Assembly: GCA_944392565.1 (NCBI GenBank)
Contig: CALXWX010000001.1
Location: 127,444-191,443, forward strand
Source of the DNA: an uncultured Alphaproteobacteria bacterium
GTDB lineage: Bacteria > Pseudomonadota > Alphaproteobacteria > Rs-D84
Direction of reading: 5' to 3'
DNA length: 64,000 nt
The notes under the pieces were generated by a model, which saw only the letters and a list, made by a program, of their open reading frames with translations, was not told the DNA's origin and did no database searches. A program made the position numbers and the translations under genes. Positions 1 to 64,000 of the stretch are shown piece by piece. Every line of letters begins with the position of its first letter. Positions within the stretch are counted from its first letter, which is position 1.

Positions 1-442
1 TATCACCTTGAATTTCTGTAATTGTGCTCTCGTTTGCCAAACCAGTGGTTGCCTCTATAATTGCATCATTTACTGCCGCAGCAGATGGATATTTTGTGTC
101 ATCTGTCTTACCTGCCTCCCAACCAGCTGTTTTTACCAAATTCGATTTAACCTGCATATCTGTAATATCTGCATTATCAACTTTACCGGCCAAACCTTCT
201 GTCAAATCCGTTTTTGTGGCGCCATCTGTAATACCATATCCCGCCAATGTAGTTGCTTTATCTGCCTTACCTGCAATTTGTGTTGTATGTTCAGATACTG
301 TGCCTTGTAACGTTGAAACCTTTGATGAAACAGTACCAACCCGATCATCAACATAGCCCTTGGACGCGATTTCCGCGTTTGCGGCGCCTGTTGATACAAC
401 CGCCAATAATGTTGCAAAAATACCTGCTGTTAATTTTTTCAT
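1..442 (-). CDS. Secreted fibre-like repeat protein, N-terminal part (runs off the window)
   Basis: The first 147 residues are present; the 3' end lies beyond base 1. The start is an ATG at 442 preceded by an A/G-rich purine tract (AAAGGAAAG). Residues 1-23 form a signal peptide ending in GAANA. The mature part is hydrophilic, with the motif DDTKYPSAAAV followed by a helix and phrases such as LAGYGITDGATK and LAGK, which are common in phage tail fibres and other trimeric fibres. The same YPSxxAV motif recurs in the next two genes, so this is the third member of a paralogous block. An exported, surface-exposed, probably trimeric fibre is inferred from composition, not from a recognised family. 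Confidence 0.7.
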   Translation of the reverse strand, partial: MKKLTAGIFATLLAVVSTGAANAEIASKGYVDDRVGTVSSKVSTLQGTVSEHTTQIAGKADKATTLAGYGITDGATKTDLTEGLAGKVDNADITDMQVKSNLVKTAGWEAGKTDDTKYPSAAAVNDAIIEATTGLANESTITEIQGD

Positions 443-457
443 TTTTTCTTTCCTTTC

Positions 458-522
458 TTTCTTTTTTTGTTATTTCTTTCTTTTTTTGTTATTTCTTTCT
501 TTTTTTGTTATTTCTTTCTTTT
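458..522. repeat. 19-bp tandem repeat (about 3.4 copies) in the leader of the fibre-like gene
   Basis: A T-rich unit, TTTCTTTCTTTTTTTGTTA, repeats with an exact 19-bp period. The G residues fall at 469, 488 and 507. On the minus strand it reads as a purine-rich AAAGAAAG tract just upstream of the start codon at 442, overlapping the ribosome-binding region. It fills almost all of the space between two fibre-like genes. Slippage could change leader length and expression; this is inference. Confidence 0.85.
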
Positions 523-537
523 AAACTGTATTTACAC

Positions 538-2262
538 CTATTCCGTGGTTTCTGCGGGCGCCGTTACCGCAACCCATGCCAAATCACCTTCGGGGGTCAC
601 AGACAACACGCACAGATTCGAATCTGACACACAGGCTGCTGTTGGTTTTGGTATTCTGTTATCAATATCTGCGACAACATCATCACTCAGTTTATCTTCG
701 GTAACCGCATTGTCTGCAATTTTCGGCGTTGTCACCGCACCATTTGCAATTTTATCAGTTGTAATCGCATTTGAACCGATATTATCTGGATTAACGGGAA
801 TACCCTCGGTCGATAACTGTTGAATCTGTTGATCTGTCCACGTGGTGATTGCGCCAATTGTCGGGAACAGTGTTTCAGACGATTTATTGCCATCATTGAT
901 TAATTTGGTCTTATTCGATGTATCTTCTTTGCCCGCCAATCCAGACGTCAACGCACCCGTTGTTGCATAATCTGATGCATCGGTTAATTCCGCGACTGTT
1001 GTGGGAATATCCTCAATTGACGCCTTGCCCGCCAACGCTGTGGTCAAACCTGTAACCTTGTCCTGACCAATTGTCGCAGCGGATGTAATATTACCAGACG
1101 CATCAGTTGTCACGATATGATTTTCGTGACCGACACCCATTGCAATGTCTTGTTTCCCATCGATATCGGCAATTTGCCCCGCCAATGTTTCATCCAATTT
1201 ATCGCCCGTGATTGCACCATCGGCGATATCACCCGTGCCAACCGTACCATCGGCAATCTGGTCTGATGTAATTGTGCCATCTTGGATTGCATCACCATCA
1301 ATTGACCCCGGTGCCAATTCAGACGGATCAAATTCAACATTTTCAATTTGCTGTTGCGTCCATGCAGTAACCGCACCAACAGATGGATATAATGTATTTG
1401 CATCTTCGCCTTCACTGCCCGTAATGGCGGTTACTTTATTTGTTTTATCTTCCTTGCCATCTATTTCGGCATTTAATGCCGTATCCAAATCAGCCGATGA
1501 AATTGTACCATCTTTGATTTTATCTGTTGTTACGGAATCTGCCGCCAAATCTGCATTACCAACCGCGCCATCGGCAATTTCATCGGTTCCAACCGCACCC
1601 GTCTGGATATGTTCAGAACCAACCGCATCATCCGCAATTTTATCCGCCGTTACGGCATCATTTGCGATTTTATCAGTTGTGACCGCACCATTTTCCAATT
1701 TACTGCCAGAAATGGTCCCATCTTCGATATTACCCGGGTTAACTGGTAATCCAGTATCCGACAAATCCGCAATCTTTTTATTAGTCCATTGAACGATTGC
1801 ACCGACCGATGGATATGCTGTTGGCGATGTTTGATTACCTTCGTTGATTGCAGCCGCCTTGTTTGATAAAACTTCATATGTTGTTGCAGCGGTTGCAGAA
1901 TCCAATTTAGAATCCAGTTCCGTATCTAAATTACCAACTGTTTCTGTCAAGCCATCAACGGTTGTTCCAAGTTCTGTTACATCAGATTGCGCCTGGTTTG
2001 CAGTATTTACCGCATCTTCGACCTGCTTTTTCAAACCGGTTTCAGCATTATTAATCGTATCGCCCAAATTTGTAACCTGGGTCGTCAGATTTTGAACATT
2101 TTCTTTGGTTTCATATGTATTACTGACTGTTTCCAGAATTGATGATTCTTTGTTATCAACATACTGCTGGCTGGCGATACGCGCCGTTGCCGCATTCGCA
2201 GCACCCGCACTGAACAAAATTGCTGCCATAAACCCAGAAAAAACAATATTTCTTTTTTTCAT
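538..2262 (-). CDS. Secreted fibre-like protein with decapeptide repeats (574 aa)
   Basis: The first 24 residues are a signal peptide ending in AANA. Residues ~55-95 carry a coiled-coil-like module (VTNLGDTINN..TGLKKQVEDAVNTAN) that also occurs twice in the upstream neighbour. Residues ~179-259, ~312-357 and ~494-529 are strict 10-residue repeats of the type xGAVTTDKIA / DGTISSDQIA, as expected for a beta-solenoid or fibre shaft. Three YPS/FPT-xGAxxxWTxQQI modules separate these tracts. The last ~40 residues (with CVSDSNLC and LAWVAV) look like a small terminal domain. No YadA anchor or S74 chaperone is visible, so attachment is unknown. It lies 13 bp downstream of the 848-aa gene and is probably cotranscribed with it. 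Confidence 0.75.
   Translation of the reverse strand: MKKRNIVFSGFMAAILFSAGAANAATARIASQQYVDNKESSILETVSNTYETKENVQNLTTQVTNLGDTINNAETGLKKQVEDAVNTANQAQSDVTELGTTVDGLTETVGNLDTELDSKLDSATAATTYEVLSNKAAAINEGNQTSPTAYPSVGAIVQWTNKKIADLSDTGLPVNPGNIEDGTISGSKLENGAVTTDKIANDAVTADKIADDAVGSEHIQTGAVGTDEIADGAVGNADLAADSVTTDKIKDGTISSADLDTALNAEIDGKEDKTNKVTAITGSEGEDANTLYPSVGAVTAWTQQQIENVEFDPSELAPGSIDGDAIQDGTITSDQIADGTVGTGDIADGAITGDKLDETLAGQIADIDGKQDIAMGVGHENHIVTTDASGNITSAATIGQDKVTGLTTALAGKASIEDIPTTVAELTDASDYATTGALTSGLAGKEDTSNKTKLINDGNKSSETLFPTIGAITTWTDQQIQQLSTEGIPVNPDNIGSNAITTDKIANGAVTTPKIADNAVTEDKLSDDVVADIDNRIPKPTAACVSDSNLCVLSVTPEGDLAWVAVTAPAETTE
1987..2099 (-). repeat. Third, diverged copy of the coiled-coil module
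   Basis: This segment of the 574-aa gene encodes LTTQVTNLGDTINNAETG followed by LKKQVEDAVNTAN. It is clearly related in nucleotide sequence to the duplicated segments at 2811-2962 and 3117-3268 of the neighbouring gene, with more substitutions. Confidence 0.75.
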
Positions 2263-2275
2263 TTGTTATATTCCT

Positions 2276-4822
2276 TTACATTGCAATTTCATACCACACT
2301 GGGTTACCTGTATCATCCGCCCCCAGCACACTGTTCGGTGTTGCCCCAGACATACTGACCGCATCCGCCGCATTATCCAACGCTGTTTGTACATCCAACG
2401 CCAGTTTTGATTTTTCAATCGCCGCATCATCTGCAACATAATCATTTGTGATTTGATCTTTATATGCCAACGCTTTCAGATTTGCTTTATCTTCTTTGCC
2501 ATTAATCTTGTCCTGTAAATCCTGACTCAATTTCGGTTCTGTAATTGCACCGTCATCAATTTGATCGGTGTTAATATCCACACCTTCGGCGACAGTGTTG
2601 GCAACATATGCCTCGACTGCGTGAACAGTTGGATATTTGGTCGTGGACCCAGCATCCACCGCCATATCATCGGTTTTGTTTGCCACATCTTCGGCGGTGT
2701 ATCCCAACGCGTCCTGCTTGGCATCAATTTTATCTGCATATCCATCATATACAGAAACCTTGTCCGCGGTAATACCCGAATTCACAGCATTCATTTGTTC
2801 AGCGGTCAAAGCATCTTGCTTGCCGGCGACCGCCTGTTGCGCGGCATTTGCAGTATTTACAGCATCTTCAACCTGCTTTTTCAGACCGGTTTCTTCGTTA
2901 TTAATTGTATCGCCTAAATTTGTAACCTGTTCCGTTACATTGGTAACATTTTGTTCAATCTGATTTACCGTTTCCGTCGTCGCATAATTCGCCAAATCAG
3001 ATACATTTGCCTTGGTTTCTAATTCACCATAAACCGCCGCAGACGATGGATATTTTGTTTCGTCATCAACAACCGTCTGACTCTTGTTCGCCGCGTCTTC
3101 TGGTGTGAAACCCAATGCATCTTGCTTGCCGGCGACCGCCTGTTGCGCCGCATTTGCAGTATTTACAGCATCTTCGACTTGCTTTTTCAGACCAGTGTCT
3201 TCGTTATTAATTGTGTCGCCTAAATTTGTAACCTGTTCCGTTACATTGGTAACATTTTGTTCAATCTGTTCAACAGTTGTTGCATCTGCCTTTTGTTCCA
3301 AAACACCATAAACAGCAGCAGCAGATGGATACTGATCCGCCGTAGACGATGCATCTATTGTCTGTGTTTTATTTGATTTATCTTCTTTACCAACCAGCGC
3401 TTCGCCCATATCACCGGCAACAACATCTGCCACCTTGTCATCAACTTCTGAAATCGTATAGTAATTTTCTAATTTTGTATCAACAGAATCATTCGTGGCA
3501 TAATTCGCCAATTCGGATTTATCCGCTTTATCCGCCAATGCGGCTGTCACCGCCGCACCAGACGGATATTCCGTTGCACTGTTTGTTACAGTTTGCGTTT
3601 TATTTGAAATATTTTCTTTGGCACCCAGACCACTGATTGCATTTGCCGCCGCCAATGCAGCATCACTTGCCAAATCATTAATTTCACCAACTTCGGTCTC
3701 TAATGCTGACACAGCACTGGCGTCTGCCTTGTTCGCCAATTCTGTCTTGTCAGCCTTGGTCGCCAATTGTTCATCAACATATGTTTTATCTGCCTTGTTC
3801 GCCAGCGCTTCGTCCATATCGCCTGCAACAATATCGGCAACTTTTTCATCAACTTCTGTCTTGTTATAAACCTCTGCCTTGGTGTAAACATCGGCGGCAT
3901 TTGCTTTTTTTGCCAATTCATCATTTACATATTGCGTATTTGCCTTGGCTGCAACCTCGCGCTCTAACGCATCAACATCTGCCTTGGTCGCATAAACATC
4001 CGCCAATGCCGCAATTGCATTTCCAATCGCCTGATTCATTTGCTCGGTCGTGGAATACGCATCCAGATTTGCCGCATCACCCGGCTCACCCTTTTCACCT
4101 TGGGGTCCCTGGGGTCCGGTAATTTCCGCCTTGGAAATCAAAATATTCCATTCTGGATCGCCAACATAGCGCCACAACAAATCCGTATCATCAGAACCCA
4201 ATTCAACTTCGCGCCCATCCTTGCCCGCAATCATTTCTAATTCTTGTTCCAGCGCATCGACATCAACAAAGATTTCATTCGTGTTGTCATCAATTATGAT
4301 AAAGCCATCTTCACCCGGGTACAGCGTATCCTGTTTGTCCGACAACGCATCATTAATATTATCATCCGCAGTACGCAAATCTTCGACATCACGCCCCAAT
4401 TGATCAATCTGATCACGCAGTCCCGCCAAATCACCACCACTGACATCACCACCCGACGAAGAACCACCAGACGAACTGCCCGGCGTTTGCGGACGCAACG
4501 AACTGCCCCCACTGACAGACGTTGCCCCACCCAGGTAATGCCCAATCGACAAACGCGGTGATGTTGCAACACGCCCCGTCGTCGTTGTCCCTGTATTAAT
4601 TGTTGTACTGGACCCCGATTGACCGGCAGACGGCGTCACGCGTAACGACCCACCACGAACAGACGATGCCCCGCCCGTCCCCGCAGATGTCGCACTGGAC
4701 ACACTGGTATATGTACCACTGCCCCCCAGGTTGCGAACAGACGATGCACCGTACGCACCAGGAACCGCCACACACAAGACGCAAATAATTGCTAATGTCG
4801 AAATTCTCAGGTCTTTTTTCAC
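2276..4822 (-). CDS. Large secreted fibre-like protein with collagen-like tract (848 aa)
   Basis: Residues 1-25 form a signal peptide (VAVPGAYG-A). Residues ~26-130 are a Ser/Gly/Thr-rich low-complexity stalk, followed by a short coiled coil. A GKDGREVEL..LLWRYVGDPEWN segment (~200-226) and a collagen-like GPQGPQGEKGEPGD (236-249) resemble phage tail-fibre and adhesin stalks. The rest is dominated by ANKADKTYVDEQLATKADK-type repeats, KQDALGxTxEDxANK motifs and four YPSxxAV modules. It ends in WYEIAM without an obvious outer-membrane anchor. The role is probably an extracellular fibre or adhesin; no precise family can be named. It is the first gene of a minus-strand block, with a promoter upstream at about 4844-4873. 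Confidence 0.75.
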   Translation of the reverse strand: MKKDLRISTLAIICVLCVAVPGAYGASSVRNLGGSGTYTSVSSATSAGTGGASSVRGGSLRVTPSAGQSGSSTTINTGTTTTGRVATSPRLSIGHYLGGATSVSGGSSLRPQTPGSSSGGSSSGGDVSGGDLAGLRDQIDQLGRDVEDLRTADDNINDALSDKQDTLYPGEDGFIIIDDNTNEIFVDVDALEQELEMIAGKDGREVELGSDDTDLLWRYVGDPEWNILISKAEITGPQGPQGEKGEPGDAANLDAYSTTEQMNQAIGNAIAALADVYATKADVDALEREVAAKANTQYVNDELAKKANAADVYTKAEVYNKTEVDEKVADIVAGDMDEALANKADKTYVDEQLATKADKTELANKADASAVSALETEVGEINDLASDAALAAANAISGLGAKENISNKTQTVTNSATEYPSGAAVTAALADKADKSELANYATNDSVDTKLENYYTISEVDDKVADVVAGDMGEALVGKEDKSNKTQTIDASSTADQYPSAAAVYGVLEQKADATTVEQIEQNVTNVTEQVTNLGDTINNEDTGLKKQVEDAVNTANAAQQAVAGKQDALGFTPEDAANKSQTVVDDETKYPSSAAVYGELETKANVSDLANYATTETVNQIEQNVTNVTEQVTNLGDTINNEETGLKKQVEDAVNTANAAQQAVAGKQDALTAEQMNAVNSGITADKVSVYDGYADKIDAKQDALGYTAEDVANKTDDMAVDAGSTTKYPTVHAVEAYVANTVAEGVDINTDQIDDGAITEPKLSQDLQDKINGKEDKANLKALAYKDQITNDYVADDAAIEKSKLALDVQTALDNAADAVSMSGATPNSVLGADDTGNPVWYEIAM
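2811..2962 (-). repeat. 152-bp internal direct repeat, copy A
   Basis: Nearly identical to 3117-3268 in the same gene, with only a handful of substitutions. It encodes the QNVTNVTEQVTNLGDTINN plus KKQVEDAVNTANAAQQAVAGKQDAL module. The two copies start 306 bp apart. Confidence 0.9.
3117..3268 (-). repeat. 152-bp internal direct repeat, copy B
   Basis: Partner of 2811-2962. The copies differ at scattered positions, for example INNEDTG here against INNEETG in copy A. The pair could recombine to delete or duplicate one 306-bp period in frame, since 306 is divisible by 3. Confidence 0.9.
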
Positions 4823-4843
4823 AATACTCTCTCTACCTTAACA

Positions 4844-4873
4844 ATAATACCATATTTGCACGAATCGGGTCAA
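4844..4873 (-). promoter_or_regulatory. Promoter of the 848-aa fibre-like gene
   Basis: On the minus strand a TTGACC -35 box (4868-4873) and a TATTAT -10 box (4844-4849) are separated by 18 bp. The spacer begins CGATTCGTGC, a string that recurs in other intergenic regions of the window. Confidence 0.6.
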
Positions 4874-4885
4874 TAACATTTTGTG

Positions 4886-5605
4886 TTAAAATTCATATCT
4901 GATACCAATTGATATAGAATTATCCATAATGAAATCGATATCATTCTGGAACCAATGCGACGCATTCGCATCATCCGACATTCCGATACGCTGGTCAATT
5001 CCGGACATCATCGCAAAACGATAACGCAAATCCAGAACCAGATTATAATCCAGTTCATATGACCACCCCAGCATCAATCCCCCCATGGCCGCAACGCCAT
5101 ATTCACGGCGATCACCACCATCAGAATACACCATATCAATTGTTGTTATTGGCATTGCCGCACCAACACCGGCACCAATATACAATCCATTTGTAAAATC
5201 ATAATATAAATTCGCCATTAAATACGGAATCTGCATTGTAAATTTTGCTGCGGCATCCGCATCTTCGAAATACCCCAGATATCCCGCTTCTAATTCTGCA
5301 CGCCAAAAATAAGAAAAACGACGCCCACCAAATATACTGCCACCAAATACAGGTTCGAACGAATACTTATCAGCGTTAAAATTTTCATTCGTACCTGTTA
5401 AATCACTGTCAACGCTGTACTTGTTTTCCCAGTTCCAGAACCCCAGTTCTGCACGTCCGCCGACATACCAACCTGTTTTTGCCTTGTCCGTGTAATCATA
5501 TGTTACACGATAACCGCCATCACCCGTACGCGTTAAATAACTGGGCGCCGCAACCGCCGGCGCGGTTAACCCCAACAAAACAAACAAAGAAACTAACTTT
5601 TTCAT
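4886..5605 (-). CDS. Outer-membrane beta-barrel protein (239 aa)
   Basis: A signal peptide (residues 1-19, APAVAA) is followed by alternating aromatic/hydrophobic strands such as GWYVGGRAELGFWNW, FSYFWRAELEAGYLGYF, LYIGAGVGAAMP and LGWSYELDYNLVLDLRYRF. The last residues are SIGIRYEF, with the C-terminal phenylalanine that the Bam machinery recognises. Length fits an 8-stranded OmpA-type or Opa-like barrel without a periplasmic domain. The start ATG has a GGAAGGAAAG-type purine tract upstream. It is transcribed away from pal, with a ~135-bp divergent promoter region between them. Ligand or function cannot be inferred. Confidence 0.8.
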   Translation of the reverse strand: MKKLVSLFVLLGLTAPAVAAPSYLTRTGDGGYRVTYDYTDKAKTGWYVGGRAELGFWNWENKYSVDSDLTGTNENFNADKYSFEPVFGGSIFGGRRFSYFWRAELEAGYLGYFEDADAAAKFTMQIPYLMANLYYDFTNGLYIGAGVGAAMPITTIDMVYSDGGDRREYGVAAMGGLMLGWSYELDYNLVLDLRYRFAMMSGIDQRIGMSDDANASHWFQNDIDFIMDNSISIGIRYEF

Positions 5606-5679
5606 ACTTTCCTTCCTTCCTTAATTTGTTAATACTATATCATAAAATCCCCATCCGCGAAAAGCATAAAAAACACATA

Positions 5680-5709
5680 TTGACAATTTTTTATAAAATT
5701 TGCTAAATT
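5680..5709 (+). promoter_or_regulatory. Promoter of pal
   Basis: A perfect TTGACA -35 (5680-5685) is followed after 18 bp by TAAATT (5704-5709). The leader to the ATG at 5742 contains GAAAGGAAG as ribosome-binding site. Confidence 0.6.
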
Positions 5710-5741
5710 TAATATGTAAAAATAAATCGAAAGGAAGAAAC

Positions 5742-6143
5742 ATGAACAAATTTTTACTAATGGTTATTGCATTAGGCATGGTCGCATGCGCGGGTCCAGA
5801 TCATATTGACGATAACAAGGTTTTCTTTGCATTTGATTCTGCGGCAATTTCTGATGATTCACGCACAGAACTGGAAAGCCAATCATTATATATGAAAAAC
5901 AATCCAGATATAAATGTTATACTCGAAGGGCATTGTGACGAACGCGGTTCCACAGAATACAACCTGGCACTGGGTGCATTACGCGCAGGAAATGCAGCAC
6001 ATGTCCTAATTTCAGAAGGTATTGAACCCGAAAGAATAAAAACAATTTCATATGGCAAAGAACGCCCACAATACCCCGGCACAGGCGAAGAAGTATGGGC
6101 ATTGAACAGAAATTCCACAACCAAGGTTGTTGATGCTGAATAA
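5742..6143 (+). CDS. pal: Peptidoglycan-associated lipoprotein Pal
   Basis: This is the outer-membrane lipoprotein that binds peptidoglycan and TolB in the Tol-Pal envelope-constriction complex. I chose the ATG at 5742 (133 aa) because AAAGGAAG lies just upstream and the product then starts with a lipoprotein signal (MNKFLLMVIALGMVAC). An upstream in-frame start at 5700 would spoil the signal. The OmpA-like domain fills the rest and contains the diaminopimelate-binding signature VILEGHCDERGSTEYNLALGA and later ISYGKERP. It is a little short for Pal because the linker after the acylated Cys is minimal. tolB is nearby but separate, on the other strand at 9539-10858. Confidence 0.95.
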   Translation: MNKFLLMVIALGMVACAGPDHIDDNKVFFAFDSAAISDDSRTELESQSLYMKNNPDINVILEGHCDERGSTEYNLALGALRAGNAAHVLISEGIEPERIKTISYGKERPQYPGTGEEVWALNRNSTTKVVDAE

Positions 6144-6144
6144 A

Positions 6145-6170
6145 AAAATGCGCCATCGGCGCATTTTTTA
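6145..6170 (+). terminator. Terminator after pal
   Basis: AAAATGCGCC-ATC-GGCGCATTTT hairpin followed by a T run. Confidence 0.85.
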
Positions 6171-6184
6171 TTTTTTATGGACTC

Positions 6185-6211
6185 TTGACCATTATCAGTT
6201 TTTTTTATACT
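6185..6211 (+). promoter_or_regulatory. Promoter of ftsE; near-leaderless start
   Basis: TTGACC (6185-6190) and TATACT (6206-6211, 15-bp spacer). The expected transcription start falls within a few bases of the ATG at 6221, and the intervening TTTTTCAC contains no Shine-Dalgarno. Confidence 0.5.
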
Positions 6212-6220
6212 ATTTTTCAC

Positions 6221-7012
6221 ATGGACGATAATACCGCAATATCTTTTGCAAATGTTGGCGCACGATACGATGATAATGCCCGCGAAGTTTTATCTGATGT
6301 TTCTTTTAATATCAGTGCGGGCGGCTTTTATTTCCTGTCGGGTGCATCTGGCGCGGGAAAAACAACATTATTGCGTTTAATATATCAACTACACAAACCG
6401 TGTCGTGGACAAATAAAATTATTTGGTCGCATAACAAATGATATGACACGCGATGAAATTGCGATGTTGCGTCACAAAATGGCCATCGTATTCCAAGAAT
6501 ATTCATTGTTGTCCCATATGTCTGTATTTGATAATGTCGCATTACCATTGCGTGTTCGTGGCATATCCGAACAAAAAATAAAAAAATTGGTTGTAAAAGT
6601 TTTGGAATGGGTCGGATTGGCAAAATATGCCGACGCCAACCCCAAAACATTATCTGGCGGGCAACAACAGCGCGTATCTGTTGCGCGTGCAATTATAATT
6701 CAACCGGCGATATTGCTGGCGGACGAACCGACCGGCAACCTGGACGATGAAAACGCATCACGATTAATGGAATTATTTGTCCAGATGAATAAAACATTTG
6801 GCACAACAATAATTCTGGCAACACACAGTACAAAATTAATGGAAACATATAAATTTCCGGTAATACGCGTTGAAAATCATCGTGTTAATTTTATTGGCGA
6901 TAAACCGGTACAAAGCCAGAATACAGATAATAAAAAAATATGGCGTGGTCCAAAACCGCAAAGTTATTTTACAGAATTATCGAAACAATTTGACGATATT
7001 GGAAATGCATAA
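6221..7012 (+). CDS. ftsE: Cell-division ABC transporter ATPase FtsE
   Basis: Cytoplasmic ATPase of the FtsEX complex, which regulates septal peptidoglycan hydrolases through FtsX. The product is 263 aa from the ATG at 6221. It shows Walker A SGASGAGKTT, Q-loop VFQEYSLL, ABC signature LSGGQQQR, Walker B ILLADEPTG and the switch histidine in ATHS, all in typical FtsE spacing. A C-terminal extension of ~40 residues (ends FDDIGNA) is longer than usual. The start at 6221 was preferred over an upstream TTG because the promoter abuts it. The stop is directly followed by the ftsX ATG, so the two are translationally coupled. Confidence 0.93.
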   Translation: MDDNTAISFANVGARYDDNAREVLSDVSFNISAGGFYFLSGASGAGKTTLLRLIYQLHKPCRGQIKLFGRITNDMTRDEIAMLRHKMAIVFQEYSLLSHMSVFDNVALPLRVRGISEQKIKKLVVKVLEWVGLAKYADANPKTLSGGQQQRVSVARAIIIQPAILLADEPTGNLDDENASRLMELFVQMNKTFGTTIILATHSTKLMETYKFPVIRVENHRVNFIGDKPVQSQNTDNKKIWRGPKPQSYFTELSKQFDDIGNA

Positions 7013-7852
7013 ATGACGAAAAAACCGATTGTATTTTCATTGGTTCACGACCAATCTATATTTATGACAGCAATTATGTCATTGCTGACATTTCTGGCGG
7101 TATTGGCATTGGGTATTGCGCTGGCAATTGGCACCGGCGTTATACGCTGGAACACACAATGGGATTTATTTGCAACTGTTCAAATAACAAACCCAACAAA
7201 AACAGATACCGTCAAAGAAATAATTGATAAGAACATTGATAAAATAACAACAGTTAATGAAATAACAACCGATCAAATGCATGATTTAATGCGCCCATGG
7301 ATATCTGGGGGCGGCGCATTAGAAAATTATTTTCCCAAAATGTATGAATTGGAATTCAAAACAGTCGATGATTTAAAATCCATTGGCGAACAAATATCAC
7401 CACATGCACGATTTTTAACACATGCCCAGGCATTGGACAGTCCAACATCTGCGGGATGGAAAATGATAATGATATCCGCATTTGTTTTAATACTGGTATT
7501 GGGGACAATTGGTGTTTGTATTTCATATATTGCCCGCAATACAGCAATGTTACATCGGCGCGAACTGGAAATATTAAATCAAATTGGCGCCCGTGATTCA
7601 TATGTTGCCCACCAGATGCAGGTTATCATCTCAAAAATATGCGCAATTGCGGGGATGGCTGGATTTATTGTTGCCGCACCTGTATTATTATTAATTCTGG
7701 GCGCGGCGCACAGCGCGCGCGTCGGATTAATGGCAATGCTGGATATATCTGGTGGTGGGTGGTTATTATTGATAATATTACCAATTGCGATAATAATTTT
7801 TGCCATATGGATAACCCGCCGCACAACATTAAACATATTAAAAAATAATTAA
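7013..7852 (+). CDS. ftsX: Cell-division permease FtsX
   Basis: Inner-membrane partner of FtsE. The topology is the FtsX one: a TM near residues 15-42, a periplasmic domain of ~120 residues, and three TMs in the C-terminal half. The cytoplasmic loop RNTAMLHRRELEILNQIGARDSYV carries the typical coupling region (REIEILxxxGA). At 279 aa it is of normal length. Its ATG follows the ftsE stop with no gap, and its TAA overlaps the next ATG by one base, indicating one operon: ftsE-ftsX-ydcF-like-plsC. Confidence 0.9.
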   Translation: MTKKPIVFSLVHDQSIFMTAIMSLLTFLAVLALGIALAIGTGVIRWNTQWDLFATVQITNPTKTDTVKEIIDKNIDKITTVNEITTDQMHDLMRPWISGGGALENYFPKMYELEFKTVDDLKSIGEQISPHARFLTHAQALDSPTSAGWKMIMISAFVLILVLGTIGVCISYIARNTAMLHRRELEILNQIGARDSYVAHQMQVIISKICAIAGMAGFIVAAPVLLLILGAAHSARVGLMAMLDISGGGWLLLIILPIAIIIFAIWITRRTTLNILKNN

Positions 7853-8358
7853 TGAAACTGTTAACACCGTCTTTATTGGTATTATTTTGCTTTGTTATTG
7901 GCGGCATAGTATTTAAAATTTCTGCACCCCGTCAATGCGACGGCATACGCAATGATGATACCATATTTGTTTTGACTGGCGACATGCGCCGCATTCCATT
8001 TGCGATGCGTAAAATGCATACACACCCAGATTCAGACCTGTACATTATCGGTGCGGGTGCATCAAACTATGAAATGGCACATCGTGTAAAGATAGAATCC
8101 GATTCGAAATCAACATACCAAAACGCATTGGCAATTCGCGATATTGCTGACCGTGCTGGTTTAGACAGAATTGTAATTATAACAACCGAAGATCACATGA
8201 ATCGTGCCAAATATTTGATATCACACGAATTACCAGAAACAGAAATCATTGCATGCCCGGTGCCATTGGTTGGGATGCCCCCTGCAAAAAGACTTGAACG
8301 ATGGGCGGTTGAATATATAAAATATATCGCCACAATGATTGGAATCAAAGAAAGTTAA
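7852..8358 (+). CDS. YdcF/SanA-like DUF218 membrane protein
   Basis: 168 aa with one N-terminal TM (residues ~4-22) followed by a DUF218 domain. It shows DDTIFVLTGDMRR at the first strand, LYIIGAG, ESDSKSTYQNA (equivalent of the conserved E..S..T.ENA segment) and RIVIITTEDHMNRAKYL. Relatives (ElyC, SanA, YdcF) act in envelope or undecaprenyl-linked processes, but the substrate is not established. It overlaps ftsX by one base and lies directly before plsC, which places it in an envelope-biogenesis operon. Confidence 0.8.
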   Translation: MKLLTPSLLVLFCFVIGGIVFKISAPRQCDGIRNDDTIFVLTGDMRRIPFAMRKMHTHPDSDLYIIGAGASNYEMAHRVKIESDSKSTYQNALAIRDIADRAGLDRIVIITTEDHMNRAKYLISHELPETEIIACPVPLVGMPPAKRLERWAVEYIKYIATMIGIKES

Positions 8359-8377
8359 ACAAAAGGATAAAAACAAA

Positions 8378-9088
8378 ATGTTCAAAACAATAATATTTAA
8401 ATTTATGCTGGCATTGCATTTTATATTATGGACACCGTTGATATTGCTGGGATTCATAATATCAAACGGGGTAAATCGTTTTATAATTATAACATGCGCA
8501 CGCGGGGTATTATGGGTTGCGCGCATATTTGGCGGCATAAAATATGTAATACACTATCCCCCGGTCGAAGAAAACGGAATCCCCACCGCCCCAAATGAAA
8601 ACATGCGCGTTGATGGCAAATCAATAATTGCGGCAAAACATATGTCTATTTTAGAAGTTGCGATTTTAACAACCCATATTCCTGATTCATTTTTCATAAT
8701 AAAGCGTGAATTATTATGGATTCCGATTTATGGTTGGGCATTTTGGCGTATGGGTCTGCAACCGGTAAATCGCGCCCGCGGCGCAACAAACATGCAAAAA
8801 TTAACACATGCCGTTGAAAAGAAAATCCGCGATGGCAAGACACTGATTATATTCCCCGAAGGAACGCGTGCCAAACCGGGTCAGCGCATAAAATTACGCC
8901 GTGGGTTATTGTTCCTGGCACACCAATTAAAGTTACCAATATTACCCGTCAGCACAGATACAGGTTTATATTGGCCCAAACACGGCAAAATTCGCAGTGG
9001 CACGGCAAATTTATGGTTTGAACCATTATTGCCATGCAATGCATCACTGGATGAAATCAGTGAATCAATAAATCGCCACAGTGCATAA
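8378..9088 (+). CDS. plsC: 1-acyl-sn-glycerol-3-phosphate acyltransferase (PlsC family)
   Basis: Acylates lysophosphatidate to phosphatidate at the inner membrane. I placed the start at 8378 (236 aa) after AAAGGAT, rather than at an ATG overlapping the preceding gene. Two N-terminal hydrophobic stretches anchor it. Motif I reads KHMSILEV (HX4E instead of the canonical HX4D, a variation seen in PlsC relatives), motif II is near GLQPVNR, and motif III is FPEGTRAKPG. It is the last gene of the ftsEX operon and is followed by a hairpin terminator. Confidence 0.88.
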   Translation: MFKTIIFKFMLALHFILWTPLILLGFIISNGVNRFIIITCARGVLWVARIFGGIKYVIHYPPVEENGIPTAPNENMRVDGKSIIAAKHMSILEVAILTTHIPDSFFIIKRELLWIPIYGWAFWRMGLQPVNRARGATNMQKLTHAVEKKIRDGKTLIIFPEGTRAKPGQRIKLRRGLLFLAHQLKLPILPVSTDTGLYWPKHGKIRSGTANLWFEPLLPCNASLDEISESINRHSA

Positions 9089-9094
9089 AAAATA

Positions 9095-9120
9095 AAAAAC
9101 GGGCATAATTCCCGTTTTTT
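9095..9120. terminator. Bidirectional terminator between plsC and the nuclease gene
   Basis: AAAAAACGGG / CCCGTTTTTT arms with a 7-bp loop. T runs follow on both strands, and both converging genes end beside it. Confidence 0.85.
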
Positions 9121-9531
9121 TTATTTACACCACCCTGCACGCCGTCCACCATTGTACACGCGTCCCAGTTTTTCTTTTATCAATATTTTTCCAACATCAT
9201 TTCCTGCCACATCAAAAACATTTGCATCAATCCGCCCCAGATATTTATCATCATGAATTCCTGTCAGTTCGACAATACTGCCAATTGGGATTAATTGTGC
9301 CAACCTGTCGCGTGCGATATTTGCCATACGAATTTCATAATCACAATTTCCATGTAATTCCGGCGTATCAACATTTGCAATCCGCACACGCACAGTAATT
9401 TTAATATCATCATCCAAACTTACCCGCGCCGCAAAAGTATCCCCATCAATAATATAATCAACCATTGCCGGCACCGCACTTGCGACACCGGCAATAAAAA
9501 TTCCACAAATCGCGATTATTATCCGCCGCAT
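9121..9531 (-). CDS. Secreted thermonuclease-like protein (SNase family)
   Basis: 136 aa with a signal peptide (residues 1-19, AGVASA). The SNase fold is recognised by VDYIIDGDTFAARV, ITVRVRIANVDTPELHG (catalytic Arg and Asp region) and the downstream KYLGRIDANVFDVAGNDVGKILIKEKLGRVY. It probably cuts extracellular or periplasmic nucleic acid with Ca2+. Its start lies 7 bp after the tolB stop, so it is very likely cotranscribed with tolB. One cysteine near the C-terminus (GWCK) and one at NCDYE could pair. Confidence 0.85.
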   Translation of the reverse strand: MRRIIIAICGIFIAGVASAVPAMVDYIIDGDTFAARVSLDDDIKITVRVRIANVDTPELHGNCDYEIRMANIARDRLAQLIPIGSIVELTGIHDDKYLGRIDANVFDVAGNDVGKILIKEKLGRVYNGGRRAGWCK

Positions 9532-9538
9532 TTTTTAT

Positions 9539-10858
9539 TTATGGCAACCGGGGCGACCATGTTGGTTCAACCCCATTTATATCATCTGGTAATTCTATTT
9601 CATAAATATTTTGCCCGGTTATATCAACACTGCGAATATGACTGATGCGTTCGATACCATCCAATGCCTTTTCTGTTTCATAATAAACGACACGACGCGA
9701 ACCTGGCGCCCAAGACGGGGCCTCCATATACCAGCCACCTGCCAAAATCTTTTCATGTTTCCCGCGCGGATCCATTATTCCGATATAGAATGTATCATCT
9801 GCAATTTTTGTAAACGCAATAAATTGCCCATCTGGGGACCATGCCGGTGTTGCATAGCGCCCTGCCCCATATGTAATGCGTTCAACTTCACCCGTTTCCA
9901 GATCCAAAACATAGATTTGCTGATTACCACTGCGATCTGAATTAAACGCCATTTTTTTACCATCCGGTGAATAAGACGGACTGGTATTCAGCGAATACCC
10001 AAATGTCAATTGGCGCAATTTTTTTGTTTCAATATCATATTCGTAAATATGCGTAATACCATTTTTAACCAGCGATAATGCAATTTTTGTCCCATCGGGC
10101 GAAAACCGCGGTGCAAAGTTCATCCCGCCAAACTGCCCCAGGCGCCGCTGTTCCCCGGTATCCAGATCCAGCGTCCAAACCGACGGATCATCGTCATAAT
10201 ATGACAAGAACACAATTGTCTGCATATTCGGTGAAAAATGCGGCGACATAACAAAAGTATCTTTATCAGACAAATATCTGAAACCATAGCCATCCTGGTC
10301 CATAATCGCCATGCGCTTTACCCGGTCATGCACCGGTCCTGTTTCTGCAATAAACACAATTTGCGTATCGAAATATCCGACCTCGCCTGTCAAGCGTTCA
10401 TATATCGCATCTGCCATAATATGCGCCATACGCCGCACAGATTTTTTTGATGCAACCAGACTTTGTGCCTCTATCTGCTCTTTACCCGCAACATCCCAAA
10501 CATAGAATTCCAAACTGTACCGCCCACTGGATTGCGCCGATAATTTTGCCTGGACCAATACCTGGGCTTTTACCGCATTCCACAATTGAAAATCCGGCAT
10601 TTTACCCATTTCGACAAATTCAGGCAACGCATCACGCGCCACAATTCTGAATAACCCAGTCCGTTTTAAATCAGATTCCACCACATCGCGTATCATTTCC
10701 GCATCTTTATTGGACACATCACCAACGGTTTCCAATTTCTGAATCGCGACCGATATCGGTTCTGTTGCACCGGCAATAATATCGACACGCAATTCCGCAC
10801 GCGCCGGAACCGCAAACACCATGCACAAAATAAATAATGACAGTATTTTTTTCAGCAT
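9539..10858 (-). CDS. tolB: Periplasmic Tol-Pal translocation protein TolB
   Basis: Soluble periplasmic protein linking the TolQRA motor to Pal. I chose the ATG at 10858 (439 aa): it gives a good signal peptide (MLKKILSLFILCMVFAVPARA) and follows AAAGGAATT. The longer open frame to 11239 is Cys/Tyr-rich noise. The N-terminal domain (AIQKLETVGDVSNKDAEMI onwards) is followed by a six-bladed propeller with repeated FSPDGTKIA, YSPDGKKMAFNSDRSGNQQIYVLDLETG and WSPDGQFIAFT units. Here the gene is apart from tolQRA, which are not in the window. Confidence 0.95.
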   Translation of the reverse strand: MLKKILSLFILCMVFAVPARAELRVDIIAGATEPISVAIQKLETVGDVSNKDAEMIRDVVESDLKRTGLFRIVARDALPEFVEMGKMPDFQLWNAVKAQVLVQAKLSAQSSGRYSLEFYVWDVAGKEQIEAQSLVASKKSVRRMAHIMADAIYERLTGEVGYFDTQIVFIAETGPVHDRVKRMAIMDQDGYGFRYLSDKDTFVMSPHFSPNMQTIVFLSYYDDDPSVWTLDLDTGEQRRLGQFGGMNFAPRFSPDGTKIALSLVKNGITHIYEYDIETKKLRQLTFGYSLNTSPSYSPDGKKMAFNSDRSGNQQIYVLDLETGEVERITYGAGRYATPAWSPDGQFIAFTKIADDTFYIGIMDPRGKHEKILAGGWYMEAPSWAPGSRRVVYYETEKALDGIERISHIRSVDITGQNIYEIELPDDINGVEPTWSPRLP

Positions 10859-11044
10859 CAAAAATTCCTTTCCAATTATATTTGGTAATTCTATATGCAT
10901 ATTATTGAAAATGCAAGCCACCCAGCCGCAAAAACGCCAAAAAAGCACAAAAAGAATCACGAAAAGTCGCCACAAAACACCAACAACACAAACGCCATCA
11001 CAACATACCACACACCCGTGATTACACCGGTATTTACGACCACA

Positions 11045-11074
11045 AATACATTTGTATTGACAAACATCAATACA
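11045..11074. promoter_or_regulatory. Operator-like inverted repeats upstream of the RHH gene
   Basis: AATACA-TT-TGTATT (11045-11058) is followed by another CAATACA (11068-11074), which pairs with TGTATTG (11053-11059). This gives alternating half-sites 50-85 bp before the start of the ribbon-helix-helix gene. Autoregulatory binding is inference. Confidence 0.45.
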
Positions 11075-11129
11075 ATGATATAGTCTGTTGTAAAGACGGC
11101 GGTATTGCCAATCGTATAGGGGTTTGTGT

Positions 11130-11354
11130 ATGCCAAATGTAATGCAGCAATTGTTCGTAATGAACATGGAATCGTTATTAAAAGAATACGCGGCATATCG
11201 CGCATTTAATAAATCTGATCGCGTTATAAATATGCGCATTCCGCATCAAATACTGGAAAAAATCAAAGAACTGGCAGACCAGCAACATGTGCCATACCAA
11301 TTGCTGATATCGTCGGTTCTGTTTTCATTGGCAAATATCGATGAAAATAAATAA
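11130..11354 (+). CDS. CopG/BrnA-like ribbon-helix-helix antitoxin-type protein (74 aa)
   Basis: The start ATG at 11130 follows AGGGG by 7 bp; an upstream TTG is possible but unneeded. The second half, RVINMRIPHQILEKIKELADQQHVPYQLLISSVLFSL, matches the RHH pattern: a beta strand with alternating residues, a helix, and a PYQxLI turn typical of CopG/BrnA antitoxins. No toxin gene of the BrnT, RelE or HicA kind adjoins it: the next gene is convergent and encodes a pilin-like protein. It could be an orphan antitoxin or a small stand-alone repressor. Confidence 0.7.
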   Translation: MPNVMQQLFVMNMESLLKEYAAYRAFNKSDRVINMRIPHQILEKIKELADQQHVPYQLLISSVLFSLANIDENK

Positions 11355-11360
11355 AAAACA

Positions 11361-11383
11361 GGCGGCAATTTTGCCGCCCATTT
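11361..11383. terminator. Terminator between the RHH gene and the pilin-like gene
   Basis: GGCGGCAA-TT-TTGCCGCC stem with a T run after it on the plus strand and an A run before it. Confidence 0.85.
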
Positions 11384-11398
11384 TTATCCGTTATTCAA

Positions 11399-11770
11399 TT
11401 ACCAATTCATAATTAACTCTGGACAACCAATAATTCCCAATCCAGTTGATGACAAGAAGAAACTTAACACAACACCTATGCCGAACAACAGCACAAATCC
11501 GACCAGCATCCCTGTACCCTTAGTTTTCAAGTCATCTAATTTCATATCAGCAGGTTTACTAATATATCCCCATGCCCATCCAGCAATAATAAACGCAGCA
11601 CCAACAAACGCCAATGTACGCAATATTTTAAACACGCCATACATTTGACCAATTAATGCACACAATCCATTATTCGATACACCCGCCGCCGCGGCTGCCA
11701 ATGCCGGCATTGATGCGCCCGCCATAATAACCGCACCTGCAAAACCAATCTTTTTTAATAATCCCTTCAT
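11399..11770 (-). CDS. VirB2/TrbC-like pilin (123 aa)
   Basis: A signal peptide (residues 1-26, ASMPALA) is followed by two hydrophobic helices, LRTLAFVGAAFIIAGWAWGYI and MLVGFVLLFGIGVVLSFFL, joined by a charged loop (KPADMKLDDLKTKG). This is the plan of VirB2/TrbC type IV secretion pilins. Two cysteines, one before TM1 and one at the end (GIIGC), could form a disulphide. No other T4SS gene is in the window, so the assignment rests on topology. It could equally be a small membrane protein of unknown role. Confidence 0.5.
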   Translation of the reverse strand: MKGLLKKIGFAGAVIMAGASMPALAAAAAGVSNNGLCALIGQMYGVFKILRTLAFVGAAFIIAGWAWGYISKPADMKLDDLKTKGTGMLVGFVLLFGIGVVLSFFLSSTGLGIIGCPELIMNW

Positions 11771-11847
11771 AGAAATCCCCTTTTGTCCTTTTCTGTAATT
11801 CTATCATAAAAAAACAACCCGTTCAAGCATCATCAGCACATAAAAAA

Positions 11848-11872
11848 CCGGCATTGCTGGTTGCAATGCCGG
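11848..11872 (-). terminator. Terminator after the Cys-rich lipoprotein gene
   Basis: CCGGCATTGC / GCAATGCCGG hairpin; on the minus strand it is followed by a T6 run. Confidence 0.85.
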
Positions 11873-11896
11873 ATATAAATTCCATGCAAAAATTAA

Positions 11897-12292
11897 TTAC
11901 ATGGCTGGAACGATAACATATCTGCGTTTCAGAACTGGTTGCGCCTTGGCACATGAATTACATGTGGATACAACTTCTACGGGTGCATTGCAAGAATTGC
12001 ATGCAGACACTTCCTGGGCAGCCGGCGCCAAAACCTGGCGTTCATTACGCTGTGGCAAACCGAATGTATCGCGCGCATATAAATCTTCACAGCGTGTATT
12101 GCGATAAACAATCTTTTTACCATTATCAATACCACTGACATATTGTGAAAAATTACGACCATATTCGCCGGCGTAATAAATACAATCCTGACCATCTTGG
12201 GTATATCTGACGCCACCCTTGTAATAGTCATAATATGCGCCACAACCCACCAAACCAGTTAATGCGATTACAGAAACCAGAACTTTTTTCAT
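11897..12292 (-). CDS. Small lipoprotein with two CNSC motifs (131 aa)
   Basis: The N-terminus MKKVLVSVIALTGLVGC carries a clear lipobox (LVGC). After it come YYDYYKGGVRYTQDGQDCIYYAGEYGRNFS and a region with CNSC at two places near the C-terminus (EVSACNSCNAP and VSTCNSCAK), ending in basic KRRYVIVPAM. The paired CxxC motifs could bind metal or form disulphides. No family is recognised. The gene has its own terminator and is preceded by a ~115-bp leader. Confidence 0.7.
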   Translation of the reverse strand: MKKVLVSVIALTGLVGCGAYYDYYKGGVRYTQDGQDCIYYAGEYGRNFSQYVSGIDNGKKIVYRNTRCEDLYARDTFGLPQRNERQVLAPAAQEVSACNSCNAPVEVVSTCNSCAKAQPVLKRRYVIVPAM

Positions 12293-12406
12293 GTTATCAT
12301 CCTTTATAAAACTCTATCCGTTCTCTGACCCGCTCCCCGATTCGTACTTAAATTGTTGCACAAAAATATTGATTGTCAAGTTTTATAGAGATATAAACAT
12401 TTTTAA

Positions 12407-13627
12407 TTAATATGGAATATTCTGTTTTAAATTAAAGCATCCAACACTATCACAAAACCGCGTTGGCGAATTGCTGTCCCCCCTCATAAAACATCGATCT
12501 ATTCCCGTTGCCCCAACTGCACTGGTTGCCCCAATTGGACACGGCTGGCATGCCATCATCGTTCCATCACCATAATATCCCGCCGGCGCAGTATTGCAAA
12601 TACCAGAATTATCTATATCACAATTCCCGGCGGCACATTTTGTAAAACTTTCAGTTTCACAACCACCAGACCACTCAACATCTTCACCCCACGGACCACT
12701 GTCACCCCAAAAGCAATGTTGAGTAGCAGTACCAGCCCCGGTCTCAACACCCTCTATTTCACAATAACATTCACCAAAATCCCAACCCCCACCAGCAACC
12801 CTGACAGTTTCTTCCCAATCAAATCTCCATCCACTATCACCAATATCTAAATTTTTCGACCAACTTGGTTTTCCCCCGACTGTACCACTTTTGTCATTAT
12901 TTTTACAACTCGTACCAAAATAATCGGAACAATTTCTAGTATTTGATACACATTTTCCATATGCAATATCAGAGCTAAGATCTTCAGTACATATTATGTA
13001 TGCCCACTCAGGACTATTTGTATCCGCATTTGTCGCATTCGGCTCTAAATGACTATTTGAACCACAACCAGTGGTATATTTTACCCAACCAGTTCCATTC
13101 CATTGTTCCCAGCCAGACTCTCCTGTTGTTTCATCAAACCATTCATGCATATTTGGGACACAAGTGTCACCTTCTGCATGATAACCATTACATTTATCAG
13201 ACTCATTTTTACAGTATATTAAATCATTCTCTGGACAAAGGGATGGATAACAAACAGACAAAACCCTCGGCTCTTTCTGACCAACTGTTTCACCATCAAC
13301 CTTCACATCTTCTGGCACACAATATTTAAAGCACCCCTCTCTATTGTACGCCCCTGGATCAGAATAATCATAACCGTCGCCTGGTTTTTCACTACATTCC
13401 ACGCACATTGCTTCAATACATGATGTATTAGAGCCTCCATACCCACAGATTTCCCCACTTGGACATTCACCACTTCCTTGACTTGTACACACTGCCAACG
13501 ATTGACCAAAATGCGCTGCATATTCTTTCCCAGTTGGTCCATAGGATTTTTCCTCGGTCGCCGCAAACGAACCAGAAACAAAAAAACAAGAAATAATAAA
13601 AGGGAACAAATAATTATAAAATTTCAT
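12407..13627 (-). CDS. Cysteine-rich secreted protein (406 aa)
   Basis: A signal peptide (residues 1-22, SGSFAA) is followed by a region with about 30 cysteines, many in CxxC and CxxxC spacing (CGYGG..CIEAMCVEC, CNGYHAEGDTC, CQPCPIGATSAVGATG..C). The C-terminal CQPCPxGATSxxGATG unit is the short EGF/TNFR-like motif also repeated in the 964-aa protein at 37778. The middle is Gly/Trp/Thr-rich (SGWRFDWEETVRVAGGGW). It is probably an extracytoplasmic disulphide-bonded surface protein, and its function is unknown. It follows a terminator and stands alone. Confidence 0.7.
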   Translation of the reverse strand: MKFYNYLFPFIISCFFVSGSFAATEEKSYGPTGKEYAAHFGQSLAVCTSQGSGECPSGEICGYGGSNTSCIEAMCVECSEKPGDGYDYSDPGAYNREGCFKYCVPEDVKVDGETVGQKEPRVLSVCYPSLCPENDLIYCKNESDKCNGYHAEGDTCVPNMHEWFDETTGESGWEQWNGTGWVKYTTGCGSNSHLEPNATNADTNSPEWAYIICTEDLSSDIAYGKCVSNTRNCSDYFGTSCKNNDKSGTVGGKPSWSKNLDIGDSGWRFDWEETVRVAGGGWDFGECYCEIEGVETGAGTATQHCFWGDSGPWGEDVEWSGGCETESFTKCAAGNCDIDNSGICNTAPAGYYGDGTMMACQPCPIGATSAVGATGIDRCFMRGDSNSPTRFCDSVGCFNLKQNIPY

Positions 13628-13644
13628 GATTATATACTAATAAA

Positions 13645-13669
13645 AAAATCTGGCAAATGCCAGATTTTT
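13645..13669 (-). terminator. Terminator after the 162-aa lipoprotein gene
   Basis: AAATCTGGC-AAAT-GCCAGATTT hairpin followed by T residues on the minus strand. It separates the lipoprotein pair from the Cys-rich gene. Confidence 0.8.
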
Positions 13670-14158
13670 TTAACGCTGCTTATTTCCATACTCCATATGA
13701 TCCAGATATTGATATACCGGTTTTGTTAACTTAAAACCAAAATTTGTCAACCATACACTATCTTCCTTGGCTTTGACTAAATCAGCATCTGTATATGCTT
13801 CCATAACCATTTCTGGAATTTCACCATCACCACGAATTTTATACTGATTTTGCAATGTAACTTCTGATATTATCGTGTTTTGCAAAAAATTTTTTAAAGT
13901 TGAAACTTTAAGCCATGCGGGCCCACCAACATATCTCAAAATTACACGATTTACATTTGCCGAATCTGCCGACATGCAAACATCCGCTATTGGTATATGA
14001 AGCATATCATCCATTGTCCATGTATAAACCGTATCATGTAATCCGGGTGGCGTTGGTTCATCATCTTTATTACATCCCGCCAACAGCGATGCGCCCGCAA
14101 TTCCAAATATTGGCAATATCCACTTTAATTTATATGGTAATGTTTTTATAAATTTCAT
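13670..14158 (-). CDS. Lipoprotein, paralogue 2 of a tandem pair (162 aa)
   Basis: It begins MKFIKTLPYKLKWILPIFGIAGASLLAGC; LLAGC is a good lipobox. The body shares GLHDTVYTW, the CMSADSANVNRVIL core, a Gly-rich basic turn (KIRGDGEIPEMV) and a W/F-rich end (DSVWLTNFGFKLTKPVY) with the gene just upstream. No family is recognised. The nucleotide sequences of the first ~100 bp are nearly the same in both copies, so the duplication is recent. Confidence 0.75.
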   Translation of the reverse strand: MKFIKTLPYKLKWILPIFGIAGASLLAGCNKDDEPTPPGLHDTVYTWTMDDMLHIPIADVCMSADSANVNRVILRYVGGPAWLKVSTLKNFLQNTIISEVTLQNQYKIRGDGEIPEMVMEAYTDADLVKAKEDSVWLTNFGFKLTKPVYQYLDHMEYGNKQR

Positions 14159-14181
14159 TTGCTGCCCCCTTTTTTAATTCA

Positions 14182-14655
14182 TTACCGTTGTTTCGAATGC
14201 GTATTGATATAAACAGGATTTTTTAAGACAAATCCAAATTTCACTAACCATGTACTATCCGCCGAGTTCACCCCATAATCATCCCGTGCCAGATCCCGCA
14301 TATACCCACTTATCTCGCCCCGACCGCGTACTTTGTGCCGATTTTCTGGCGAAACATATTCCAATATTTGATTTTCAAAGATATCCCGCAATTCATTGAC
14401 TTTATACCCTTGCCCACTTTTATCTGTATTCTGTAAAATTACGCGATTTACATTTGCCGAATCTGCAGACATACAAATATCTGTTGGCGGTAAAATTCTG
14501 GACATATCATCAACATTCCATGTGTACACCGTATCATGTAATCCCATATCTGGTTCATCATCCTTGTTACACCCCGCCAATAACGACGCACCTGCAATTC
14601 CCAATATTGGCAATGTCCGCTGTAATTTATATGGTAATGTTTTTATAAACTTCAT
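14182..14655 (-). CDS. Lipoprotein, paralogue 1 of a tandem pair (157 aa)
   Basis: The start is the ATG at 14655, seven bases after GGGGG. An in-frame TTG six bases earlier is less likely because the sister gene starts at the homologous ATG. The lipobox is LLAGC. Conserved with the sister: GLHDTVYTW, ICMSADSANVNRVIL, HKVRGRGEIS and STWLVKFGFVLKNPVY. It lies 23 bp upstream of the second copy, so the two are probably one transcript. Function unknown. Confidence 0.75.
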   Translation of the reverse strand: MKFIKTLPYKLQRTLPILGIAGASLLAGCNKDDEPDMGLHDTVYTWNVDDMSRILPPTDICMSADSANVNRVILQNTDKSGQGYKVNELRDIFENQILEYVSPENRHKVRGRGEISGYMRDLARDDYGVNSADSTWLVKFGFVLKNPVYINTHSKQR

Positions 14656-14697
14656 TTGCAACCCCCATTGTTCAGAAAATATGATTTATTTCCTGTA

Positions 14698-14910
14698 TCA
14701 AACGAAAAAAGCCCGGAAAAATTCCGGACTTTGTTCAGCCTGTTTTACATCAAAATCGCACGAAAACGCATTCCCCGTTCCCCCCGCATCGCCACACGGC
14801 GGCGCATGATGTACGCCACCCGGGGAATTCAGAAAAATCATTTTCACACAATTCATTTTATATCCCACCGCAAAAACACATTGTTTTTTGCCATTTATTT
14901 AAATCTTATA
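14698..14910 (-). ncRNA. Candidate small RNA or 52-aa ORF with its own promoter and terminator
   Basis: Reading leftward there is a strong promoter: TTGACA (14927-14932), 16 bp, TATAAG (14905-14910). A terminator hairpin with a T run sits at about 14708-14732. Between them the RNA can fold: ATTCCCCG and CGGGGAAT pair (14770-14777 with 14821-14828), enclosing smaller GC-rich stems. The same strand also holds an ATG ORF (14856 to 14698, 52 aa, starting MNCVKMIFLN) that reads through the terminator hairpin. Which of the two is functional cannot be decided here. It is not 4.5S RNA, tmRNA or RNase P by their known conserved strings. Confidence 0.5.
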
Positions 14911-14926
14911 CGACAAACACGCCGTT

Positions 14927-14932
14927 TGTCAA
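14927..14932 (-). promoter_or_regulatory. -35 element of the small RNA/ORF promoter
   Basis: Perfect TTGACA on the minus strand. Its partner -10, TATAAG, is at 14905-14910 with 16-bp spacing. Confidence 0.6.
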
Positions 14933-14992
14933 CAACTTTTTATCATGAAAACATTCCGATAAAATTATCATTCGGCACAGTAATTCTTGTGA

Positions 14993-14998
14993 TATAAT
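14993..14998 (+). promoter_or_regulatory. -10 box of the fba promoter
   Basis: Perfect TATAAT about 30 bp before the fba start. I see no good -35. The leader is short and contains AAAAGGATT before the ATG at 15028. Confidence 0.5.
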
Positions 14999-15027
14999 TT
15001 ACCATGATATTAATAAAAGGATTGGAA

Positions 15028-15972
15028 ATGGATTACAAAGATTTTGGACTGGTCAATACTAAACAAATGTTTGCACATGCATCGGCAAATCACTATGCGG
15101 TGCCGGCATTTAATTTTTATAACATGGAAACATTATCGGCGATTATTTCCGCCGCGCGCGACATGCACAGCCCCGTAATACTGGCGGTATCTGAATCTGC
15201 ATTAAAATATATGGGACCAGAATTACTGATGGGAATGATATGGGGATTAAATTTAAAACCAGAAAACGGCGTTGCACTGCACCTGGATCATGGCGCATCA
15301 TTTGACGCATGCGTAAATGCAATAAAACTGGGCTTTTCCAGTGTGATGATTGACGGTTCAAAATTACCATTTGACGCAAATGTTGACCTGGCACGCACTG
15401 TTGCCGAATACGCCCACAAATATAATGTTTCTGTCGAAGCAGAACTGGGTACCCTGTCGGGAATCGAAGACGAAAATACACACGGCACCGAATCCAGCTA
15501 TACCAATCCGGACGATGTTGTAAATTTTGTAAATGCAACAAATATCGATTCGCTGGCAATTGCAATCGGCACCAGCCACGGCGCATACAAACGCAAATCA
15601 GATAACGAAGAATTGCGATTCGATATTTTACAAAAAATCGCCGACCAGCTGCCTGATTTTCCACTGGTTTTACATGGCGCATCCAGCATTCCTGAAAAAT
15701 ATGTAAAAACAATTAATGAATACGGCGGCAAAATGTCAAACGCCCGCGGAATCCCAGCACAGCAATTACGCCGTGCGGTTGAAATGAATATATGTAAAAT
15801 AAATGTCGACAGTGATTCCCGCCTGGCATTTACCGCGGGCGTACGCAAAACATTGTTTGATGCCCCATCTGGATTTAACCCACGCGATTACCTGGGCGCC
15901 GGCAAACAAAACATATACGATAATTGCATTGATGAAATAAAAAATATCATGGGATCAAATAATCAGATTTAA
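15028..15972 (+). CDS. fba: Class II fructose-bisphosphate aldolase
   Basis: Zn-dependent cleavage or condensation of fructose-1,6-bisphosphate in glycolysis and gluconeogenesis. I took the ATG at 15028 (314 aa) because AAAAGGATT precedes it; an ATG at 15004 would add eight residues. Class II motifs are visible: HYAVPAFNFYN, VALHLDHGASFDAC (Zn His and catalytic Asp), EAELGTLSGIEDE, IGTSHGAYK, LHGASSIP and ICKINVDSDSRLAFT. The length fits the short class IIB-like form. Tagatose-bisphosphate aldolase is a possible alternative. It is monocistronic by position. Confidence 0.92.
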   Translation: MDYKDFGLVNTKQMFAHASANHYAVPAFNFYNMETLSAIISAARDMHSPVILAVSESALKYMGPELLMGMIWGLNLKPENGVALHLDHGASFDACVNAIKLGFSSVMIDGSKLPFDANVDLARTVAEYAHKYNVSVEAELGTLSGIEDENTHGTESSYTNPDDVVNFVNATNIDSLAIAIGTSHGAYKRKSDNEELRFDILQKIADQLPDFPLVLHGASSIPEKYVKTINEYGGKMSNARGIPAQQLRRAVEMNICKINVDSDSRLAFTAGVRKTLFDAPSGFNPRDYLGAGKQNIYDNCIDEIKNIMGSNNQI

Positions 15973-15982
15973 TATAAAAAAT

Positions 15983-16322
15983 AAAATAAATTAGAATGAT
16001 TTAGATGACGACAAAAAATTTGCGTAGTGTATAAAAAATAAATTAGAACGGTATAGATGCAAAGATTGTCGGGTGTGAAGTGTATCGCAACTGTTAAAAT
16101 AAATTAGAATGATATAGATGACGACAAAAAATTTGCGTAGTGTATAAAAAATAAATTAGAACGGTATAGATGCAAAGATTGGCGGGTGTGAAGTGTAACA
16201 CACTATCAAAATAAATTAGAACGTTGTAGATGCAAAGATTGGCGGACGCGAAGTGTAACACACTATCAAAATAAATTAGAATGATATAGATGCCGACAAA
16301 AAATTTACGTAGTGTATTAAAC
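15983..16322. repeat. Alternating tandem repeat array (six units of 52-61 bp)
   Basis: Every unit starts with AAAATAAATTAGA (starts at 15983, 16035, 16096, 16148, 16208 and 16268). It continues with AAYGRTRTAGATG and then one of two variable ends. Type A ends ACGACAAAAAATTTGCGTAG; type B ends CAAAGATTGGCGGGTGTGAAG. The order is A-B-A-B-B-A. It lies between the convergent ends of fba and efp. The variable parts are shared among units, so it is not a CRISPR array. Confidence 0.9.
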
Positions 16323-16330
16323 ATACATGA

Positions 16331-16370
16331 GCAAATTTTTTGTCGGCAGATATGTTATTATAATTTATTT
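16331..16370. repeat. Inverted partial copy closing the array
   Basis: AAATTTTTTGTCGGCA (from 16334) is the reverse complement of TGCCGACAAAAAATTT in the last unit. The following ATAATTTATTTTTA mirrors the unit start. The last unit and this copy can form one long AT-rich hairpin directly after efp. Confidence 0.85.
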
Positions 16371-16374
16371 TTAT

Positions 16375-16944
16375 TTATTTTGCGCGTTCGACATATTCCA
16401 GGGTTTCAGTATTTACCACTATCTTTTCGCCTTGTTCAATAAATAATGGCACTTGAACACGAACACCATTATCCAAGATTGCAGGTTTGCCGCCACTGCT
16501 GGATACGGTTTGTCCCTTTAACGCTGGTTCTGTTTCTTCAACGGTCGCAATAACTGTCTTTGGCAACGAAACAGATACCGGTTGCCCTTCGACAAAATTC
16601 ACTTTGACCATCATTTCCGGCGCCAAGAATTTCATTTGTTCGCCCAACGAATCAACCGACACAGTGAATTGTTCATAATTAGTCAAATTCATGAAATATG
16701 CATCTGTGCCATCTGAATACAGATATTGGCAATCAATATCTTCGACCATTAATTTTTCAACTTTGTCTTCGGCACGCCAACGATCATTACCCTTGTTTCC
16801 CGAATCAATATCGCGCAAGTCCGCCTGAACAAATGCACCACCCTTGCCTGGTTTAACCTTGGTAATAGACATAACAGAATAGCGTTTACCATTGTGTGAA
16901 ATAACCCAACCCACACGCATATCATTTGCAATATATGACGCCAT
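16375..16944 (-). CDS. efp: Translation elongation factor P
   Basis: 189 aa. EF-P relieves ribosome stalling at polyproline. The three-domain layout is complete: the N-terminal KOW-like domain with the modification loop KPGKGGAF, whose Lys is residue 34 as in other EF-Ps, then two OB domains ending LFIEQGEKIVVNTETLEYVERAK. The stop codon is beside the inverted end of the tandem array, so the array probably forms the 3' end of its mRNA. No lysyl-modification gene (epmA/B) is in the window. Confidence 0.95.
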   Translation of the reverse strand: MASYIANDMRVGWVISHNGKRYSVMSITKVKPGKGGAFVQADLRDIDSGNKGNDRWRAEDKVEKLMVEDIDCQYLYSDGTDAYFMNLTNYEQFTVSVDSLGEQMKFLAPEMMVKVNFVEGQPVSVSLPKTVIATVEETEPALKGQTVSSSGGKPAILDNGVRVQVPLFIEQGEKIVVNTETLEYVERAK

Positions 16945-17004
16945 TATATACCCCCTTGTAATTTGTTCAGATTATAAAGTTATGCTTTCCCCCGTGCAAG
17001 ACAT

Positions 17005-17550
17005 TTATTGCCCCGCACGCTTGTGCGCCCAATAACGGTCAATACTTTCCATAATCAGTTTATCCGCGGTCGCGCGATCCGCCCAGCCGGTAACCTTGGA
17101 CCAAGAATTTGGTTGCAAATCTTTATAGTGCTGAAAGAAATACTCTATTTTAGACCGCAAAATCGCCGGCAATTGTTCAATATATTCGGTTTTTGTGTAA
17201 AACGGATCAATATTATCGCGCGGAACACAAATAATTTTTTCATCCCCGCCGGCTTGATCTTCCATTAACAATGCACCGATTGGACGCACTTCGATTAAAA
17301 CACCGGGACGCAACGGCGCATTACACACAACCACGCAATCCAACGGATCACCATCATCCCCCAATGTTCCCGGGAAATACCCATAGTTTGCCGGATATGC
17401 CATTGGCGTATGCAAAATTCTGTCAACACGCAACAGACCTGTTTCTTTATTTATTTCATATTTTACATAACCATTTTCTGGAACCTCTATAATTGCATTC
17501 ATCTTTTTCGGTGGTTCCTTGCCTGGTACAATTTCTTCTAGTGCTGTCAT
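17005..17550 (-). CDS. ppa: Inorganic pyrophosphatase (family I)
   Basis: Hydrolyses PPi to drive biosynthesis. The ATG at 17550 (181 aa) has AAGGAT at proper spacing; the open frame extends 21 codons further but without a ribosome-binding site. The signature DGDPLDCVV with its three metal-binding Asp is present, as are YPANYGYFPGTL, DEKIICVP and the C-terminal YFFQHYKDLQPNSWSKVTGW. It lies between efp and dnaN on the same strand, each with its own leader. Confidence 0.95.
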   Translation of the reverse strand: MTALEEIVPGKEPPKKMNAIIEVPENGYVKYEINKETGLLRVDRILHTPMAYPANYGYFPGTLGDDGDPLDCVVVCNAPLRPGVLIEVRPIGALLMEDQAGGDEKIICVPRDNIDPFYTKTEYIEQLPAILRSKIEYFFQHYKDLQPNSWSKVTGWADRATADKLIMESIDRYWAHKRAGQ

Positions 17551-17633
17551 AATCTTTATCCTTAATCTATAAATTTCCGGCGCAAATCTTATCATAAAAA
17601 ATACAAATTTCAATATTGTTTTGCAAAAATAAA

Positions 17634-17655
17634 AAATCCCGCATATGCGGGATTT
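17634..17655 (-). terminator. Terminator after dnaN
   Basis: AAATCCCGC-ATAT-GCGGGATTT followed by T6 on the minus strand. Confidence 0.85.
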
Positions 17656-17672
17656 AATAACACAGCCCCATA

Positions 17673-18791
17673 TTACATACGCATCGGCATTAATACAAAT
17701 AATGCGTCTGTATTTTTATCTGTTGACTTAATAATTGTTGGCGATAATGGATCTTGCATTTCCATTTGGAATTTTTCGCCTTCGACCTGGCTGGCAACAT
17801 CCATCAAGAACTTTACATTAAATACAACTGTAAAAGAACTGTCCCCATTATATTCAATATCTAATTCCTGGGTTGCGGTTCCAGCATCTGGGCTGGACGC
17901 ATTAACAACCAATTTATTCATTGAAAATGTCAATTGAACAGATTTTGTTTTATCCACACTGGCAACAGAAACCAAATCCACAGCGTTCAAGAACTGCTTT
18001 CTGTCCAAAATTGCGATTTTATCATTACCCTTTGGAATAACGACACGATAATTTGGATACTGCGCATCAACCAATTTACTGGTCAATGTCGCCGCCCCAA
18101 TAACAAAACGCGCCTTGGTATCTGACAATTCAACCATTACATCATCAACGGTTGCATCTTCTAGTAATTTAGACAATTCACCAATCACACGGCGTGGCAA
18201 AATTACAGACGGCATTTCCACACTGCCCGCCGGCGCCGGCATTGCACACAACGCCATACGCTGGGCATCTGTTGCAACAGCAGTTAACATTTTTTCCTTG
18301 CCTTCATCCGATATATGGAAATAAATTCCGCCCAAGTGATATCGTACATCATCTGTTGGAATTGCAAATTTTGTCTGATTAATCAAGTGTGCCAAATCAC
18401 CTGTTGTCATTTGGAATTTTGTCGTTAAATTGCTGCCCGCCATTGCCGGGAAATTTTCTGCGGGCAATGTCGGCAAACGAAACACCGCACGACCACTGGA
18501 AACAACCAATTGATCCCCAGATTGCTTGAAACTGATTTCTGCATCATCAGGCAATTTACGAACAATGTCATATAACATCTGTACCGGAACAGTTGTTTTA
18601 CCACCCAATGTAATATCCGCAGCAACATGTTCAACCAATTCCAAATCAACATTTGTTGCCGATAAAATTAAATCATCTGCTACTTCTAACTTAACATTCA
18701 TTAAAATCGGCAAAGTCGCGCGTTTTTCAACAATAGACTGCATATGCCCCAGCGCACGAATCAAAACCTGACGAAATACTGAAAATTCCAT
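17673..18791 (-). CDS. dnaN: DNA polymerase III sliding clamp (beta subunit)
   Basis: 372 aa, the normal length of three clamp domains. It shows the family features: N-terminal ALGHMQSIVEKRATLPILMNV, then VSSGRAVFRLPTLPAENFP, central RYHLGGIYFHISD..MLTAVATDAQRMA, and the C-terminus ending in ALFVLMPMRM (MPMR signature). The clamp ties Pol III to DNA at the fork. Unusually it is neither next to dnaA (32449) nor recF: its neighbours are ppa and cdaA. Confidence 0.96.
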   Translation of the reverse strand: MEFSVFRQVLIRALGHMQSIVEKRATLPILMNVKLEVADDLILSATNVDLELVEHVAADITLGGKTTVPVQMLYDIVRKLPDDAEISFKQSGDQLVVSSGRAVFRLPTLPAENFPAMAGSNLTTKFQMTTGDLAHLINQTKFAIPTDDVRYHLGGIYFHISDEGKEKMLTAVATDAQRMALCAMPAPAGSVEMPSVILPRRVIGELSKLLEDATVDDVMVELSDTKARFVIGAATLTSKLVDAQYPNYRVVIPKGNDKIAILDRKQFLNAVDLVSVASVDKTKSVQLTFSMNKLVVNASSPDAGTATQELDIEYNGDSSFTVVFNVKFLMDVASQVEGEKFQMEMQDPLSPTIIKSTDKNTDALFVLMPMRM

Positions 18792-18921
18792 TATATGCTC
18801 CTGTATAAATATTTTCGTCCCTACATTCTTTTCAATTCAGTTTATCAAAAAACCCCGATTCGGCGCAAGGACAAATCCAGTCAAATTCACACGACAAAAA
18901 TAAATTATGTACAAAAAAAGA

Positions 18922-18941
18922 CACCATCAAAAATGATGGTG
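18922..18941 (-). terminator. Terminator after cdaA
   Basis: CACCATC / GATGGTG hairpin with a T7 run on the minus strand. Confidence 0.75.
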
Positions 18942-18962
18942 CTTTATATTTAAATATAATAT

Positions 18963-19721
18963 TTATTTTGCCATAACTTTTTCCAATTTCGCGCGCAATT
19001 TTTTCATATCATCATATTTTGTGAATTTCCCCTTTTCTGCAATTGAAATATCACCACTTTCTTCGGACACAACCAACACCGTTGCACTGGAAACTTCTGA
19101 TAATCCCAACGCCGCGCGATGACGGGTTCCATATTTCCAATTTAAATTATTTTTCGACAGCGGCAATATCCCCCCTGCATACGCGATACGATTTTTTTCA
19201 ATTATAACCGCCCCATCATGCAATGGCGTTTTATTAAAAAATATCGTCAACAGCAATTCACTGGAAATAATCGCATCAATTGCAACACCTGGCTTTTCAA
19301 TTGCGCTTTCATCCAATGTACTTGGAAAAACAATCAATGCGCCCGTATGTTTCGCAGACATATATTCAACCGCCGACACAATCGCATCCAGTGATTTGGT
19401 ATCTTTGTTTTCAATTCCCCCGCGCCGAAACAAACGCCGCCATTCATCAATATTACCCATCAACGCCATAAATTTACGCAATTCTGGTTGAAACACAACA
19501 ATCAAACTGATGGACAAGAACAATGCAGTCCAATGCAAAAAAGTTCCCAACAAATCCAAATGCGCCCATGTCAATATAAAACTGACACCCCATAACAATG
19601 CCAACCCAAACAGTCCGCGCACCAATCGTTCTGATGAAGTATTTTGAATAAAACTTCTATAAAACAGCCACAACAGAACAATAATTATTAATATTTGAAT
19701 TAACGCAATCCAATTAAACAC
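18963..19721 (-). CDS. cdaA: Membrane-bound diadenylate cyclase (CdaA/DacA type)
   Basis: Makes cyclic di-AMP from two ATP. Three N-terminal TMs (~residues 7-25, 35-55, 58-80) precede the DAC domain. Both catalytic signatures are intact: DGA in TPLHDGAVII and RHR in YGTRHRAALGLSE. The start is GTG at 19721, two bases after the stop of the AsmA gene, with GGGGG inside the end of that gene, so translation is coupled. c-di-AMP synthesis is standard in Firmicutes and rare in Alphaproteobacteria. No CdaR (YbbR) or GlmM gene adjoins; the upstream partner is an AsmA-like protein. Confidence 0.9.
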   Translation of the reverse strand: MFNWIALIQILIIIVLLWLFYRSFIQNTSSERLVRGLFGLALLWGVSFILTWAHLDLLGTFLHWTALFLSISLIVVFQPELRKFMALMGNIDEWRRLFRRGGIENKDTKSLDAIVSAVEYMSAKHTGALIVFPSTLDESAIEKPGVAIDAIISSELLLTIFFNKTPLHDGAVIIEKNRIAYAGGILPLSKNNLNWKYGTRHRAALGLSEVSSATVLVVSEESGDISIAEKGKFTKYDDMKKLRAKLEKVMAK

Positions 19722-19723
19722 TT

Positions 19724-21826
19724 TTATACCCCCTGATTATTTTTATTATTTAAAATTTCTGATGCTAAATCCGCAACTGGTCTGCCCATCCATTCTGGAT
19801 CCCCCCGCCGTACCGGCGCACCGCGTTCCAGCGCTGTTTCACACGGATTATCATCCGCCAACCAATTTTCTAATAAATCACCCGCCAGCAATCCAACCCC
19901 GGCACCCGCAACCAAACCGATCCCCCCGGTAAATGGCGCCAACAACAAACCAATTCCCGTGGCAGACGCGACCTTGCCAGCAACCGCCGCCCCACTGATA
20001 CGAATTGTTGGTTCTGCTAAATTACCTGTTATTTCAATAGAATTCACAACATTTCCTGTCAACGACAATTTTAATCCGCGTACCGGCACCGTTGTCAACG
20101 CCAATTGAATATCTTCTTTACCTAAATCCAAACTGCCCGCCAGCCTGATATTTATCGCATTTGTTTCAACGGCAACCCCATTTTGTGTTTCTGCCAAACC
20201 TTCGCGTAATTTTGTATTAACAACCGCGCACGATATTTTTATCTGGTTATACTTTTTTTCTGAACTGAACAAATCCTGGATGCTATGCCGCAATGTTGTC
20301 AAGAAATCAGTCCCATACATATTTGCAACCAATGCCGAATGTGCATATCCTGGCGCCACAGAATATACCTGAACAGGTCCTGTTATTGTTTGCATCCATT
20401 CTGACATTGTTGAACCACTGGCTTCTACATATGTATCAAAATTCATTGGCAATTCAGAAATAAAATCACTGATATGAATTTGATTCAACAATGTTCCAAT
20501 AACAACATTACGCCCCGCCCCGCCCATTTTTACATACATGCATCCATCTGGTCCGATATTCACATTTGCCGCCGCGTTAACATCACCACCGGCAAATTCC
20601 ACCGCCGTATCAATCCGTGCCACACCGTCTGTCAATTTTACCGTCAAATCAATATCCTTGATATCAATATCACGATACACAACCAGACTATCTATCATTG
20701 CATGCAAATTTAAATTGAATTTCAAGAATTCAGACCCAAACAACGGTATATCTTTAAATACATTTAATTCTCTATCTGGGCGCCGCCAGCTTTTATCATA
20801 TAAATCTGGGAACAATTCCATCAAATTCACAGATTTTGATTCTAAATTCACATTCAATACCGGTTTCACCCCAGACCAATCAATTCCCCCAGAAAAACCA
20901 ATTTGCGTTCCGCGAACCGTAACAGATGAATTTCTGAATGTCAGTTTTTGCCAATCAAATCCACCAGATATATCAACCTTCATCTTTGGCATTGATGCCA
21001 AATTCAGATTAAATACATCACCAACTGCGGCAATATCTGGAATATCACCCTTTACAATAAAATCAATTGGCGCCTTGCTTGTTCCTTCCAGTGCAACATT
21101 TGCAATTAACGCATCCCCCCCTGTGGCAAAGGCTATCTTCATTGGATAAACCTTGCGTTCTGAATTGTATTTTGAAAACGATATAATAAATGGAAATACA
21201 TCTGTATCAGATTTTACCCACCCACTGTATTCACGACTGTCATCGCGCGGAATAAATCTTAACTGAAATCCATTAATTGAATATTTCGCACCCAATAAAT
21301 CCAGATTTATATTCTGAATTTCAATTCCGCCCAATCCCGGTTCAACAAATGGATAATCAGATGGCGCCACCACCTTTTCCGTTGCATTATCTGTACCAGA
21401 ATCTGAATTTTTTAATATACTGGATAGTATTGATAATTCACCCTGGTCATTTTGTTCTATACACACTGTGGCATCATATACTTTTATATCTTGAATTGTT
21501 GGTCTGTCTTGGAATAACGAAATTAAATCCAGTGTAACATCTATTTTTTTTGCACTGAATGCATCATCATGCGATGCCCAATCTGCATTTGGAATACGCA
21601 CTTGATTCAGTTCTATTTGTGGTCGCAAAGATAATTTCCATGACACCGCACCATCAATTTCCACCGGCAATCCGGTGGCATCCCGCAATACCGCCAATAC
21701 ATTCCCACGCAAAGTTTCCAAGTTTATCTGGGACAACGCGATCACAACTGCCACCACCAGCCCCATAATAAACAAGACCATAACACGCATAATTGCAAAA
21801 AAAATACTTCTTTTCTTTTTTACCAT
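19724..21826 (-). CDS. AsmA-family envelope protein (700 aa)
   Basis: A basic N-terminus and single TM (residues ~8-32, IMRVMVLFIMGLVVAVVIAL) precede a large periplasmic AsmA domain that starts with the family feature GNVLAVLRDATGLPVEIDGAVSWKLSLRPQIELNQVRIPNA. Later comes the AsmA_2-like ETNAINIRLAGSLDLGKEDIQLALTTVPVRGLK. Near the end VAGKVASATGIGLLLAPFTGGIGLVAGAGVGLLAGDLL is a Gly-rich hydrophobic helix. AsmA relatives build beta-groove conduits for phospholipid transport to the outer membrane. Its stop lies two bases before the cdaA start. Confidence 0.88.
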   Translation of the reverse strand: MVKKKRSIFFAIMRVMVLFIMGLVVAVVIALSQINLETLRGNVLAVLRDATGLPVEIDGAVSWKLSLRPQIELNQVRIPNADWASHDDAFSAKKIDVTLDLISLFQDRPTIQDIKVYDATVCIEQNDQGELSILSSILKNSDSGTDNATEKVVAPSDYPFVEPGLGGIEIQNINLDLLGAKYSINGFQLRFIPRDDSREYSGWVKSDTDVFPFIISFSKYNSERKVYPMKIAFATGGDALIANVALEGTSKAPIDFIVKGDIPDIAAVGDVFNLNLASMPKMKVDISGGFDWQKLTFRNSSVTVRGTQIGFSGGIDWSGVKPVLNVNLESKSVNLMELFPDLYDKSWRRPDRELNVFKDIPLFGSEFLKFNLNLHAMIDSLVVYRDIDIKDIDLTVKLTDGVARIDTAVEFAGGDVNAAANVNIGPDGCMYVKMGGAGRNVVIGTLLNQIHISDFISELPMNFDTYVEASGSTMSEWMQTITGPVQVYSVAPGYAHSALVANMYGTDFLTTLRHSIQDLFSSEKKYNQIKISCAVVNTKLREGLAETQNGVAVETNAINIRLAGSLDLGKEDIQLALTTVPVRGLKLSLTGNVVNSIEITGNLAEPTIRISGAAVAGKVASATGIGLLLAPFTGGIGLVAGAGVGLLAGDLLENWLADDNPCETALERGAPVRRGDPEWMGRPVADLASEILNNKNNQGV

Positions 21827-21854
21827 TGCGGGTTTATTTTATACCTCCTGTGTA

Positions 21855-22826
21855 TCAAGGCAACTGAAATTCTAAAAATTTTATCACCGGGCGCATAAAT
21901 TCAGGAATTGGCGCCCGAAATGTCATTGTCTTACCAGTTGTTGGATGCCGAAATGTTAATTTATACGCCAACAAAAATAAATTATTTGTTGCCAACATTG
22001 AATGCAATGTTGGATCCAAATTTTTATCTGCACCGTACAGCATATCACCCACAATCGGTGCATGCAAACATAAGGCACTGTGTATACGCAACTGATGTGT
22101 ACGCCCTGTTTTTGGCGAAAATAAAACCCATGACAAATGCCCACCTGCCTGGGACAAAACATGATACTCTGTTATTGCCCGCTGGGGGCGCTGCCCTGTT
22201 CCGCCGTTAATTCTGGCGGGGCTGTCAAATACCTGACCTTTGACCATATAATTATCAATAACCCCATGCGCCGGTTTTACATCACCATTTAATAGCGCTA
22301 AATATTCTTTATGCGCTGTTTTTTCTTGAAATTCTTTGGATAACGCTTGGGCTGCGCGCTGATTTTTTGCAACAACCAAAACGCCACTGGTTTCCCTGTC
22401 CAACCTATGCACCAGCGCAATTTTATCATACGGGAACATCGCCGCCGCCATTTTATCAACAGATTTACGAATACCTGTGCCACCCTGAACCGCCAATCCA
22501 GCCGGCTTGTTAAACACAACAATATCATCATCACTATGAATAATACATTGGCGCAAATCTTCTAAATCTGCCAATGAAAAATGACTGCCTGATTCTGTTT
22601 TATGCGCAACAGGCTTTGCAAAACTGGACAATGTTGGCGGCACCCGCACAACATCACCCGCATGCAAAACTTCTTGCCCCCGGGCGCGTGATGAATTTAC
22701 ACGAATTTGCCCCCCACGACACAATTTATAAAATTCGCGTTGCGGCATTGCAGGGAACCGGCGCAAGAACCAGCGCAACAAACGCATTCCGTCTTCAACC
22801 TGTGAAATTTTAACTAATTCCGCCAT
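21855..22826 (-). CDS. rluC: Ribosomal large-subunit pseudouridine synthase, RluC/RluD family
   Basis: 323 aa. An S4-type RNA-binding segment (FYKLCRGGQIRVNSSRARGQEVLHAGDVVRVP, ~residues 33-65) is followed by the synthase domain. The catalytic motif ALVHRLDRETSGVLVVAK carries the nucleophilic Asp, and later FSPKTGRTHQLRIH is typical. Uridines 955/2504/2580 of 23S rRNA (RluC) are the likely target. RluD is the main alternative; RluC is favoured by the sequence just after the S4 domain, but I am not sure of the subfamily. Confidence 0.85.
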   Translation of the reverse strand: MAELVKISQVEDGMRLLRWFLRRFPAMPQREFYKLCRGGQIRVNSSRARGQEVLHAGDVVRVPPTLSSFAKPVAHKTESGSHFSLADLEDLRQCIIHSDDDIVVFNKPAGLAVQGGTGIRKSVDKMAAAMFPYDKIALVHRLDRETSGVLVVAKNQRAAQALSKEFQEKTAHKEYLALLNGDVKPAHGVIDNYMVKGQVFDSPARINGGTGQRPQRAITEYHVLSQAGGHLSWVLFSPKTGRTHQLRIHSALCLHAPIVGDMLYGADKNLDPTLHSMLATNNLFLLAYKLTFRHPTTGKTMTFRAPIPEFMRPVIKFLEFQLP

Positions 22827-22843
22827 GCGATATAATTCACGAT

Positions 22844-23308
22844 TTATTCGCCATATGTTATTTGAACAATATTTTCACCATTTGCGTTATCACAGTCACC
22901 AACCGCACCGCTTTCTGTACGATTTGACATTTCATATCCAACCGAACCTTCCCATCCCTTGGTTATAAAATATTCACAATCAGACTGCGACAATCCATTA
23001 ATAGAAATTATAAACTGACGCGTATTTGATGGATTAACAGAAATTTCATATGATCCACCATACGGGTTTTTATTCGTCATGCCAATTGCACCAAATATTG
23101 TTGAATTATTAATATTTGAATAATCATCAAATTCACTGAACATTTGACGAACCTGGGTTACCATTTGCAAAACCTCGTCATTAACCTCGTTTCTTTTTTG
23201 CATGTTCATTGCGCTGGAAATCGCAGCAATTGCACCAACAGTAATCACCCCCATAATTGCCAAAACACCCATCATTTCAATCATCGAACGACCAGATTCT
23301 TGAATCAT
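22844..23308 (-). CDS. Type IV prepilin-like protein (154 aa)
   Basis: The N-terminus MIQESGRSMIEMMGVLAIMGVITVG is a type IV prepilin leader: cleavage after Gly6 gives a mature pilin with Glu at position 5 and a hydrophobic alpha-1 helix. The rest is a globular pilin body with a late cysteine pair (SQSDCEYF and VGDCDNAN) that would form the D-region disulphide. It may be assembled by a type IVB machinery together with the PilN- and PilL-like proteins at 40922-43510. No prepilin peptidase is in the window. Confidence 0.75.
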   Translation of the reverse strand: MIQESGRSMIEMMGVLAIMGVITVGAIAAISSAMNMQKRNEVNDEVLQMVTQVRQMFSEFDDYSNINNSTIFGAIGMTNKNPYGGSYEISVNPSNTRQFIISINGLSQSDCEYFITKGWEGSVGYEMSNRTESGAVGDCDNANGENIVQITYGE

Positions 23309-23322
23309 TTTATATCCTCTAT

Positions 23323-23351
23323 TTGCTATTTAGTTTTTAATATTCTATCAT
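23323..23351 (+). promoter_or_regulatory. Promoter of uvrC; near-leaderless start
   Basis: TTGCTA (23323-23328), 17 bp, TATCAT (23346-23351). The predicted transcript starts at about the ATG (23359), and no Shine-Dalgarno precedes it. Confidence 0.5.
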
Positions 23352-23358
23352 AATTGGT

Positions 23359-24783
23359 ATGAATATTCAATTTTCTGATTTGATTGAAAATAGTCCCAAC
23401 GCCCCCGGCGTCTACAAGATGTACGATGCTGATGACAACCTGTTATATGTTGGCAAGGCTAAAAATTTATCCAATCGATTAAAACAATATATTGATATAT
23501 CCAAACTGGAATCACACAAACAGGTAATGCGCACAATGGTTGCGCGGGTTGATTGGGAAATAACCCCCACAGAATCAGACGCATTAATATTGGAACAACA
23601 TTTAATCAAGACGCTGAAACCAAAATATAACATAATGCTGACAGATGGGAAAATGTACCCGATGATTGCATTAACCCAATCAGAATACCCGCGTCTGTTA
23701 AAATTCCGTGGCAAGATATCCCAGCGTCGCGATGTTTATGGTCCATACCCATCGGTAAACGCGTTAAACGAAACAATAAAAACAATTCAAAAGGTATGCC
23801 AACTGCGTACATGTACAGATACATTTATGCGCAATCGTACGCGTCCATGCCTGTTATATCAAATTGGTCGATGCAGTGCGCCATGTACAATCCCCCAAAC
23901 ACATTATGCTGAAAATGTTGCGTTGGCGCGTCGAATTTTAACCGGCGACAGCGAACCAATAATTGCCGATTTAACAAAACAAATGAAAAAATATTCTGAT
24001 GCAATGGATTTTGAATCCGCGGCAATTATGCGCGATAAAATCGCAACATTAACCCAAACATCAAATCGCGGTATGCGGCGGAATCATGCATCCAGCGCGA
24101 ATTTTGACTGGGCGGGCGCATTTACCGACATGGAACAGTGGTTGGGGTTAAAAATCGAATGCGCCGGCGTATTTGATAATTCACACCTGTTCGGTAAAAG
24201 TCCCGTTGGTGCAATGATAACATTTGGTCCAAATGGATTTATAAAAACCGGATACAGACATTTTAAATTACGCGATGCCGCACGCGCAGGCAATGATATT
24301 GCCATGATGGCAGAATTTGTCCAGCGTGCAACCATGCGTGGTCCGAAACTGGATTTAATAATTGTTGACGGCGGACCCGCCCAATGGAACATCGCACATA
24401 AAACCGCACCAAACATACCAATACTGGGCGTGACCAAGGGCGTGGTTCGAAATGGCGATGAACATTTTATAATGCCCAATGGTTCTGTTTGCCATGATAT
24501 ACCAAAAGATTCGCGTCTGTTTTTGTTATTGCGCGCCGTTCGTGATGAAGCGCATCGTTTTGTCATAACATTTCATCGCACCGTCCGTGCAAAGCAAATG
24601 ACATCATCTGTACTGGATGAAATTGATGGCATTGGTCCAACGCGCAAACGCGCATTATTAACCCATTTTGGATCTGTACGCGCAATTGCCGATGCCAGCC
24701 TGGATGCATTGCGTCATGTCCCCGGGCTGGGCAATGCCGCCGCCGAAAAAATTTATGCCCATTTCCATACAGAAGTGATATAA
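23359..24783 (+). CDS. uvrC: Excinuclease ABC subunit C, short form
   Basis: Makes both incisions in nucleotide excision repair. The GIY-YIG nuclease (APGVYKMYD..LLYVGKAKNL), the Cys-rich RTRPCLLYQIGRCSAPC segment, a UVR motif (MDFESAAIMRDKIATL), the RNase H-like 3' nuclease (VFDNSHLFG, DLIIVDGGPAQW, VRDEAHRFVITFHR: D, D, H present) and two HhH motifs (DGIGPTRKRALLTHFG, VPGLGNAAAEKIYAHF) are all there in order. At 474 aa it is ~130 residues shorter than usual. The missing part lies between the UVR motif and the RNase H-like domain. All catalytic residues remain. Confidence 0.93.
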   Translation: MNIQFSDLIENSPNAPGVYKMYDADDNLLYVGKAKNLSNRLKQYIDISKLESHKQVMRTMVARVDWEITPTESDALILEQHLIKTLKPKYNIMLTDGKMYPMIALTQSEYPRLLKFRGKISQRRDVYGPYPSVNALNETIKTIQKVCQLRTCTDTFMRNRTRPCLLYQIGRCSAPCTIPQTHYAENVALARRILTGDSEPIIADLTKQMKKYSDAMDFESAAIMRDKIATLTQTSNRGMRRNHASSANFDWAGAFTDMEQWLGLKIECAGVFDNSHLFGKSPVGAMITFGPNGFIKTGYRHFKLRDAARAGNDIAMMAEFVQRATMRGPKLDLIIVDGGPAQWNIAHKTAPNIPILGVTKGVVRNGDEHFIMPNGSVCHDIPKDSRLFLLLRAVRDEAHRFVITFHRTVRAKQMTSSVLDEIDGIGPTRKRALLTHFGSVRAIADASLDALRHVPGLGNAAAEKIYAHFHTEVI

Positions 24784-24808
24784 TCCCGTTATATAAAGGA
24801 GTAAAATT

Positions 24809-25408
24809 ATGAAATTTTTCGTTAACTTTTTATCTGCGTTTCGCATTGCTGCGGCATTTGCAATAATACCAACATTAATGTTTGGACTGTATTGGACAAC
24901 ATTTATTTTATTTTTGCTGGGCGCATTATCTGATTGGTTTGATGGATTCTTGGCACGCAAATATAATGTATGCACAAAGTTGGGCGGTGTAATGGATCAT
25001 ATTGGTGATAAATTACTGGTTGTTAATACATTAATTATGTTAACTGTCATGACGCCCGTATGGTTTATTGTTGTACCTGTTATATTAATGATTGCCCGTG
25101 AATTATACATCAGTGGTCTGCGTGAATTCCTGGGGACCCAGAAAATTGAAATGCCTGTACCAAAGGCACGCTTTTCAATGGGTAAAATAAAAACAACCCT
25201 GCAAATGATTACAATAACTGCATTCTTGTTATTGTTCGCAATCAGCACAATGATTGTTAACACAGACAGTCGCCTGGTAATGTGGCTGGTTACAATCTTG
25301 CCATATATTGGTATATGGGGAATGTGGCTGTCTTTGCTGGCATCTGTATGGTCGGCAACCCAATATACATTTACATTTGCACAAAAGTTAAAGCAAATAA
25401 AAAAGTAA
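24809..25408 (+). CDS. pgsA: CDP-diacylglycerol-glycerol-3-phosphate 3-phosphatidyltransferase
   Basis: Commits CDP-diacylglycerol to phosphatidylglycerol and cardiolipin. It is a 199-aa membrane protein with the CDP-alcohol phosphatidyltransferase motif DWFDGFLARKYNVCTKLGGVMDHIGDK (DX2DGX2AR..GX3DX3D, all four Asp present) between TM1/2 and TM3. AAGGAG lies at ideal distance from the ATG. It follows uvrC by 25 bp, probably as an operon, a neighbourhood also known from other bacteria. Confidence 0.92.
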   Translation: MKFFVNFLSAFRIAAAFAIIPTLMFGLYWTTFILFLLGALSDWFDGFLARKYNVCTKLGGVMDHIGDKLLVVNTLIMLTVMTPVWFIVVPVILMIARELYISGLREFLGTQKIEMPVPKARFSMGKIKTTLQMITITAFLLLFAISTMIVNTDSRLVMWLVTILPYIGIWGMWLSLLASVWSATQYTFTFAQKLKQIKK

Positions 25409-25410
25409 TT

Positions 25411-25440
25411 AAAAATCCCATCAAAACGATGGGATTTTTT
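25411..25440 (+). terminator. Terminator after pgsA
   Basis: AAAAATCCCATC-AAAAC-GATGGGATTTTTT hairpin. Confidence 0.85.
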
Positions 25441-25448
25441 TCGTATAT

Positions 25449-25492
25449 AAAAACGCGCTATGTACATGAATTTCTGCACATAGCGCGTTTTT
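25449..25492. repeat. Palindromic intergenic element, also the dnaJ terminator
   Basis: The arms AAAAACGCGCTATGT and ACATAGCGCGTTTTT are perfect, with a 14-bp loop. The right arm contains part of the dnaJ stop codon, so it ends the dnaJ mRNA. Related sequences occur at about 47161, 55815 and 59727, so it belongs to a dispersed family. Confidence 0.8.
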
Positions 25493-26624
25493 AGAACCAC
25501 CCCTTTTTTGCACTTTTTGTACCAGCAAATTCATTTAATAATTTCTTTTGCTTTTCTGTTAATTTTGTTGGCACCGGCATTTTAATTTCAATGTATAAAT
25601 CACCAAAGCTGCCCGCACGGCGTCCGGGCATACCATGACCGCGTACGCGCAATTTTTCACCAACCTGGGTACCGGCGGGAACCTTTACCGATAAAGTTTT
25701 TTCATCAATTGTTTCAACATCTATTTCACCACCCAATGCCAATGTTGTAAATGGAACATCCGCGCGCGTTATCAAATCTGCGCCATCGCGTTCGAATCGC
25801 TTGTCCGGACGAATATGCACATCCAGATAAAAATCACCCGCCGGCGCACCGTTTTGACCGGCTTCGCCCTGCCCCGCCAAACGCAGACGCGTGCCATCTT
25901 CGACGCCAGCCGGAATTTTTACATCCAATGTTCTGCTTTTCCGTACAGTACCCGCCCCATCACATTGTGTACATTTTTTATCAATTTTATGCCCCAATCC
26001 GTTACATTCTGGACACGGTGTTTGCATTGCAAAGAAGCCACGACTGGTCTGGACATATCCGGTTCCATGACAGCGTGGGCAAACCGGTGCCGGCTTGCCA
26101 TCCGCAGTACCATACCCATGGCACTTTTCACATTCCACATTACTGGAAAATTTTACAGTATGCGTTGTACCAAAATATGCATCACGCAGGTCTATTACAA
26201 CCTCGTCCAACAAATCGCGTCCTGCGCGTTCAGATGCACCGCCATTACGCATATCATCAAATCCACCGAATCCGAACCCGCGCATTGCCTGGCGTAATAT
26301 ATCTTCCATTCCGGCACCACCACCCATATTAAAGTGAAACGCCCCATTACCAAATGGATTTGCGCCGCCGCCGAACGGATTTGCCCCTGATGCATTGCCA
26401 CCTGCGAACGCCGCATCACCGAATCGGTCATATGCTGCGCGTTTTTGCGGATCTTTCAATATATCAAATGCGTTATTTACTTCCTTAAATTTTTCTTCGG
26501 CTTCTTTATCACCAGGATTTCTGTCTGGATGATATTTCAGCACCAATTTATGATACGCCTTTTTAATATCTGCATCAGACGCATCGCGTGCAACCCCCAG
26601 AACTTCATACGGATTTTTATTCAT
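25491..26624 (-). CDS. dnaJ: Chaperone DnaJ (type I Hsp40)
   Basis: Co-chaperone that stimulates DnaK. 377 aa with a J domain ([36 protein letters not shown] intact), a Gly/Phe-rich linker (~75-125), four CxxCxGxG zinc motifs ([32 protein letters not shown]) and the C-terminal substrate-binding domains with [20 protein letters not shown]. dnaK and grpE are not in the window. The start ATG follows AGGCAGAAAAA. Confidence 0.96.
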
Positions 26625-26735
26625 TTTTTCTGCCTATTAAATAATTTCCATGAATATATAAGTATATTAATAAAAAAATTCAAGATTATTAAAAACCATT
26701 TCCTGCAAAATTCCAATTTGATAAAATTCTTTCAC

Positions 26736-26764
26736 TTGCAAGCGCCCCGGAAATGTACTAATAA
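26736..26764 (+). promoter_or_regulatory. Promoter of parE; near-leaderless start
   Basis: TTGCAA (26736-26741), 17 bp, TAATAA (26759-26764). The ATG at 26774 would be within a few bases of the transcript start, and there is no Shine-Dalgarno. Confidence 0.5.
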
Positions 26765-26773
26765 TATTATGCT

Positions 26774-28753
26774 ATGGTTGAACAAAATACACACACATAT
26801 GACGCATCAGATATCCAGGTCCTAGAAGGTCTGGAACCCGTTCGTCTGCGTCCGGGGATGTATATTGGCGGCACCGATGAAAAGGCATGGCACCATCTGC
26901 CGGTGGAAATACTGGATAATTCTATTGATGAAGCGGTCGCCGGTTTTGCCAAAAAGATTTGTGTAAATTTAATTGATTCAAAAACCATTGAAATAACAGA
27001 CGATGGGCGCGGAATCCCGGTTGACGAACATCCAAAATACCCCGGAAAATCAGCATTAGAGGTTATATTAACAACCCTGCATTCCGGTGGAAAGTTTAAT
27101 AATAATGTGTATAAAACCAGTGGCGGTCTGCACGGCGTGGGCAGTTCGGTTGTTAATGCCCTGTCATCTGAAATGATTGTTGTTATTTCGCGCGATGGTT
27201 ATGAATGGCGCCAAACATTTTCACGCGGCAAACCAACCAGTCCAATGACCCGCGGCAACCCAACAAAAAATCACGGCACAAAAATCAGATTTACAATTGA
27301 TGATGAAATATTTGGCGCAAACGCCATATTTAAACCGGTCAAGATTTATCGCATGGCACGGGCAAAATCGTTCTTGTCACGTGGTGTTCGCGTTGAATGG
27401 ATATGCAATCCGGAATTAATTACCGAAGATATGAATATCCCGGCGCAAACTGAATTTTATTACCCGAACGGGGTTGCCGACTTCCTAGAAGAAAAAACAA
27501 AAGACAAACCACGAATTTTACCAAAAATATTCAGTGGCACTGTTGATTTTCCTGATGATTCTGGTCGCGTGGAATGGGCATTAACATTTTTAACCGATGA
27601 AAATGGCGCGGCATCTGATGACGGATTCTTTTCATCATACTGTAATACAATTGCAACAATTGATGGCGGCACCCACGAAACCGGATTTAAATCCGCAATT
27701 ACCAAGGGGATAAAGGCATACGGCGAAAAAGTAAACAATAAATCCGCCGCCACAATAATCAGCGATGATGTATTTGATTCCGTTGCGGCAATTGTATCGG
27801 TATTTTATAAAACACCGCAATTTTTGGGTCAAACCAAAGAAAAATTATCAAATCCAGAAATTGCCAGATACACCGAAAACGCATTGCGTGATCCGTGGGA
27901 AATATTCCTGGCGTCCGACCCCAAAACAGCGAACGCTGTGCTGGATTTTGTTATAAATTTGGCAAATGCACGAATAAAAACAAAACAGGTCAAAGAAATC
28001 GCGCGTAAAACCCCGACAAAGCGTGTGCGCATGCCGGCAAAATTGGCGGACTGCTCTAAACACGGCGTCGACGGCACAGAATTGTTTATAGTAGAGGGGG
28101 AATCCGCCGGCGGCACGGCAAAACAGGCACGCGACCGCGCGACCCAGGCAATAATGCCCCTGCGTGGCAAGGTATTAAATGTCATATCCAACTCTGACGA
28201 ACGGTTCAGTGCGAACAAAGAATTAAATGAATTAATTGATATTATTGGCGCGGGAACTGCACGGGATTGGGACGACAATAAATTACGCTATGAAAAAATC
28301 ATCGTAATGACCGATGCCGATGTCGACGGCAGTCATATTGCGTCATTGCTGATGGCATTCTTTTACCAGGTTATGCCCCAGTTAATATATGGCGGTCATT
28401 TATATTTATCATGCCCCCCATTGTATAAATTAACATGCGGCACCGAATCGATTTATGTTGATACGGACGCGGAACTGGAACAATTAAAGAACACAAAATA
28501 CAAAAACAAAAAAATCGAAATTTCCCGATTCAAGGGACTGGGTGAAATGATGCCCAACCAGTTAAAAGAAACAACAATGTCGCCCAAGACACGGCGATTA
28601 ATACGGGTTGACCTGCCGCCGCGCACGGACGATGGCGCCGAAGATACCGAAAAAACCCGCACAATTGTATCTGAGCTGATGGGTAAAAAACCGGAATTCC
28701 GATTTAAATTCATCACTGAACACGCCCAATTTGTCAAGGATTTGTTTGTATAA
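26774..28753 (+). CDS. parE: DNA topoisomerase IV subunit B
   Basis: ATPase subunit of the decatenating type II topoisomerase. 659 aa: GHKL ATPase with RPGMYIGGTDEKAWHHLPVEILDNSIDEA, TDDGRGIPV and GGLHGVGSSVVNALS, a transducer with QTKEKL, and a TOPRIM domain with EGESAGGTAKQARDRATQAIMPLRGKVLNV and MTDADVDGSHI. KLADCSKHGVDGTELFIVEGESAGG and the 659-aa length point to ParE rather than GyrB (no ~150-aa insert, shorter length). parC is not adjacent. Confidence 0.9.
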   Translation: MVEQNTHTYDASDIQVLEGLEPVRLRPGMYIGGTDEKAWHHLPVEILDNSIDEAVAGFAKKICVNLIDSKTIEITDDGRGIPVDEHPKYPGKSALEVILTTLHSGGKFNNNVYKTSGGLHGVGSSVVNALSSEMIVVISRDGYEWRQTFSRGKPTSPMTRGNPTKNHGTKIRFTIDDEIFGANAIFKPVKIYRMARAKSFLSRGVRVEWICNPELITEDMNIPAQTEFYYPNGVADFLEEKTKDKPRILPKIFSGTVDFPDDSGRVEWALTFLTDENGAASDDGFFSSYCNTIATIDGGTHETGFKSAITKGIKAYGEKVNNKSAATIISDDVFDSVAAIVSVFYKTPQFLGQTKEKLSNPEIARYTENALRDPWEIFLASDPKTANAVLDFVINLANARIKTKQVKEIARKTPTKRVRMPAKLADCSKHGVDGTELFIVEGESAGGTAKQARDRATQAIMPLRGKVLNVISNSDERFSANKELNELIDIIGAGTARDWDDNKLRYEKIIVMTDADVDGSHIASLLMAFFYQVMPQLIYGGHLYLSCPPLYKLTCGTESIYVDTDAELEQLKNTKYKNKKIEISRFKGLGEMMPNQLKETTMSPKTRRLIRVDLPPRTDDGAEDTEKTRTIVSELMGKKPEFRFKFITEHAQFVKDLFV

Positions 28754-28793
28754 CCCCTAAAACCATATGGGTTTATTATCCTGACATCTGCAC

Positions 28794-28821
28794 TTGACTA
28801 TATTTTATTTTGTGCTATATA
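28794..28821 (+). promoter_or_regulatory. Promoter of the 158-aa basic-protein gene
   Basis: TTGACT (28794-28799), 16 bp, TATATA (28816-28821), with TGTGC immediately before the -10. Confidence 0.55.
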
Positions 28822-28849
28822 TATTCAGCATTAATAAAGGACTGCAATT

Positions 28850-29326
28850 ATGAAAGATAATAAAAAATCGAATAATCAATCGGCAAAACCGACCAAGAAA
28901 AGAAAAACAACATATGGTCTGAAAATATCTGAAAATCACAATATAAACCTGCCTGCTAAAAACACAATATCACTGACCGTGGTAACAATGAACGGCATGC
29001 CTGTACCAAATCAGGTCAAAGAAATGATTGATTTGGATATTCAAGATCCAACATTAAAAAGAATGATTCGTTTCTATACCATAAATAAAGATTTTATGGA
29101 CGCCCATGAATTAAAACTGGCAACAACAATCATTGAATATAACGATAAATACGATTCAGTGGTGGCAATACTGTTCCCAACAAATGAAGTATTGGTACGC
29201 GATGATATATCAGACCTGTACAATCACTTAAATCGTGCCACGCGCCATGATATGGATTATCAAATGCGCTTGCGCCGACAACTGATTGCAAAAATTGCAA
29301 AATTACGCAAACAAAGAAAGAAATAA
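28850..29326 (+). CDS. Hypothetical basic protein (158 aa)
   Basis: Not recognised. The first ~22 residues are Lys/Asn/Ser-rich and probably disordered. The middle has a compact mixed alpha/beta part (ISLTVVTMNGMPVPNQVKEMIDL, ATTIIEYNDKYDSVVAILFPTNEVLV). The last 40 residues are a strongly basic helix (RRQLIAKIAKLRKQRKK). No signal peptide, so a cytoplasmic, possibly nucleic-acid-binding role is a guess. It has its own promoter, an AAAGGA ribosome-binding site, and ends at the edge of the 459-bp inverted repeat. Confidence 0.65.
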   Translation: MKDNKKSNNQSAKPTKKRKTTYGLKISENHNINLPAKNTISLTVVTMNGMPVPNQVKEMIDLDIQDPTLKRMIRFYTINKDFMDAHELKLATTIIEYNDKYDSVVAILFPTNEVLVRDDISDLYNHLNRATRHDMDYQMRLRRQLIAKIAKLRKQRKK

Positions 29327-29783
29327 AAAAACCGAACGCCGATGTTTTATGGACATCGGCGTTTTGTTTTCCGCATCTTACTGTTATTGGATACCGACTT
29401 GGAACTCGTCACCCCAGCCGGATACTACCTGACCACCGACTGTGCATTGGATATCTTCAAAACCACCTTCTACCTGGTTCTTCTTTACTACATGACTGGT
29501 TATTAATCCACCCGCTGTACCCAGTACAACACCAGCAATCGAATCAGATAACAGGCGCGATGTGTTAAATCCTCCCTCCGCATTCTTCCACTTGCTGCGG
29601 TCCAGCGTCGATACTATACTCTCTATATCCGATATCGCACCCTCTATCCGACGACGCGATGCATTTTGTTGTTGGGTTAATTGTGCCGCCGCATTTTCCT
29701 GGTTTATTAATGCTAATAATTGATTATACATTGCAATAAATGTATTTTCATTCGGATTACCCTCGCAATACTGTATAATCGCC
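29325..29783 (-). repeat. 459-bp inverted repeat, left copy
   Basis: Reverse complement of 31991-32449 with a single mismatch seen in 459 bp and no gap. It includes the terminator hairpin (about 29335-29363) and the 3' ~400 bp of the 520-aa gene. The two repeats enclose 2.2 kb with the variable parts and promoters of both genes. Confidence 0.95.
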
Positions 29784-30946
29784 ATTATTTGAGTAGATAT
29801 TTTTGCACTGGATGCGTATTGTACCTGTAACGATGCCAGTTGCGCCATTCTTGCAGGATCGCATTCATATTCTGGTTCCAGGGGTGGTTCTGGTTCGACT
29901 GGTGGGGGTGTGCCCCCAGATTGCTGCGGAACACATACACCACCACTGCGTGGATTGATGTTTGGAACAAACTTATTGGTGTCTGGGTTTTGTGCACATA
30001 TACACGCACTGCCATTCCAGTTCGCAACAGACGATGATACATGACAACATGCAACACATTCGTTGTATTTACTGCCAGTTAACCCATTACAACGCGTCTG
30101 TTCACACTGATTTGGTCCGGTACCACCACCACCGTTGTTGTTATTACCATTGTTATTGTCTGTTGGATCACATTTCCCAGTGCTGCCGTTTGGTGTATAA
30201 CCATTTGGACATTTAGTTGCCTTGCATACTAATGTCGGACCAGCACGACATACCATATCAAATTCTAATCCCTTGTCTTCCAAGATGTTTGCCCCGCTAT
30301 CCAAACAGTCTTGTTTGGTCGCAACACCTGGATACTTCATACCAACATTTATAGTTCCAAATTTTGAATGGCATACAGAATTATTTGACGGTGGTTGTGC
30401 CGGCTGACCGGAAGTTTCTGGTACACACATATTACCATTAAGACTTTTATACCCCCTCACACATCCCCTGTATCTACATACAGATAATTGTGGTCCTGTT
30501 TGATAAATTACATTTGAAACACTGCCGCGATTACATTGACCGGCGCGTATTTCAGTTAACATCGCGTTTTCTATATAGCCATCCATTTGTGACAGTGGTG
30601 AATCCCCACATGTACATAATGCGCTTTCTGGAATTTGTTGCCAACTATCATCTGGTCCAGCATCATCCACGCATTGAAATGCAGCACCCTGACCACCAGG
30701 TCGCGCAATTACAACAGTATCGCCATAATCACATTGTGAATTTGAACCACCAGTATCACACATATAGCACATTTTACTGCTAAATCGGCGATCGTCGTTA
30801 TTATTAGGACCACCTGTTATACCATCTTCTGTCAACATTTCTGATACATCATATGAAGATTCGTCACATATGATTGGTGTACACGCCCCCGCATAAGCAA
30901 ACCCATTTATGCAACAAATACTAAATATCAGTAAAAGTTTTTTCAT
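29384..30946 (-). CDS. Modular secreted Cys-rich protein with shared C-terminal domain (520 aa)
   Basis: Signal peptide (residues 1-19, CINGFAYA), then ~240 residues with many cysteines (CYMCDTGGSNSQC, CTCGDSPLS, CRYRGCVRGYKSLNGNMC). An Asn/Gly linker (NNNGNNNNGGGG) leads to a CEQTRCNGLTGSKYNECVACC module and a Pro/Glu linker. The last ~165 residues are a coiled coil, a Gly-rich TM-like helix (DSIAGVVLGTAGGLITSHVV) and GGFEDIQCTVGGQVVSGWGDEFQVGIQ. The final ~130 residues are identical to those of the divergent gene at 31098. Function unknown; probably surface-exposed with an envelope-anchored tail. Confidence 0.8.
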   Translation of the reverse strand: MKKLLLIFSICCINGFAYAGACTPIICDESSYDVSEMLTEDGITGGPNNNDDRRFSSKMCYMCDTGGSNSQCDYGDTVVIARPGGQGAAFQCVDDAGPDDSWQQIPESALCTCGDSPLSQMDGYIENAMLTEIRAGQCNRGSVSNVIYQTGPQLSVCRYRGCVRGYKSLNGNMCVPETSGQPAQPPSNNSVCHSKFGTINVGMKYPGVATKQDCLDSGANILEDKGLEFDMVCRAGPTLVCKATKCPNGYTPNGSTGKCDPTDNNNGNNNNGGGGTGPNQCEQTRCNGLTGSKYNECVACCHVSSSVANWNGSACICAQNPDTNKFVPNINPRSGGVCVPQQSGGTPPPVEPEPPLEPEYECDPARMAQLASLQVQYASSAKISTQIMAIIQYCEGNPNENTFIAMYNQLLALINQENAAAQLTQQQNASRRRIEGAISDIESIVSTLDRSKWKNAEGGFNTSRLLSDSIAGVVLGTAGGLITSHVVKKNQVEGGFEDIQCTVGGQVVSGWGDEFQVGIQ

Positions 30947-30951
30947 TTATC

Positions 30952-31093
30952 TCTCCATGCCGAAAATAAGCCAAGGGTTGTTTTAGACACCCCAATGGTA
31001 CTTAATTAGTTGTATTTTATCACATTTTTCAGGCTTTTCCAATAACGAATTTTGCCGAATCCAAAGGTTGGTTTATTTTCGGCATGGAGAGAT
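30952..31093. promoter_or_regulatory. Shared divergent leader with mirrored sequences
   Basis: TCTCTCCATGCCGAAAATAA just before the left gene and its reverse complement before the right gene flank the ~100-bp intergenic core. Each 5' leader also has a CCAAGG/CCAAAGG...TTG string. So both genes share the same ribosome-binding leader (CGGCATGGAGAGAT) as well as the same 3' end. Confidence 0.75.
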
Positions 31094-31097
31094 TCGT

Positions 31098-32390
31098 ATG
31101 AAAAAAATAATTTTAAGTATTTTTATAATTTGTGGCTTGCAATTGCCTGCTTTGGCGGCAACTTATAATTGTCAGGTTCAAGAAATTTCTGCTTGGTCAA
31201 TTAAAAGATCTAATGAATTTCTATTTCCAACATATGGGGACTATAATGATGCAAATGGACGCGCACTGGTTTGTGGACACAGGGAGACAAACGGATGCGA
31301 TTCAGGTGCTATGGTGCTTATAAATGGTGAACATTATTGGCGTAATAATAGGTACGAAGGAATGAATGTATACGTGTGTTCAACCGGTGGTGCTAATGCA
31401 TGGGCAAGTAATAATAAAGATTATATACAAGTATGCAACAATACATCAGGAAAAAACAAGGTTGGAACAGATGGACGTTTTGATTACTATTGCACGAATG
31501 TTGTAAACAGCTATGTTAATAATTGGTATTGTGTTGGACAAAATGGGACGGACATTTGTCGTGTTGCGGTTGACACAACACCAACGCCGACACCTGCGCC
31601 TACGCCAACACCGACTCCTACGCCTACGCCTGCGCCAACACCGACACCTGCACCAACGCCAGCACCATCATGTGAACAGACGCGCTGCAGTGCATTAACT
31701 GGCAGTAAAAAGAATGAATGTATTGCATGCTGCAATGTACCAGCAAGTGTTGCAGTTTGGAGAAACTATCAATGTATTTGTATAGATAACGACCAGACAT
31801 TTATTTCAGCCGACAATCCACGCAACGGCGGTGTATGCATAAACATTGATTTACCAACACCAACGCCAGCGCCGGAACCCGAGCCAGACCCAGAACCAGC
31901 ATACATATGCGATCCTGCAATTATGGCGCAGCTTACGACAACATTACAGATACAATATGCATCTAATACAACAATATCTGGTAAAATATTGGCGATTATA
32001 CAGTATTGCGAGGGTAAACCGAATGAAAATACATTTATTGCAATGTATAATCAATTATTAGCATTAATAAACCAGGAAAATGCGGCGGCACAATTAACCC
32101 AACAACAAAATGCATCGCGTCGTCGGATAGAGGGTGCGATATCGGATATAGAGAGTATAGTATCGACGCTGGACCGCAGCAAGTGGAAGAATGCGGAGGG
32201 AGGATTTAACACATCGCGCCTGTTATCTGATTCGATTGCTGGTGTTGTACTGGGTACAGCGGGTGGATTAATAACCAGTCATGTAGTAAAGAAGAACCAG
32301 GTAGAAGGTGGTTTTGAAGATATCCAATGCACAGTCGGTGGTCAGGTAGTATCCGGCTGGGGTGACGAGTTCCAAGTCGGTATCCAATAA
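31098..32390 (+). CDS. Modular secreted protein with TP-repeat hinge and shared C-terminal domain (430 aa)
   Basis: The ATG at 31098 follows GGAGAG; an upstream TTG is part of the shared leader. Signal peptide (residues 1-20, LQLPALA), a ~140-residue N-terminal domain with six to eight Cys and Trp/Asn-rich loops, unlike that of the sister gene, then a 30-residue Thr/Pro/Ala hinge. A CEQTRCSALTGSKKNECIACC module, a second Pro/Glu hinge and the C-terminal coiled coil plus Gly-rich helix follow, with the last ~130 residues identical to the sister protein. Different heads on one tail suggest exchangeable surface domains. Confidence 0.8.
   Translation: MKKIILSIFIICGLQLPALAATYNCQVQEISAWSIKRSNEFLFPTYGDYNDANGRALVCGHRETNGCDSGAMVLINGEHYWRNNRYEGMNVYVCSTGGANAWASNNKDYIQVCNNTSGKNKVGTDGRFDYYCTNVVNSYVNNWYCVGQNGTDICRVAVDTTPTPTPAPTPTPTPTPTPAPTPTPAPTPAPSCEQTRCSALTGSKKNECIACCNVPASVAVWRNYQCICIDNDQTFISADNPRNGGVCINIDLPTPTPAPEPEPDPEPAYICDPAIMAQLTTTLQIQYASNTTISGKILAIIQYCEGKPNENTFIAMYNQLLALINQENAAAQLTQQQNASRRRIEGAISDIESIVSTLDRSKWKNAEGGFNTSRLLSDSIAGVVLGTAGGLITSHVVKKNQVEGGFEDIQCTVGGQVVSGWGDEFQVGIQ
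31576..31669 (+). repeat. Thr-Pro/Ala-Pro codon repeat
   Basis: Runs of ACNCC(G/A/T)-type six-base units (ACACCAACGCCGACACC...) encode the PTPTPAPTPTP hinge. Six-base periodicity means slippage keeps the frame and would change hinge length. Confidence 0.8.
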
Positions 32391-32449
32391 CAGTAAGATG
32401 CGGAAAACAAAACGCCGATGTCCATAAAACATCGGCGTTCGGTTTTTTT
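31991..32449 (+). repeat. 459-bp inverted repeat, right copy
   Basis: Partner of 29325-29783. Paired positions always sum to 61774, so there is no indel. It holds the 3' part of the 430-aa gene plus the terminator hairpin (about 32411-32439). GAG and ATA/GTA codons are unusually frequent here compared with neighbouring genes, which prefer GAA. Confidence 0.95.
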
Positions 32450-33738
32450 TATTTGTATTCTGCAATTAACTGGTCAATTTGTGCCGATAATACCAAGTCA
32501 GATTTCTTTAATTTTTCAATTTGATTAATTGCATATAACACTGTCGCATGATCACGATCACCACATACACGCCCAATTTCTGTCAATGACATATTTGTTG
32601 CATTCTTTAATACTGCCATCATCATTTGACGCGCCAGAACAACTGCGCGGCTGCGTCCCTTGCCACATACTGCATCATATGATACCGCCAATTTTTCACA
32701 CATCTGTTTTACCATTGCAATTGGTGTTTTCGCCTTTTGCAATGAATCTGCCAATAAATGCTGTGCGATATCCAATGTAACAACCTGACCCATTAAATCG
32801 GCATATGTTTTGATTTTCATTGCAACACCGCCAATCAAATGACCATCCGCCGCGGTGCGCGCCGCAATTGCATCGGCGACATCCGCTGCGACACCCGCAC
32901 GCATTAACATAACACGGCGTACATTTGCATTTGGGGCGGCAACATCTGCAACCAAACCAGACGCCAATAATGATTGCATACGACGATCAAAACCATTTAA
33001 ATTACCTGGCGCCGCATTTGCCGTTAAAACGATATTTTTACCTGCTGCGCGTAAATCAACAATTAACTGGGCAAATTCTTCACATGTTGCGCGTTTTCCC
33101 GCCAATGTTTGAACATCATCCATAATGAATGTATCACAATTACGACAGAAATCTTTGAATGCAAAAACAGTTCTGTCATGCAAGCTGCGCGCAAATTCTG
33201 CAACAAACTGACCGCCCGACATTTTTATTGTGCGCCCCGCCGCCGCGCGTTCAATACAATCTGCTAATAATGATTTACCACAACCCGCCGGGCCATAAAT
33301 AAACAGCGGGGAAAAAGGAACCGCCGCTGTTGATAACTTTTTGCATGCCGACAGCACGAACGCATTGTCATCACAACAAACGAACGCATCAAATGCATCA
33401 ATCGCGCAATCATGTGATGTTGCAACATCGCGTGCTGGTGCAAAAGATTGAACATTATTGTCATTTGCAACCGGTGCCGCCGCAACCGATGCACCACGCA
33501 CAGCAATTTTTAACCCCAAACCAAATTCTGCGGCAACAGATGATAAAACATTTGCATGCACACTGCCGATAAAATCTGCTGAAAATTGATTTTGTGCGGT
33601 CAATACCAACACACCATCACAAACATCAAATTCCAACGGCGCAATCCAAGAAGTAAAACTGGCAGAATCCATTTTCGCGGCAACGGCCCCCTTGATTTGT
33701 TCCAAGTTTGTCATTATTTTTTTTGCCGCTGCCTGCAT
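32449..33738 (-). CDS. dnaA: Chromosomal replication initiator DnaA
   Basis: Binds the origin and loads DnaB. 429 aa from the ATG at 33738, after AAAGGAGAAAC. Domain I (SFTSWIAPLEF) is followed by a short linker, then AAA+ domain III (Walker A GPAGCGKS, Walker B FIMDDVQ, sensor VLTANAAPG) and domain IV with the DNA-binding signature LTEIGRVCGDRDHATVLYA. The protein is Ala/Cys-rich and rather short. Its stop lies at the outer edge of the 459-bp inverted repeat, so the repeat's terminator also faces it. The usual dnaA-dnaN linkage is absent. Confidence 0.94.
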   Translation of the reverse strand: MQAAAKKIMTNLEQIKGAVAAKMDSASFTSWIAPLEFDVCDGVLVLTAQNQFSADFIGSVHANVLSSVAAEFGLGLKIAVRGASVAAAPVANDNNVQSFAPARDVATSHDCAIDAFDAFVCCDDNAFVLSACKKLSTAAVPFSPLFIYGPAGCGKSLLADCIERAAAGRTIKMSGGQFVAEFARSLHDRTVFAFKDFCRNCDTFIMDDVQTLAGKRATCEEFAQLIVDLRAAGKNIVLTANAAPGNLNGFDRRMQSLLASGLVADVAAPNANVRRVMLMRAGVAADVADAIAARTAADGHLIGGVAMKIKTYADLMGQVVTLDIAQHLLADSLQKAKTPIAMVKQMCEKLAVSYDAVCGKGRSRAVVLARQMMMAVLKNATNMSLTEIGRVCGDRDHATVLYAINQIEKLKKSDLVLSAQIDQLIAEYK

Positions 33739-34055
33739 ATGTTTCTCCTTTCCTTCCCATCCCTAAAAGAGTTTCCAACCGCGCCAGAGAGTATAAAAAC
33801 CACCCACGCATAAACGCTAAATTTTTCTGAACAACGAATTTTTTCAACGCGTCATAAAAATTTAGTGTTTATGTTATGTCCTACTTTTAACCCCTCTCGC
33901 TTTTGGTGATTGATGTGTCATCAATCGTTTTGGATACATCCGTTAAGTTATAAGATTAATTCCAGTTTGCAACCAATTGTTAACAAATTTTTCAACTTTT
34001 ACTTTTTGACAACGATTCGTTTTTTTCCCTGTTTTCCGCGCCTTGTATATACATT
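33739..34055. other. AT-rich region upstream of dnaA with inverted repeats; oriC candidate
   Basis: No gene seen. It holds a long imperfect palindrome, AAACGCTAAATTTTT (33812-33826) / AAAAATTTAGTGTTT (33856-33870), and a perfect one, GATTGATG-TGT-CATCAATC (33908-33926). It is rich in T runs and ends with TGTATATACA (34044-34053). I found no clear match to the TTATCCACA DnaA-box consensus, so an origin is only a possibility. The dnaA promoter must lie in its left part. Confidence 0.4.
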
Positions 34056-34079
34056 GTATAGACACAAATTTGTCTATAC
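34056..34079. repeat. Perfect 9-bp-arm palindrome at the end of dprA
   Basis: GTATAGACA-CAAATT-TGTCTATAC; it covers the dprA stop codon. With few G/C and no T run it is a poor terminator and looks more like a binding site. Confidence 0.55.
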
Positions 34080-35093
34080 ACGAACATAACCGCCATCAAC
34101 TTTTCGCACCAAACCCTGCAATTCCATGACAACCAAAATGCTTTTTATTTCCGAAATAGATTTTTTGACAATATCTGACAATACAGATTCAGACACTGGA
34201 ATTGTTCCCAACGCATCCAACAATGAATTATCCGAATCGTAATTTTTTTTATTTTCGACATTATTTTTTTCTGATTCAAAGAAATCAGATACCCCATTAC
34301 ATAATTTTGCCGCCCCACTTTGAATCAGTGTATTTGGACCAACCGCGCGGGAATCCGACGGATGCGATGGAATTGCCCACATTTGCCGATTCATTTCTGC
34401 ACCGAATCGGGCTGTTTTCATACTGCCGGAATTCATATCCGCTTCACCAATGATCAGTTTTTCACTGATTCCGGCAATCCATCTATTGCGCTGAACAAAG
34501 TTGGTTGCGACTGGCTTGAACCCAACGGGCATTTCACTGACAATTGCGCCCCGCTCTACTATTTCCCAATACAGCGATTCGTTTTCCAACGGCCATATAT
34601 AATCCACCCCACCGGCAACAACCGCAATTGTTTGTCTGTTTCCATTTGCACGCAACGCTCCACGATGTGCCGCGGCATCTGTTCCCATTGCCATCCCAGA
34701 TACAACCGCCCACCCATGTGCCGCAAACGCATTTGCAATATCTGCGACAAAATTCATACCCGCCACGGTTGCATGCCGCGTACCAACAATTCCAACCGTT
34801 GACCGTGATAACACATCAACATTACCGCGCACACACAAGACCGGCGGGTGATTTTTAACCATTCGCAATTGCGATGGATATTCATTCATATCATCTGATA
34901 TATAACAGATACCCAATTGTTGCGCCCGTTCAATTTCACGCGAAACCGAATCTGTAATGTCTGAATTTATAACCAGCGATTGCGCCGCCGATTCCACATC
35001 ACCGAATCGTGCAATCAGTTCATTATAGCGCACAGGTCCAACCCCTGGCATACGCAAAATCACCAATTTATAAAACAAATCATCTTTATTCAT
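34074..35093 (-). CDS. dprA: DNA-processing protein DprA
   Basis: Binds incoming single-stranded DNA and loads RecA in natural transformation. The ATG at 35093 gives 339 aa; the open frame continues upstream into a terminator-like region and was not used. A helix-hairpin-helix-like N-terminus (LRMPGVGPVRYNELIARFG), the Rossmann core (VGIVGTRHATVAGMNFVADIANAF, VVSGMAMGTDAAAHRGAL, AVVAGGVDYIWPLEN, EMPVGFKPVATNFVQRNRWIAGIS) and a C-terminal winged helix (SEIKSILVVMELQGLVRKVDGGYVRV) are present. Other competence genes are absent here. Confidence 0.94.
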   Translation of the reverse strand: MNKDDLFYKLVILRMPGVGPVRYNELIARFGDVESAAQSLVINSDITDSVSREIERAQQLGICYISDDMNEYPSQLRMVKNHPPVLCVRGNVDVLSRSTVGIVGTRHATVAGMNFVADIANAFAAHGWAVVSGMAMGTDAAAHRGALRANGNRQTIAVVAGGVDYIWPLENESLYWEIVERGAIVSEMPVGFKPVATNFVQRNRWIAGISEKLIIGEADMNSGSMKTARFGAEMNRQMWAIPSHPSDSRAVGPNTLIQSGAAKLCNGVSDFFESEKNNVENKKNYDSDNSLLDALGTIPVSESVLSDIVKKSISEIKSILVVMELQGLVRKVDGGYVRV

Positions 35094-35178
35094 AATTAAT
35101 ACTATAAGAAATTTTACATATATAATAAAAGCACTTAATTTATATAATAAAAAACGCCCCACACGGGGGCGACTTTTA

Positions 35179-36087
35179 TTATTCGCGTTTCGCATTTAGC
35201 AAATATTTATAATTATAATCATCACAAACATCCGGCTTTTCTGTATTATCCCATATACGATTGCTGCATTCTTTATCCAACACCTCTAATGCATCCATAA
35301 TATCATTAAATTCACTGGGGCTGTCTTTTTTCAGCACACGCAATTGTGATAACAATAATTCATCCCCCGTCAGTGCATTTTGCCCTTCGACCGCGCCACC
35401 AATTAATTTATTTCCAAACAGTTCCATTATACCAACGCCCAGTCCGGCACCACCAACCGCACCGCCAACTGTTGCCCATGTACGCGCGGTCTTTTTTGCA
35501 TCCAGGATACGCTGGCGCAATGTTTCTTCATCCGCCCACGACCCACATGTTATATTATTTCCCATAACAAAATACTTACTGGGTATATCTGAAACATTTA
35601 TTTTTGAATCGCTGGACTTTACTTCGACCTTTACAAAACATACATTATTTTCTGGATTTTCTGTATCTTCGACCATTGTGGCATAATTCGCAGTATTGCT
35701 GTACCGGGATGCCCAAACAAAAGTATTTCCAACACCAATATTATTGCTGATACATGCCAACCGTTCTTTTTCGCGCGTGTCTTCTTCTGACTCTGATACA
35801 GAATCCTTGGTTGGTTCGACCCGAATACTGGATTTATCAGTCGTTGCCACCCCCGTATTTGCCGCCGCAATTGCATTTATTTGTTTTACAGACGCTGTTG
35901 CGCGCGCATCAGAACTGGAATCATCGGCAACATCTAGTGCAACCGTATCTGTGGTCGCAACCGTACGCGGTGCGGACATAACCATCTGTCCACGCATAGA
36001 TCGCCGTGATTGTGCCGTTGGCGTCGCCGCCAACACGGGTGCCGTAATCAAACAAATTGCAATTACAGAAACGAATTTTTTCATCAT
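35179..36087 (-). CDS. Exported protein of unknown function with Gly-zipper helix (302 aa)
   Basis: I placed the start at the ATG at 36087 (MMKKF), since GGGGAAGAG lies just upstream; the in-frame ATG at 36099 overlaps that site. Signal peptide to ITAPVLA-A, then a ~100-residue Ser/Asp/Thr-rich low-complexity part. A folded part with four Cys (ACISNN, NVCFVKVEV, ITCGSWADEETLRQRILDAKK) follows, then a Gly-rich hydrophobic helix (WATVGGAVGGAGLGVGIMELF) and a helical tail. The layout resembles the C-terminal part of the 29384/31098 proteins, without clear sequence identity. Function unknown. Confidence 0.65.
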   Translation of the reverse strand: MMKKFVSVIAICLITAPVLAATPTAQSRRSMRGQMVMSAPRTVATTDTVALDVADDSSSDARATASVKQINAIAAANTGVATTDKSSIRVEPTKDSVSESEEDTREKERLACISNNIGVGNTFVWASRYSNTANYATMVEDTENPENNVCFVKVEVKSSDSKINVSDIPSKYFVMGNNITCGSWADEETLRQRILDAKKTARTWATVGGAVGGAGLGVGIMELFGNKLIGGAVEGQNALTGDELLLSQLRVLKKDSPSEFNDIMDALEVLDKECSNRIWDNTEKPDVCDDYNYKYLLNAKRE

Positions 36088-36151
36088 TCTCTTCCCCATT
36101 TTATTGATGATATTATATCACAAAATACCAATAAAATAAAGAATAAATACT

Positions 36152-36174
36152 GGCGCCAAAATACATGGCGCCAT
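36152..36174 (-). terminator. Hairpin after plsY
   Basis: TGGCGCC / GGCGCCA arms with a 9-bp loop, directly after the plsY stop. It could also end the RNA of anything read from the left. Confidence 0.6.
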
Positions 36175-36178
36175 ATTT

Positions 36179-36787
36179 TTATTTTTTCCATTTCCAAACA
36201 ATTTTTGATTCGGTTCCCCCAATCAATCTTTTTACATTTTCACGATGCCGCCACAGGCACAACAATGCAATTGCCAATAATGGCAACCCCATTTGCACAC
36301 TGATAACAAATCCGAATACCGGCATCAAACAAAATGCAACCACCGCCCCCAGCGAAGAATACCCCGATGTCAATGCCACAATCAGCCATTCAATTCCACA
36401 GAATAAAAAGGTTAACGGACTGGTTGCCAACAACACACCAAACATAGATGAAATACCCTTGCCCCCATGGAAACGCAGCCATATTGGATAGCAATGTCCA
36501 ACAATTGCGGCAAAACCGCACCATGCACCAAACACATCACCAGCAACCGCAACACCAATAAACACTGCGGCAATCGCCTTTGCCATATCCAAAATCCATG
36601 TCAGTGCCGCCATGCGCAGTCCCCCGACACGCATAACATTTGTTGCGCCGATATTACCACTGCCAACTTTGCGCAAATCCCCCTTGCCCATCAGCTTTGT
36701 TAAAATCAGCCCCATTGGTATCGAACCCAACAGATACGAAATAATAATTGCGCCAACCGTCATAACGCCAAAAGATACAGATATCAT
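36179..36787 (-). CDS. plsY: Glycerol-3-phosphate acyltransferase PlsY
   Basis: Transfers the acyl group from acyl-phosphate to glycerol-3-phosphate, the first step of phosphatidate synthesis. 202 aa with five TM segments and all three family motifs: GSGNIGATNVMRVGG, GHCYPIWLRFHGGKG, and HRENVKRLIGGTESK near the end. It diverges from rpsT with a 72-bp gap. With plsC at 8378 and pgsA at 24809 the window holds three phospholipid-synthesis genes in separate places. Confidence 0.95.
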   Translation of the reverse strand: MISVSFGVMTVGAIIISYLLGSIPMGLILTKLMGKGDLRKVGSGNIGATNVMRVGGLRMAALTWILDMAKAIAAVFIGVAVAGDVFGAWCGFAAIVGHCYPIWLRFHGGKGISSMFGVLLATSPLTFLFCGIEWLIVALTSGYSSLGAVVAFCLMPVFGFVISVQMGLPLLAIALLCLWRHRENVKRLIGGTESKIVWKWKK

Positions 36788-36860
36788 TGTATTTTTCCTT
36801 GATTTTATGTTTGTTTTTTATAAAATAGCAAAAAACATTTCTAAATAAAAGGAAAATAAA

Positions 36861-37121
36861 GTGGCAAATCATAAGTCATCTAAAAAAAGAGTTATTGTAA
36901 CGGAAAAGAAAAATGCCGTTAATAACGCACGCCGCAGTGCTGTAAAAACAGCGGCAAAGAAAGTATTAATTGCGGTTGAATCTGGGGACAAGTCAAATGC
37001 AACAACTGCACTGCGCAATGCAGAAAGCAAAATTATGAAATCAGTTGGGAAAATCATGCCAAAGAAACGCGCGGCACGCAAAGTATCGCGTCTGACAAAA
37101 CGCGTTGCAAAAATGGCATAA
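36861..37121 (+). CDS. rpsT: 30S ribosomal protein S20
   Basis: 86 aa, basic and all-helical, beginning MANHKSSKKRVIVTEKKNAVNNARRSA and ending LTKRVAKMA, typical S20. The start codon is GTG at 36861 after AAAGGAAAAT. GTG or other weak starts are common for rpsT, whose product autoregulates translation in E. coli. Single gene with its own terminator. Confidence 0.95.
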   Translation: MANHKSSKKRVIVTEKKNAVNNARRSAVKTAAKKVLIAVESGDKSNATTALRNAESKIMKSVGKIMPKKRAARKVSRLTKRVAKMA

Positions 37122-37148
37122 TTGCCACAGTGTAAATTATAAAATTAA

Positions 37149-37178
37149 ACACCCTGCCAAACTGCGGGGTGCTTTTTT
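37149..37178 (+). terminator. Terminator after rpsT
   Basis: CACCCTGC / GCGGGGTG hairpin (one mismatch) followed by T6. Confidence 0.75.
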
Positions 37179-37234
37179 GTCATGTCACGCGCAGCATTGT
37201 AATCAAATTAACAGTACATACACCACTTTCCTCT

Positions 37235-37343
37235 CTTGTCATTGCGAGTGAAACGAAGCAATCCAGTAATTTATGCCCGCGCTTATGCGCGACTTTATTA
37301 TGACTGGATCGCCACGGTCACTGCGTTCCCTCGCGATGACAAG
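37235..37343. repeat. Interspersed repeat R1, full copy
   Basis: CTTGTCATTGCGAGTGAAAC...GCAATCCAG at the left and CTGGATCGCC...CTCGCGATGACAAG at the right form a large imperfect hairpin. The TCATTGCGAGCG..GAAGCAATCCAG core is a repeat type seen in intergenic regions of many proteobacteria. Confidence 0.85.
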
Positions 37344-37368
37344 ATAAGGAAATGCGTAAATAAAAAAA

Positions 37369-37441
37369 TAAAGCACCGTGCCAAGTTCCCCTCCGTTGGA
37401 GGGGTGCCGCGCAGCGGCGGGGTGGTCAGAGAATGCAAGAA
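37369..37441. repeat. Interspersed repeat R2, copy 1
   Basis: AATAAAGCACCGTGCCAAG, TTCCCCTCCGTTGGAGGGG, and GCCGCGCAGCGGCGGGGTGG, ending GAGAATGCAAGAA. Nearly the same as 37532-37605. Confidence 0.9.
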
Positions 37442-37451
37442 AGTGTTACAT

Positions 37452-37514
37452 CCTTGTCATTGCGAGCGCAGCGAAGCAATCCAGTAAATTATGCGCGCAC
37501 GTATGCGACAAATT
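37452..37514. repeat. Interspersed repeat R1, left half only
   Basis: CCTTGTCATTGCGAGCGCAG then GAAGCAATCCAGTAAATTATGC; the right half of the hairpin is missing. Confidence 0.85.
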
Positions 37515-37531
37515 AGTAGAACACAATAAAA

Positions 37532-37605
37532 AATAAAGCACCACACCAAGTTCCCCTCTGTGGAGGGGTGCCGCGCAGCGGCGGGGTGGTCAGAGAATGC
37601 AAGAA
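37532..37605. repeat. Interspersed repeat R2, copy 2
   Basis: Second copy of the AATAAAGCACC...TGGAGGGGTGCCGCGCAGCG...AATGCAAGAA element. Confidence 0.9.
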
Positions 37606-37647
37606 TGCGTTCCCATTCTGTCCCCGGGTACGCTGCCCCACACACCT

Positions 37648-37722
37648 CTGTCATTGCGAGCCATCACAGATGGCGTGGCAATCCAGTAAGTAATGTACGC
37701 ACGCGAATGCGCGACTTTATTT
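37648..37722. repeat. Interspersed repeat R1, diverged copy
   Basis: TCTGTCATTGCGAGCCATCA..ATGGCGTGGCAATCCAG, followed by the same GCGCGACTTTATT tail as the full copy. Confidence 0.8.
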
Positions 37723-37750
37723 GCACTCTGAACTTTGTACTCTGCACTCT

Positions 37751-37781
37751 GTAAAACACGGGGCAACGCCCCGTGTTTTAC
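37751..37781 (-). terminator. Terminator of the 964-aa Cys-rich gene
   Basis: Long perfect stem GTAAAACACGGGGC / GCCCCGTGTTTTAC with loop AAC; it contains the stop codon of the gene. Confidence 0.85.
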
Positions 37782-40698
37782 ATACTGTCATCATATACCG
37801 AATATGTCGTACCACCCGAATTTATACGCAGACTGCCCTTGGTCGCCGTTGACATATTCCCATAGAACACATCGCCATTTATACTGATGTTCAATGACGG
37901 CGTGGTCTTTTTCGTGCTGCGCAGATATATCTTTTCATCACCAACATTTAACACACGCCCGCAATCACCCGCTTCATCCGCCCCAAGCCCAGAACCAATC
38001 GTGGTTAATCCCGATGCACATGCATTACGCCCCAGTGTGGATGTTTGTGATACTGTGCCACCGGCACCCCAATATCCAACACCGACATTCACGCATCCAT
38101 CACCCGCCGTTGGAACATATTCACCACCAGAACATGTGATTTTACAATCCGATGCAGAATCATGATTTGTTAATGCCGTGCCATTGATGGTGTAATCACG
38201 GTTGCACGATGTGCATGATTTTACCATTCCGCCCGCGCTGTATGTATTACCAGTGCATGGTATACACATATTATCAAAATCGTATACCTCGCCCACAATT
38301 TGCATATTACCATATTCTTCATTAAAACCAGAATCCAATATTGCACCCGGGACAGCCTTGATATGCTGGGCAAGATTAACACCATCCCATGTGGTTGGAC
38401 TGCCCGCTTGTTGAAATATTACTGTATTTGAATCCGCTGCAACACAATATGGATTTAATGCACTGGGATCACCGGTGATTTGTACGCAGTCTGTATACGA
38501 CTGCATGCCTGTTTCTGCATAGTACTCAAATCCATCCGTTAATTCCGGACATGCGGTACATGATGTTGCCGTGCCACCCGCACTGTATGTCCCAACACCA
38601 CATTGGGTACACATATTATCAAAATCGTATGCGCTATTTTCAACAACCATTGATCCATATTCATTAAAGTCCGAACCCAATATTGCACCGGGAGCAGCCC
38701 CAATCCCCTGGGCAAGAGTAACAGCATTCCATGTGGTTGGACTGTCTGCCTGCTGCCAGATTCCTGTGTTTTGACTTGTTGCAACACAATTTGGATTTAC
38801 GGCGCTGGGGTCACGGGTAAGTTGTTGGCATTGCGTATACGACGACGCGCCCGCGCTTCCTGTGTAATCAAACCCCGGGGTTAATTCCGGACATGCGGTG
38901 CATGATGTCGCTGTGCCGCCTGCACTGTACGAACCCACGTCGCATTTCCTACATAACGCTATTAATGGATAACGACCTTCTACATGCAATACCCCATCCT
39001 GGAATTGTGAATCCAATATTGCACCTGGTTTTGCCACAACGCCAACCGCAATAACACCCCCATTCCAACTGGTTGGGCTGCTGGCTGTTTGAAGGATTAC
39101 AACAGTATCTGCAGTATCATCCGCCATACAATTTGGATTTGCTACACTGGGGTCATTTGTATATTGCGCGCATTCTGTATATGACGACGCGCCCGCGCTT
39201 GCTGTGTAATCAAACCCCGGGGTTAATGCCGGACATGCGGTACACGCGCGAACATCGCCGCCTGCACTGTATTCACCAATACCACATTGTGTGCATGTCA
39301 GACTTATCCCACTGCCCGTGACGATGGCACCCGGATCAGCCTGGAATGCTTCGTATTCGATAATTACTGCCGCAGTTGGGGTATGACCATCGGGCGGCTG
39401 ACCATACATTGCCCGCAATTCACCCGATGCGCAATAACTGCTGATATCTGTTGCACGGCGATAAAAATAACAATCATTCTCTGATTCCCATCCGGTACCA
39501 GTCCCCTGGTTCCATCCACTGACCGTTGTTGTCGGACATGCGGTACATGATGTCACATCACCACCCGCGCTGTATACGGCGCCACTGCATTGCGTACATG
39601 TTGTATCTATACCACTGCCGGAAACATATGCGCCCGGGTCGGCACGGAATGCGGTATATTCTGATGCCGTAGGCGCCCACGCCGTCGCGCTGCTGGCATA
39701 TCGGCGCAATTGCCCCGATGCGCAATATGAACTGATACTGGTTGCGTTGCGATATTCAAAACATTGCCCGTATCCAGACCATCCGGTACCGGTACCCTGG
39801 GTCCAGCCACTGGTCGCGGTTGGGCATGCGGTACATGATGTCACCACACCACCCGCGCTGTATGTTGCGCCACTGCATGGTTCACACGCTTTTGAAAAAT
39901 CAAAACCACCATCAAATTCAAATTGTAACGGATTTATTTGCGTTAAATTATTGCCAACATTAATATAACGCCCAGCATTGGCGGAAAAAAATAAAATTTC
40001 ACCATTTTCTTCCCACCTGGTATTATCATCTGCATGCACCAATATAATACCAGTACTACAATCAGCATCAAAATTAGTTATGCTGTTCGTCTGTATACAT
40101 GCCGTTGCTGTTGTTGCCCCCGATGACTCACTGTAATACTCAAATCCCTCACTTGGCGTTGGACATGATTGACATGCATCAATTGCATGCAATGAACTGT
40201 CCTTGTATGTACCCGCCGGACATTCTTTCCATACCGCATAAACAGTTGTATTGCCAGATACAGTAATTGAAAAACTGCCGTCTTCGGCATCTGGATCGGT
40301 TGACCATCCAACCAATTGATATCCCGCGCGATAAAAACTGTTGGTATTACCACTGTTTAATGTGCAAGGGTTTGTAATACATATTGAAGAAGCCGGTGCA
40401 GTTCCTGAACCACCGTTTAAATTATAAGTAATTCTTTTTGCTGCTATCATGGCACGGCTTGGACATTTATTTCCCCCCGGACAAGAATAACTGATGGTGC
40501 CCGAACCGGTTGGACATGTTTTGCATGAATTTCCAGCACTGGGGTCTGTTATGGTTCCTCCATTAAAAAATGTACCGCAATCTGATAAATAATATCCGCT
40601 GCTGCACGAAGTATATTTACGATATGCAGGGCAATTATACCCCGCCGCATCCGCAACAGATGCAAAACACAACAGAATTAATAAAGAGAAAAAAAAGT
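37778..40698 (-). pseudogene. Giant Cys-rich repeat surface protein, start codon lost or unrecognised
   Basis: The open frame encodes ~970 residues. After a signal-like stretch (FFFSLLILLCFASVADA-AGYNC) come a Cys-rich part, an InlB B-repeat/Listeria-Bacteroides unit (ITYNLNGGSGT...FYRAGYQLVGWST...VYAVW, ~80-150), then six modules of the type C..CxxGxYSAGGxxTSCTACPxLTxGFDY, and a C-terminal beta-rich part (ends TYSVYDDSM). No ATG or GTG lies in frame: the codons before FFF read T-D-H and then a stop. The only near-start is a TTG inside the signal peptide (40672), which would destroy it and has no ribosome-binding site. Either the 5' end was replaced by a rearrangement near 40698 or a rare start codon is used. 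Confidence 0.6.
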
Positions 40699-40894
40699 GG
40701 TCGGTTTATTTCGGCAACAACAGGGGGTAAAAATGCGGCAGAAATCGGGGATTTTATTTGGTAATAATATTGCTAATTTAATCCACCCTTTGGATTAGGC
40801 ATAGTTAATTCGCCCTACATGCCCCATATTATATGGATTTTTTGCATATTTTACAAGTTGAAAAATTAAATTCACACAAACAAACACCATTAAT

Positions 40895-40921
40895 AAAAAA
40901 TCCCGCAAATGCGGGATTTTT
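40895..40921 (-). terminator. Terminator after the PilN-like secretin gene
   Basis: AAAAAATCCCGC-AAAT-GCGGGATTTTTT hairpin adjacent to the stop codon. Confidence 0.85.
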
Positions 40922-42547
40922 TTAATTCAGTGGCGCGCCCCAATGTTGTTGTATTGTTCGTTCCGTATCCATCGGGCTGATTAAAACCTGGGGCGTCAAA
41001 ATAACAACCAATACATCACGGGTTGCCGATGTTTCACGCGAACCAGACAATGCCATAAAGTCCGGATCACCCAGCCCATAACGGGTATCATTATTTTCTT
41101 GCTTTTCAAATCCAGACACAACCAGCATCTGCCCCGATTCCATAATAACTTCTTGCATGAAACTGCGTTCTTCAACCTCTGGCAATTGCAATGTCACTTC
41201 ACCAATTGTCTGGGTTGACATACGCAACAATTCACGCACCGACATTCTGAACAGCAACAATATCTTGCCATTTTCCAAAACATTCGGCAACAATTGCATT
41301 GAAAATCCTGTTTCCAAATCATCTTGATCAACCGTACTGGATTCAACAGTCGTAAAGTTACGTGATTCAAACCGCTTGATATACCCAGTGGTACGCGTAT
41401 TATTTACCGGGGCGACACGATTGTTACGCGTTGTAACACCAACATTGGTAACCAATGAAACCTTGCCCTGCTTTGCCAGCGCCTGAATCAAAGCATCTGT
41501 CCCCGCCAATCCAGACAAAGACCCATTTTGAATTTGATCCTGGGTATATGCACCGGCAACCTCACTTCCACCTTCCATATGGGTTGCACCTGTGACCGCA
41601 GATACCGTATTTGATAATACTGCGATATTCATAGAACTAGCCTCTGTATTGGTCAAATTATTCTTTGGATTTGCAACAATATTCAACCCAGATGCTGAAT
41701 TAATTGCCGCCGCCAAATTCAACCCAAACGCCGAATCATTTGATATAGAAACTTGTAAAACTTTTACATCAATCGTCACCAATTGCGACAATCGCTTGTT
41801 CTGGCGTTCAATATAATCGCCAACACGTGCCAATATAGATGGCGGCGCCGTCACTGTTATTGTTCCCAAACTGCGCGATACGGTAAATGATGCATTATCA
41901 CCATCCCCGATAATGGTTTCCAGCGCGCTTTCAATTTCATCCCATTCTTTTAATGTTGATTCCAATGATACCGTATTGCCATCATCTGTTTCAACCGCAG
42001 TCTGGTATGAAACATCTGTCCCTAATGCATATAAAGTAAATGTTCTGGTTTCTGTTTCATAAAAAACAATTGCAGATTTATCATAATACCACAACAAATC
42101 TAAATCTGTTGCGATTTGCGATAACAACCCAGATAAAGATCCGGTATATGCAACATTTATAGTTTTTTTCAATTTTTCTGAATCAATCTGGCTGTCTATC
42201 TTTACCGGAATATTTGTAATCGCAGTTATATTATTTGCCACCTGCTGTAAACTGACCGGTTCATTTAATAATATTGTAATACCTGTATCCGTTTCAAATT
42301 GTGACGGCAGATTATTTCTGTGTTCCAACAGTGTTGACGACGCACCCAACCATACCCCTTCGGACATTGATACCGTATCACCACTGGCAACCTTGGCCCG
42401 CGGATTTTTTGCCATTTCAAACGCATCATACGCATTTATAAAATCCTGATCAACAGATGACGCAACCTTTACAGATTCTTCCTTGGCACATGCCGCCAAG
42501 ACAGCGCACAATCCACACATTACAAAAAATTTTATTGGTTTGCTCAT
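40922..42547 (-). CDS. pilN: Type IVB pilus secretin, PilN family lipoprotein
   Basis: 541 aa. The lipobox is LAAC (residues ~17-20). N-terminal secretin modules follow (TGITILLNEPVSLQQVANNITAITNIPVKI), then the C-terminal secretin domain with QVLQVSISNDSAFGLNL-like text (KVLQVSISN), TVDQDDLETGFSMQLLPNVLENGKILLLFRM and the closing SGQMLVVSGFEKQENNDTRYGLG..DVLVVILTPQVL. This is the R64 PilN type of outer-membrane pilus channel. The PilL/TcpQ-like gene precedes it by ~36 bp, so the two form an operon. The rest of a pilus locus (ATPase, inner-membrane core) is not here. The prepilin at 22844 is a possible substrate. Confidence 0.85.
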   Translation of the reverse strand: MSKPIKFFVMCGLCAVLAACAKEESVKVASSVDQDFINAYDAFEMAKNPRAKVASGDTVSMSEGVWLGASSTLLEHRNNLPSQFETDTGITILLNEPVSLQQVANNITAITNIPVKIDSQIDSEKLKKTINVAYTGSLSGLLSQIATDLDLLWYYDKSAIVFYETETRTFTLYALGTDVSYQTAVETDDGNTVSLESTLKEWDEIESALETIIGDGDNASFTVSRSLGTITVTAPPSILARVGDYIERQNKRLSQLVTIDVKVLQVSISNDSAFGLNLAAAINSASGLNIVANPKNNLTNTEASSMNIAVLSNTVSAVTGATHMEGGSEVAGAYTQDQIQNGSLSGLAGTDALIQALAKQGKVSLVTNVGVTTRNNRVAPVNNTRTTGYIKRFESRNFTTVESSTVDQDDLETGFSMQLLPNVLENGKILLLFRMSVRELLRMSTQTIGEVTLQLPEVEERSFMQEVIMESGQMLVVSGFEKQENNDTRYGLGDPDFMALSGSRETSATRDVLVVILTPQVLISPMDTERTIQQHWGAPLN

Positions 42548-42583
42548 CTTTATCTTCTCCTACGGCAAAATCAGATATGCAAA

Positions 42584-43510
42584 TTATTCCTCTGTTGTTG
42601 ATATAACCAATACGCGATTGCCCTTGTAAAACTTTGCATATGGGATTGGTGTTGCACGCGCAAAATTACGAACCAGTGCAGACGCCACATCAACAAAGCG
42701 CCCTTTGAATACCGCGCTGGCTTCGATCGGGTATTCACGCGATGTTGCCCAAACCAAATCCCATCCTTCCTTATTGCACCAGTCTTGTAACACTTCACGC
42801 AAAGTCTGCCCATTTGCAACAACCCACGAACGAACCTGGTCTATCAATATTGGCGCCGGTTCTGCATCTGCCGATACATCAACAGCAATTTCCGCATCCA
42901 ATGATTCTTCGGCTTGATTTGCGGCGGCGATTTCTTCCTCACTCATGCCAAATTTTGCCATAAATGCTTCATACCCATCACGATATTGTGTACAATCCGT
43001 ACGCCCACTGCGCGAAACAGTCAAAACAGACGCCCCATCATCTTCCAGCATTTCATGATTTAACAATGGCATTTCTGCACCATTACAATCATCATCAAAC
43101 CCCGCCGGAATTTGTGTACCATGCAGCATATTTGCCCCACCAGACCAACCACCATATCCTGTGCTATCACTGCCCAGATTAAAATTATTTTCAACGACCA
43201 GGTCCGCACCAATTTTTGAAACGATACGAATATTATCATCTTGTTTTGATTTAGAACACGCCCCGCTTTCACATGCAATTTCAACATCGGCGTCTGACCC
43301 CGCGATTGGCCACACTGGTATTTGCTGTGGCATTGATTGTGATGCCGTTTCATACTGTGCGGCATCATACTGAACTGTTTGTTCTTCATAAGGAACAGTT
43401 TCTTCGGTGTAATAAACCTCTGATGTGACGATCTGGGGTAAATTATCTGCGGCAAAACAATACCCCGCAGCCGTGGCAAACATTGCAACAATAAGAATCT
43501 TGCGGAACAT
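42584..43510 (-). CDS. PilL/TcpQ-domain pilus accessory protein (308 aa)
   Basis: The ATG at 43510 has AAAGGA upstream; a longer frame is not needed. Signal peptide (MFRKILIVAMFATAAGYCFA), then ~200 residues of acidic and low-complexity sequence with eight Cys. The C-terminal ~85 residues are a TcpQ/PilL domain: WVVANGQTLREVLQDWCNKEGWDLVWATSREYPIEASAVFKGRFVDVASALVRNF. In R64 and TCP systems this protein partners the secretin. The order PilL then PilN agrees with that role. Confidence 0.78.
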   Translation of the reverse strand: MFRKILIVAMFATAAGYCFAADNLPQIVTSEVYYTEETVPYEEQTVQYDAAQYETASQSMPQQIPVWPIAGSDADVEIACESGACSKSKQDDNIRIVSKIGADLVVENNFNLGSDSTGYGGWSGGANMLHGTQIPAGFDDDCNGAEMPLLNHEMLEDDGASVLTVSRSGRTDCTQYRDGYEAFMAKFGMSEEEIAAANQAEESLDAEIAVDVSADAEPAPILIDQVRSWVVANGQTLREVLQDWCNKEGWDLVWATSREYPIEASAVFKGRFVDVASALVRNFARATPIPYAKFYKGNRVLVISTTEE

Positions 43511-43641
43511 AAACGCGTCCTTTCCTGTATATTTTATCATATTATTATAATTATTATATCAACTTGACCGAATCTGTGCAAGATTAAAACGCACATTAAA
43601 ATCCACCCCAAGATAAAATCGCACGAATCGATAAAAGATGC

Positions 43642-43647
43642 TATACT
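43642..43647 (+). promoter_or_regulatory. -10 box of the suf-containing operon
   Basis: TATACT ~45 bp before the ATG at 43691; the -35 is not clear. GGCAGGAG is the ribosome-binding site. Confidence 0.4.
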
Positions 43648-43690
43648 GAATTAAAATTTACACATTGATAACCAACGGCAGGAGCATTTA

Positions 43691-44236
43691 ATGCAAAATA
43701 TTTTGCTTTTTATTGGCATCGGCATAATTGCAATATTGTGCATATGTACACTGGCATTCATGTACAGCATCAACACACGCGTACGCGAAATGACACGTAC
43801 ATTAACGCATCAATATAATTTGATTGTAAAAATACAATCTGTGTTAAAAAACAAATCTGCGACAAACGCAGTTGCCGAAAACGCTGAAATGATATACCAA
43901 GATTTATTACAAAATCTGATACCGATAATGGCGGCAATTGATGTAATGCCACGAAATACTGCCGAACACCCACTGTGGCGTGCATTGGGCGGAATAATGG
44001 ACGAATATGCAAAAAATCCATTTGCACTGGAAAAACTGCGCCGTTGCATAAAACTGGATTCAGAAGTTGCACGCAGCATTGATAATTACATGAATCGCGC
44101 CGACAGTTTTCTGCACCATATAACCACGACTGACCCAGACGGTATTCTGGCTGCTACATTTACAGACGGTCTGTTGGGTCAATCACTGACATTTTTCACC
44201 CAGGCAAAACAACTTGCCGCACAAACAACAGAATAA
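43691..44236 (+). CDS. Single-TM protein of unknown function upstream of sufB (181 aa)
   Basis: One N-terminal TM (LLFIGIGIIAILCICTLAFMYSI), then a cytoplasmic helical domain with a possible coiled coil (~residues 28-70) and a Leu-rich second half. Not recognised. One base separates its stop from the sufB ATG, so it is translationally linked to the Fe-S assembly genes, but nothing in the sequence says what it does for them. Confidence 0.65.
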   Translation: MQNILLFIGIGIIAILCICTLAFMYSINTRVREMTRTLTHQYNLIVKIQSVLKNKSATNAVAENAEMIYQDLLQNLIPIMAAIDVMPRNTAEHPLWRALGGIMDEYAKNPFALEKLRRCIKLDSEVARSIDNYMNRADSFLHHITTTDPDGILAATFTDGLLGQSLTFFTQAKQLAAQTTE

Positions 44237-44237
44237 A

Positions 44238-45566
44238 ATGCCACGATTATCCGCCAATCTTATAAAAGAAATATCATCCCGCCGCAACGAACCAGCATGG
44301 TTACTAGAATGGCGTCTGGCGGCATTTGATGCATGGACAAAAATGCACGAACCACATTGGGCAGAAATTGATTATCAGCCAATAAACTATGACGAATTAA
44401 ATTATTATAATGAATATCGCCAGATTGATAATTCTGACTTGAAATCAACATATGAAAAAATGGGATTGCCAGAAAGCGAACAACGCGCCCTGATGGGCAT
44501 GGCAACGGATACTGTAATCGACAGTAAATCTGTACATACATCATATACCGCGGAATTAAACAAACTGGGGATAATATTCTTGCCATTTTCAGACGCTGTT
44601 GTGCAATATCCAGAATTGGTAAAGAAATATCTGGGAACAGTTGTTCCCGCAACAGATAATTTTTATGCCGCATTAAATGCAGCAGTATTTTCAGACGGCA
44701 CATTTGTTTATGTTCCGCCAAACACAAAATGTCCGATTGACTTGGCCAGTTATTTCAGAATAGAAACCGCAAAAATTGGACAATTTGAAAGAACATTGAT
44801 AATTGCTGACCACGGTGCATCTTTATCATATATGGAAGGGTGCAGCGCCCCCCGCCGCCCAAATCATCAACTGCACAGTGGTGTTGTTGAAATTATCGTA
44901 CACGATAACGCAACTGTAAAATACGCAACTGTGCAAAACTGGTATGCAGGCGACTTTTCATCAAACGACGCCCCCAATGGAATACTAAACTTTGTAACAA
45001 AACGCGGTCGTTGCGACAAAAATGCCCGTCTGGACTGGACCCAGGTTGAAATTGGTTCCGCAATGACATGGAAATATCCATCAACAATTCTGGCAGATGA
45101 TGGCGCAAAATCTGATTTTTATTCGCTGGCAATAACCCGTGGCATGCAACAGGCTGATACCGGCACAAAAATGATACACATTGGCAACGAAACCATATCA
45201 AACATTGTTTCATACGGTGTTGCATTGGATAATTCACGCCAAACATTTCGCAGCTTGGTCAGCTTTACTGGCACCAACAGTAAAAACGCATCAAAATGTG
45301 ATACACGATTAATTGGTGAAAATGCGATTGCAAATACATTGCCAACAATTATCCATGGCAATGGCACAAACCTGCAAAGTCATGAGGCCACCACCGGTGC
45401 CATTGATAAATATCAATTACAGTTTTTAATGCAATCCGGCATCAGTGAAGACACTGCAACTGCACTGATAATTGGCGCGGCAGCGGCACCGATTATATCG
45501 CGACTGCCAATGGAATTTTTGGTTGAATCAAAACAATTAATTCAAATGGCATTGGAACATAAATAA
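44238..45566 (+). CDS. sufB: Fe-S cluster assembly scaffold SufB
   Basis: 442 aa from the ATG at 44238. Core motifs of SufB: ARLDWTQVEIGSAMTWKYPSTILADDGAKSDFYSLAITRGMQQADTGTKMIHIG, TRSxVSKG-like region ETISNIVSYGVALDNSRQTFRSLV, and the end SRLPMEFLVESKQLIQMALE. SufB forms the scaffold with SufC (and usually SufD). The family cysteine in NASKCDTRLIG is present. sufC follows by 19 bp. No sufD or sufS is in the following genes, so these must be elsewhere or SufB may act as SufB2C2. Confidence 0.93.
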   Translation: MPRLSANLIKEISSRRNEPAWLLEWRLAAFDAWTKMHEPHWAEIDYQPINYDELNYYNEYRQIDNSDLKSTYEKMGLPESEQRALMGMATDTVIDSKSVHTSYTAELNKLGIIFLPFSDAVVQYPELVKKYLGTVVPATDNFYAALNAAVFSDGTFVYVPPNTKCPIDLASYFRIETAKIGQFERTLIIADHGASLSYMEGCSAPRRPNHQLHSGVVEIIVHDNATVKYATVQNWYAGDFSSNDAPNGILNFVTKRGRCDKNARLDWTQVEIGSAMTWKYPSTILADDGAKSDFYSLAITRGMQQADTGTKMIHIGNETISNIVSYGVALDNSRQTFRSLVSFTGTNSKNASKCDTRLIGENAIANTLPTIIHGNGTNLQSHEATTGAIDKYQLQFLMQSGISEDTATALIIGAAAAPIISRLPMEFLVESKQLIQMALEHK

Positions 45567-45585
45567 TTAAAACAGGAAATTTATT

Positions 45586-46263
45586 ATGCTGGAAATAAAA
45601 AATTTATCTGTATCGCTGGGTGATAAACAATTACTGACCGATATAAATATGAATATTACCCGTGGGGCGCGCCATTTATTGGCGGGTCATAATGGTTCGG
45701 GTAAATCAACATTGGCGGCAACCATTGCCGGCACCCCAGAATTTACCATTAATAACGGCGAAATTATTTTTGATGGTCGTAATATCACAAATGAAAATAC
45801 AACCACACGCGCATTACTGGGAATTTTTCTGGGCGCACAAAATGTCCCAGAAATACCAGGATTAACCGTATTAAGTTTTTTAAAACATTCCATGGCTGCA
45901 CACCATCATTTTAATACAGGTCACGATTTATCAATGGGTGAATTTTTATCAAAACTGGAATCTGTCCGTGATAAATTAAACATTCCAAAAGAATGGCTGA
46001 ATCGCAGTATAAATGTTGGATTTTCTGGTGGCGAACGCAAACGATTAATGCTGATGCGTCTGGTTATGACAGAACCAAAATTTGCAATTTTGGACGAACC
46101 AGATTCTGGTGCGGATACAACGGTACAACAGCAAATTGCCGATACAATCCATGAAATGAAAAATACAACATTTTTATTCATCAGCCACCAGAAAAATTTT
46201 ACAGACCTGGTTCAGCCAACCGACACAACCATTTTGTCAGATGGGAAAATTGTGATAAAATAA
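45586..46263 (+). CDS. sufC: Fe-S assembly ATPase SufC
   Basis: 225 aa ABC-type ATPase: Walker A AGHNGSGKSTLA, Q-loop FLGAQNVPEIPG, signature VGFSGGERKRLMLMRL, Walker B FAILDEPDSGAD, and switch His in FISHQKNFTDL. The Glu-Pro-Asp-Ser-Gly after Walker B is the SufC hallmark. Energises cluster assembly on SufB. Same operon as sufB, followed after ~28 bp by an unknown membrane protein. Confidence 0.94.
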   Translation: MLEIKNLSVSLGDKQLLTDINMNITRGARHLLAGHNGSGKSTLAATIAGTPEFTINNGEIIFDGRNITNENTTTRALLGIFLGAQNVPEIPGLTVLSFLKHSMAAHHHFNTGHDLSMGEFLSKLESVRDKLNIPKEWLNRSINVGFSGGERKRLMLMRLVMTEPKFAILDEPDSGADTTVQQQIADTIHEMKNTTFLFISHQKNFTDLVQPTDTTILSDGKIVIK

Positions 46264-46291
46264 AAACTGTTTTATATAAAGGAAAAGCCAC

Positions 46292-47161
46292 ATGAAAAAA
46301 ATAACAACCAAACCAATGCTGTCATGGATATTATGGCAACCACTGAAATTTGCAGTTATATCATTTGTACTGATGGTTATTGCCGGGATAATATCTGCCC
46401 TGGTTGCAAACACCGAAGAATCAGCAAAGACAATTACAACAATACTGCTGCTAATATCATTTATATCTGCAATTGTAATAATGTACTGGCGAATGCCACG
46501 TGATAATATTGACAGACGCAGTTTTGTTGCCCTGACCAACACACAAATAATACTCGCATCCATCCTGTTCTTTATATCTATAATTCTGGCAACATCATAT
46601 TACGATTGGATTATATTAAAAATGATGTGGCTGAATGCACATTCAAACACTTATTTTTCAATAATCATGTCTATTATTGGATTGTATTTTATGTACATTT
46701 GCGGTCTGTTTTTATCCAGCCTGTACGCAAAATACCGCCGTTGCCGCGCAATGGGAATTGCCCCATGGAAAATAATTTGCTCTATGCCATTTGGATTCAG
46801 CATGTTATGGGCGCCCGGATATATTTTACCCGACAATCACACACCAAACTATGTTGTTCCAATTCGTGCAAAATGGTATGAAAAATTCACAAACTGGATT
46901 ACATCACATACCATTATAACATGCCTGTCATTTATAATAATGGTTGGTGTATCGCAATTCTTTTTCGGATATAAATCTGTACTGTTAACATTGATACTAA
47001 CAACAATATTTGCAATATGGCTGGGCATTGTTGGCGATAAAAACTTTCGGCGCAGCATCAGCGGCAAATATGCGAATTTCGCAATTATAATAAATGTTAT
47101 TATGCTGGTCGGAATAATCGCATACAAGATATTTTCACAAACCACAATTCAATTAATATAA
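46292..47161 (+). CDS. Polytopic membrane protein of unknown function (289 aa)
   Basis: About seven to eight hydrophobic segments, including LKFAVISFVLMVIAGIISAL, TILLLISFISAIVIMYW, ILASILFFISIILATSYY, IIMSIIGLYFMYICGLFLSS and two C-terminal ones. A conserved-looking cytoplasmic loop KYRRCRAMGIAPWKIICSMPFG holds three Cys. Not recognised. It has AAAGGAAAAG before the ATG and sits between sufC and the PerM-type gene, probably cotranscribed. Confidence 0.65.
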   Translation: MKKITTKPMLSWILWQPLKFAVISFVLMVIAGIISALVANTEESAKTITTILLLISFISAIVIMYWRMPRDNIDRRSFVALTNTQIILASILFFISIILATSYYDWIILKMMWLNAHSNTYFSIIMSIIGLYFMYICGLFLSSLYAKYRRCRAMGIAPWKIICSMPFGFSMLWAPGYILPDNHTPNYVVPIRAKWYEKFTNWITSHTIITCLSFIIMVGVSQFFFGYKSVLLTLILTTIFAIWLGIVGDKNFRRSISGKYANFAIIINVIMLVGIIAYKIFSQTTIQLI

Positions 47162-47195
47162 AAACGCGCTGGATACACGAAATCAATGCATAGGA
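47159..47195. repeat. Half copy of the palindromic intergenic element
   Basis: AAAAACGCGCTGGATACACG and then AAATCAATGCATAG align with the left arm, loop and right-arm start of the element at 25449-25492. The outer right arm is missing. It lies in the leader of the PerM-type gene. Confidence 0.5.
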
Positions 47196-47202
47196 GATTT
47201 TT

Positions 47203-48249
47203 ATGAATGGTATTATTTTATTTGCAGGCTTAATATTATTCCTGTGGTTGGGTCGTTCTATTTTAATACCATTACTGGTTGCGACATTTCTGTGGTATTT
47301 AATAAATGCAACAGCAACATATGTACGCAAATTGTTCCCATTTAATACAACAAATGCGCGCGCGACCCGCCCCGTATTAGCACGAACATTTGATTGGACA
47401 TCAAACATTCTGTCCGTCATTGCCATGTGCGGATTGATATACTTTTTTGCAACACAAATTCAACCAATGTTCCGTGAATTAATGACAGCAATGCCAGTAT
47501 TGCAACATAAATTGGTTATATTTGGAAATTATTTGTCCGATTCATTGGGACTGCGTTTTGATGCCAGCATGCTGCCAAACATCACGAACATCGCTGCAAA
47601 CATTGGCGCATCTGTGGCGGGGCTTGTCACATCCACAGGAATGATATTCGTGTACATGCTGTTTTTGTTTATTGAACAAAGTACATTTAACAAGAAATTT
47701 TCTGCCCTGTTTCCAAACAAAACAAAATATAAAAAGGTCCGCTATATCATCGACAGTATTGATGACAACATGAAGAAATATTTATTCATGAAAACATTGA
47801 TATCTGGAATTACAGGCGTTTTATCATATTTTTGGCTGCAAATGATTGGTGTTGAATTTGCAGGCATCTGGGCATTTATTGTATTTATAACCAGTTATAT
47901 TCCAACAATTGGTGCCATTGTGGCATGCGCATTACCAATATTGTATTCATTGATAACCGCGCCATCACTGCACCAACCAATATTAACAGCAATTGGATTG
48001 ATTGGATTGCAAATACTGTTTGGCAATATTTTAGAACCAAAATTAACTGGAAAAACATTAAACTTGTCAACATTGGCAATATTAATAAACCTGGTTTTCT
48101 GGGGTATGATTTGGGGCATTGCCGGCATGTTTTTCAGTGTGCCATTATTGGTTGCAATATTTATCACAACCGCACAATTTGATTCAACGCGTTGGATTGC
48201 GATTCTGTTATCCGCCGATGGCAATATCCCCGACAAACGCGAAGAATAA
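47203..48249 (+). CDS. AI-2E/PerM-family transporter
   Basis: 348 aa with eight TMs in the family pattern: two at the N-terminus, one at ~70, a soluble segment, then a C-terminal block with FITSYIPTIGAIVACALPIL and GNILEPKLTGKTLNLSTLAILINLVFWGMIWGIAGMFFSVPLLV, the family signature. Members export small molecules (AI-2 by TqsA) or exchange Na+/H+; the substrate cannot be told. AGGAG is at the proper place before the ATG. It is the last gene of the operon. Confidence 0.85.
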   Translation: MNGIILFAGLILFLWLGRSILIPLLVATFLWYLINATATYVRKLFPFNTTNARATRPVLARTFDWTSNILSVIAMCGLIYFFATQIQPMFRELMTAMPVLQHKLVIFGNYLSDSLGLRFDASMLPNITNIAANIGASVAGLVTSTGMIFVYMLFLFIEQSTFNKKFSALFPNKTKYKKVRYIIDSIDDNMKKYLFMKTLISGITGVLSYFWLQMIGVEFAGIWAFIVFITSYIPTIGAIVACALPILYSLITAPSLHQPILTAIGLIGLQILFGNILEPKLTGKTLNLSTLAILINLVFWGMIWGIAGMFFSVPLLVAIFITTAQFDSTRWIAILLSADGNIPDKREE

Positions 48250-48255
48250 GATACC

Positions 48256-48291
48256 GGGAACAGCGCTATATGCACTGTTTCTGGGCTTTTT
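48256..48291 (+). terminator. Terminator after the PerM-type gene
   Basis: GGAACAGCGC-TATAT-GCACTGTTTC pairs with G-U wobbles, followed by a T-rich stretch. Confidence 0.55.
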
Positions 48292-48292
48292 A

Positions 48293-48745
48293 TTATTTTA
48301 ATCTGTTTATTACGGCAATTGCGTTTTCTAAAATAATTCGCGCTGATTCAGAATCCAATTCGCGCTTTATATCAGAAATACGGACTTTTCCCAATTTTTC
48401 TTGGGCGGCGGCACTGGTTAATGTTTCATCAATAAATACAATCGGTAAATCGGTGTATATGCACAATTCCGCCGCACAGCGCCGCACAGCATCTGTTGTT
48501 TCAGAACTTGTTCCATCCATATATTTTGGCAATCCAATAACTATTCCAACCACATTTTCCGCGCGTGCCAAATCTGCAATCTGTTTTGCCACAGATTTAT
48601 CACCATGCGGTGTAATAATTGCTGGTCTGGTAAAGACAAATTGCCGTTCATTATCAGACACCGCGACCCCCGTACGACGCGCCCCCCAATCAATTCCAAT
48701 AATGCGCCCGCTGCGCGGAAAATCGTTGAAATTTGACAAAATCAT
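48293..48745 (-). CDS. ruvX: Holliday-junction resolvase-like RuvX/YqgF
   Basis: 150 aa from the ATG at 48745. RNase H fold with the catalytic Asp in IIGIDWGARRTGVAVSD, a second motif IVIGLPKYMDGTSSE, and FIDETLTSAAAQEKL. The family works in pre-16S rRNA 5' processing and may resolve junctions. It diverges from gatC across 50 bp, so the two genes share a promoter region. Confidence 0.92.
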   Translation of the reverse strand: MILSNFNDFPRSGRIIGIDWGARRTGVAVSDNERQFVFTRPAIITPHGDKSVAKQIADLARAENVVGIVIGLPKYMDGTSSETTDAVRRCAAELCIYTDLPIVFIDETLTSAAAQEKLGKVRISDIKRELDSESARIILENAIAVINRLK

Positions 48746-48795
48746 TGTATAATTTTCCCTGGTATTATTTTCATATAAACAGAATAGGATGTGAA

Positions 48796-49089
48796 ATGGC
48801 ATTTAGCAAGCAACAATTGCACAAATTTGCCGATTTAATCAGAATTGATATTTCGGACGAAAAACTGGAACAAATGAATATAGATTCCGTAATTGATTGG
48901 CTGGATAAATTACAACAAATTGATACCAATGGGGTTGAACCAATGTTAAACCCGGCGGAACATAAACTGCCTCGCCGTGCGGATGTGGTGACCGATGGCA
49001 ATATTCGCGATGCCGTTTTGGCAAACGACCCAGACACCGCCGGCGTATCGCGCGGATATTTTGCTGTACCAAAAGTAATGGATGAATAA
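48796..49089 (+). CDS. gatC: Glu-tRNA(Gln)/Asp-tRNA(Asn) amidotransferase subunit C
   Basis: 97 aa from the ATG at 48796, after AGGATGTG. The short helical protein stabilises GatA-GatB. Typical features are FADLIRIDISDEKLEQM, IDWLDKLQQIDTNGVEPMLNP and LPRRADVVTDGNIRDAVLANDP. Two bases separate it from gatA. Confidence 0.93.
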   Translation: MAFSKQQLHKFADLIRIDISDEKLEQMNIDSVIDWLDKLQQIDTNGVEPMLNPAEHKLPRRADVVTDGNIRDAVLANDPDTAGVSRGYFAVPKVMDE

Positions 49090-49091
49090 CG

Positions 49092-50558
49092 ATGATAGAT
49101 TTAACAATTACAGACGCATTGGAAAAATTAAAGTCGCGCGAAATCAGCGCAACAGAACTAACACGCGCGTATTTGAACCGAATTGAAAAATACGGCACGG
49201 AATTAAATTGCTATATCACGGTCACGCCTGAACGCGCATTGGCTGATGCCGCGGCATCTGACGCCCGATATGCATCTGGCACCCAATTACCATTGGACGG
49301 TATTCCAATCGCGATGAAGGATTTATTCGCAACCCGCGGTATTCGCACAACCGCGGCATCACACATGTTGGAAAACTTTGTTCCACAATACGAATCAACA
49401 GTATCACAGAATTTGATTGATGCCGGCACAGTATTACTGGGGAAATCAAATCTGGACGAATTTGCCATGGGTACATTCAGCAAGACCAGTTACTTTGGCG
49501 CACCCATTAATCCATGGCAAATGGAACGCAAATTAACCGCGGGCGGTTCATCTGGCGGCACAACCAGTGCGGTTGCCGGCGGTTTGGCAATTGCTGGCAC
49601 CGGAACCGATACCGGTGGTTCGATTCGCTTTCCATCTGCAATTACTGGTCTGGTTGGGATGAAACCAACATACGGTCTGTGCAGTCGTTGGGGATGTGTT
49701 GCATTCGCGTCCAGTCTGGACACCCCGGGACCAATTGCGCGCACGGTTGACGATGCGGCATTATTATTAAGCGCAATGGCGGGTCACGATCCAAAAGATT
49801 CAACCAGCGCGGATGCCGGATTTCATGCACATACACCACTTTCACCAATTTTGGGTGACGGCAAAAAATTGCGCATTGGTATAATCAAAGAATTTGCCGA
49901 TGTCGAAATTTCACCAGACATGAAACAGATATTTGATGCGCGAATTGCTGATTTAAAATCATTGGGCGCCGATGTGGTCGAAGTATCAATTCCAAATATA
50001 TTGGATGCATTGGCGGCATATTACATCATTGCCCCGGCGGAGGCATCATCAAACCTGGCGCGCTATGATGGTATGCGTTATGGTCTGCGTGTGGACGGTG
50101 CCGATTTAATCGACACATATAAAAAGACGCGCGCTGCGGGATTTGGAACCGAAGTTCAACGCCGTATGATTATCGGCACAGCCGTGCTGTCCAGCGAATC
50201 GTACGAGGTTTATTTTATGCAGGCTGCGCGCGTTCGCCGCATGATATCGGACAGTTTTAACGCCGCATTTGAACAGTGCGACTTGATACTGTGTCCGGCG
50301 GGCGCCGGCACTGCAATGCCATTGGATTCGGATTTATCGCCACTGGAATATTATGCGTTGGATTTATTCACGGTTGCGATGAATCTGGCTGGCATCCCGG
50401 CATGCAGTGTACCCGCCGGAATTGCCGAAAACGGATTACCACTGGGGATCCAGGTTGTTGGTCGCCGTTTTGACGATATGCGTGTAATGCAATTGGCCAA
50501 GCATGTAGAGCAGTTTGCAGGCATCGATAATCGTCCAACAAAAATAATGGGGAAATAA
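49092..50558 (+). CDS. gatA: Glu-tRNA(Gln)/Asp-tRNA(Asn) amidotransferase subunit A
   Basis: 488 aa amidase-signature enzyme that releases ammonia from glutamine. The Ser-cisSer-Lys triad is present: Lys in IPIAMKDLFATRGI, and GGSSGGTTSAVAGGLAIAGTGTDTGGSIRFPSA with both serines. It is followed by MKPTYGLCSRWGCVAFASSLDTPGPIARTVDDAA. Together with gatB it makes Gln-tRNA and/or Asn-tRNA by transamidation. gatB follows after a tRNA gene on the other strand. Confidence 0.95.
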   Translation: MIDLTITDALEKLKSREISATELTRAYLNRIEKYGTELNCYITVTPERALADAAASDARYASGTQLPLDGIPIAMKDLFATRGIRTTAASHMLENFVPQYESTVSQNLIDAGTVLLGKSNLDEFAMGTFSKTSYFGAPINPWQMERKLTAGGSSGGTTSAVAGGLAIAGTGTDTGGSIRFPSAITGLVGMKPTYGLCSRWGCVAFASSLDTPGPIARTVDDAALLLSAMAGHDPKDSTSADAGFHAHTPLSPILGDGKKLRIGIIKEFADVEISPDMKQIFDARIADLKSLGADVVEVSIPNILDALAAYYIIAPAEASSNLARYDGMRYGLRVDGADLIDTYKKTRAAGFGTEVQRRMIIGTAVLSSESYEVYFMQAARVRRMISDSFNAAFEQCDLILCPAGAGTAMPLDSDLSPLEYYALDLFTVAMNLAGIPACSVPAGIAENGLPLGIQVVGRRFDDMRVMQLAKHVEQFAGIDNRPTKIMGK

Positions 50559-50562
50559 AAAA

Positions 50563-50638
50563 TGGTGGCTAGAAGTGGAATCGAACCACTGACACAGGGA
50601 TTTTCAGTCCCTTGCTCTACCAACTGAGCTATCTAGCC
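50563..50638 (-). tRNA. tRNA-Phe (GAA)
   Basis: 76 nt including encoded CCA. The arms are GGCTAGA..TCTAGCC (acceptor), GCTC/GAGC (D), AGGGA-CTGAAAA-TCCCT (anticodon GAA) and AGTGG-TTCGATT-CCACT (T). It sits antisense between gatA and gatB. Confidence 0.97.
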
Positions 50639-50691
50639 AACGCGAAACGAATAATAAGATACCAAAAGAAAAAAAGCAAGGAAAAATAAAA

Positions 50692-52215
50692 ATGTTTACG
50701 ATAAAGGGCAAAAAAACAGATTGGGAATTGGTTATCGGGCTGGAAACACATATAGAAGTATTGTCCAACAGCAAACTGTTCAGTGGCGCGTCCGCGGACT
50801 ATAACCCGACCATCGCCCCCAATACCCAGGTATCAATGGTTGATGTCGCCATGCCTGGCATGTTGCCGGTATTAAATGAATATTGTGTTGAACAGGCAAT
50901 AAAAATGGGATTGGGACTGAACGCGGAAATATCCCGCCGCAGTAAATTTGCCCGTAAACAATATTTTTACCCTGACCTGCCCCAGGGATATCAAATTTCC
51001 CAACCTGCCGAAGAACCACCAATCGTTGGTCGCGGCTGGGTTGAAATTATGGGCGATGATGGACAACCTAAAAAGGTTTTAATTGAACGCGCACACTTGG
51101 AACAAGATGCTGGAAAATTAAAACACGATGTACATCCAACAAAATCATTTGCGGACTATAATCGTACGGGGGTTGCCTTGCTAGAAATTGTCACATTCCT
51201 GGACACAAAGAACCCGGAAAACAATTCGTACATATCTTCCCCGGACGAAGCAGAACGCTATCTGCGTGAAATTCGTGAAATTGCCCGCGCACTGGGTGTA
51301 TCAAAGGCAAACATGGAAGAAGGTTCCATGCGCGCGGATGTAAATGTTTCTGTGCGCCCGGTTGGCAGCAACGAATTTCGCACGCGTACCGAAACAAAAA
51401 ATATGGTGTCATTTAAATTTATTAAATCCGCCATTGAATACGAAGCCCGCCGTCAAATCGAAATATACGAAAACGGTGGCACTGTGTCCCAGGACACAAT
51501 GCGCTATTCCCAGGCTGATGGAACAACATCCGTCATGCGCAGCAAAGAAGATGCGTTGGATTACCGCTATTTCCCGGACCCAGACCTGCTGCCACTGGAA
51601 ATCAGTGCAGAAACAATAGAACGCATTCGCAGCAATATGCCCGAATTGCCGGCGGCGACCCGCGCGCGCTATGTGCATGATTTCGGGCTGTCTGAATATG
51701 ATGCCGCGCGTCTGACAGAAACAACAGACATATCAAAATGGTTTGATACGGCGGTCGGGAACAACCCAAAACGCGCGAAATCCATCGCAAATTGGATGAT
51801 TTCTGAATTGTTTGCACATCCCGAAAATTGGGATGTAAAAAACGCGCTGGATACATCTGAATGCGGCACAGCGCGGATTATCACCCCATCTGATTTGGCT
51901 GAATTGGTCGATATGATTGCCGAAAATGCAATCAACGGAAAACAGGCCAAAGAAATATTTATCAAAATGTTGGATGGCGAAACAGGAACCCCACGCGAAA
52001 TTGCAAAAAAATTCGGTATGCAGCAAATAACCGACACCGCCGCAATCGAATCGGTTGTGGACGATGTAATTGCCAAAAACGCGCCCCAGGTTGAACAATA
52101 TAAATCTGGCAAAACAGGGCTGCTGGGGTTCTTTGTTGGTGCGGTTATGAAATCAACCGGCGGCAAAGCAAATCCAGCCGTGGTAAATGAAATCCTGCGT
52201 AAAAAACTGGGTTAA
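50692..52215 (+). CDS. gatB: Glu-tRNA(Gln)/Asp-tRNA(Asn) amidotransferase subunit B
   Basis: 507 aa kinase-like subunit that activates the misacylated tRNA. Signature regions are WELVIGLETHIEVLSNSKLFSGAS, FARKQYFYPDLPQGYQISQ, LEQDAGKLKHD, YNRTGVALLEIVT and EEGSMRADVNVSVR. The C-terminal YqeY-like tRNA-binding tail is complete (GFFVGAVMKSTGGKANPAVVNEILRKKL). AAGGAAAAAT precedes the ATG. Confidence 0.95.
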   Translation: MFTIKGKKTDWELVIGLETHIEVLSNSKLFSGASADYNPTIAPNTQVSMVDVAMPGMLPVLNEYCVEQAIKMGLGLNAEISRRSKFARKQYFYPDLPQGYQISQPAEEPPIVGRGWVEIMGDDGQPKKVLIERAHLEQDAGKLKHDVHPTKSFADYNRTGVALLEIVTFLDTKNPENNSYISSPDEAERYLREIREIARALGVSKANMEEGSMRADVNVSVRPVGSNEFRTRTETKNMVSFKFIKSAIEYEARRQIEIYENGGTVSQDTMRYSQADGTTSVMRSKEDALDYRYFPDPDLLPLEISAETIERIRSNMPELPAATRARYVHDFGLSEYDAARLTETTDISKWFDTAVGNNPKRAKSIANWMISELFAHPENWDVKNALDTSECGTARIITPSDLAELVDMIAENAINGKQAKEIFIKMLDGETGTPREIAKKFGMQQITDTAAIESVVDDVIAKNAPQVEQYKSGKTGLLGFFVGAVMKSTGGKANPAVVNEILRKKLG

Positions 52216-52217
52216 AA

Positions 52218-53531
52218 ATGAAAAAATTTTTCATCCATACTTTTGGCTGTCAAATGAATGTATATGATGGGCAACGCATTGCATCCATGCTGCGCGGTCG
52301 TGGATACACCCAAACAGATAATTACGCCGATGCGGACATTATCATATTAAACACATGTGCCGTTCGTGCCAAGGCAACAGATAAAGTATTCAGCGCACTG
52401 GGGCGCATACGCGCCGAAAAAAAACCAGATGCACTGATGGGTATTGTTGGATGCGTGGCACGCGAATCGGGCGCGGATGCATTTCGCCGCGCACCAGAAT
52501 TAAATTTTGTTTTGGGTCCGCAAAGCTATCATAAATTGCCGGAAATTTTGGAAAATCCAGATGCCCGTCTGTTTAACATCGACCTGGGCGGATTGGAAAA
52601 ATTCGATGAAATGCCACAAATGGATGCGTCCCCCGTGGTTGCATATATTCCGATCCAAGAAGGCTGCAATCATTGCTGTACATACTGCATCGTGCCGTAC
52701 ACACGCGGTCGCGAAATATCGCGCCCATTTGATGATGTCATGCGCGACACCGTTCATGCCGCCAACACTGGTGCAATTGAAATATGTTTTTTGGGGCAAA
52801 ATGTAAACGGATATAAATACACGGACGAAAAAGGTCAAACATACCGATTGTCGGACTTAATTCGCGCCACCGCCAAACTGGATACCATCAAAAGAATTCG
52901 TTTCACATCCAGTTATCCAACCGAAATGACAGATGACCTGATTGATATGTTCCGAACCGAACCGAAATTATTGCCCTTTTTGAATATGCCTATACAAAGT
53001 GGGTCGCCCAATGTATTGACAAAGATGAACCGTCCATACACCCTGGATCTATATATAGATATAGTTGACAAATTAAAGTCTGCCCGCCCTGATGTTCAGA
53101 TATCCAGTGATTTTATTGTCGGCTTTCCCGGCGAATCGGATGATGACTTTAACCAGACATTGGAAATCGCACGACGCATCAAATATATCAATTCATTTTC
53201 ATTTAAATATTCGCCCCGCCCGCACACGGCGGCGGCACTGATGCCGAACCAGATTCCTGAAAAAATCAAATCGGCGCGTCTGTACGAACTGGACGCATTG
53301 TTAAATGAAATACAACGCGAATTCAACGAATCATGCGTTGGACGCGAACTAGAATGCCTGTGCGATGGTGCCGACAAAACGGGCAAATACACAATTTATC
53401 GCACACCATATATGCAAACATGCATTGTGCATATTCCCACAGATGCCGCACCACAAATCGCAAAAATAAAAATCACCGCAGCGAACAAGGCATCACTGCG
53501 CGGCGAAATCATTGGGGCATCAGAACTTTAA
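52218..53531 (+). CDS. miaB: tRNA methylthiotransferase MiaB
   Basis: Radical-SAM enzyme that makes ms2i6A37 in tRNAs. 437 aa. The UPF0004 domain has its three Cys in FGCQMN, NTCAVRAKATDKVFSALG and VGCVARE; the radical-SAM CX3CX2C is CNHCCTYCIVPYTRGRE. It then has FLGQNVNGY, SSYPTEM, MPIQSGSPNVLTKMNRPY and a C-terminal TRAM domain. It begins 2 bp after gatB. The last 12 bp overlap the end of the convergent autotransporter-like gene. Confidence 0.95.
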   Translation: MKKFFIHTFGCQMNVYDGQRIASMLRGRGYTQTDNYADADIIILNTCAVRAKATDKVFSALGRIRAEKKPDALMGIVGCVARESGADAFRRAPELNFVLGPQSYHKLPEILENPDARLFNIDLGGLEKFDEMPQMDASPVVAYIPIQEGCNHCCTYCIVPYTRGREISRPFDDVMRDTVHAANTGAIEICFLGQNVNGYKYTDEKGQTYRLSDLIRATAKLDTIKRIRFTSSYPTEMTDDLIDMFRTEPKLLPFLNMPIQSGSPNVLTKMNRPYTLDLYIDIVDKLKSARPDVQISSDFIVGFPGESDDDFNQTLEIARRIKYINSFSFKYSPRPHTAAALMPNQIPEKIKSARLYELDALLNEIQREFNESCVGRELECLCDGADKTGKYTIYRTPYMQTCIVHIPTDAAPQIAKIKITAANKASLRGEIIGASEL

Positions 53532-55079
53532 ATTTGCCCCTATTCTGAAATTATAATTTAAATCAAAATCATCATCATAAATAACGCCGATGCTGATATC
53601 ACCACCTGCATTGTCGGCAATCGACATAACATTCATACGAACAGATGCACTAAACAAACCACGCGAATCCGCCCCAAAACGCACCCCATATTTATAATCA
53701 ATATCTGTGCCACCTGCATCATACATAAAATCCCCACCGATACCGACAAACACATCCATATCACCATCATCTAAAATCATGGCATAATCCGCACCCGCCC
53801 TGACAAACGGTGAAACAATAAACTTGTCATAAATAAAATTAATGCCAACATCTGTTGCACCATACACAGACGCCCCACCAGGATTATGAACAATTTCATC
53901 ATTATTAAAAACAATTCCAACATCTGCGCGCATCGCAGTTGCCCCAACAACACCCCGCGCAAACCAAACACCATATGAATAATCAAATCTGGCATTACCG
54001 CCATACATTGTGCCACCGTATTCATTTATATCATCAGAAAAATCAAAGCCACCAATATATGCCGCCAACCCGATTTTCAAATTATCATTCAACTTTATTG
54101 AACCGTTAAAATTAATCGCCATAAAATCCAGAACATCAGAAAATAAATATATCGGTGCCGCACTTATCCCTGTACCTGACACAGAAATATTTGCCATTTC
54201 AAAATTATTAAAAATCCGAATCGGTTTCATTAACAAAATCGGATTTAATTTTACCGACCGCCCAATGATACTGTACACAGAATCAAATGATGTTGCATTA
54301 TCCAATGCATTTATAAAATCACTGTTTGGATTTTCTGTGCGCACCATATTTAAAAACGCACCCATTTTATTATTAAATATTTTCATATAATCCGTTTCAC
54401 GAACCATTTCTGCATACAGCGAATCATTTGAAACATATGAACGAATCGCATACAACGGACTAACATCTTTAACATGGAAATAAACAACACCATCACCATA
54501 AACATTTGACAACACTGGCACACCCAACAGTTCATCCACATTATCTGCATAAATTACAATTTTGCCCCGCAATTCTATATCGTTATCCAGTGCATTAAAC
54601 ACACCTGGGGACAATGCATCCAATTTCAATACGGAATTTTCCAATATAATTTTATCTGCCCCATTGGCAACATTGCGAATTGCATTCCAAGAAATAATTT
54701 CTGAATTATTAACCAATACATCAAATCCGCCATTCATACCCAGCGAATTTAAATCATCACCAGAATTTATAACCTGGACAATCGATGCATTTTCACCCAA
54801 ATTAAATGTTGCATCTATAAATCCACTATTTTTAAATTCGACCCGGCAACCACTGCAAATATTGACACCTGCATGAAAGCTGCCATTATTTATAATTCTA
54901 ACAGAACTGACTATATCCAGACTGTCTACATTAAAACTGATACCATCATCTATAAACAAATCCGAATCGATTGAATAATTTGGCAAATCAACATCAAATC
55001 CGATAAAATCCGCACTGGCGAATGAAACATTCGCCAAATACGAGAATATAAAAACAATGATGCCTCTTTTAATCTCCAC
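53520..55079 (-). CDS. Autotransporter-like surface protein with C-terminal barrel (519 aa)
   Basis: Signal peptide (residues ~1-23, NVSFASA), then a ~230-residue passenger of Asn/Asp/Ser-rich short strands (SVRIINNGSFHAGVNICSGCRVEFKNSGFIDATF) suggesting a beta helix with one CxxC. The C-terminal ~250 residues are barrel strands (LKIGLAAYIGGFDF, SYGVWFARGVVGATAMRADVGIVF, FIVSPFVRAGADYAMI), closing with NFRIGANLKF (C-terminal Phe). The start is taken as GTG at 55079 but no ribosome-binding site precedes it; GGAG lies inside the first codons, so an ATT a few codons later is possible. It overlaps miaB end-to-end by 12 bp. Confidence 0.7.
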   Translation of the reverse strand: MEIKRGIIVFIFSYLANVSFASADFIGFDVDLPNYSIDSDLFIDDGISFNVDSLDIVSSVRIINNGSFHAGVNICSGCRVEFKNSGFIDATFNLGENASIVQVINSGDDLNSLGMNGGFDVLVNNSEIISWNAIRNVANGADKIILENSVLKLDALSPGVFNALDNDIELRGKIVIYADNVDELLGVPVLSNVYGDGVVYFHVKDVSPLYAIRSYVSNDSLYAEMVRETDYMKIFNNKMGAFLNMVRTENPNSDFINALDNATSFDSVYSIIGRSVKLNPILLMKPIRIFNNFEMANISVSGTGISAAPIYLFSDVLDFMAINFNGSIKLNDNLKIGLAAYIGGFDFSDDINEYGGTMYGGNARFDYSYGVWFARGVVGATAMRADVGIVFNNDEIVHNPGGASVYGATDVGINFIYDKFIVSPFVRAGADYAMILDDGDMDVFVGIGGDFMYDAGGTDIDYKYGVRFGADSRGLFSASVRMNVMSIADNAGGDISIGVIYDDDFDLNYNFRIGANLKF

Positions 55080-55133
55080 AACATTTTATAGCATAGCACA
55101 TAAGATTTTTTTCTTAAAGAAAATTTATATAAA

Positions 55134-55159
55134 ACCCCCAGGATATATCCTGGGGGTAT
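55134..55159 (-). terminator. Terminator after the SOD-like lipoprotein gene
   Basis: Perfect stem CCCCCAGGAT / ATCCTGGGGG with loop AT; a T4 and an A/T-rich run follow on the minus strand. Confidence 0.85.
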
Positions 55160-55180
55160 GTTTAGACTGCCCGGACGGAA

Positions 55181-55723
55181 TTACATCATCATACCTTTTT
55201 CCAATGTACCCCACGCGGCTTTATATCCACCATCGCGTTCCAGATATATTTTGGCGTTATTCAATTGTTCCGCAGTTAACCCACGAATAATGAATGATTC
55301 TTTTAAGCGCCCCGCACTTTGTACACTTAATGTCGGCAGATTTATAGACATTGGTGTTTTATCACAGCACATGCTGTTATTATTACAGCTGCTGCATTGA
55401 TGTATGCGAACCGTGTAAACCTTTCCTGGGCGTAAATCTTTCAGGTCAACTTCCATCTTTAAACCCGCATCTGTTTCATAGAATTTAATATATCCCATTC
55501 TGGATTCACCGCCACGACTGCTGTGTGTATACATTTTTGCATGAACATGACTTACATCTGCATCTTCATATGTCTGATAGAACACAACCGTACCTGTTTG
55601 TTGTGGCTGGGGTTTTGGTTGTGGTTTTGCATTTTTGTGTCCGCATCCCGCACACCCGGTCAGTAATACTACAACACCCAAAATGGATGACAAGGTTAAC
55701 ATTTTTTTGACTAAGTTTTTCAT
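55181..55723 (-). CDS. Lipoprotein with a SodC-like fold lacking metal ligands (180 aa)
   Basis: Lipobox LLTGC at residue ~20-24, then a Lys/Pro/Gln linker (KPQPKPQPQQ) and a beta-rich domain. YIKFYETDAGLKMEVDLKDLRPGKVYTVRIHQCSSC recalls the Cu,Zn-superoxide dismutase pattern (GLxPGxHGFHIHxxGxC). The histidines that bind Cu are not in place, and CSSCNNNSMCC adds four cysteines, so a dismutase activity is unlikely. The likeness is weak and by eye only. The role may be structural or metal binding by the Cys cluster. Confidence 0.55.
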   Translation of the reverse strand: MKNLVKKMLTLSSILGVVVLLTGCAGCGHKNAKPQPKPQPQQTGTVVFYQTYEDADVSHVHAKMYTHSSRGGESRMGYIKFYETDAGLKMEVDLKDLRPGKVYTVRIHQCSSCNNNSMCCDKTPMSINLPTLSVQSAGRLKESFIIRGLTAEQLNNAKIYLERDGGYKAAWGTLEKGMMM

Positions 55724-55810
55724 AAAGGTCTCCTTTTTTCCTTATGGTTACGAAACAGATTGTATAATATTTTTTTACAATTTTCGTCAGGTTTGAATCC
55801 CTAGGAATCC

Positions 55811-55838
55811 CAACAAATCATGCACATAGCGCGATTTT
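55811..55838. repeat. Half copy of the palindromic intergenic element
   Basis: AATCATGCACATAGCGCGATTTT matches the loop and right arm of the element at 25449-25492; the left arm is missing. Confidence 0.5.
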
Positions 55839-55910
55839 GAATTGTATCCTGTAATCATATTATTGAATACATGATATTGTTATTTTTACATCAATCAGAA
55901 GGAGATAAAA

Positions 55911-56267
55911 ATGTATGAACTGATGCAACATTTAATCGCGTTTAAATACGCATGCAAAATAAACCATTGGTCAACAAACGAATATGCACCGCACCTGTTA
56001 TATGACCGTCTGACCGAAAAAATAGATGATTGGGTTGACAGCATTGCCGAAGGTTATTTTATGGCAATGGATAATAAAAAAGTCTTTAAATCTGATATTC
56101 TGAATCCAAAATTTATAAATAAAGATTTAGTAAAAATGTGCGAATCGATTATATCGCATCTGGAAGAATTACAAAATGATGACGAACTGAATGAAGGCAT
56201 GTGTTCACTGCTAAGCGCAATCGAAGAAGGCATGCTGGGAAAAATGGCACTGGCACGGCTATCATAA
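55911..56267 (+). CDS. DUF5856-like small helical protein (118 aa)
   Basis: All-helical protein with a strikingly conserved N-terminus: LIAFKYACKINHWSTNEYAPHLLYDRLTEKIDDWVDSIAEGYF. This resembles phage and bacterial DUF5856 proteins and, more remotely, Dps/ferritin helices (HW..N..AxHLLxDRL, with E/D/H that could bind metal). The function is not established. GAAGGAG lies before the ATG. It is a single gene with a terminator. Confidence 0.65.
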   Translation: MYELMQHLIAFKYACKINHWSTNEYAPHLLYDRLTEKIDDWVDSIAEGYFMAMDNKKVFKSDILNPKFINKDLVKMCESIISHLEELQNDDELNEGMCSLLSAIEEGMLGKMALARLS

Positions 56268-56290
56268 AAAACGCCCAAATGGGCGTTTTT
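56267..56290. terminator. Bidirectional terminator
   Basis: AAAAACGCCC-AAAT-GGGCGTTTTT between the DUF5856-like gene and the convergent membrane-protein gene. Confidence 0.85.
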
Positions 56291-56291
56291 T

Positions 56292-56738
56292 TTAATTTCC
56301 GGAAACATTTTTCAATGCGCGTATCCGTGCCAACACAAATATTGCGAATCGCATTGCAACCAATACTTGCAAGAAAAACGCCACAATATAATTAAATATA
56401 AATGCTGTTAAATAATGTCCGAAATTCATTATATGACCTGTTTGTAATAACGGCGCCAAAAATGTCATAATTGCCGCCATAAACGCAACACGAATAAAAG
56501 AGATATAACGATATGCATTAAATTTTTTAGTTATCGCATGAACAATTGGTCCAACAATTAATTCGCTGACAAAAAATGCAGTCAAAAATATTGGTCCCAA
56601 CCCCGAAATAAAGTTTAATGGGGTTAATACACCAGCAAAAAACATATTCACAGCCATCATTCCACAAACCATAACTATGCAATTTGACATGCCAAAAATA
56701 ATTGATTCTTTTAAATTTTGCGGATACCGTGAATTCAT
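56292..56738 (-). CDS. DUF2798-like four-TM membrane protein (148 aa)
   Basis: Four predicted TMs in two pairs: SIIFGMSNCIVMVCGMMAVNMF, GLGPIFLTAFFVSELIVGPIVHAI, VAFMAAIMTFLAPLLQ and YLTAFIFNYIVAFFLQVLVAM. This is the DUF2798 plan of an internal repeat (FxMSxxMVxxMTxxN at the start). Function unknown. It is separated from the oleate-hydratase gene by a 142-bp gap with an AGTGTCAA/TTGACACT inverted repeat (56772-56805). Confidence 0.6.
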   Translation of the reverse strand: MNSRYPQNLKESIIFGMSNCIVMVCGMMAVNMFFAGVLTPLNFISGLGPIFLTAFFVSELIVGPIVHAITKKFNAYRYISFIRVAFMAAIMTFLAPLLQTGHIMNFGHYLTAFIFNYIVAFFLQVLVAMRFAIFVLARIRALKNVSGN

Positions 56739-56771
56739 TTTTTATACCTCCATTTTTACCATAAAAAACAG

Positions 56772-56805
56772 TGTCAACAACTGGACTTATGTGTTATTGA
56801 CACTG
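56772..56805. promoter_or_regulatory. Inverted repeat upstream of the DUF2798-like gene
   Basis: AGTGTCAA and TTGACACT arms with an 18-19 bp loop. It could be an operator, an RNA hairpin in the leader, or the end of the oleate-hydratase-side promoter region. Confidence 0.4.
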
Positions 56806-56880
56806 CGCGTTGTTCACTTTTTCAAAACCGCGACATTATAAAAAACATTTTTTCCAACGGTCAAGTGCGTTTTTTTCACC

Positions 56881-58506
56881 TTAACTATGCAACTTTAAAA
56901 ATGCTTTTAACATAGTACGCGGCGAATATTGATGCCGATTAATTGGTGTTAAATCTTTATCAACCCCCATTAAATAATACACCGCCCGTTGCGCAGCGCG
57001 AACCGAATATTCCATTGTGAACACAACATCGTCTGGAACTTCTGCAAACTGGCTGACGAATGCAAAATTTTCATACCCGACCGGAATAACATTTGGTCTG
57101 TCACCTGGACGCCGTGGTTGAAACTGTGATGTTATGTACGGCATAATTGATGTACGACATATCACCCCACGCATCATTTCTGATTGTTCCGCCTTTGGGA
57201 TATGCAAATGCCCCATCAATTCTGTCATAATTTCGCGTCCTGTACATTTATACATCGGCTTTTTAACATAATCGCCATCAACAAACATATTCAAAGAATA
57301 TCCCCAAAATATTTCTGTATCCATTGGCTGGTTTTTAAAATGTGGCTGACGCGCAACAACAATAGACAGCCGCCACGCCGAATCTTTAAATGTCATCAAC
57401 CCGCCGCCCCCCGGATGATTTCGACTGAATCTTTGGATATAATTTATTAATCGCGGATTATTATTAATCGTTACAGTAAATGACATCCACATACTTTCGT
57501 CTGGTCGGCCACAAAATACATCTGGATCACCGAATTCTGGTCGTCCATTTGCGATTTTGCGCCACAGCTCAAAAGATGGTGCGGTATCATCTTTGATATA
57601 CTTGGCGACCGTGTCTGTACCGGCTTCGTTTGAATTATCCGTCATACATCCATTTGTAAACAAAACAATATCGGTCGGTGCAATACTTATATTACGATTT
57701 TTACCATTTTGCACATATGTAATTCTGTCTGCAACATATGCGCCATCGCGCATTTGTGAAAAGTTTATATCCGCAACACGCGCATTAAAAACAATCTTGA
57801 CCCCATGTTCACGCAGCCATTCAACCATTGGCTTTACAATAGAATCGTGCTGATTATATGCTGTACGCGCAACACCTGCCAATGTATGTATACGCGGGAA
57901 TTCATGCATAAACCGAATCATATACCGACGCAGTTCCGCCGCACTGGACCATGGTTGAAATGCAAAAGTTGTTTGCCACATATACCAAAAATTAGTTTTA
58001 AAAAAATGTTTTCCAAACACCTGATCGATTCGTTTTGCGCCCAATGATTTTTCCGTTTCCATCAATATCAGCTTTTCCATTTCCATCCTGTCATTTGGTG
58101 AAAAGCCCATTTTAGTAACATCAACTTTATTACCATTTTTGTCAACCAATCGGGCGCGTGAATGTGTTTTAAATTCTTGGTTATATTCTAAAAATTCTTC
58201 TTCCAGACTGATATTATCAAATTCAATTGATGGTATTTCCGACATTACATCTTGCAAACATTCATATGTTGGTATATTTAACATTCGACCACCACGAATC
58301 ATAAAACCGCGTTTTGCATCACCGCTGCCGTCTAAACTGCCCCCGTCAACATCCAGTGTTTCTAATATCTGGATATTTTTTCCTGGCACATGTGCATCAC
58401 GAATTAAATAAACCGCCGCCGCCAAAGACCCAATTCCAGACCCAATCATATAAACTTTTGTATTTGCCGGTTGTCGTTTTATTTTGCTTTTTCCAATTTT
58501 CGCCAT
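56881..58506 (-). CDS. ohyA: Oleate hydratase (FAD-dependent, MCRA family)
   Basis: Adds water to the cis-9 double bond of unsaturated fatty acids to give 10-hydroxy acids. 541 aa. FAD-binding GxGxxG in YMIGSGIGSLAAAVYLIRD, then ILETLDVDGGSLDGSGDAKRGFMIRGGRML (the family signature), SRARLVDKNG, FWYMWQTTFAFQPWSSAAELRRYMIRFMHEFPRI and the C-terminal FVSQFAEVPDDVVFTMEYSVRAAQRAVYYLM. Known mainly from gut Firmicutes and some Gram-negatives; it detoxifies host or dietary fatty acids. Standing alone, with no fatty-acid gene beside it, it could be acquired. Confidence 0.92.
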   Translation of the reverse strand: MAKIGKSKIKRQPANTKVYMIGSGIGSLAAAVYLIRDAHVPGKNIQILETLDVDGGSLDGSGDAKRGFMIRGGRMLNIPTYECLQDVMSEIPSIEFDNISLEEEFLEYNQEFKTHSRARLVDKNGNKVDVTKMGFSPNDRMEMEKLILMETEKSLGAKRIDQVFGKHFFKTNFWYMWQTTFAFQPWSSAAELRRYMIRFMHEFPRIHTLAGVARTAYNQHDSIVKPMVEWLREHGVKIVFNARVADINFSQMRDGAYVADRITYVQNGKNRNISIAPTDIVLFTNGCMTDNSNEAGTDTVAKYIKDDTAPSFELWRKIANGRPEFGDPDVFCGRPDESMWMSFTVTINNNPRLINYIQRFSRNHPGGGGLMTFKDSAWRLSIVVARQPHFKNQPMDTEIFWGYSLNMFVDGDYVKKPMYKCTGREIMTELMGHLHIPKAEQSEMMRGVICRTSIMPYITSQFQPRRPGDRPNVIPVGYENFAFVSQFAEVPDDVVFTMEYSVRAAQRAVYYLMGVDKDLTPINRHQYSPRTMLKAFLKLHS

Positions 58507-58628
58507 AAAATCCCCCTTTGGTTAAACACTAAAATTTTACCAGTTATATCAAATTAAATACACAGGATGAAAAACTTAAAAAACCGCCGATTTCTGCTAT
58601 ATAGAAAAAAAATCAAACAATAAAAAAA

Positions 58629-58654
58629 TGCCGCCGCATTTAAATGCGACGGCA
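58629..58654 (-). terminator. Terminator after the OM barrel gene
   Basis: TGCCGTCGCATTT / AAATGCGGCGGCA (one mismatch) followed by T7 on the minus strand. Confidence 0.8.
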
Positions 58655-58669
58655 CCCTGACATTTGATT

Positions 58670-59278
58670 TTAGAAAATAAATCTGATGCCAATATCGCCA
58701 CCAAAATTATGCAGACCAGATTGAATATCAACATAATTATAACGTGCTGCGATATCAACTGCGAAACGTTCCATATCGAATGTCACGCCCAATGCACCCA
58801 TTGCAGAAAAACGGGTTTTGCTTTCGCTGTGATCACCAATAACTGGGACATCGCGTTTAACATCTGTGAATGCAACACCGGCGCCCAATCCAATGAATGG
58901 ACGAACAACCTGGTATCCACCGAATTCCCAATATGTGTTCCATAACAATGTCTGCATTTTTGTATCAACATTGACATCACCAACAGTGCCAAAATTGGCG
59001 CTATCTTTTGCCTTGCTGTATATAGACCATTCGATTTCACTGCGGACAGTATCACAAACCTCTAACCCTAATGCTGCACGACCCTGGAAAATCATATCCG
59101 ACATAGTTTCCTTGTGACCGTTATAGTTATAATTCAGATTTGTATAACTGGCACCGCCACGCAATCCAATATATGGTTCCAGTCCGAACAATTGCCAACT
59201 GCTGCCACTGCCATAGTTGGACGCAAACGCCGGACATGCAATCAGCACAGCCAGTGTTGATATAGCTAATTTTTTCAT
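58670..59278 (-). CDS. Outer-membrane beta-barrel protein, Opa/Omp25-like (202 aa)
   Basis: Signal peptide (residues 1-19, CPAFA-S), then eight amphipathic strands: YIGLRGGASYTNL, IFQGRAALGLEVC, VRSEIEWSIY, TLLWNTYWEFGGY, RPFIGLGAGVAFTDV, SAMGALGVTFDMERFAVDIAARYNYV, ending DIGIRFIF with the C-terminal Phe. It resembles the small Omp25/Opa-type porin-like barrels of Alphaproteobacteria. GGAGAG precedes the start. Paralogous in style to the barrel at 4886, but the sequences differ. Confidence 0.8.
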   Translation of the reverse strand: MKKLAISTLAVLIACPAFASNYGSGSSWQLFGLEPYIGLRGGASYTNLNYNYNGHKETMSDMIFQGRAALGLEVCDTVRSEIEWSIYSKAKDSANFGTVGDVNVDTKMQTLLWNTYWEFGGYQVVRPFIGLGAGVAFTDVKRDVPVIGDHSESKTRFSAMGALGVTFDMERFAVDIAARYNYVDIQSGLHNFGGDIGIRFIF

Positions 59279-59403
59279 TTTCTCTCCTTTTTGGTTTTGT
59301 TATGCAAAAACTTTCATGTCAACAATATTATTCTATCAAAGCAAATATAAAGTTTGCATAGGTATGGATGCCTATATAAAAATCACACCACCCCACAAAA
59401 ATC

Positions 59404-59431
59404 TTGCATTTATCTAAAAAAAGTCTATAAT
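59404..59431 (+). promoter_or_regulatory. Promoter of tRNA-Lys
   Basis: TTGCAT (59404-59409), 16 bp, TATAAT (59426-59431), about 45 bp before the tRNA. Confidence 0.6.
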
Positions 59432-59476
59432 CACGCACAGTTAATGATATGGCGAATTTGCCAAATAACAGGACCC

Positions 59477-59552
59477 GGGTGCATAGCTCAGTTGGTAGAG
59501 CAACTGACTCTTAATCAGTGGGTCCAGGGTTCGAGTCCCTGTGCGCCCACCA
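59477..59552 (+). tRNA. tRNA-Lys (CTT)
   Basis: 76 nt with encoded CCA. The anticodon arm is ACTGA-CTCTTAA-TCAGT (anticodon CTT) and the T arm is CAGGG-TTCGAGT-CCCTG. Confidence 0.97.
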
Positions 59553-59561
59553 AAAATATAA

Positions 59562-59584
59562 ACCGCATATAGCGGTTTTTTTAT
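59562..59584 (+). terminator. Terminator after tRNA-Lys
   Basis: AACCGC-ATATA-GCGGTT followed by T6. Confidence 0.8.
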
Positions 59585-59599
59585 TTTTATCTGTGTGGC

Positions 59600-59712
59600 A
59601 AACAGGGACGAGACCCCAGGGTTCGACTATGAGTTGTTAAGAACAAGTTCGCATCAATTGCGAACGCAGTGAGTTTAAGAAATTTTAGTACAACGCGCCA
59701 CATTGTGCGAAG
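59600..59712. other. Structured intergenic segment after tRNA-Lys
   Basis: It contains GTTCGCA-TCAAT-TGCGAAC, a perfect 7-bp hairpin, and CAGGGACGAGACCCCAGGG and CCCAGGGTTCGAC, which recall the T arm of the tRNA just upstream. No ORF with a ribosome-binding site is seen. It may be a tRNA-associated insertion remnant or a small RNA. Confidence 0.35.
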
Positions 59713-59726
59713 TGCGGATTTTACTT

Positions 59727-59768
59727 ACATAAAAACGGCTGTATGTACAGGATTTCATGCACATACAT
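59727..59768. repeat. Diverged copy of the palindromic intergenic element
   Basis: AAAAACGGCTGTATGTACAG then GATTTCATGCACATACATCC; same order of arm, loop and arm as at 25449-25492, with changes. Confidence 0.5.
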
Positions 59769-59776
59769 CCATTTCA

Positions 59777-61111
59777 TTATTTTAAATATGACGATGGATT
59801 ATACGCCTTGGTTCCCTTGCGTATTTCAAAATGTAATTGTGGCTGGTCAACCTTGCCTGTTGCACCAACAGTCCCTATTTTTTGTCCAACAGATACCTTG
59901 GTTCCACGACGAACATCCATTGCATCCATATGTGCATACACCGTCATCCAACCGCCAGAATGCTGTATTATAATCAGATTTCCCATACCCTTGACTTCAT
60001 TACCGGCATATGCAACAACACCATTTTCCGCCGCCTTGACCGCTGTACCACGCGCCGCCCCAATATTAATACCATCATTAAATAATCCACCCGACTTTGC
60101 GCCGTAATGCGACAATATATTTCCACGAACCGGCCATGAAAACTTTGACGATGAACGCGCCGTTATTGTCGGCAATTTTTGGTTTGGATCAGACGATATT
60201 TTTTCTTTTGGCTGCTGCGACACTGTTGACGAACTGGCTGCCACTGGCGTATGTCCGGACACCGCGCCACCTGTTGTTGCAACATTCGCTGTGCGAACTG
60301 GCGCAGCACTTAAATCAGGAACTTTTAATTTTTGACCAATTGATAATGTAAATGGCGCCGATAAATCATTCATAACCGCCAAATCATTAACAGGCACAGA
60401 ATACCGACGCGACAACGAATACAATGTATCACCGGCTGCAACAGTTATTTCACGCAACTGTACCCGCGTTTTTGTATTTGGTGTAATTGATGAATCTGAC
60501 TTTACCGGTACCGCAACCGTTTGAACGAATGGCGCTTCTACTTCGCTGGGGATTGTTAATTTTTGTCCCACATACAATCCATATGGCGGTGTCAATCCAT
60601 TTGCACGCGCCAATTCATCAACACTGATATTATGCCGCACCGCCAAAGAATACAATGTATCACCGGCTGCGACAGTTATTTCTGTGCTGGTCGGCACTGT
60701 TGTTGTACTGCCATACATTGGCACCCGAATATAATCACCCATCTGCATATCAGATGACGCAACATTATCTGCAACAATTGGCGCACCGGAATCAACATCT
60801 GCATCAGATGGCGGCACACCATATAATTCATTATCTGATGGCGGAACAATATAATCATTTACACTGGCATATTCAACATAATCAGAACTTTCAACCGAAC
60901 CGTACAATGTTGGCGACGCATATACACCATAGTCAGACGCCGCAGAATTATAAATTTCCGGCTGTGTTTCTGGATCTGCCAACAATGCCGGATAACGCGA
61001 CGAAATAAATTCACCAACCGTATCTGGCAAAGATACAATCTTTGGCTGTAAATCACATGCCGCTATAAAGATTGCCGCCAAACCAACAAAATATACAACG
61101 ATTTTTTTCAC
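59777..61111 (-). CDS. LysM/LytM (M23-like) lipoprotein, NlpD/EnvC type (444 aa)
   Basis: Lipobox IAAC at residue ~19, then a disordered Tyr/Ser/Asp-rich part. Two LysM domains follow (ITVAAGDTLYSLAVRHNISVDELARANGLTPPYGLYVGQKLTIP and a second, similar one), then a linker and a C-terminal LytM domain (FSWPVRGNILSHYGAKSGGLFNDGINIGAARGTAV..YAHMDAM..QLHFEIRKG). The first Zn-ligand His of real M23 peptidases is Asn here (FNDGINI), as in NlpD/EnvC, so it is probably an amidase activator rather than an active enzyme. It is outer-membrane anchored and may act with FtsEX in septum splitting. Confidence 0.87.
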   Translation of the reverse strand: MKKIVVYFVGLAAIFIAACDLQPKIVSLPDTVGEFISSRYPALLADPETQPEIYNSAASDYGVYASPTLYGSVESSDYVEYASVNDYIVPPSDNELYGVPPSDADVDSGAPIVADNVASSDMQMGDYIRVPMYGSTTTVPTSTEITVAAGDTLYSLAVRHNISVDELARANGLTPPYGLYVGQKLTIPSEVEAPFVQTVAVPVKSDSSITPNTKTRVQLREITVAAGDTLYSLSRRYSVPVNDLAVMNDLSAPFTLSIGQKLKVPDLSAAPVRTANVATTGGAVSGHTPVAASSSTVSQQPKEKISSDPNQKLPTITARSSSKFSWPVRGNILSHYGAKSGGLFNDGINIGAARGTAVKAAENGVVAYAGNEVKGMGNLIIIQHSGGWMTVYAHMDAMDVRRGTKVSVGQKIGTVGATGKVDQPQLHFEIRKGTKAYNPSSYLK

Positions 61112-61160
61112 ACACAGATTATATCACAAAAAACAGAACAAATAAACCACCCAATATAAT

Positions 61161-61874
61161 CTATTTTTCATCATCACGCATAAATAATAAACTGGCTTCA
61201 AACAATGCCCACATTGGCAATGCCAAAACTATTTGCGAAACGACATCTGGTGGCGTTAATACCGCTGCCGCAATTGCAATCATCACAATTACATAACGAC
61301 GCATTTTAATTGCCCGCGCCCGTGACAGTATTCCCAATCGGTTTAATAATACTAAAACCAACGGTAATTGAAATGCAATTCCAAATACTTTCAACATACC
61401 AATTGAAAACGCTAAATAATCCGTTGCCGCGGGTAAAACCACAGACGGCACAGGTGCCGATTGATTTAATTCAATAAAAAATCCAAATACAAATGGAAAC
61501 AAAACATAAAAAGCAAATGCCGCCCCCAACAAAAACAACAATGGTGAAAATATCAGAATCGGCCATATCACACGCCGTTCTGTTCGATGTAAACCCGGGG
61601 CAACAAACGCCCATATTTGCCACAATGCAAATGGTGTTGTAATAAATAACGCAAACAACACCGCCAGCGAAAAACGAATCATTAATCCATCTGTCAACCC
61701 GCTGTACAGCAATTCCCCATCTGGCCAAACATTAAATAATGGCAATGTTAAAATTTCCTGCATCCATGGGGATAGATACCATCCCCCAATCAACGCAACA
61801 ACAAAAACAGCAACAGTCCATAAAATACGGCGACGCAATTCGGCGAAATGCTGGCTTAGTGTCATACGACTCAT
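61161..61874 (-). CDS. tatC: Twin-arginine translocase subunit TatC
   Basis: Receptor subunit of the Tat pathway for folded proteins. 237 aa, six TMs. It starts MTLSQHFAELRRRILWTVAVFV (the L-xx-H-LxELRxR motif) and has the conserved Pro/Glu region FALWQIWAFVAPGLHRTERR, FELPL-like FGIAFQLPLVLVLL, and the end LTPPDVVSQIVLALPMWALFE. The ATG overlaps the tatB stop by 4 bp, so translation is coupled. Confidence 0.94.
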   Translation of the reverse strand: MSRMTLSQHFAELRRRILWTVAVFVVALIGGWYLSPWMQEILTLPLFNVWPDGELLYSGLTDGLMIRFSLAVLFALFITTPFALWQIWAFVAPGLHRTERRVIWPILIFSPLLFLLGAAFAFYVLFPFVFGFFIELNQSAPVPSVVLPAATDYLAFSIGMLKVFGIAFQLPLVLVLLNRLGILSRARAIKMRRYVIVMIAIAAAVLTPPDVVSQIVLALPMWALFEASLLFMRDDEK

Positions 61875-62209
61875 TTACGCCCCCTGGTGCTTTTTTGCTT
61901 TTTTTGTTGTCCAGACTTTGGCGCTAAATATTTTTTACCGCGTCCAGATTTTTTTATATCGCGCAATGGTTCTGAAATTCCATCCAAGACATCATTAGTC
62001 GTTGAACGAATAATATCATCAATTGGTTTTTCTAAATCTATTTGCTGGCGAATTTGTTCAGACGCATCCGTTATTTTCCAAATCATTTTGCGAACAAATG
62101 TTATCACGCGCGCCAAGAAACGCGCAACATCTGGCCACATACGCGCCGGTATCACAACAACAGCAACCAATAATATTACTAAAAATTCCGCCCAACTGAT
62201 TCCAAACAT
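61871..62209 (-). CDS. tatB: Twin-arginine translocase subunit TatB
   Basis: 112 aa. One N-terminal TM with the Glu of the family in MFGISWAEFLVILLVAVVVI, then an amphipathic helix beginning PARMWPDVARFLARVITFVRKM and a Lys/Gln/Arg-rich tail (GQQKKQKSTRGRK). tatC overlaps its end and lolA ends 2 bp upstream. tatA is not here. Confidence 0.88.
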   Translation of the reverse strand: MFGISWAEFLVILLVAVVVIPARMWPDVARFLARVITFVRKMIWKITDASEQIRQQIDLEKPIDDIIRSTTNDVLDGISEPLRDIKKSGRGKKYLAPKSGQQKKQKSTRGRK

Positions 62210-62211
62210 TT

Positions 62212-62829
62212 TTAATCATAAAACGAATCGCCACCACTGGTACTGATTGTTCTGTGGTGCTGAATCTGAAAGTAATCTGACCCAAAACTTGTTTTTGGTT
62301 TTAAATCATAAAATGCAACATCCGTTTTTGCCCCTGTGGCATCAACAACAGTCCAAGAATTTAATTTCACCGGATTTTTATCAAAAACAACCGTCATATT
62401 ACCAATGCCCTCTTGCCCACGCAGGTTCATCTTTAATGAAAAAGTATTATCTGTGGCATTCGTTTCCATAACATTAATATCTGCATTTTTTAAATCGATA
62501 TTTTTACGAATCAAAATTCCTGCGGGTGTACTGGTTAATGGCACCGTGGTAATTTGATCCAACGACCTGTCAAAGAAGTATAAATCATTTCCATCAGAAA
62601 TTAATTGAATTGGCATATCATCATAATCCAATCGAACACGCCCCGGACGCAGCATAGAAAAAGTCCCGCGTTCTTGTGCGCCATTTGCCGTCTGAACAAA
62701 TGTCCCAGCCAGTCCCGTTATTGAATTCAAATATTTTTCAGCCGCATCAACATAATCTGAATTAACTGCCGCATATGCACCACCCGCTATTAATAATCCG
62801 CAAAGTGTGACAAATAAACTTTTTATCAT
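62212..62829 (-). CDS. lolA: Outer-membrane lipoprotein carrier protein LolA
   Basis: Periplasmic chaperone that takes lipoproteins from LolCDE to the outer membrane. 205 aa. Signal peptide to GGAYA-A, then AEKYLNSITGLAGTFVQTANGAQERGTFSMLRPGRVRLDYD, LISDGNDLYFFDRSLDQITTVPL, and KLNSWTVVDATGAKTDVAFYDLKPKTSFGSDYFQI, all typical LolA/LolA-like. It overlaps the DHH gene by 4 bp upstream. The many lipoproteins in the window depend on this pathway. Confidence 0.9.
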   Translation of the reverse strand: MIKSLFVTLCGLLIAGGAYAAVNSDYVDAAEKYLNSITGLAGTFVQTANGAQERGTFSMLRPGRVRLDYDDMPIQLISDGNDLYFFDRSLDQITTVPLTSTPAGILIRKNIDLKNADINVMETNATDNTFSLKMNLRGQEGIGNMTVVFDKNPVKLNSWTVVDATGAKTDVAFYDLKPKTSFGSDYFQIQHHRTISTSGGDSFYD

Positions 62830-63782
62830 TTTATTTCCCCCCTGAACAGTTCCAAAACACGCGCACGAACATTTTCCAATGTATCACGAACAACCGCCCC
62901 CGCGGCATACATATGCCCACCGCCCCCCAGCATTGTTGCAATTCCATCCACAGGATTTGCCCGACTGCGCAACGACACACTGATTTGCGTATCTTTTTGC
63001 TGCTTTAACATAATAATATATTCCACGCCGCGTATATGCCCCAACAGGTTTAATATCATATCACTGCGCCCATCCAGCTTTTTATAATCACTCTTTTCAA
63101 CCGTTGCCAATGCCACACGACCATGAAAAAAGAATTCTGCCCGCGATGCAACCGCCGCTTCTGTCAATACGGCTTTTCTTGGCTTATTATTTAACAAATT
63201 TGACAATTGTTCTATATTTACGCCATCATCAACCAATTGTGCCATTATACAAAGCGGCACACCACGACGCGCATATTTAAAGAACCCCGTATCCGTCAAA
63301 ATTGATAACGCAATTAAATCATTAATAATCGAATCGCACACCCATTTTAAATCATGCGCAATTTTAAATATAATTTCCCCTGTTGCCGCCGCAACAGTAT
63401 CGTTTAAGCATAAATCAGATACAGGCTCTTCATTTTTATGGTGATCAATTTCAACAACATATTCCGCGGAATTAATCATCGACATAACACCACCGATATT
63501 TACCACTGTTCCATAATCAACCAATATCGCCAAATCAAAATGCCCGACATTTTTAACATTACCAAAATAATGCATCGCGCCACGATTTGGTACATTATCC
63601 AGCATATCTGGGAAATTTCCATCATATACGCATAATGGTTTAACACCAAAATTTAATTCTATTAATCGCGCCAACGCCAATGCAGAACAAACCGAATCGC
63701 CATCTGGATTTTTATGCCCAGCAATAACAATGGATTTTGCACTTTTTATTTTTTCAACAAATATCTCTATATTTTTTTTCAT
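62826..63782 (-). CDS. nrnA: DHH-family phosphoesterase, NrnA-like
   Basis: 318 aa. DHH motifs: VIAGHKNPDGDSVCSALAL (Asp pair), DLAILVDYGT, YVVEIDHHKNEEP (DHH) and, in the DHHA1 half, LSILTDTGFFKYARR and GGGGHMYAAGAVV. NrnA-type enzymes hydrolyse nanoRNA and pAp; some relatives degrade pApA, the breakdown product of c-di-AMP, which would fit the CdaA cyclase at 18963, though that link is inference. It overlaps lolA and recJ by 4 bp each. Confidence 0.87.
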   Translation of the reverse strand: MKKNIEIFVEKIKSAKSIVIAGHKNPDGDSVCSALALARLIELNFGVKPLCVYDGNFPDMLDNVPNRGAMHYFGNVKNVGHFDLAILVDYGTVVNIGGVMSMINSAEYVVEIDHHKNEEPVSDLCLNDTVAAATGEIIFKIAHDLKWVCDSIINDLIALSILTDTGFFKYARRGVPLCIMAQLVDDGVNIEQLSNLLNNKPRKAVLTEAAVASRAEFFFHGRVALATVEKSDYKKLDGRSDMILNLLGHIRGVEYIIMLKQQKDTQISVSLRSRANPVDGIATMLGGGGHMYAAGAVVRDTLENVRARVLELFRGEIK

Positions 63783-64000
63783 AACGCTATATCTTCCACA
63801 AAGAATTGCGCACTGACACGACCGTTATAATCATTTTCTTTCAGTCTGCCCAACAGTTTTATTTTAGTGTTTACATTCGCATCGTCCAGTAAAAAATCGC
63901 CAACTGGTGTCCCCGCCAAATTAAATCCAACAAACGCCAATTGATTACCACTGCTGGTTGCGACCGCCCCACGCAAATGCGCACCGCCCCCCATTGTCGT
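63779..64000 (-). CDS. recJ: C-terminal part of a RecJ-type single-strand exonuclease
   Basis: The 3' 74 codons; the gene continues beyond the right end of the window. GGGAHLRG and VGFNLAGTPVGDFL..KIKLLGRLKENDYNGRVSAQFFVEDI match the C-terminal OB domain of RecJ (VSARLxxNxYNGxxSxQLxVED style). It heads the recJ-nrnA-lolA-tatB-tatC block. Confidence 0.75.
   Translation of the reverse strand, partial: TTMGGGAHLRGAVATSSGNQLAFVGFNLAGTPVGDFLLDDANVNTKIKLLGRLKENDYNGRVSAQFFVEDIAL

Follow-up and report, generated by a model that had tools for sequence, protein, structure and literature searches.

Between parE and dnaA, a small-genome gut bacterium of Candidatus Enterousia (order Rs-D84) carries two divergent genes for putative exported proteins that probably form a surface-protein diversification locus with a flipping promoter, homogenised tails, and exchangeable heads. 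In each gene, an exchangeable head would sit between a constant start, made up of leader and signal peptide, and a constant C-terminal tail. A site-specific recombinase would flip a promoter segment between palindromes and thereby select the HEADA-type or the HEADB-type gene for transcription. The tails form long inverted repeats that homologous recombination would keep identical, and recombination between them would occasionally invert the whole core, including the promoter. Over evolutionary time the heads would be replaced through recombination anchored in the leader and signal peptide and in the linker and tail. The presumed purpose is variation toward a host, a partner, or phage.

The window is the whole 64,000-nucleotide stretch of DNA that was analysed. 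It was compared with about 150 species, the sequences being metagenome assemblies, and relatives were found by searching with an alignment of the tails; the full HEADB protein as query gave no confirmed relative.

Architecture of the locus

The features of the locus, in window coordinates, are the following:

28850..29326, plus strand: 158-aa ORF of unassigned function between parE and the gene pair; the stop codon abuts the left arm at its outer end
29325..29835: left outer inverted-repeat arm (HEADA terminator, tail, and part of the linker)
29384..30946, minus strand: HEADA gene, 520 aa (signal peptide, alpha-type head, Cys module, linker, constant tail)
30024..30106, minus strand: Cys module of HEADA, 80% DNA identity to 31671-31753
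30958..30989: left inner palindromic site, 13-6-13, a degenerate copy
31014..31042, minus strand: promoter, TTGGAA-17-TAAAAT, directed at HEADA; the sole one between the genes
31053..31084: right inner palindromic site, zero mismatches to the family pattern
31101..32390, plus strand: HEADB gene, 429 aa (signal peptide, beta-type head, Pro/Thr-rich spacer, Cys module, linker, constant tail)
31671..31753, plus strand: Cys module of HEADB, inverted-repeat partner of 30024-30106
31939..32449: right outer inverted-repeat arm (part of the HEADB linker, tail, and terminator); its outer end is the dnaA stop codon

The outer arms are 511 nt each, gap-free, and 97% complementary, and all 13 mismatches lie within 31941-32018. 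Pairing is perfect over the 431 nt at 32019-32449, and the 459 nt at 31991-32449 contain exactly one mismatch, at 32018. The inverted 3' ends of the initial annotation (459 bp, one mismatch, no gap) are therefore confirmed as part of a 511-bp repeat. The terminator belongs to the perfect repeat, whose limits are the stop codons of dnaA and the 158-aa ORF; both flanks of the gene pair are thus stop codons of convergent genes. These limits had been missed previously, as had the single promoter and the inner repeat of the leaders.

The neighbours within about 8 kb are uvrC, pgsA, dnaJ, parE, dnaA, dprA, plsY, and rpsT. In the nearest relative, G147, the counterpart of the 158-aa ORF shows only 63% identity, compared with 97% for parE and 95% for dnaA, and searches of Pfam and NCBIfam returned no match to the window ORF. 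The same architecture, with other sequences, is found in at least 8 further assembled species, which argues that the inverted pair is not a product of chance. Head-to-head pairs number nine (the window, G153, G145, G016, G104, G031, G130, G072, and G119) and are scattered across the tree; 53 of 71 complete dnaA-parE contexts hold one gene only.

This genome has just two copies of the tail, both at the locus, and each head occurs only here. The initial annotation had envisaged exchange of heads with other copies in the genome, an expectation that fails here because the tail and both heads are confined to the locus.

The two genes and their proteins

The N-termini of HEADA and HEADB, read by eye, are signal-peptide-like, and the length of HEADB is counted from an ATG that has a good ribosome-binding site. 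The heads occupy about the first 280 residues of HEADA and the first 200 of HEADB, and BLASTP found no match between them. Between the two proteins the Cys module and linker share about 63% identity, and the tails match completely. Open reading frames, BLASTP, and alignment thus agree with the earlier description of exported proteins with different heads, a related Cys module, and identical tails. Judged only by their signal peptides, both proteins appear to be surface-exposed.

The HEADA type of head also occurs in G001 (63% identity over the head), G121, G104, and G153, and G151, with a single gene, has a head 60% identical to that of HEADB. Searches of Pfam and NCBIfam with HEADA, HEADB, and the tail returned low-complexity or chance matches only, and Rfam returned nothing over threshold. 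The AlphaFold model of the tail is confident only for the helical linker, and a PDB fold search with the tail was empty at E<=0.001.

Concerted evolution of the tails

In the nine divergent pairs, the tails are 91-100% identical at the DNA level and similarity drops abruptly upstream. Tail identity is 76-87% in tandem pairs and 67-83% for most dispersed copies (dispersed-copy identities near 0.3 reflect extraction frame offsets and were left out). In a tree of the tails, 8 pairs have their two members as sisters, and the two copies of G119 fall beside those of G104. Three substitutions in about 99 nt distinguish the window from G147, each common to both arms within a species; the arms of G104 differ at 0 of 189 sites, with 9-12 differences from G119. 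At third codon positions, 0 of 63 differ within the pairs of the window, G104, and G130, and at least 20 differ in the window/G001 and G145/G153 comparisons.

Comparison of the assemblies establishes that the tail arms evolve in concert. The ongoing homogenisation suggested initially is supported by within-pair identity, by species-specific changes present in both arms, and by the tail tree. The opposite pattern, tails diverging in step with their heads, is contradicted by tails that are homogeneous within species beside heads that are unrelated.

Replacement of the head cassettes

The genomes G151 and G149 share 95.0% DNA identity over flanks of 9.9 and 9.0 kb, and the sole island between these flanks (436 versus 569 nt) is exactly the head. 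Head islands of the same kind are seen between G041 and G015 and between G104 and G119. By these alignments, heads have been swapped as whole cassettes between otherwise constant genes, and the head-only islands bear out the movement of heads between tails that had been put forward. A diversity-generating retroelement was considered and rejected: heads are replaced whole by unrelated sequence, and the genome has no second head copy. Natural competence is a possible head-exchange route for the genus because ComEC was detected in 27 of the 31 genomes searched; it was not found in the present genome.

The promoter segment and its palindromic sites

The promoter scores 32.9 bits toward HEADA and -17.6 toward HEADB, where the scan found nothing comparable (shuffled maximum 4.1). 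The same promoter is present in 50 of 68 single-copy relatives, and 8 of the 9 pairs have a single promoter (G072 has two). The locus therefore holds a unique promoter and two complete genes, the arrangement of Vpma/Xer1-type systems.

The leaders, which are alike between the two genes within a species, contain an inner inverted repeat (30949-30989 / 31053-31093) that includes the 32-bp palindromic sites; as in invertons, the promoter lies between flanking inverted repeats, in a 63-bp segment at 30990-31052. Taken as an inverted repeat, the window sites are identical at 24 of 32 positions (4 of 6 in the centre), and those of G119 at 32 of 32. Within the site family, symmetry holds for the outer and inner parts of the arms; full symmetry at the three bases in the middle of each arm is seen in just 6 of 41 sites, and most site pairs have matching 6-bp centres. 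The leader palindromes were also considered as RNA hairpins, a reading set aside because the middle positions are unpaired in most copies and the segments invert as DNA.

The same family occurs at 11 places in this genome (control pattern, 0), and sites also lie upstream of other exported-protein genes. Family sites support inversion at two orthologous loci: the spacer is inverted between G000 and G001 at the valS locus (z 10.3) and between G000 and G121 at a motB-like locus (z 15.4). Several site pairs whose arms were poor or whose centres did not match (e.g., L105, L108, and L289) were excluded as evidence. Contigs end exactly 77 nt (one k-mer) from the predicted flip junction at the tail locus of G119 and, in the window genome, at the valS locus; 77 nt is also the overlap of other contigs in the window genome, and its tail locus has no contig break. 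PF00589 searches found five genes in this genome and two each in G001 and G003, although both carry sites; some site-rich genomes have only two XerC/XerD-like enzymes.

Promoter flipping at the window locus is inferred, as its sites are partly degenerate and the data are assemblies rather than reads. The degeneracy also means that the switch in this species may be slow or locked toward HEADA.

Inversion of the core

The promoter segment of G145 matches its relatives only if inverted (z 7 to 15, versus about 0), and G145 and G153 have a common head type in opposite positions. By this comparison, the core has inverted between species. The 2.2-kb core inversion of the initial annotation thus did occur, with the genes left whole; it alone cannot change the expressed head because the promoter inside the core turns with the heads. 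The promoter orientations seen so far at the tail locus are explained by core inversion and head exchange, and among the tail loci compared there is no case of the small promoter segment flipped with both heads in place.

Alternative explanations

An inverted duplication shaped by RecA-type gene conversion only is an unlikely alternative to the flipping promoter. The palindromes would then be operator or RNA elements needed by both genes, there would be no programmed switch, and the HEADB promoter would have gone unrecognised. The tail arms do suffice to explain homogenisation, the leaders of the two genes are similar within species, and the window sites are degenerate. However, conversion leaves unexplained the inverted segments between such sites at two orthologous loci, the contig breaks exactly at flip junctions, and a HEADB gene that no promoter faces; site middles that are so rarely symmetric, with centres matched within most pairs, are also unlike an RNA hairpin. 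The version first proposed, in which core inversion between the tail repeats would do the antigen switching, is improbable: the arms are long and identical and the core did invert between species, but product and promoter remain unchanged when both turn together and the genes stay whole, and what flanks the pair on both sides is the stop codon of a convergent gene.

Recent duplications that arose separately in each species, their tails held identical by purifying selection, would fit the scattered pairs and the predominance of single-gene contexts. This account is very improbable, as third codon positions are identical within pairs yet differ between the species compared, sister species share the pair while the arms agree within species, and the two genes have heads with no relation to each other. 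An assembly artefact that created a false inverted repeat is hardly credible; these are metagenome assemblies and such repeats do break contigs, but the same architecture recurs with different heads in many separately assembled genomes, both genes are open and different in sequence, and the flanking gene order is conserved.

Comparison with known systems

Invertons, the invertible promoters of gut bacteria, have short inverted repeats (10-40 nt) around a small segment near surface-protein genes (PMC11892184; also PMC5903667), and the present locus resembles them in all three respects, with the promoter inside the segment. Invertons switch one gene on or off, whereas the single promoter here would select one of two divergent genes; the 13-6-13 palindromic sites, the reduced-genome alphaproteobacterial host, and the mutually homogenised 3' ends are further differences. 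In the Vpma system of Mycoplasma agalactiae, another small-genome organism, Xer1 inversion turns a unique promoter toward one of several surface-protein genes, which is then expressed (PMC5634654), as site-specific inversion would do here. The present locus differs in having only two genes, another site sequence, its constant part at the 3' end, and no dedicated recombinase identified.

The sap locus of Campylobacter fetus has divergent S-layer genes, inversion of a promoter segment, and homologous recombination between constant gene parts. The likeness lies in the divergent genes, the putative invertible promoter segment, and the recombining constant parts; sap genes have a constant 5' end and a variable C-terminus, whereas the constant part here is the 3' tail, and the locus is not of the sap type. 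Helicobacter pylori babA/babB and similar paralogues are kept alike by gene conversion and also combine constant ends with a variable middle or head, but they do not form an inverted adjacent pair with a shared promoter. DNA inversion likewise diversifies a surface-exposed part in the R64 shufflon and in phage tail fibres (PMC11852207). A shufflon exchanges partial C-terminal ends on a single constant N-terminus; the present locus has two complete genes with different N-terminal heads, and the shufflon class was rejected.

Significance

Candidatus Enterousia are uncultured, have genomes of about 1 Mb or less, and are thought to be obligate symbionts or parasites of other cells (PMC12306168). 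The chances are about even that the genus has a genome-wide inversion system, with 13-6-13 sites, that controls exported proteins, and that at the dnaA locus one promoter flips to serve either of two interchangeable head genes, with recombination keeping their tails identical. The promoter would then provide fast switching and the head cassettes on a constant tail slow renewal, both within one 3-kb locus. The pair is a clean natural experiment on concerted evolution, in which inverted neighbours are homogenised and tandem and most dispersed copies much less so. As heads turn over between 95%-identical genomes while tail and flanks stay constant, the locus is a strong candidate for the point of contact with a partner cell, phage, or host. 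If the 32-bp family is an inversion site, as the comparisons suggest, phase variation would be readable from existing metagenome reads of the genus.

The gene pair and its inverted repeat

HEADA and HEADB are divergent exported-protein genes between parE and dnaA that combine different heads with the same C-terminal tail.

29325-29835 and 31939-32449: inverted-repeat arms, 511 nt, 97% complementary
29384-30946, minus strand: HEADA
31101-32390, plus strand: HEADB
30958-30989 and 31053-31084: palindromic sites, 32 bp each, in inverted orientation, flanking the promoter

The arms contain the tail and terminator of both genes, and the outer ends of the repeat are the stop codons of the neighbours, dnaA and a 158-aa ORF. 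All 13 arm mismatches fall within 31941-32018 and the remaining 431 nt are perfect; the 459-nt stretch with a single mismatch described in the initial annotation is borne out, that mismatch lying at 32018. The two heads have no BLASTP similarity outside the Cys module and linker. Further copies had also been anticipated, but in this genome (939 kb, 99% complete) neither the tail nor either head is present outside this locus. The 158-aa ORF (28850-29326) evolves fast (63% to the relative G147, versus 97% for parE and 95% for dnaA), and some relatives (L092, L106) carry its counterpart in duplicate. Near the pair, dprA adjoins dnaA; ComEC (PF03772), present in 27 of 31 genomes searched, was not found in this one.

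Distribution of the tail

A named search placed the relatives in Candidatus Enterousia, order Rs-D84 (G001 is Ca. E. avistercoris; G003, with one chromosome, is Ca. E. intestinigallinarum). These are gut bacteria with reduced genomes and a probable symbiont or parasite lifestyle (PMC12306168). Of the 201 genomes in the order, 166 carry the tail; among the matches listed, all belong to this same family. Gene order is kept across the genus: parE, small ORF, tail gene, dnaA, dprA, orf306, plsY, rpsT. Among 71 loci with dnaA and parE both in view, 53 have a single tail gene in the direction of dnaA, six a head-to-head pair, two a tandem pair and nine no tail gene; in the last, parE is too distant to judge. 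Pairs are partly visible in G031 and G119, and G016 has one at another place. The pair is very probably also carried, unassembled, by G147, G108, G135 and G115, because contig ends inside the tail have a stretch in common. In the first three, contigs from both sides break within the tail and the broken ends have a common identical stretch (99 nt in G147, 77 nt in G108, most of 83 aligned nt in G135); in G115 the contig ends have 102 nt in common, 97% identical. Two tail genes of G168, from another genus, lie at separate places (L167, L168), and each is cut within the tail by a contig end, which suggests near-identical tails at separate loci.

Concerted evolution of the tails

Homogenisation of the arms, as initially proposed, is supported by nine pairs whose tails share 91-100% identity, an agreement that ends abruptly upstream. 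Tails of tandem pairs are 76% and 87% identical, and most dispersed copies within one genome 67-83% (exceptions are G030, 0.90, and G060, 0.94); homogenisation is therefore strongest in inverted neighbours but not confined to them. In the tail tree both members are sisters in eight pairs, and both G119 copies are placed beside those of G104. Three sister comparisons show that a pair can predate the species while its arms agree within each. The window and G147 differ by 3 substitutions in ~99 nt, common to both arms of each species; the arms of G104 have no differences between them and 9-12 to G119; and G145 has 1 difference versus 11-12 to G135, where the repeat lies at both contig ends.

Exchange of heads and inversion of the core

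Head mobility is likewise supported: in five comparisons of close relatives (those with tails at least 0.92 identical), heads were replaced in four (G151/G149, G041/G015, G104/G119, G095/G090) and kept in one (G152/G102). The single island between G151 and G149 (436 versus 569 nt) has flanks of 9.9 and 9.0 kb with 95.0% identity; it extends from within the signal peptide to the linker and is exactly the head. The G151 head is of HEADB type (60%). The same replacement is seen in G041/G015 (flanks 95%) and G104/G119 (flanks 89%), and the second gene of G104 is headless, beginning directly in the tail. Some heads include OmpA-like or collagen-like parts.

Inversion of the ~2.2-kb core between the arms, also suggested at the outset, is evident between species. 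To match its counterparts in the window, G153 and G155, the asymmetric promoter segment of G145 has to be inverted (z 7.1, 11.3 and 15.4; about 0 in the same orientation), and the parE-facing head of G145 is of the type that faces dnaA in G153. The promoter-bearing G145 head resembles the single head of G012, and G130 is likewise inverted relative to the window. The core has turned together with its promoter, and therefore core inversion alone would not change expression.

Promoter and palindromic sites

In eight of nine pairs, a promoter model built on single-copy relatives (TTGGAA-17-TAAAAT, present in 50 of 68 genes) detects a single strong promoter and nothing in the opposite direction; G072 has one each way. 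The window promoter points to HEADA. The flanking sites have the form TGCCKAA-N3-AAA-N6-TTT-N3-TTMGGCA. With up to 3 mismatches allowed, the family pattern has 11 occurrences in the window's genome and was present in 15 of the 20 genomes searched; a reversed control pattern gave zero matches in the same search. Elsewhere, other genes for exported proteins have site pairs at their 5' ends; one such case is a divergent pair in the window's genome (G000:C5:828-955, L276) that lacks the tail domain and has one promoter between two sites with matching six-base centres.

The sites are asymmetric in their six central bases, which agree between the two members of most pairs, and just 6 of 41 sites have full symmetry in the middle triplets of their arms. 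This pattern fits a strand-exchange centre between two protein-binding arms better than an RNA hairpin. The window sites are alike at 24 of 32 positions and 4 of 6 central bases, so the switch here may be slow or locked; those of G119 agree at 32 of 32.

Inversion of site-flanked segments

Between the window's genome and G001, the 52-bp spacer at the valS locus is inverted (z 10.3 inverted, 2.0 same), as is the spacer at a motB-like locus relative to G121 (z 15.4 and -0.2), where the order of the flanks is unchanged. Contig C6 of the window's genome stops at a distance of exactly 77 nt from where both valS spacer orientations would part, and C6 also overlaps C1 by 77. Two contigs that meet at the tail locus of G119 share an overlap of exactly 77 nt, which starts at the site's inner edge. 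As 77 is presumably the assembler's word length, the assembly graph seems branched precisely at the predicted junctions, which indirectly suggests that the sample contained mixed orientations. At the tail locus, the pairs compared across genomes gave no example of the small promoter segment inverted with both heads unmoved. At least two genes for tyrosine recombinases, presumably XerC and XerD, are present in every genome checked, and some genomes have more. In the window's genome, the contig ends at L294 (left end of C1) and L301 (right end of C4) both start precisely with the site centre, CGGTGG. Several contig ends in G014 (L289, L307, L308, L309) lie 166-266 nt from sites with similar flanks, suggesting repeated gene copies around them.

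Further candidate switches occur at exported genes. A second site pair of the family (40685-40801; 5 and 3 mismatches) lies at the 5' end of a large Cys-rich exported gene (37778-40672, minus strand). As assembled, the signal-peptide-like start of this gene lacks a good start codon and adjoins an 8-T run; the gene is possibly in a switched-off state. Other site-flanked loci are L291 (G121) and L274 (G000:C1:22399); at L274 the ribosome-binding site and start codon of an exported gene lie inside a 52-bp spacer, whose inversion would take both away, a start-codon type of inversion switch.

Interpretation

The feature first noted is real and informative. The comparisons support homogenisation, head mobility and core inversion, and do not support further copies in the genome. 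The promoter segment between inverted sites is the probable switch at the pair locus, and we infer the surface location and biological target of the pair proteins. The locus is best read as a variant of promoter-inversion antigen switches already described, joined to an exchange of head cassettes on a tail that stays constant.
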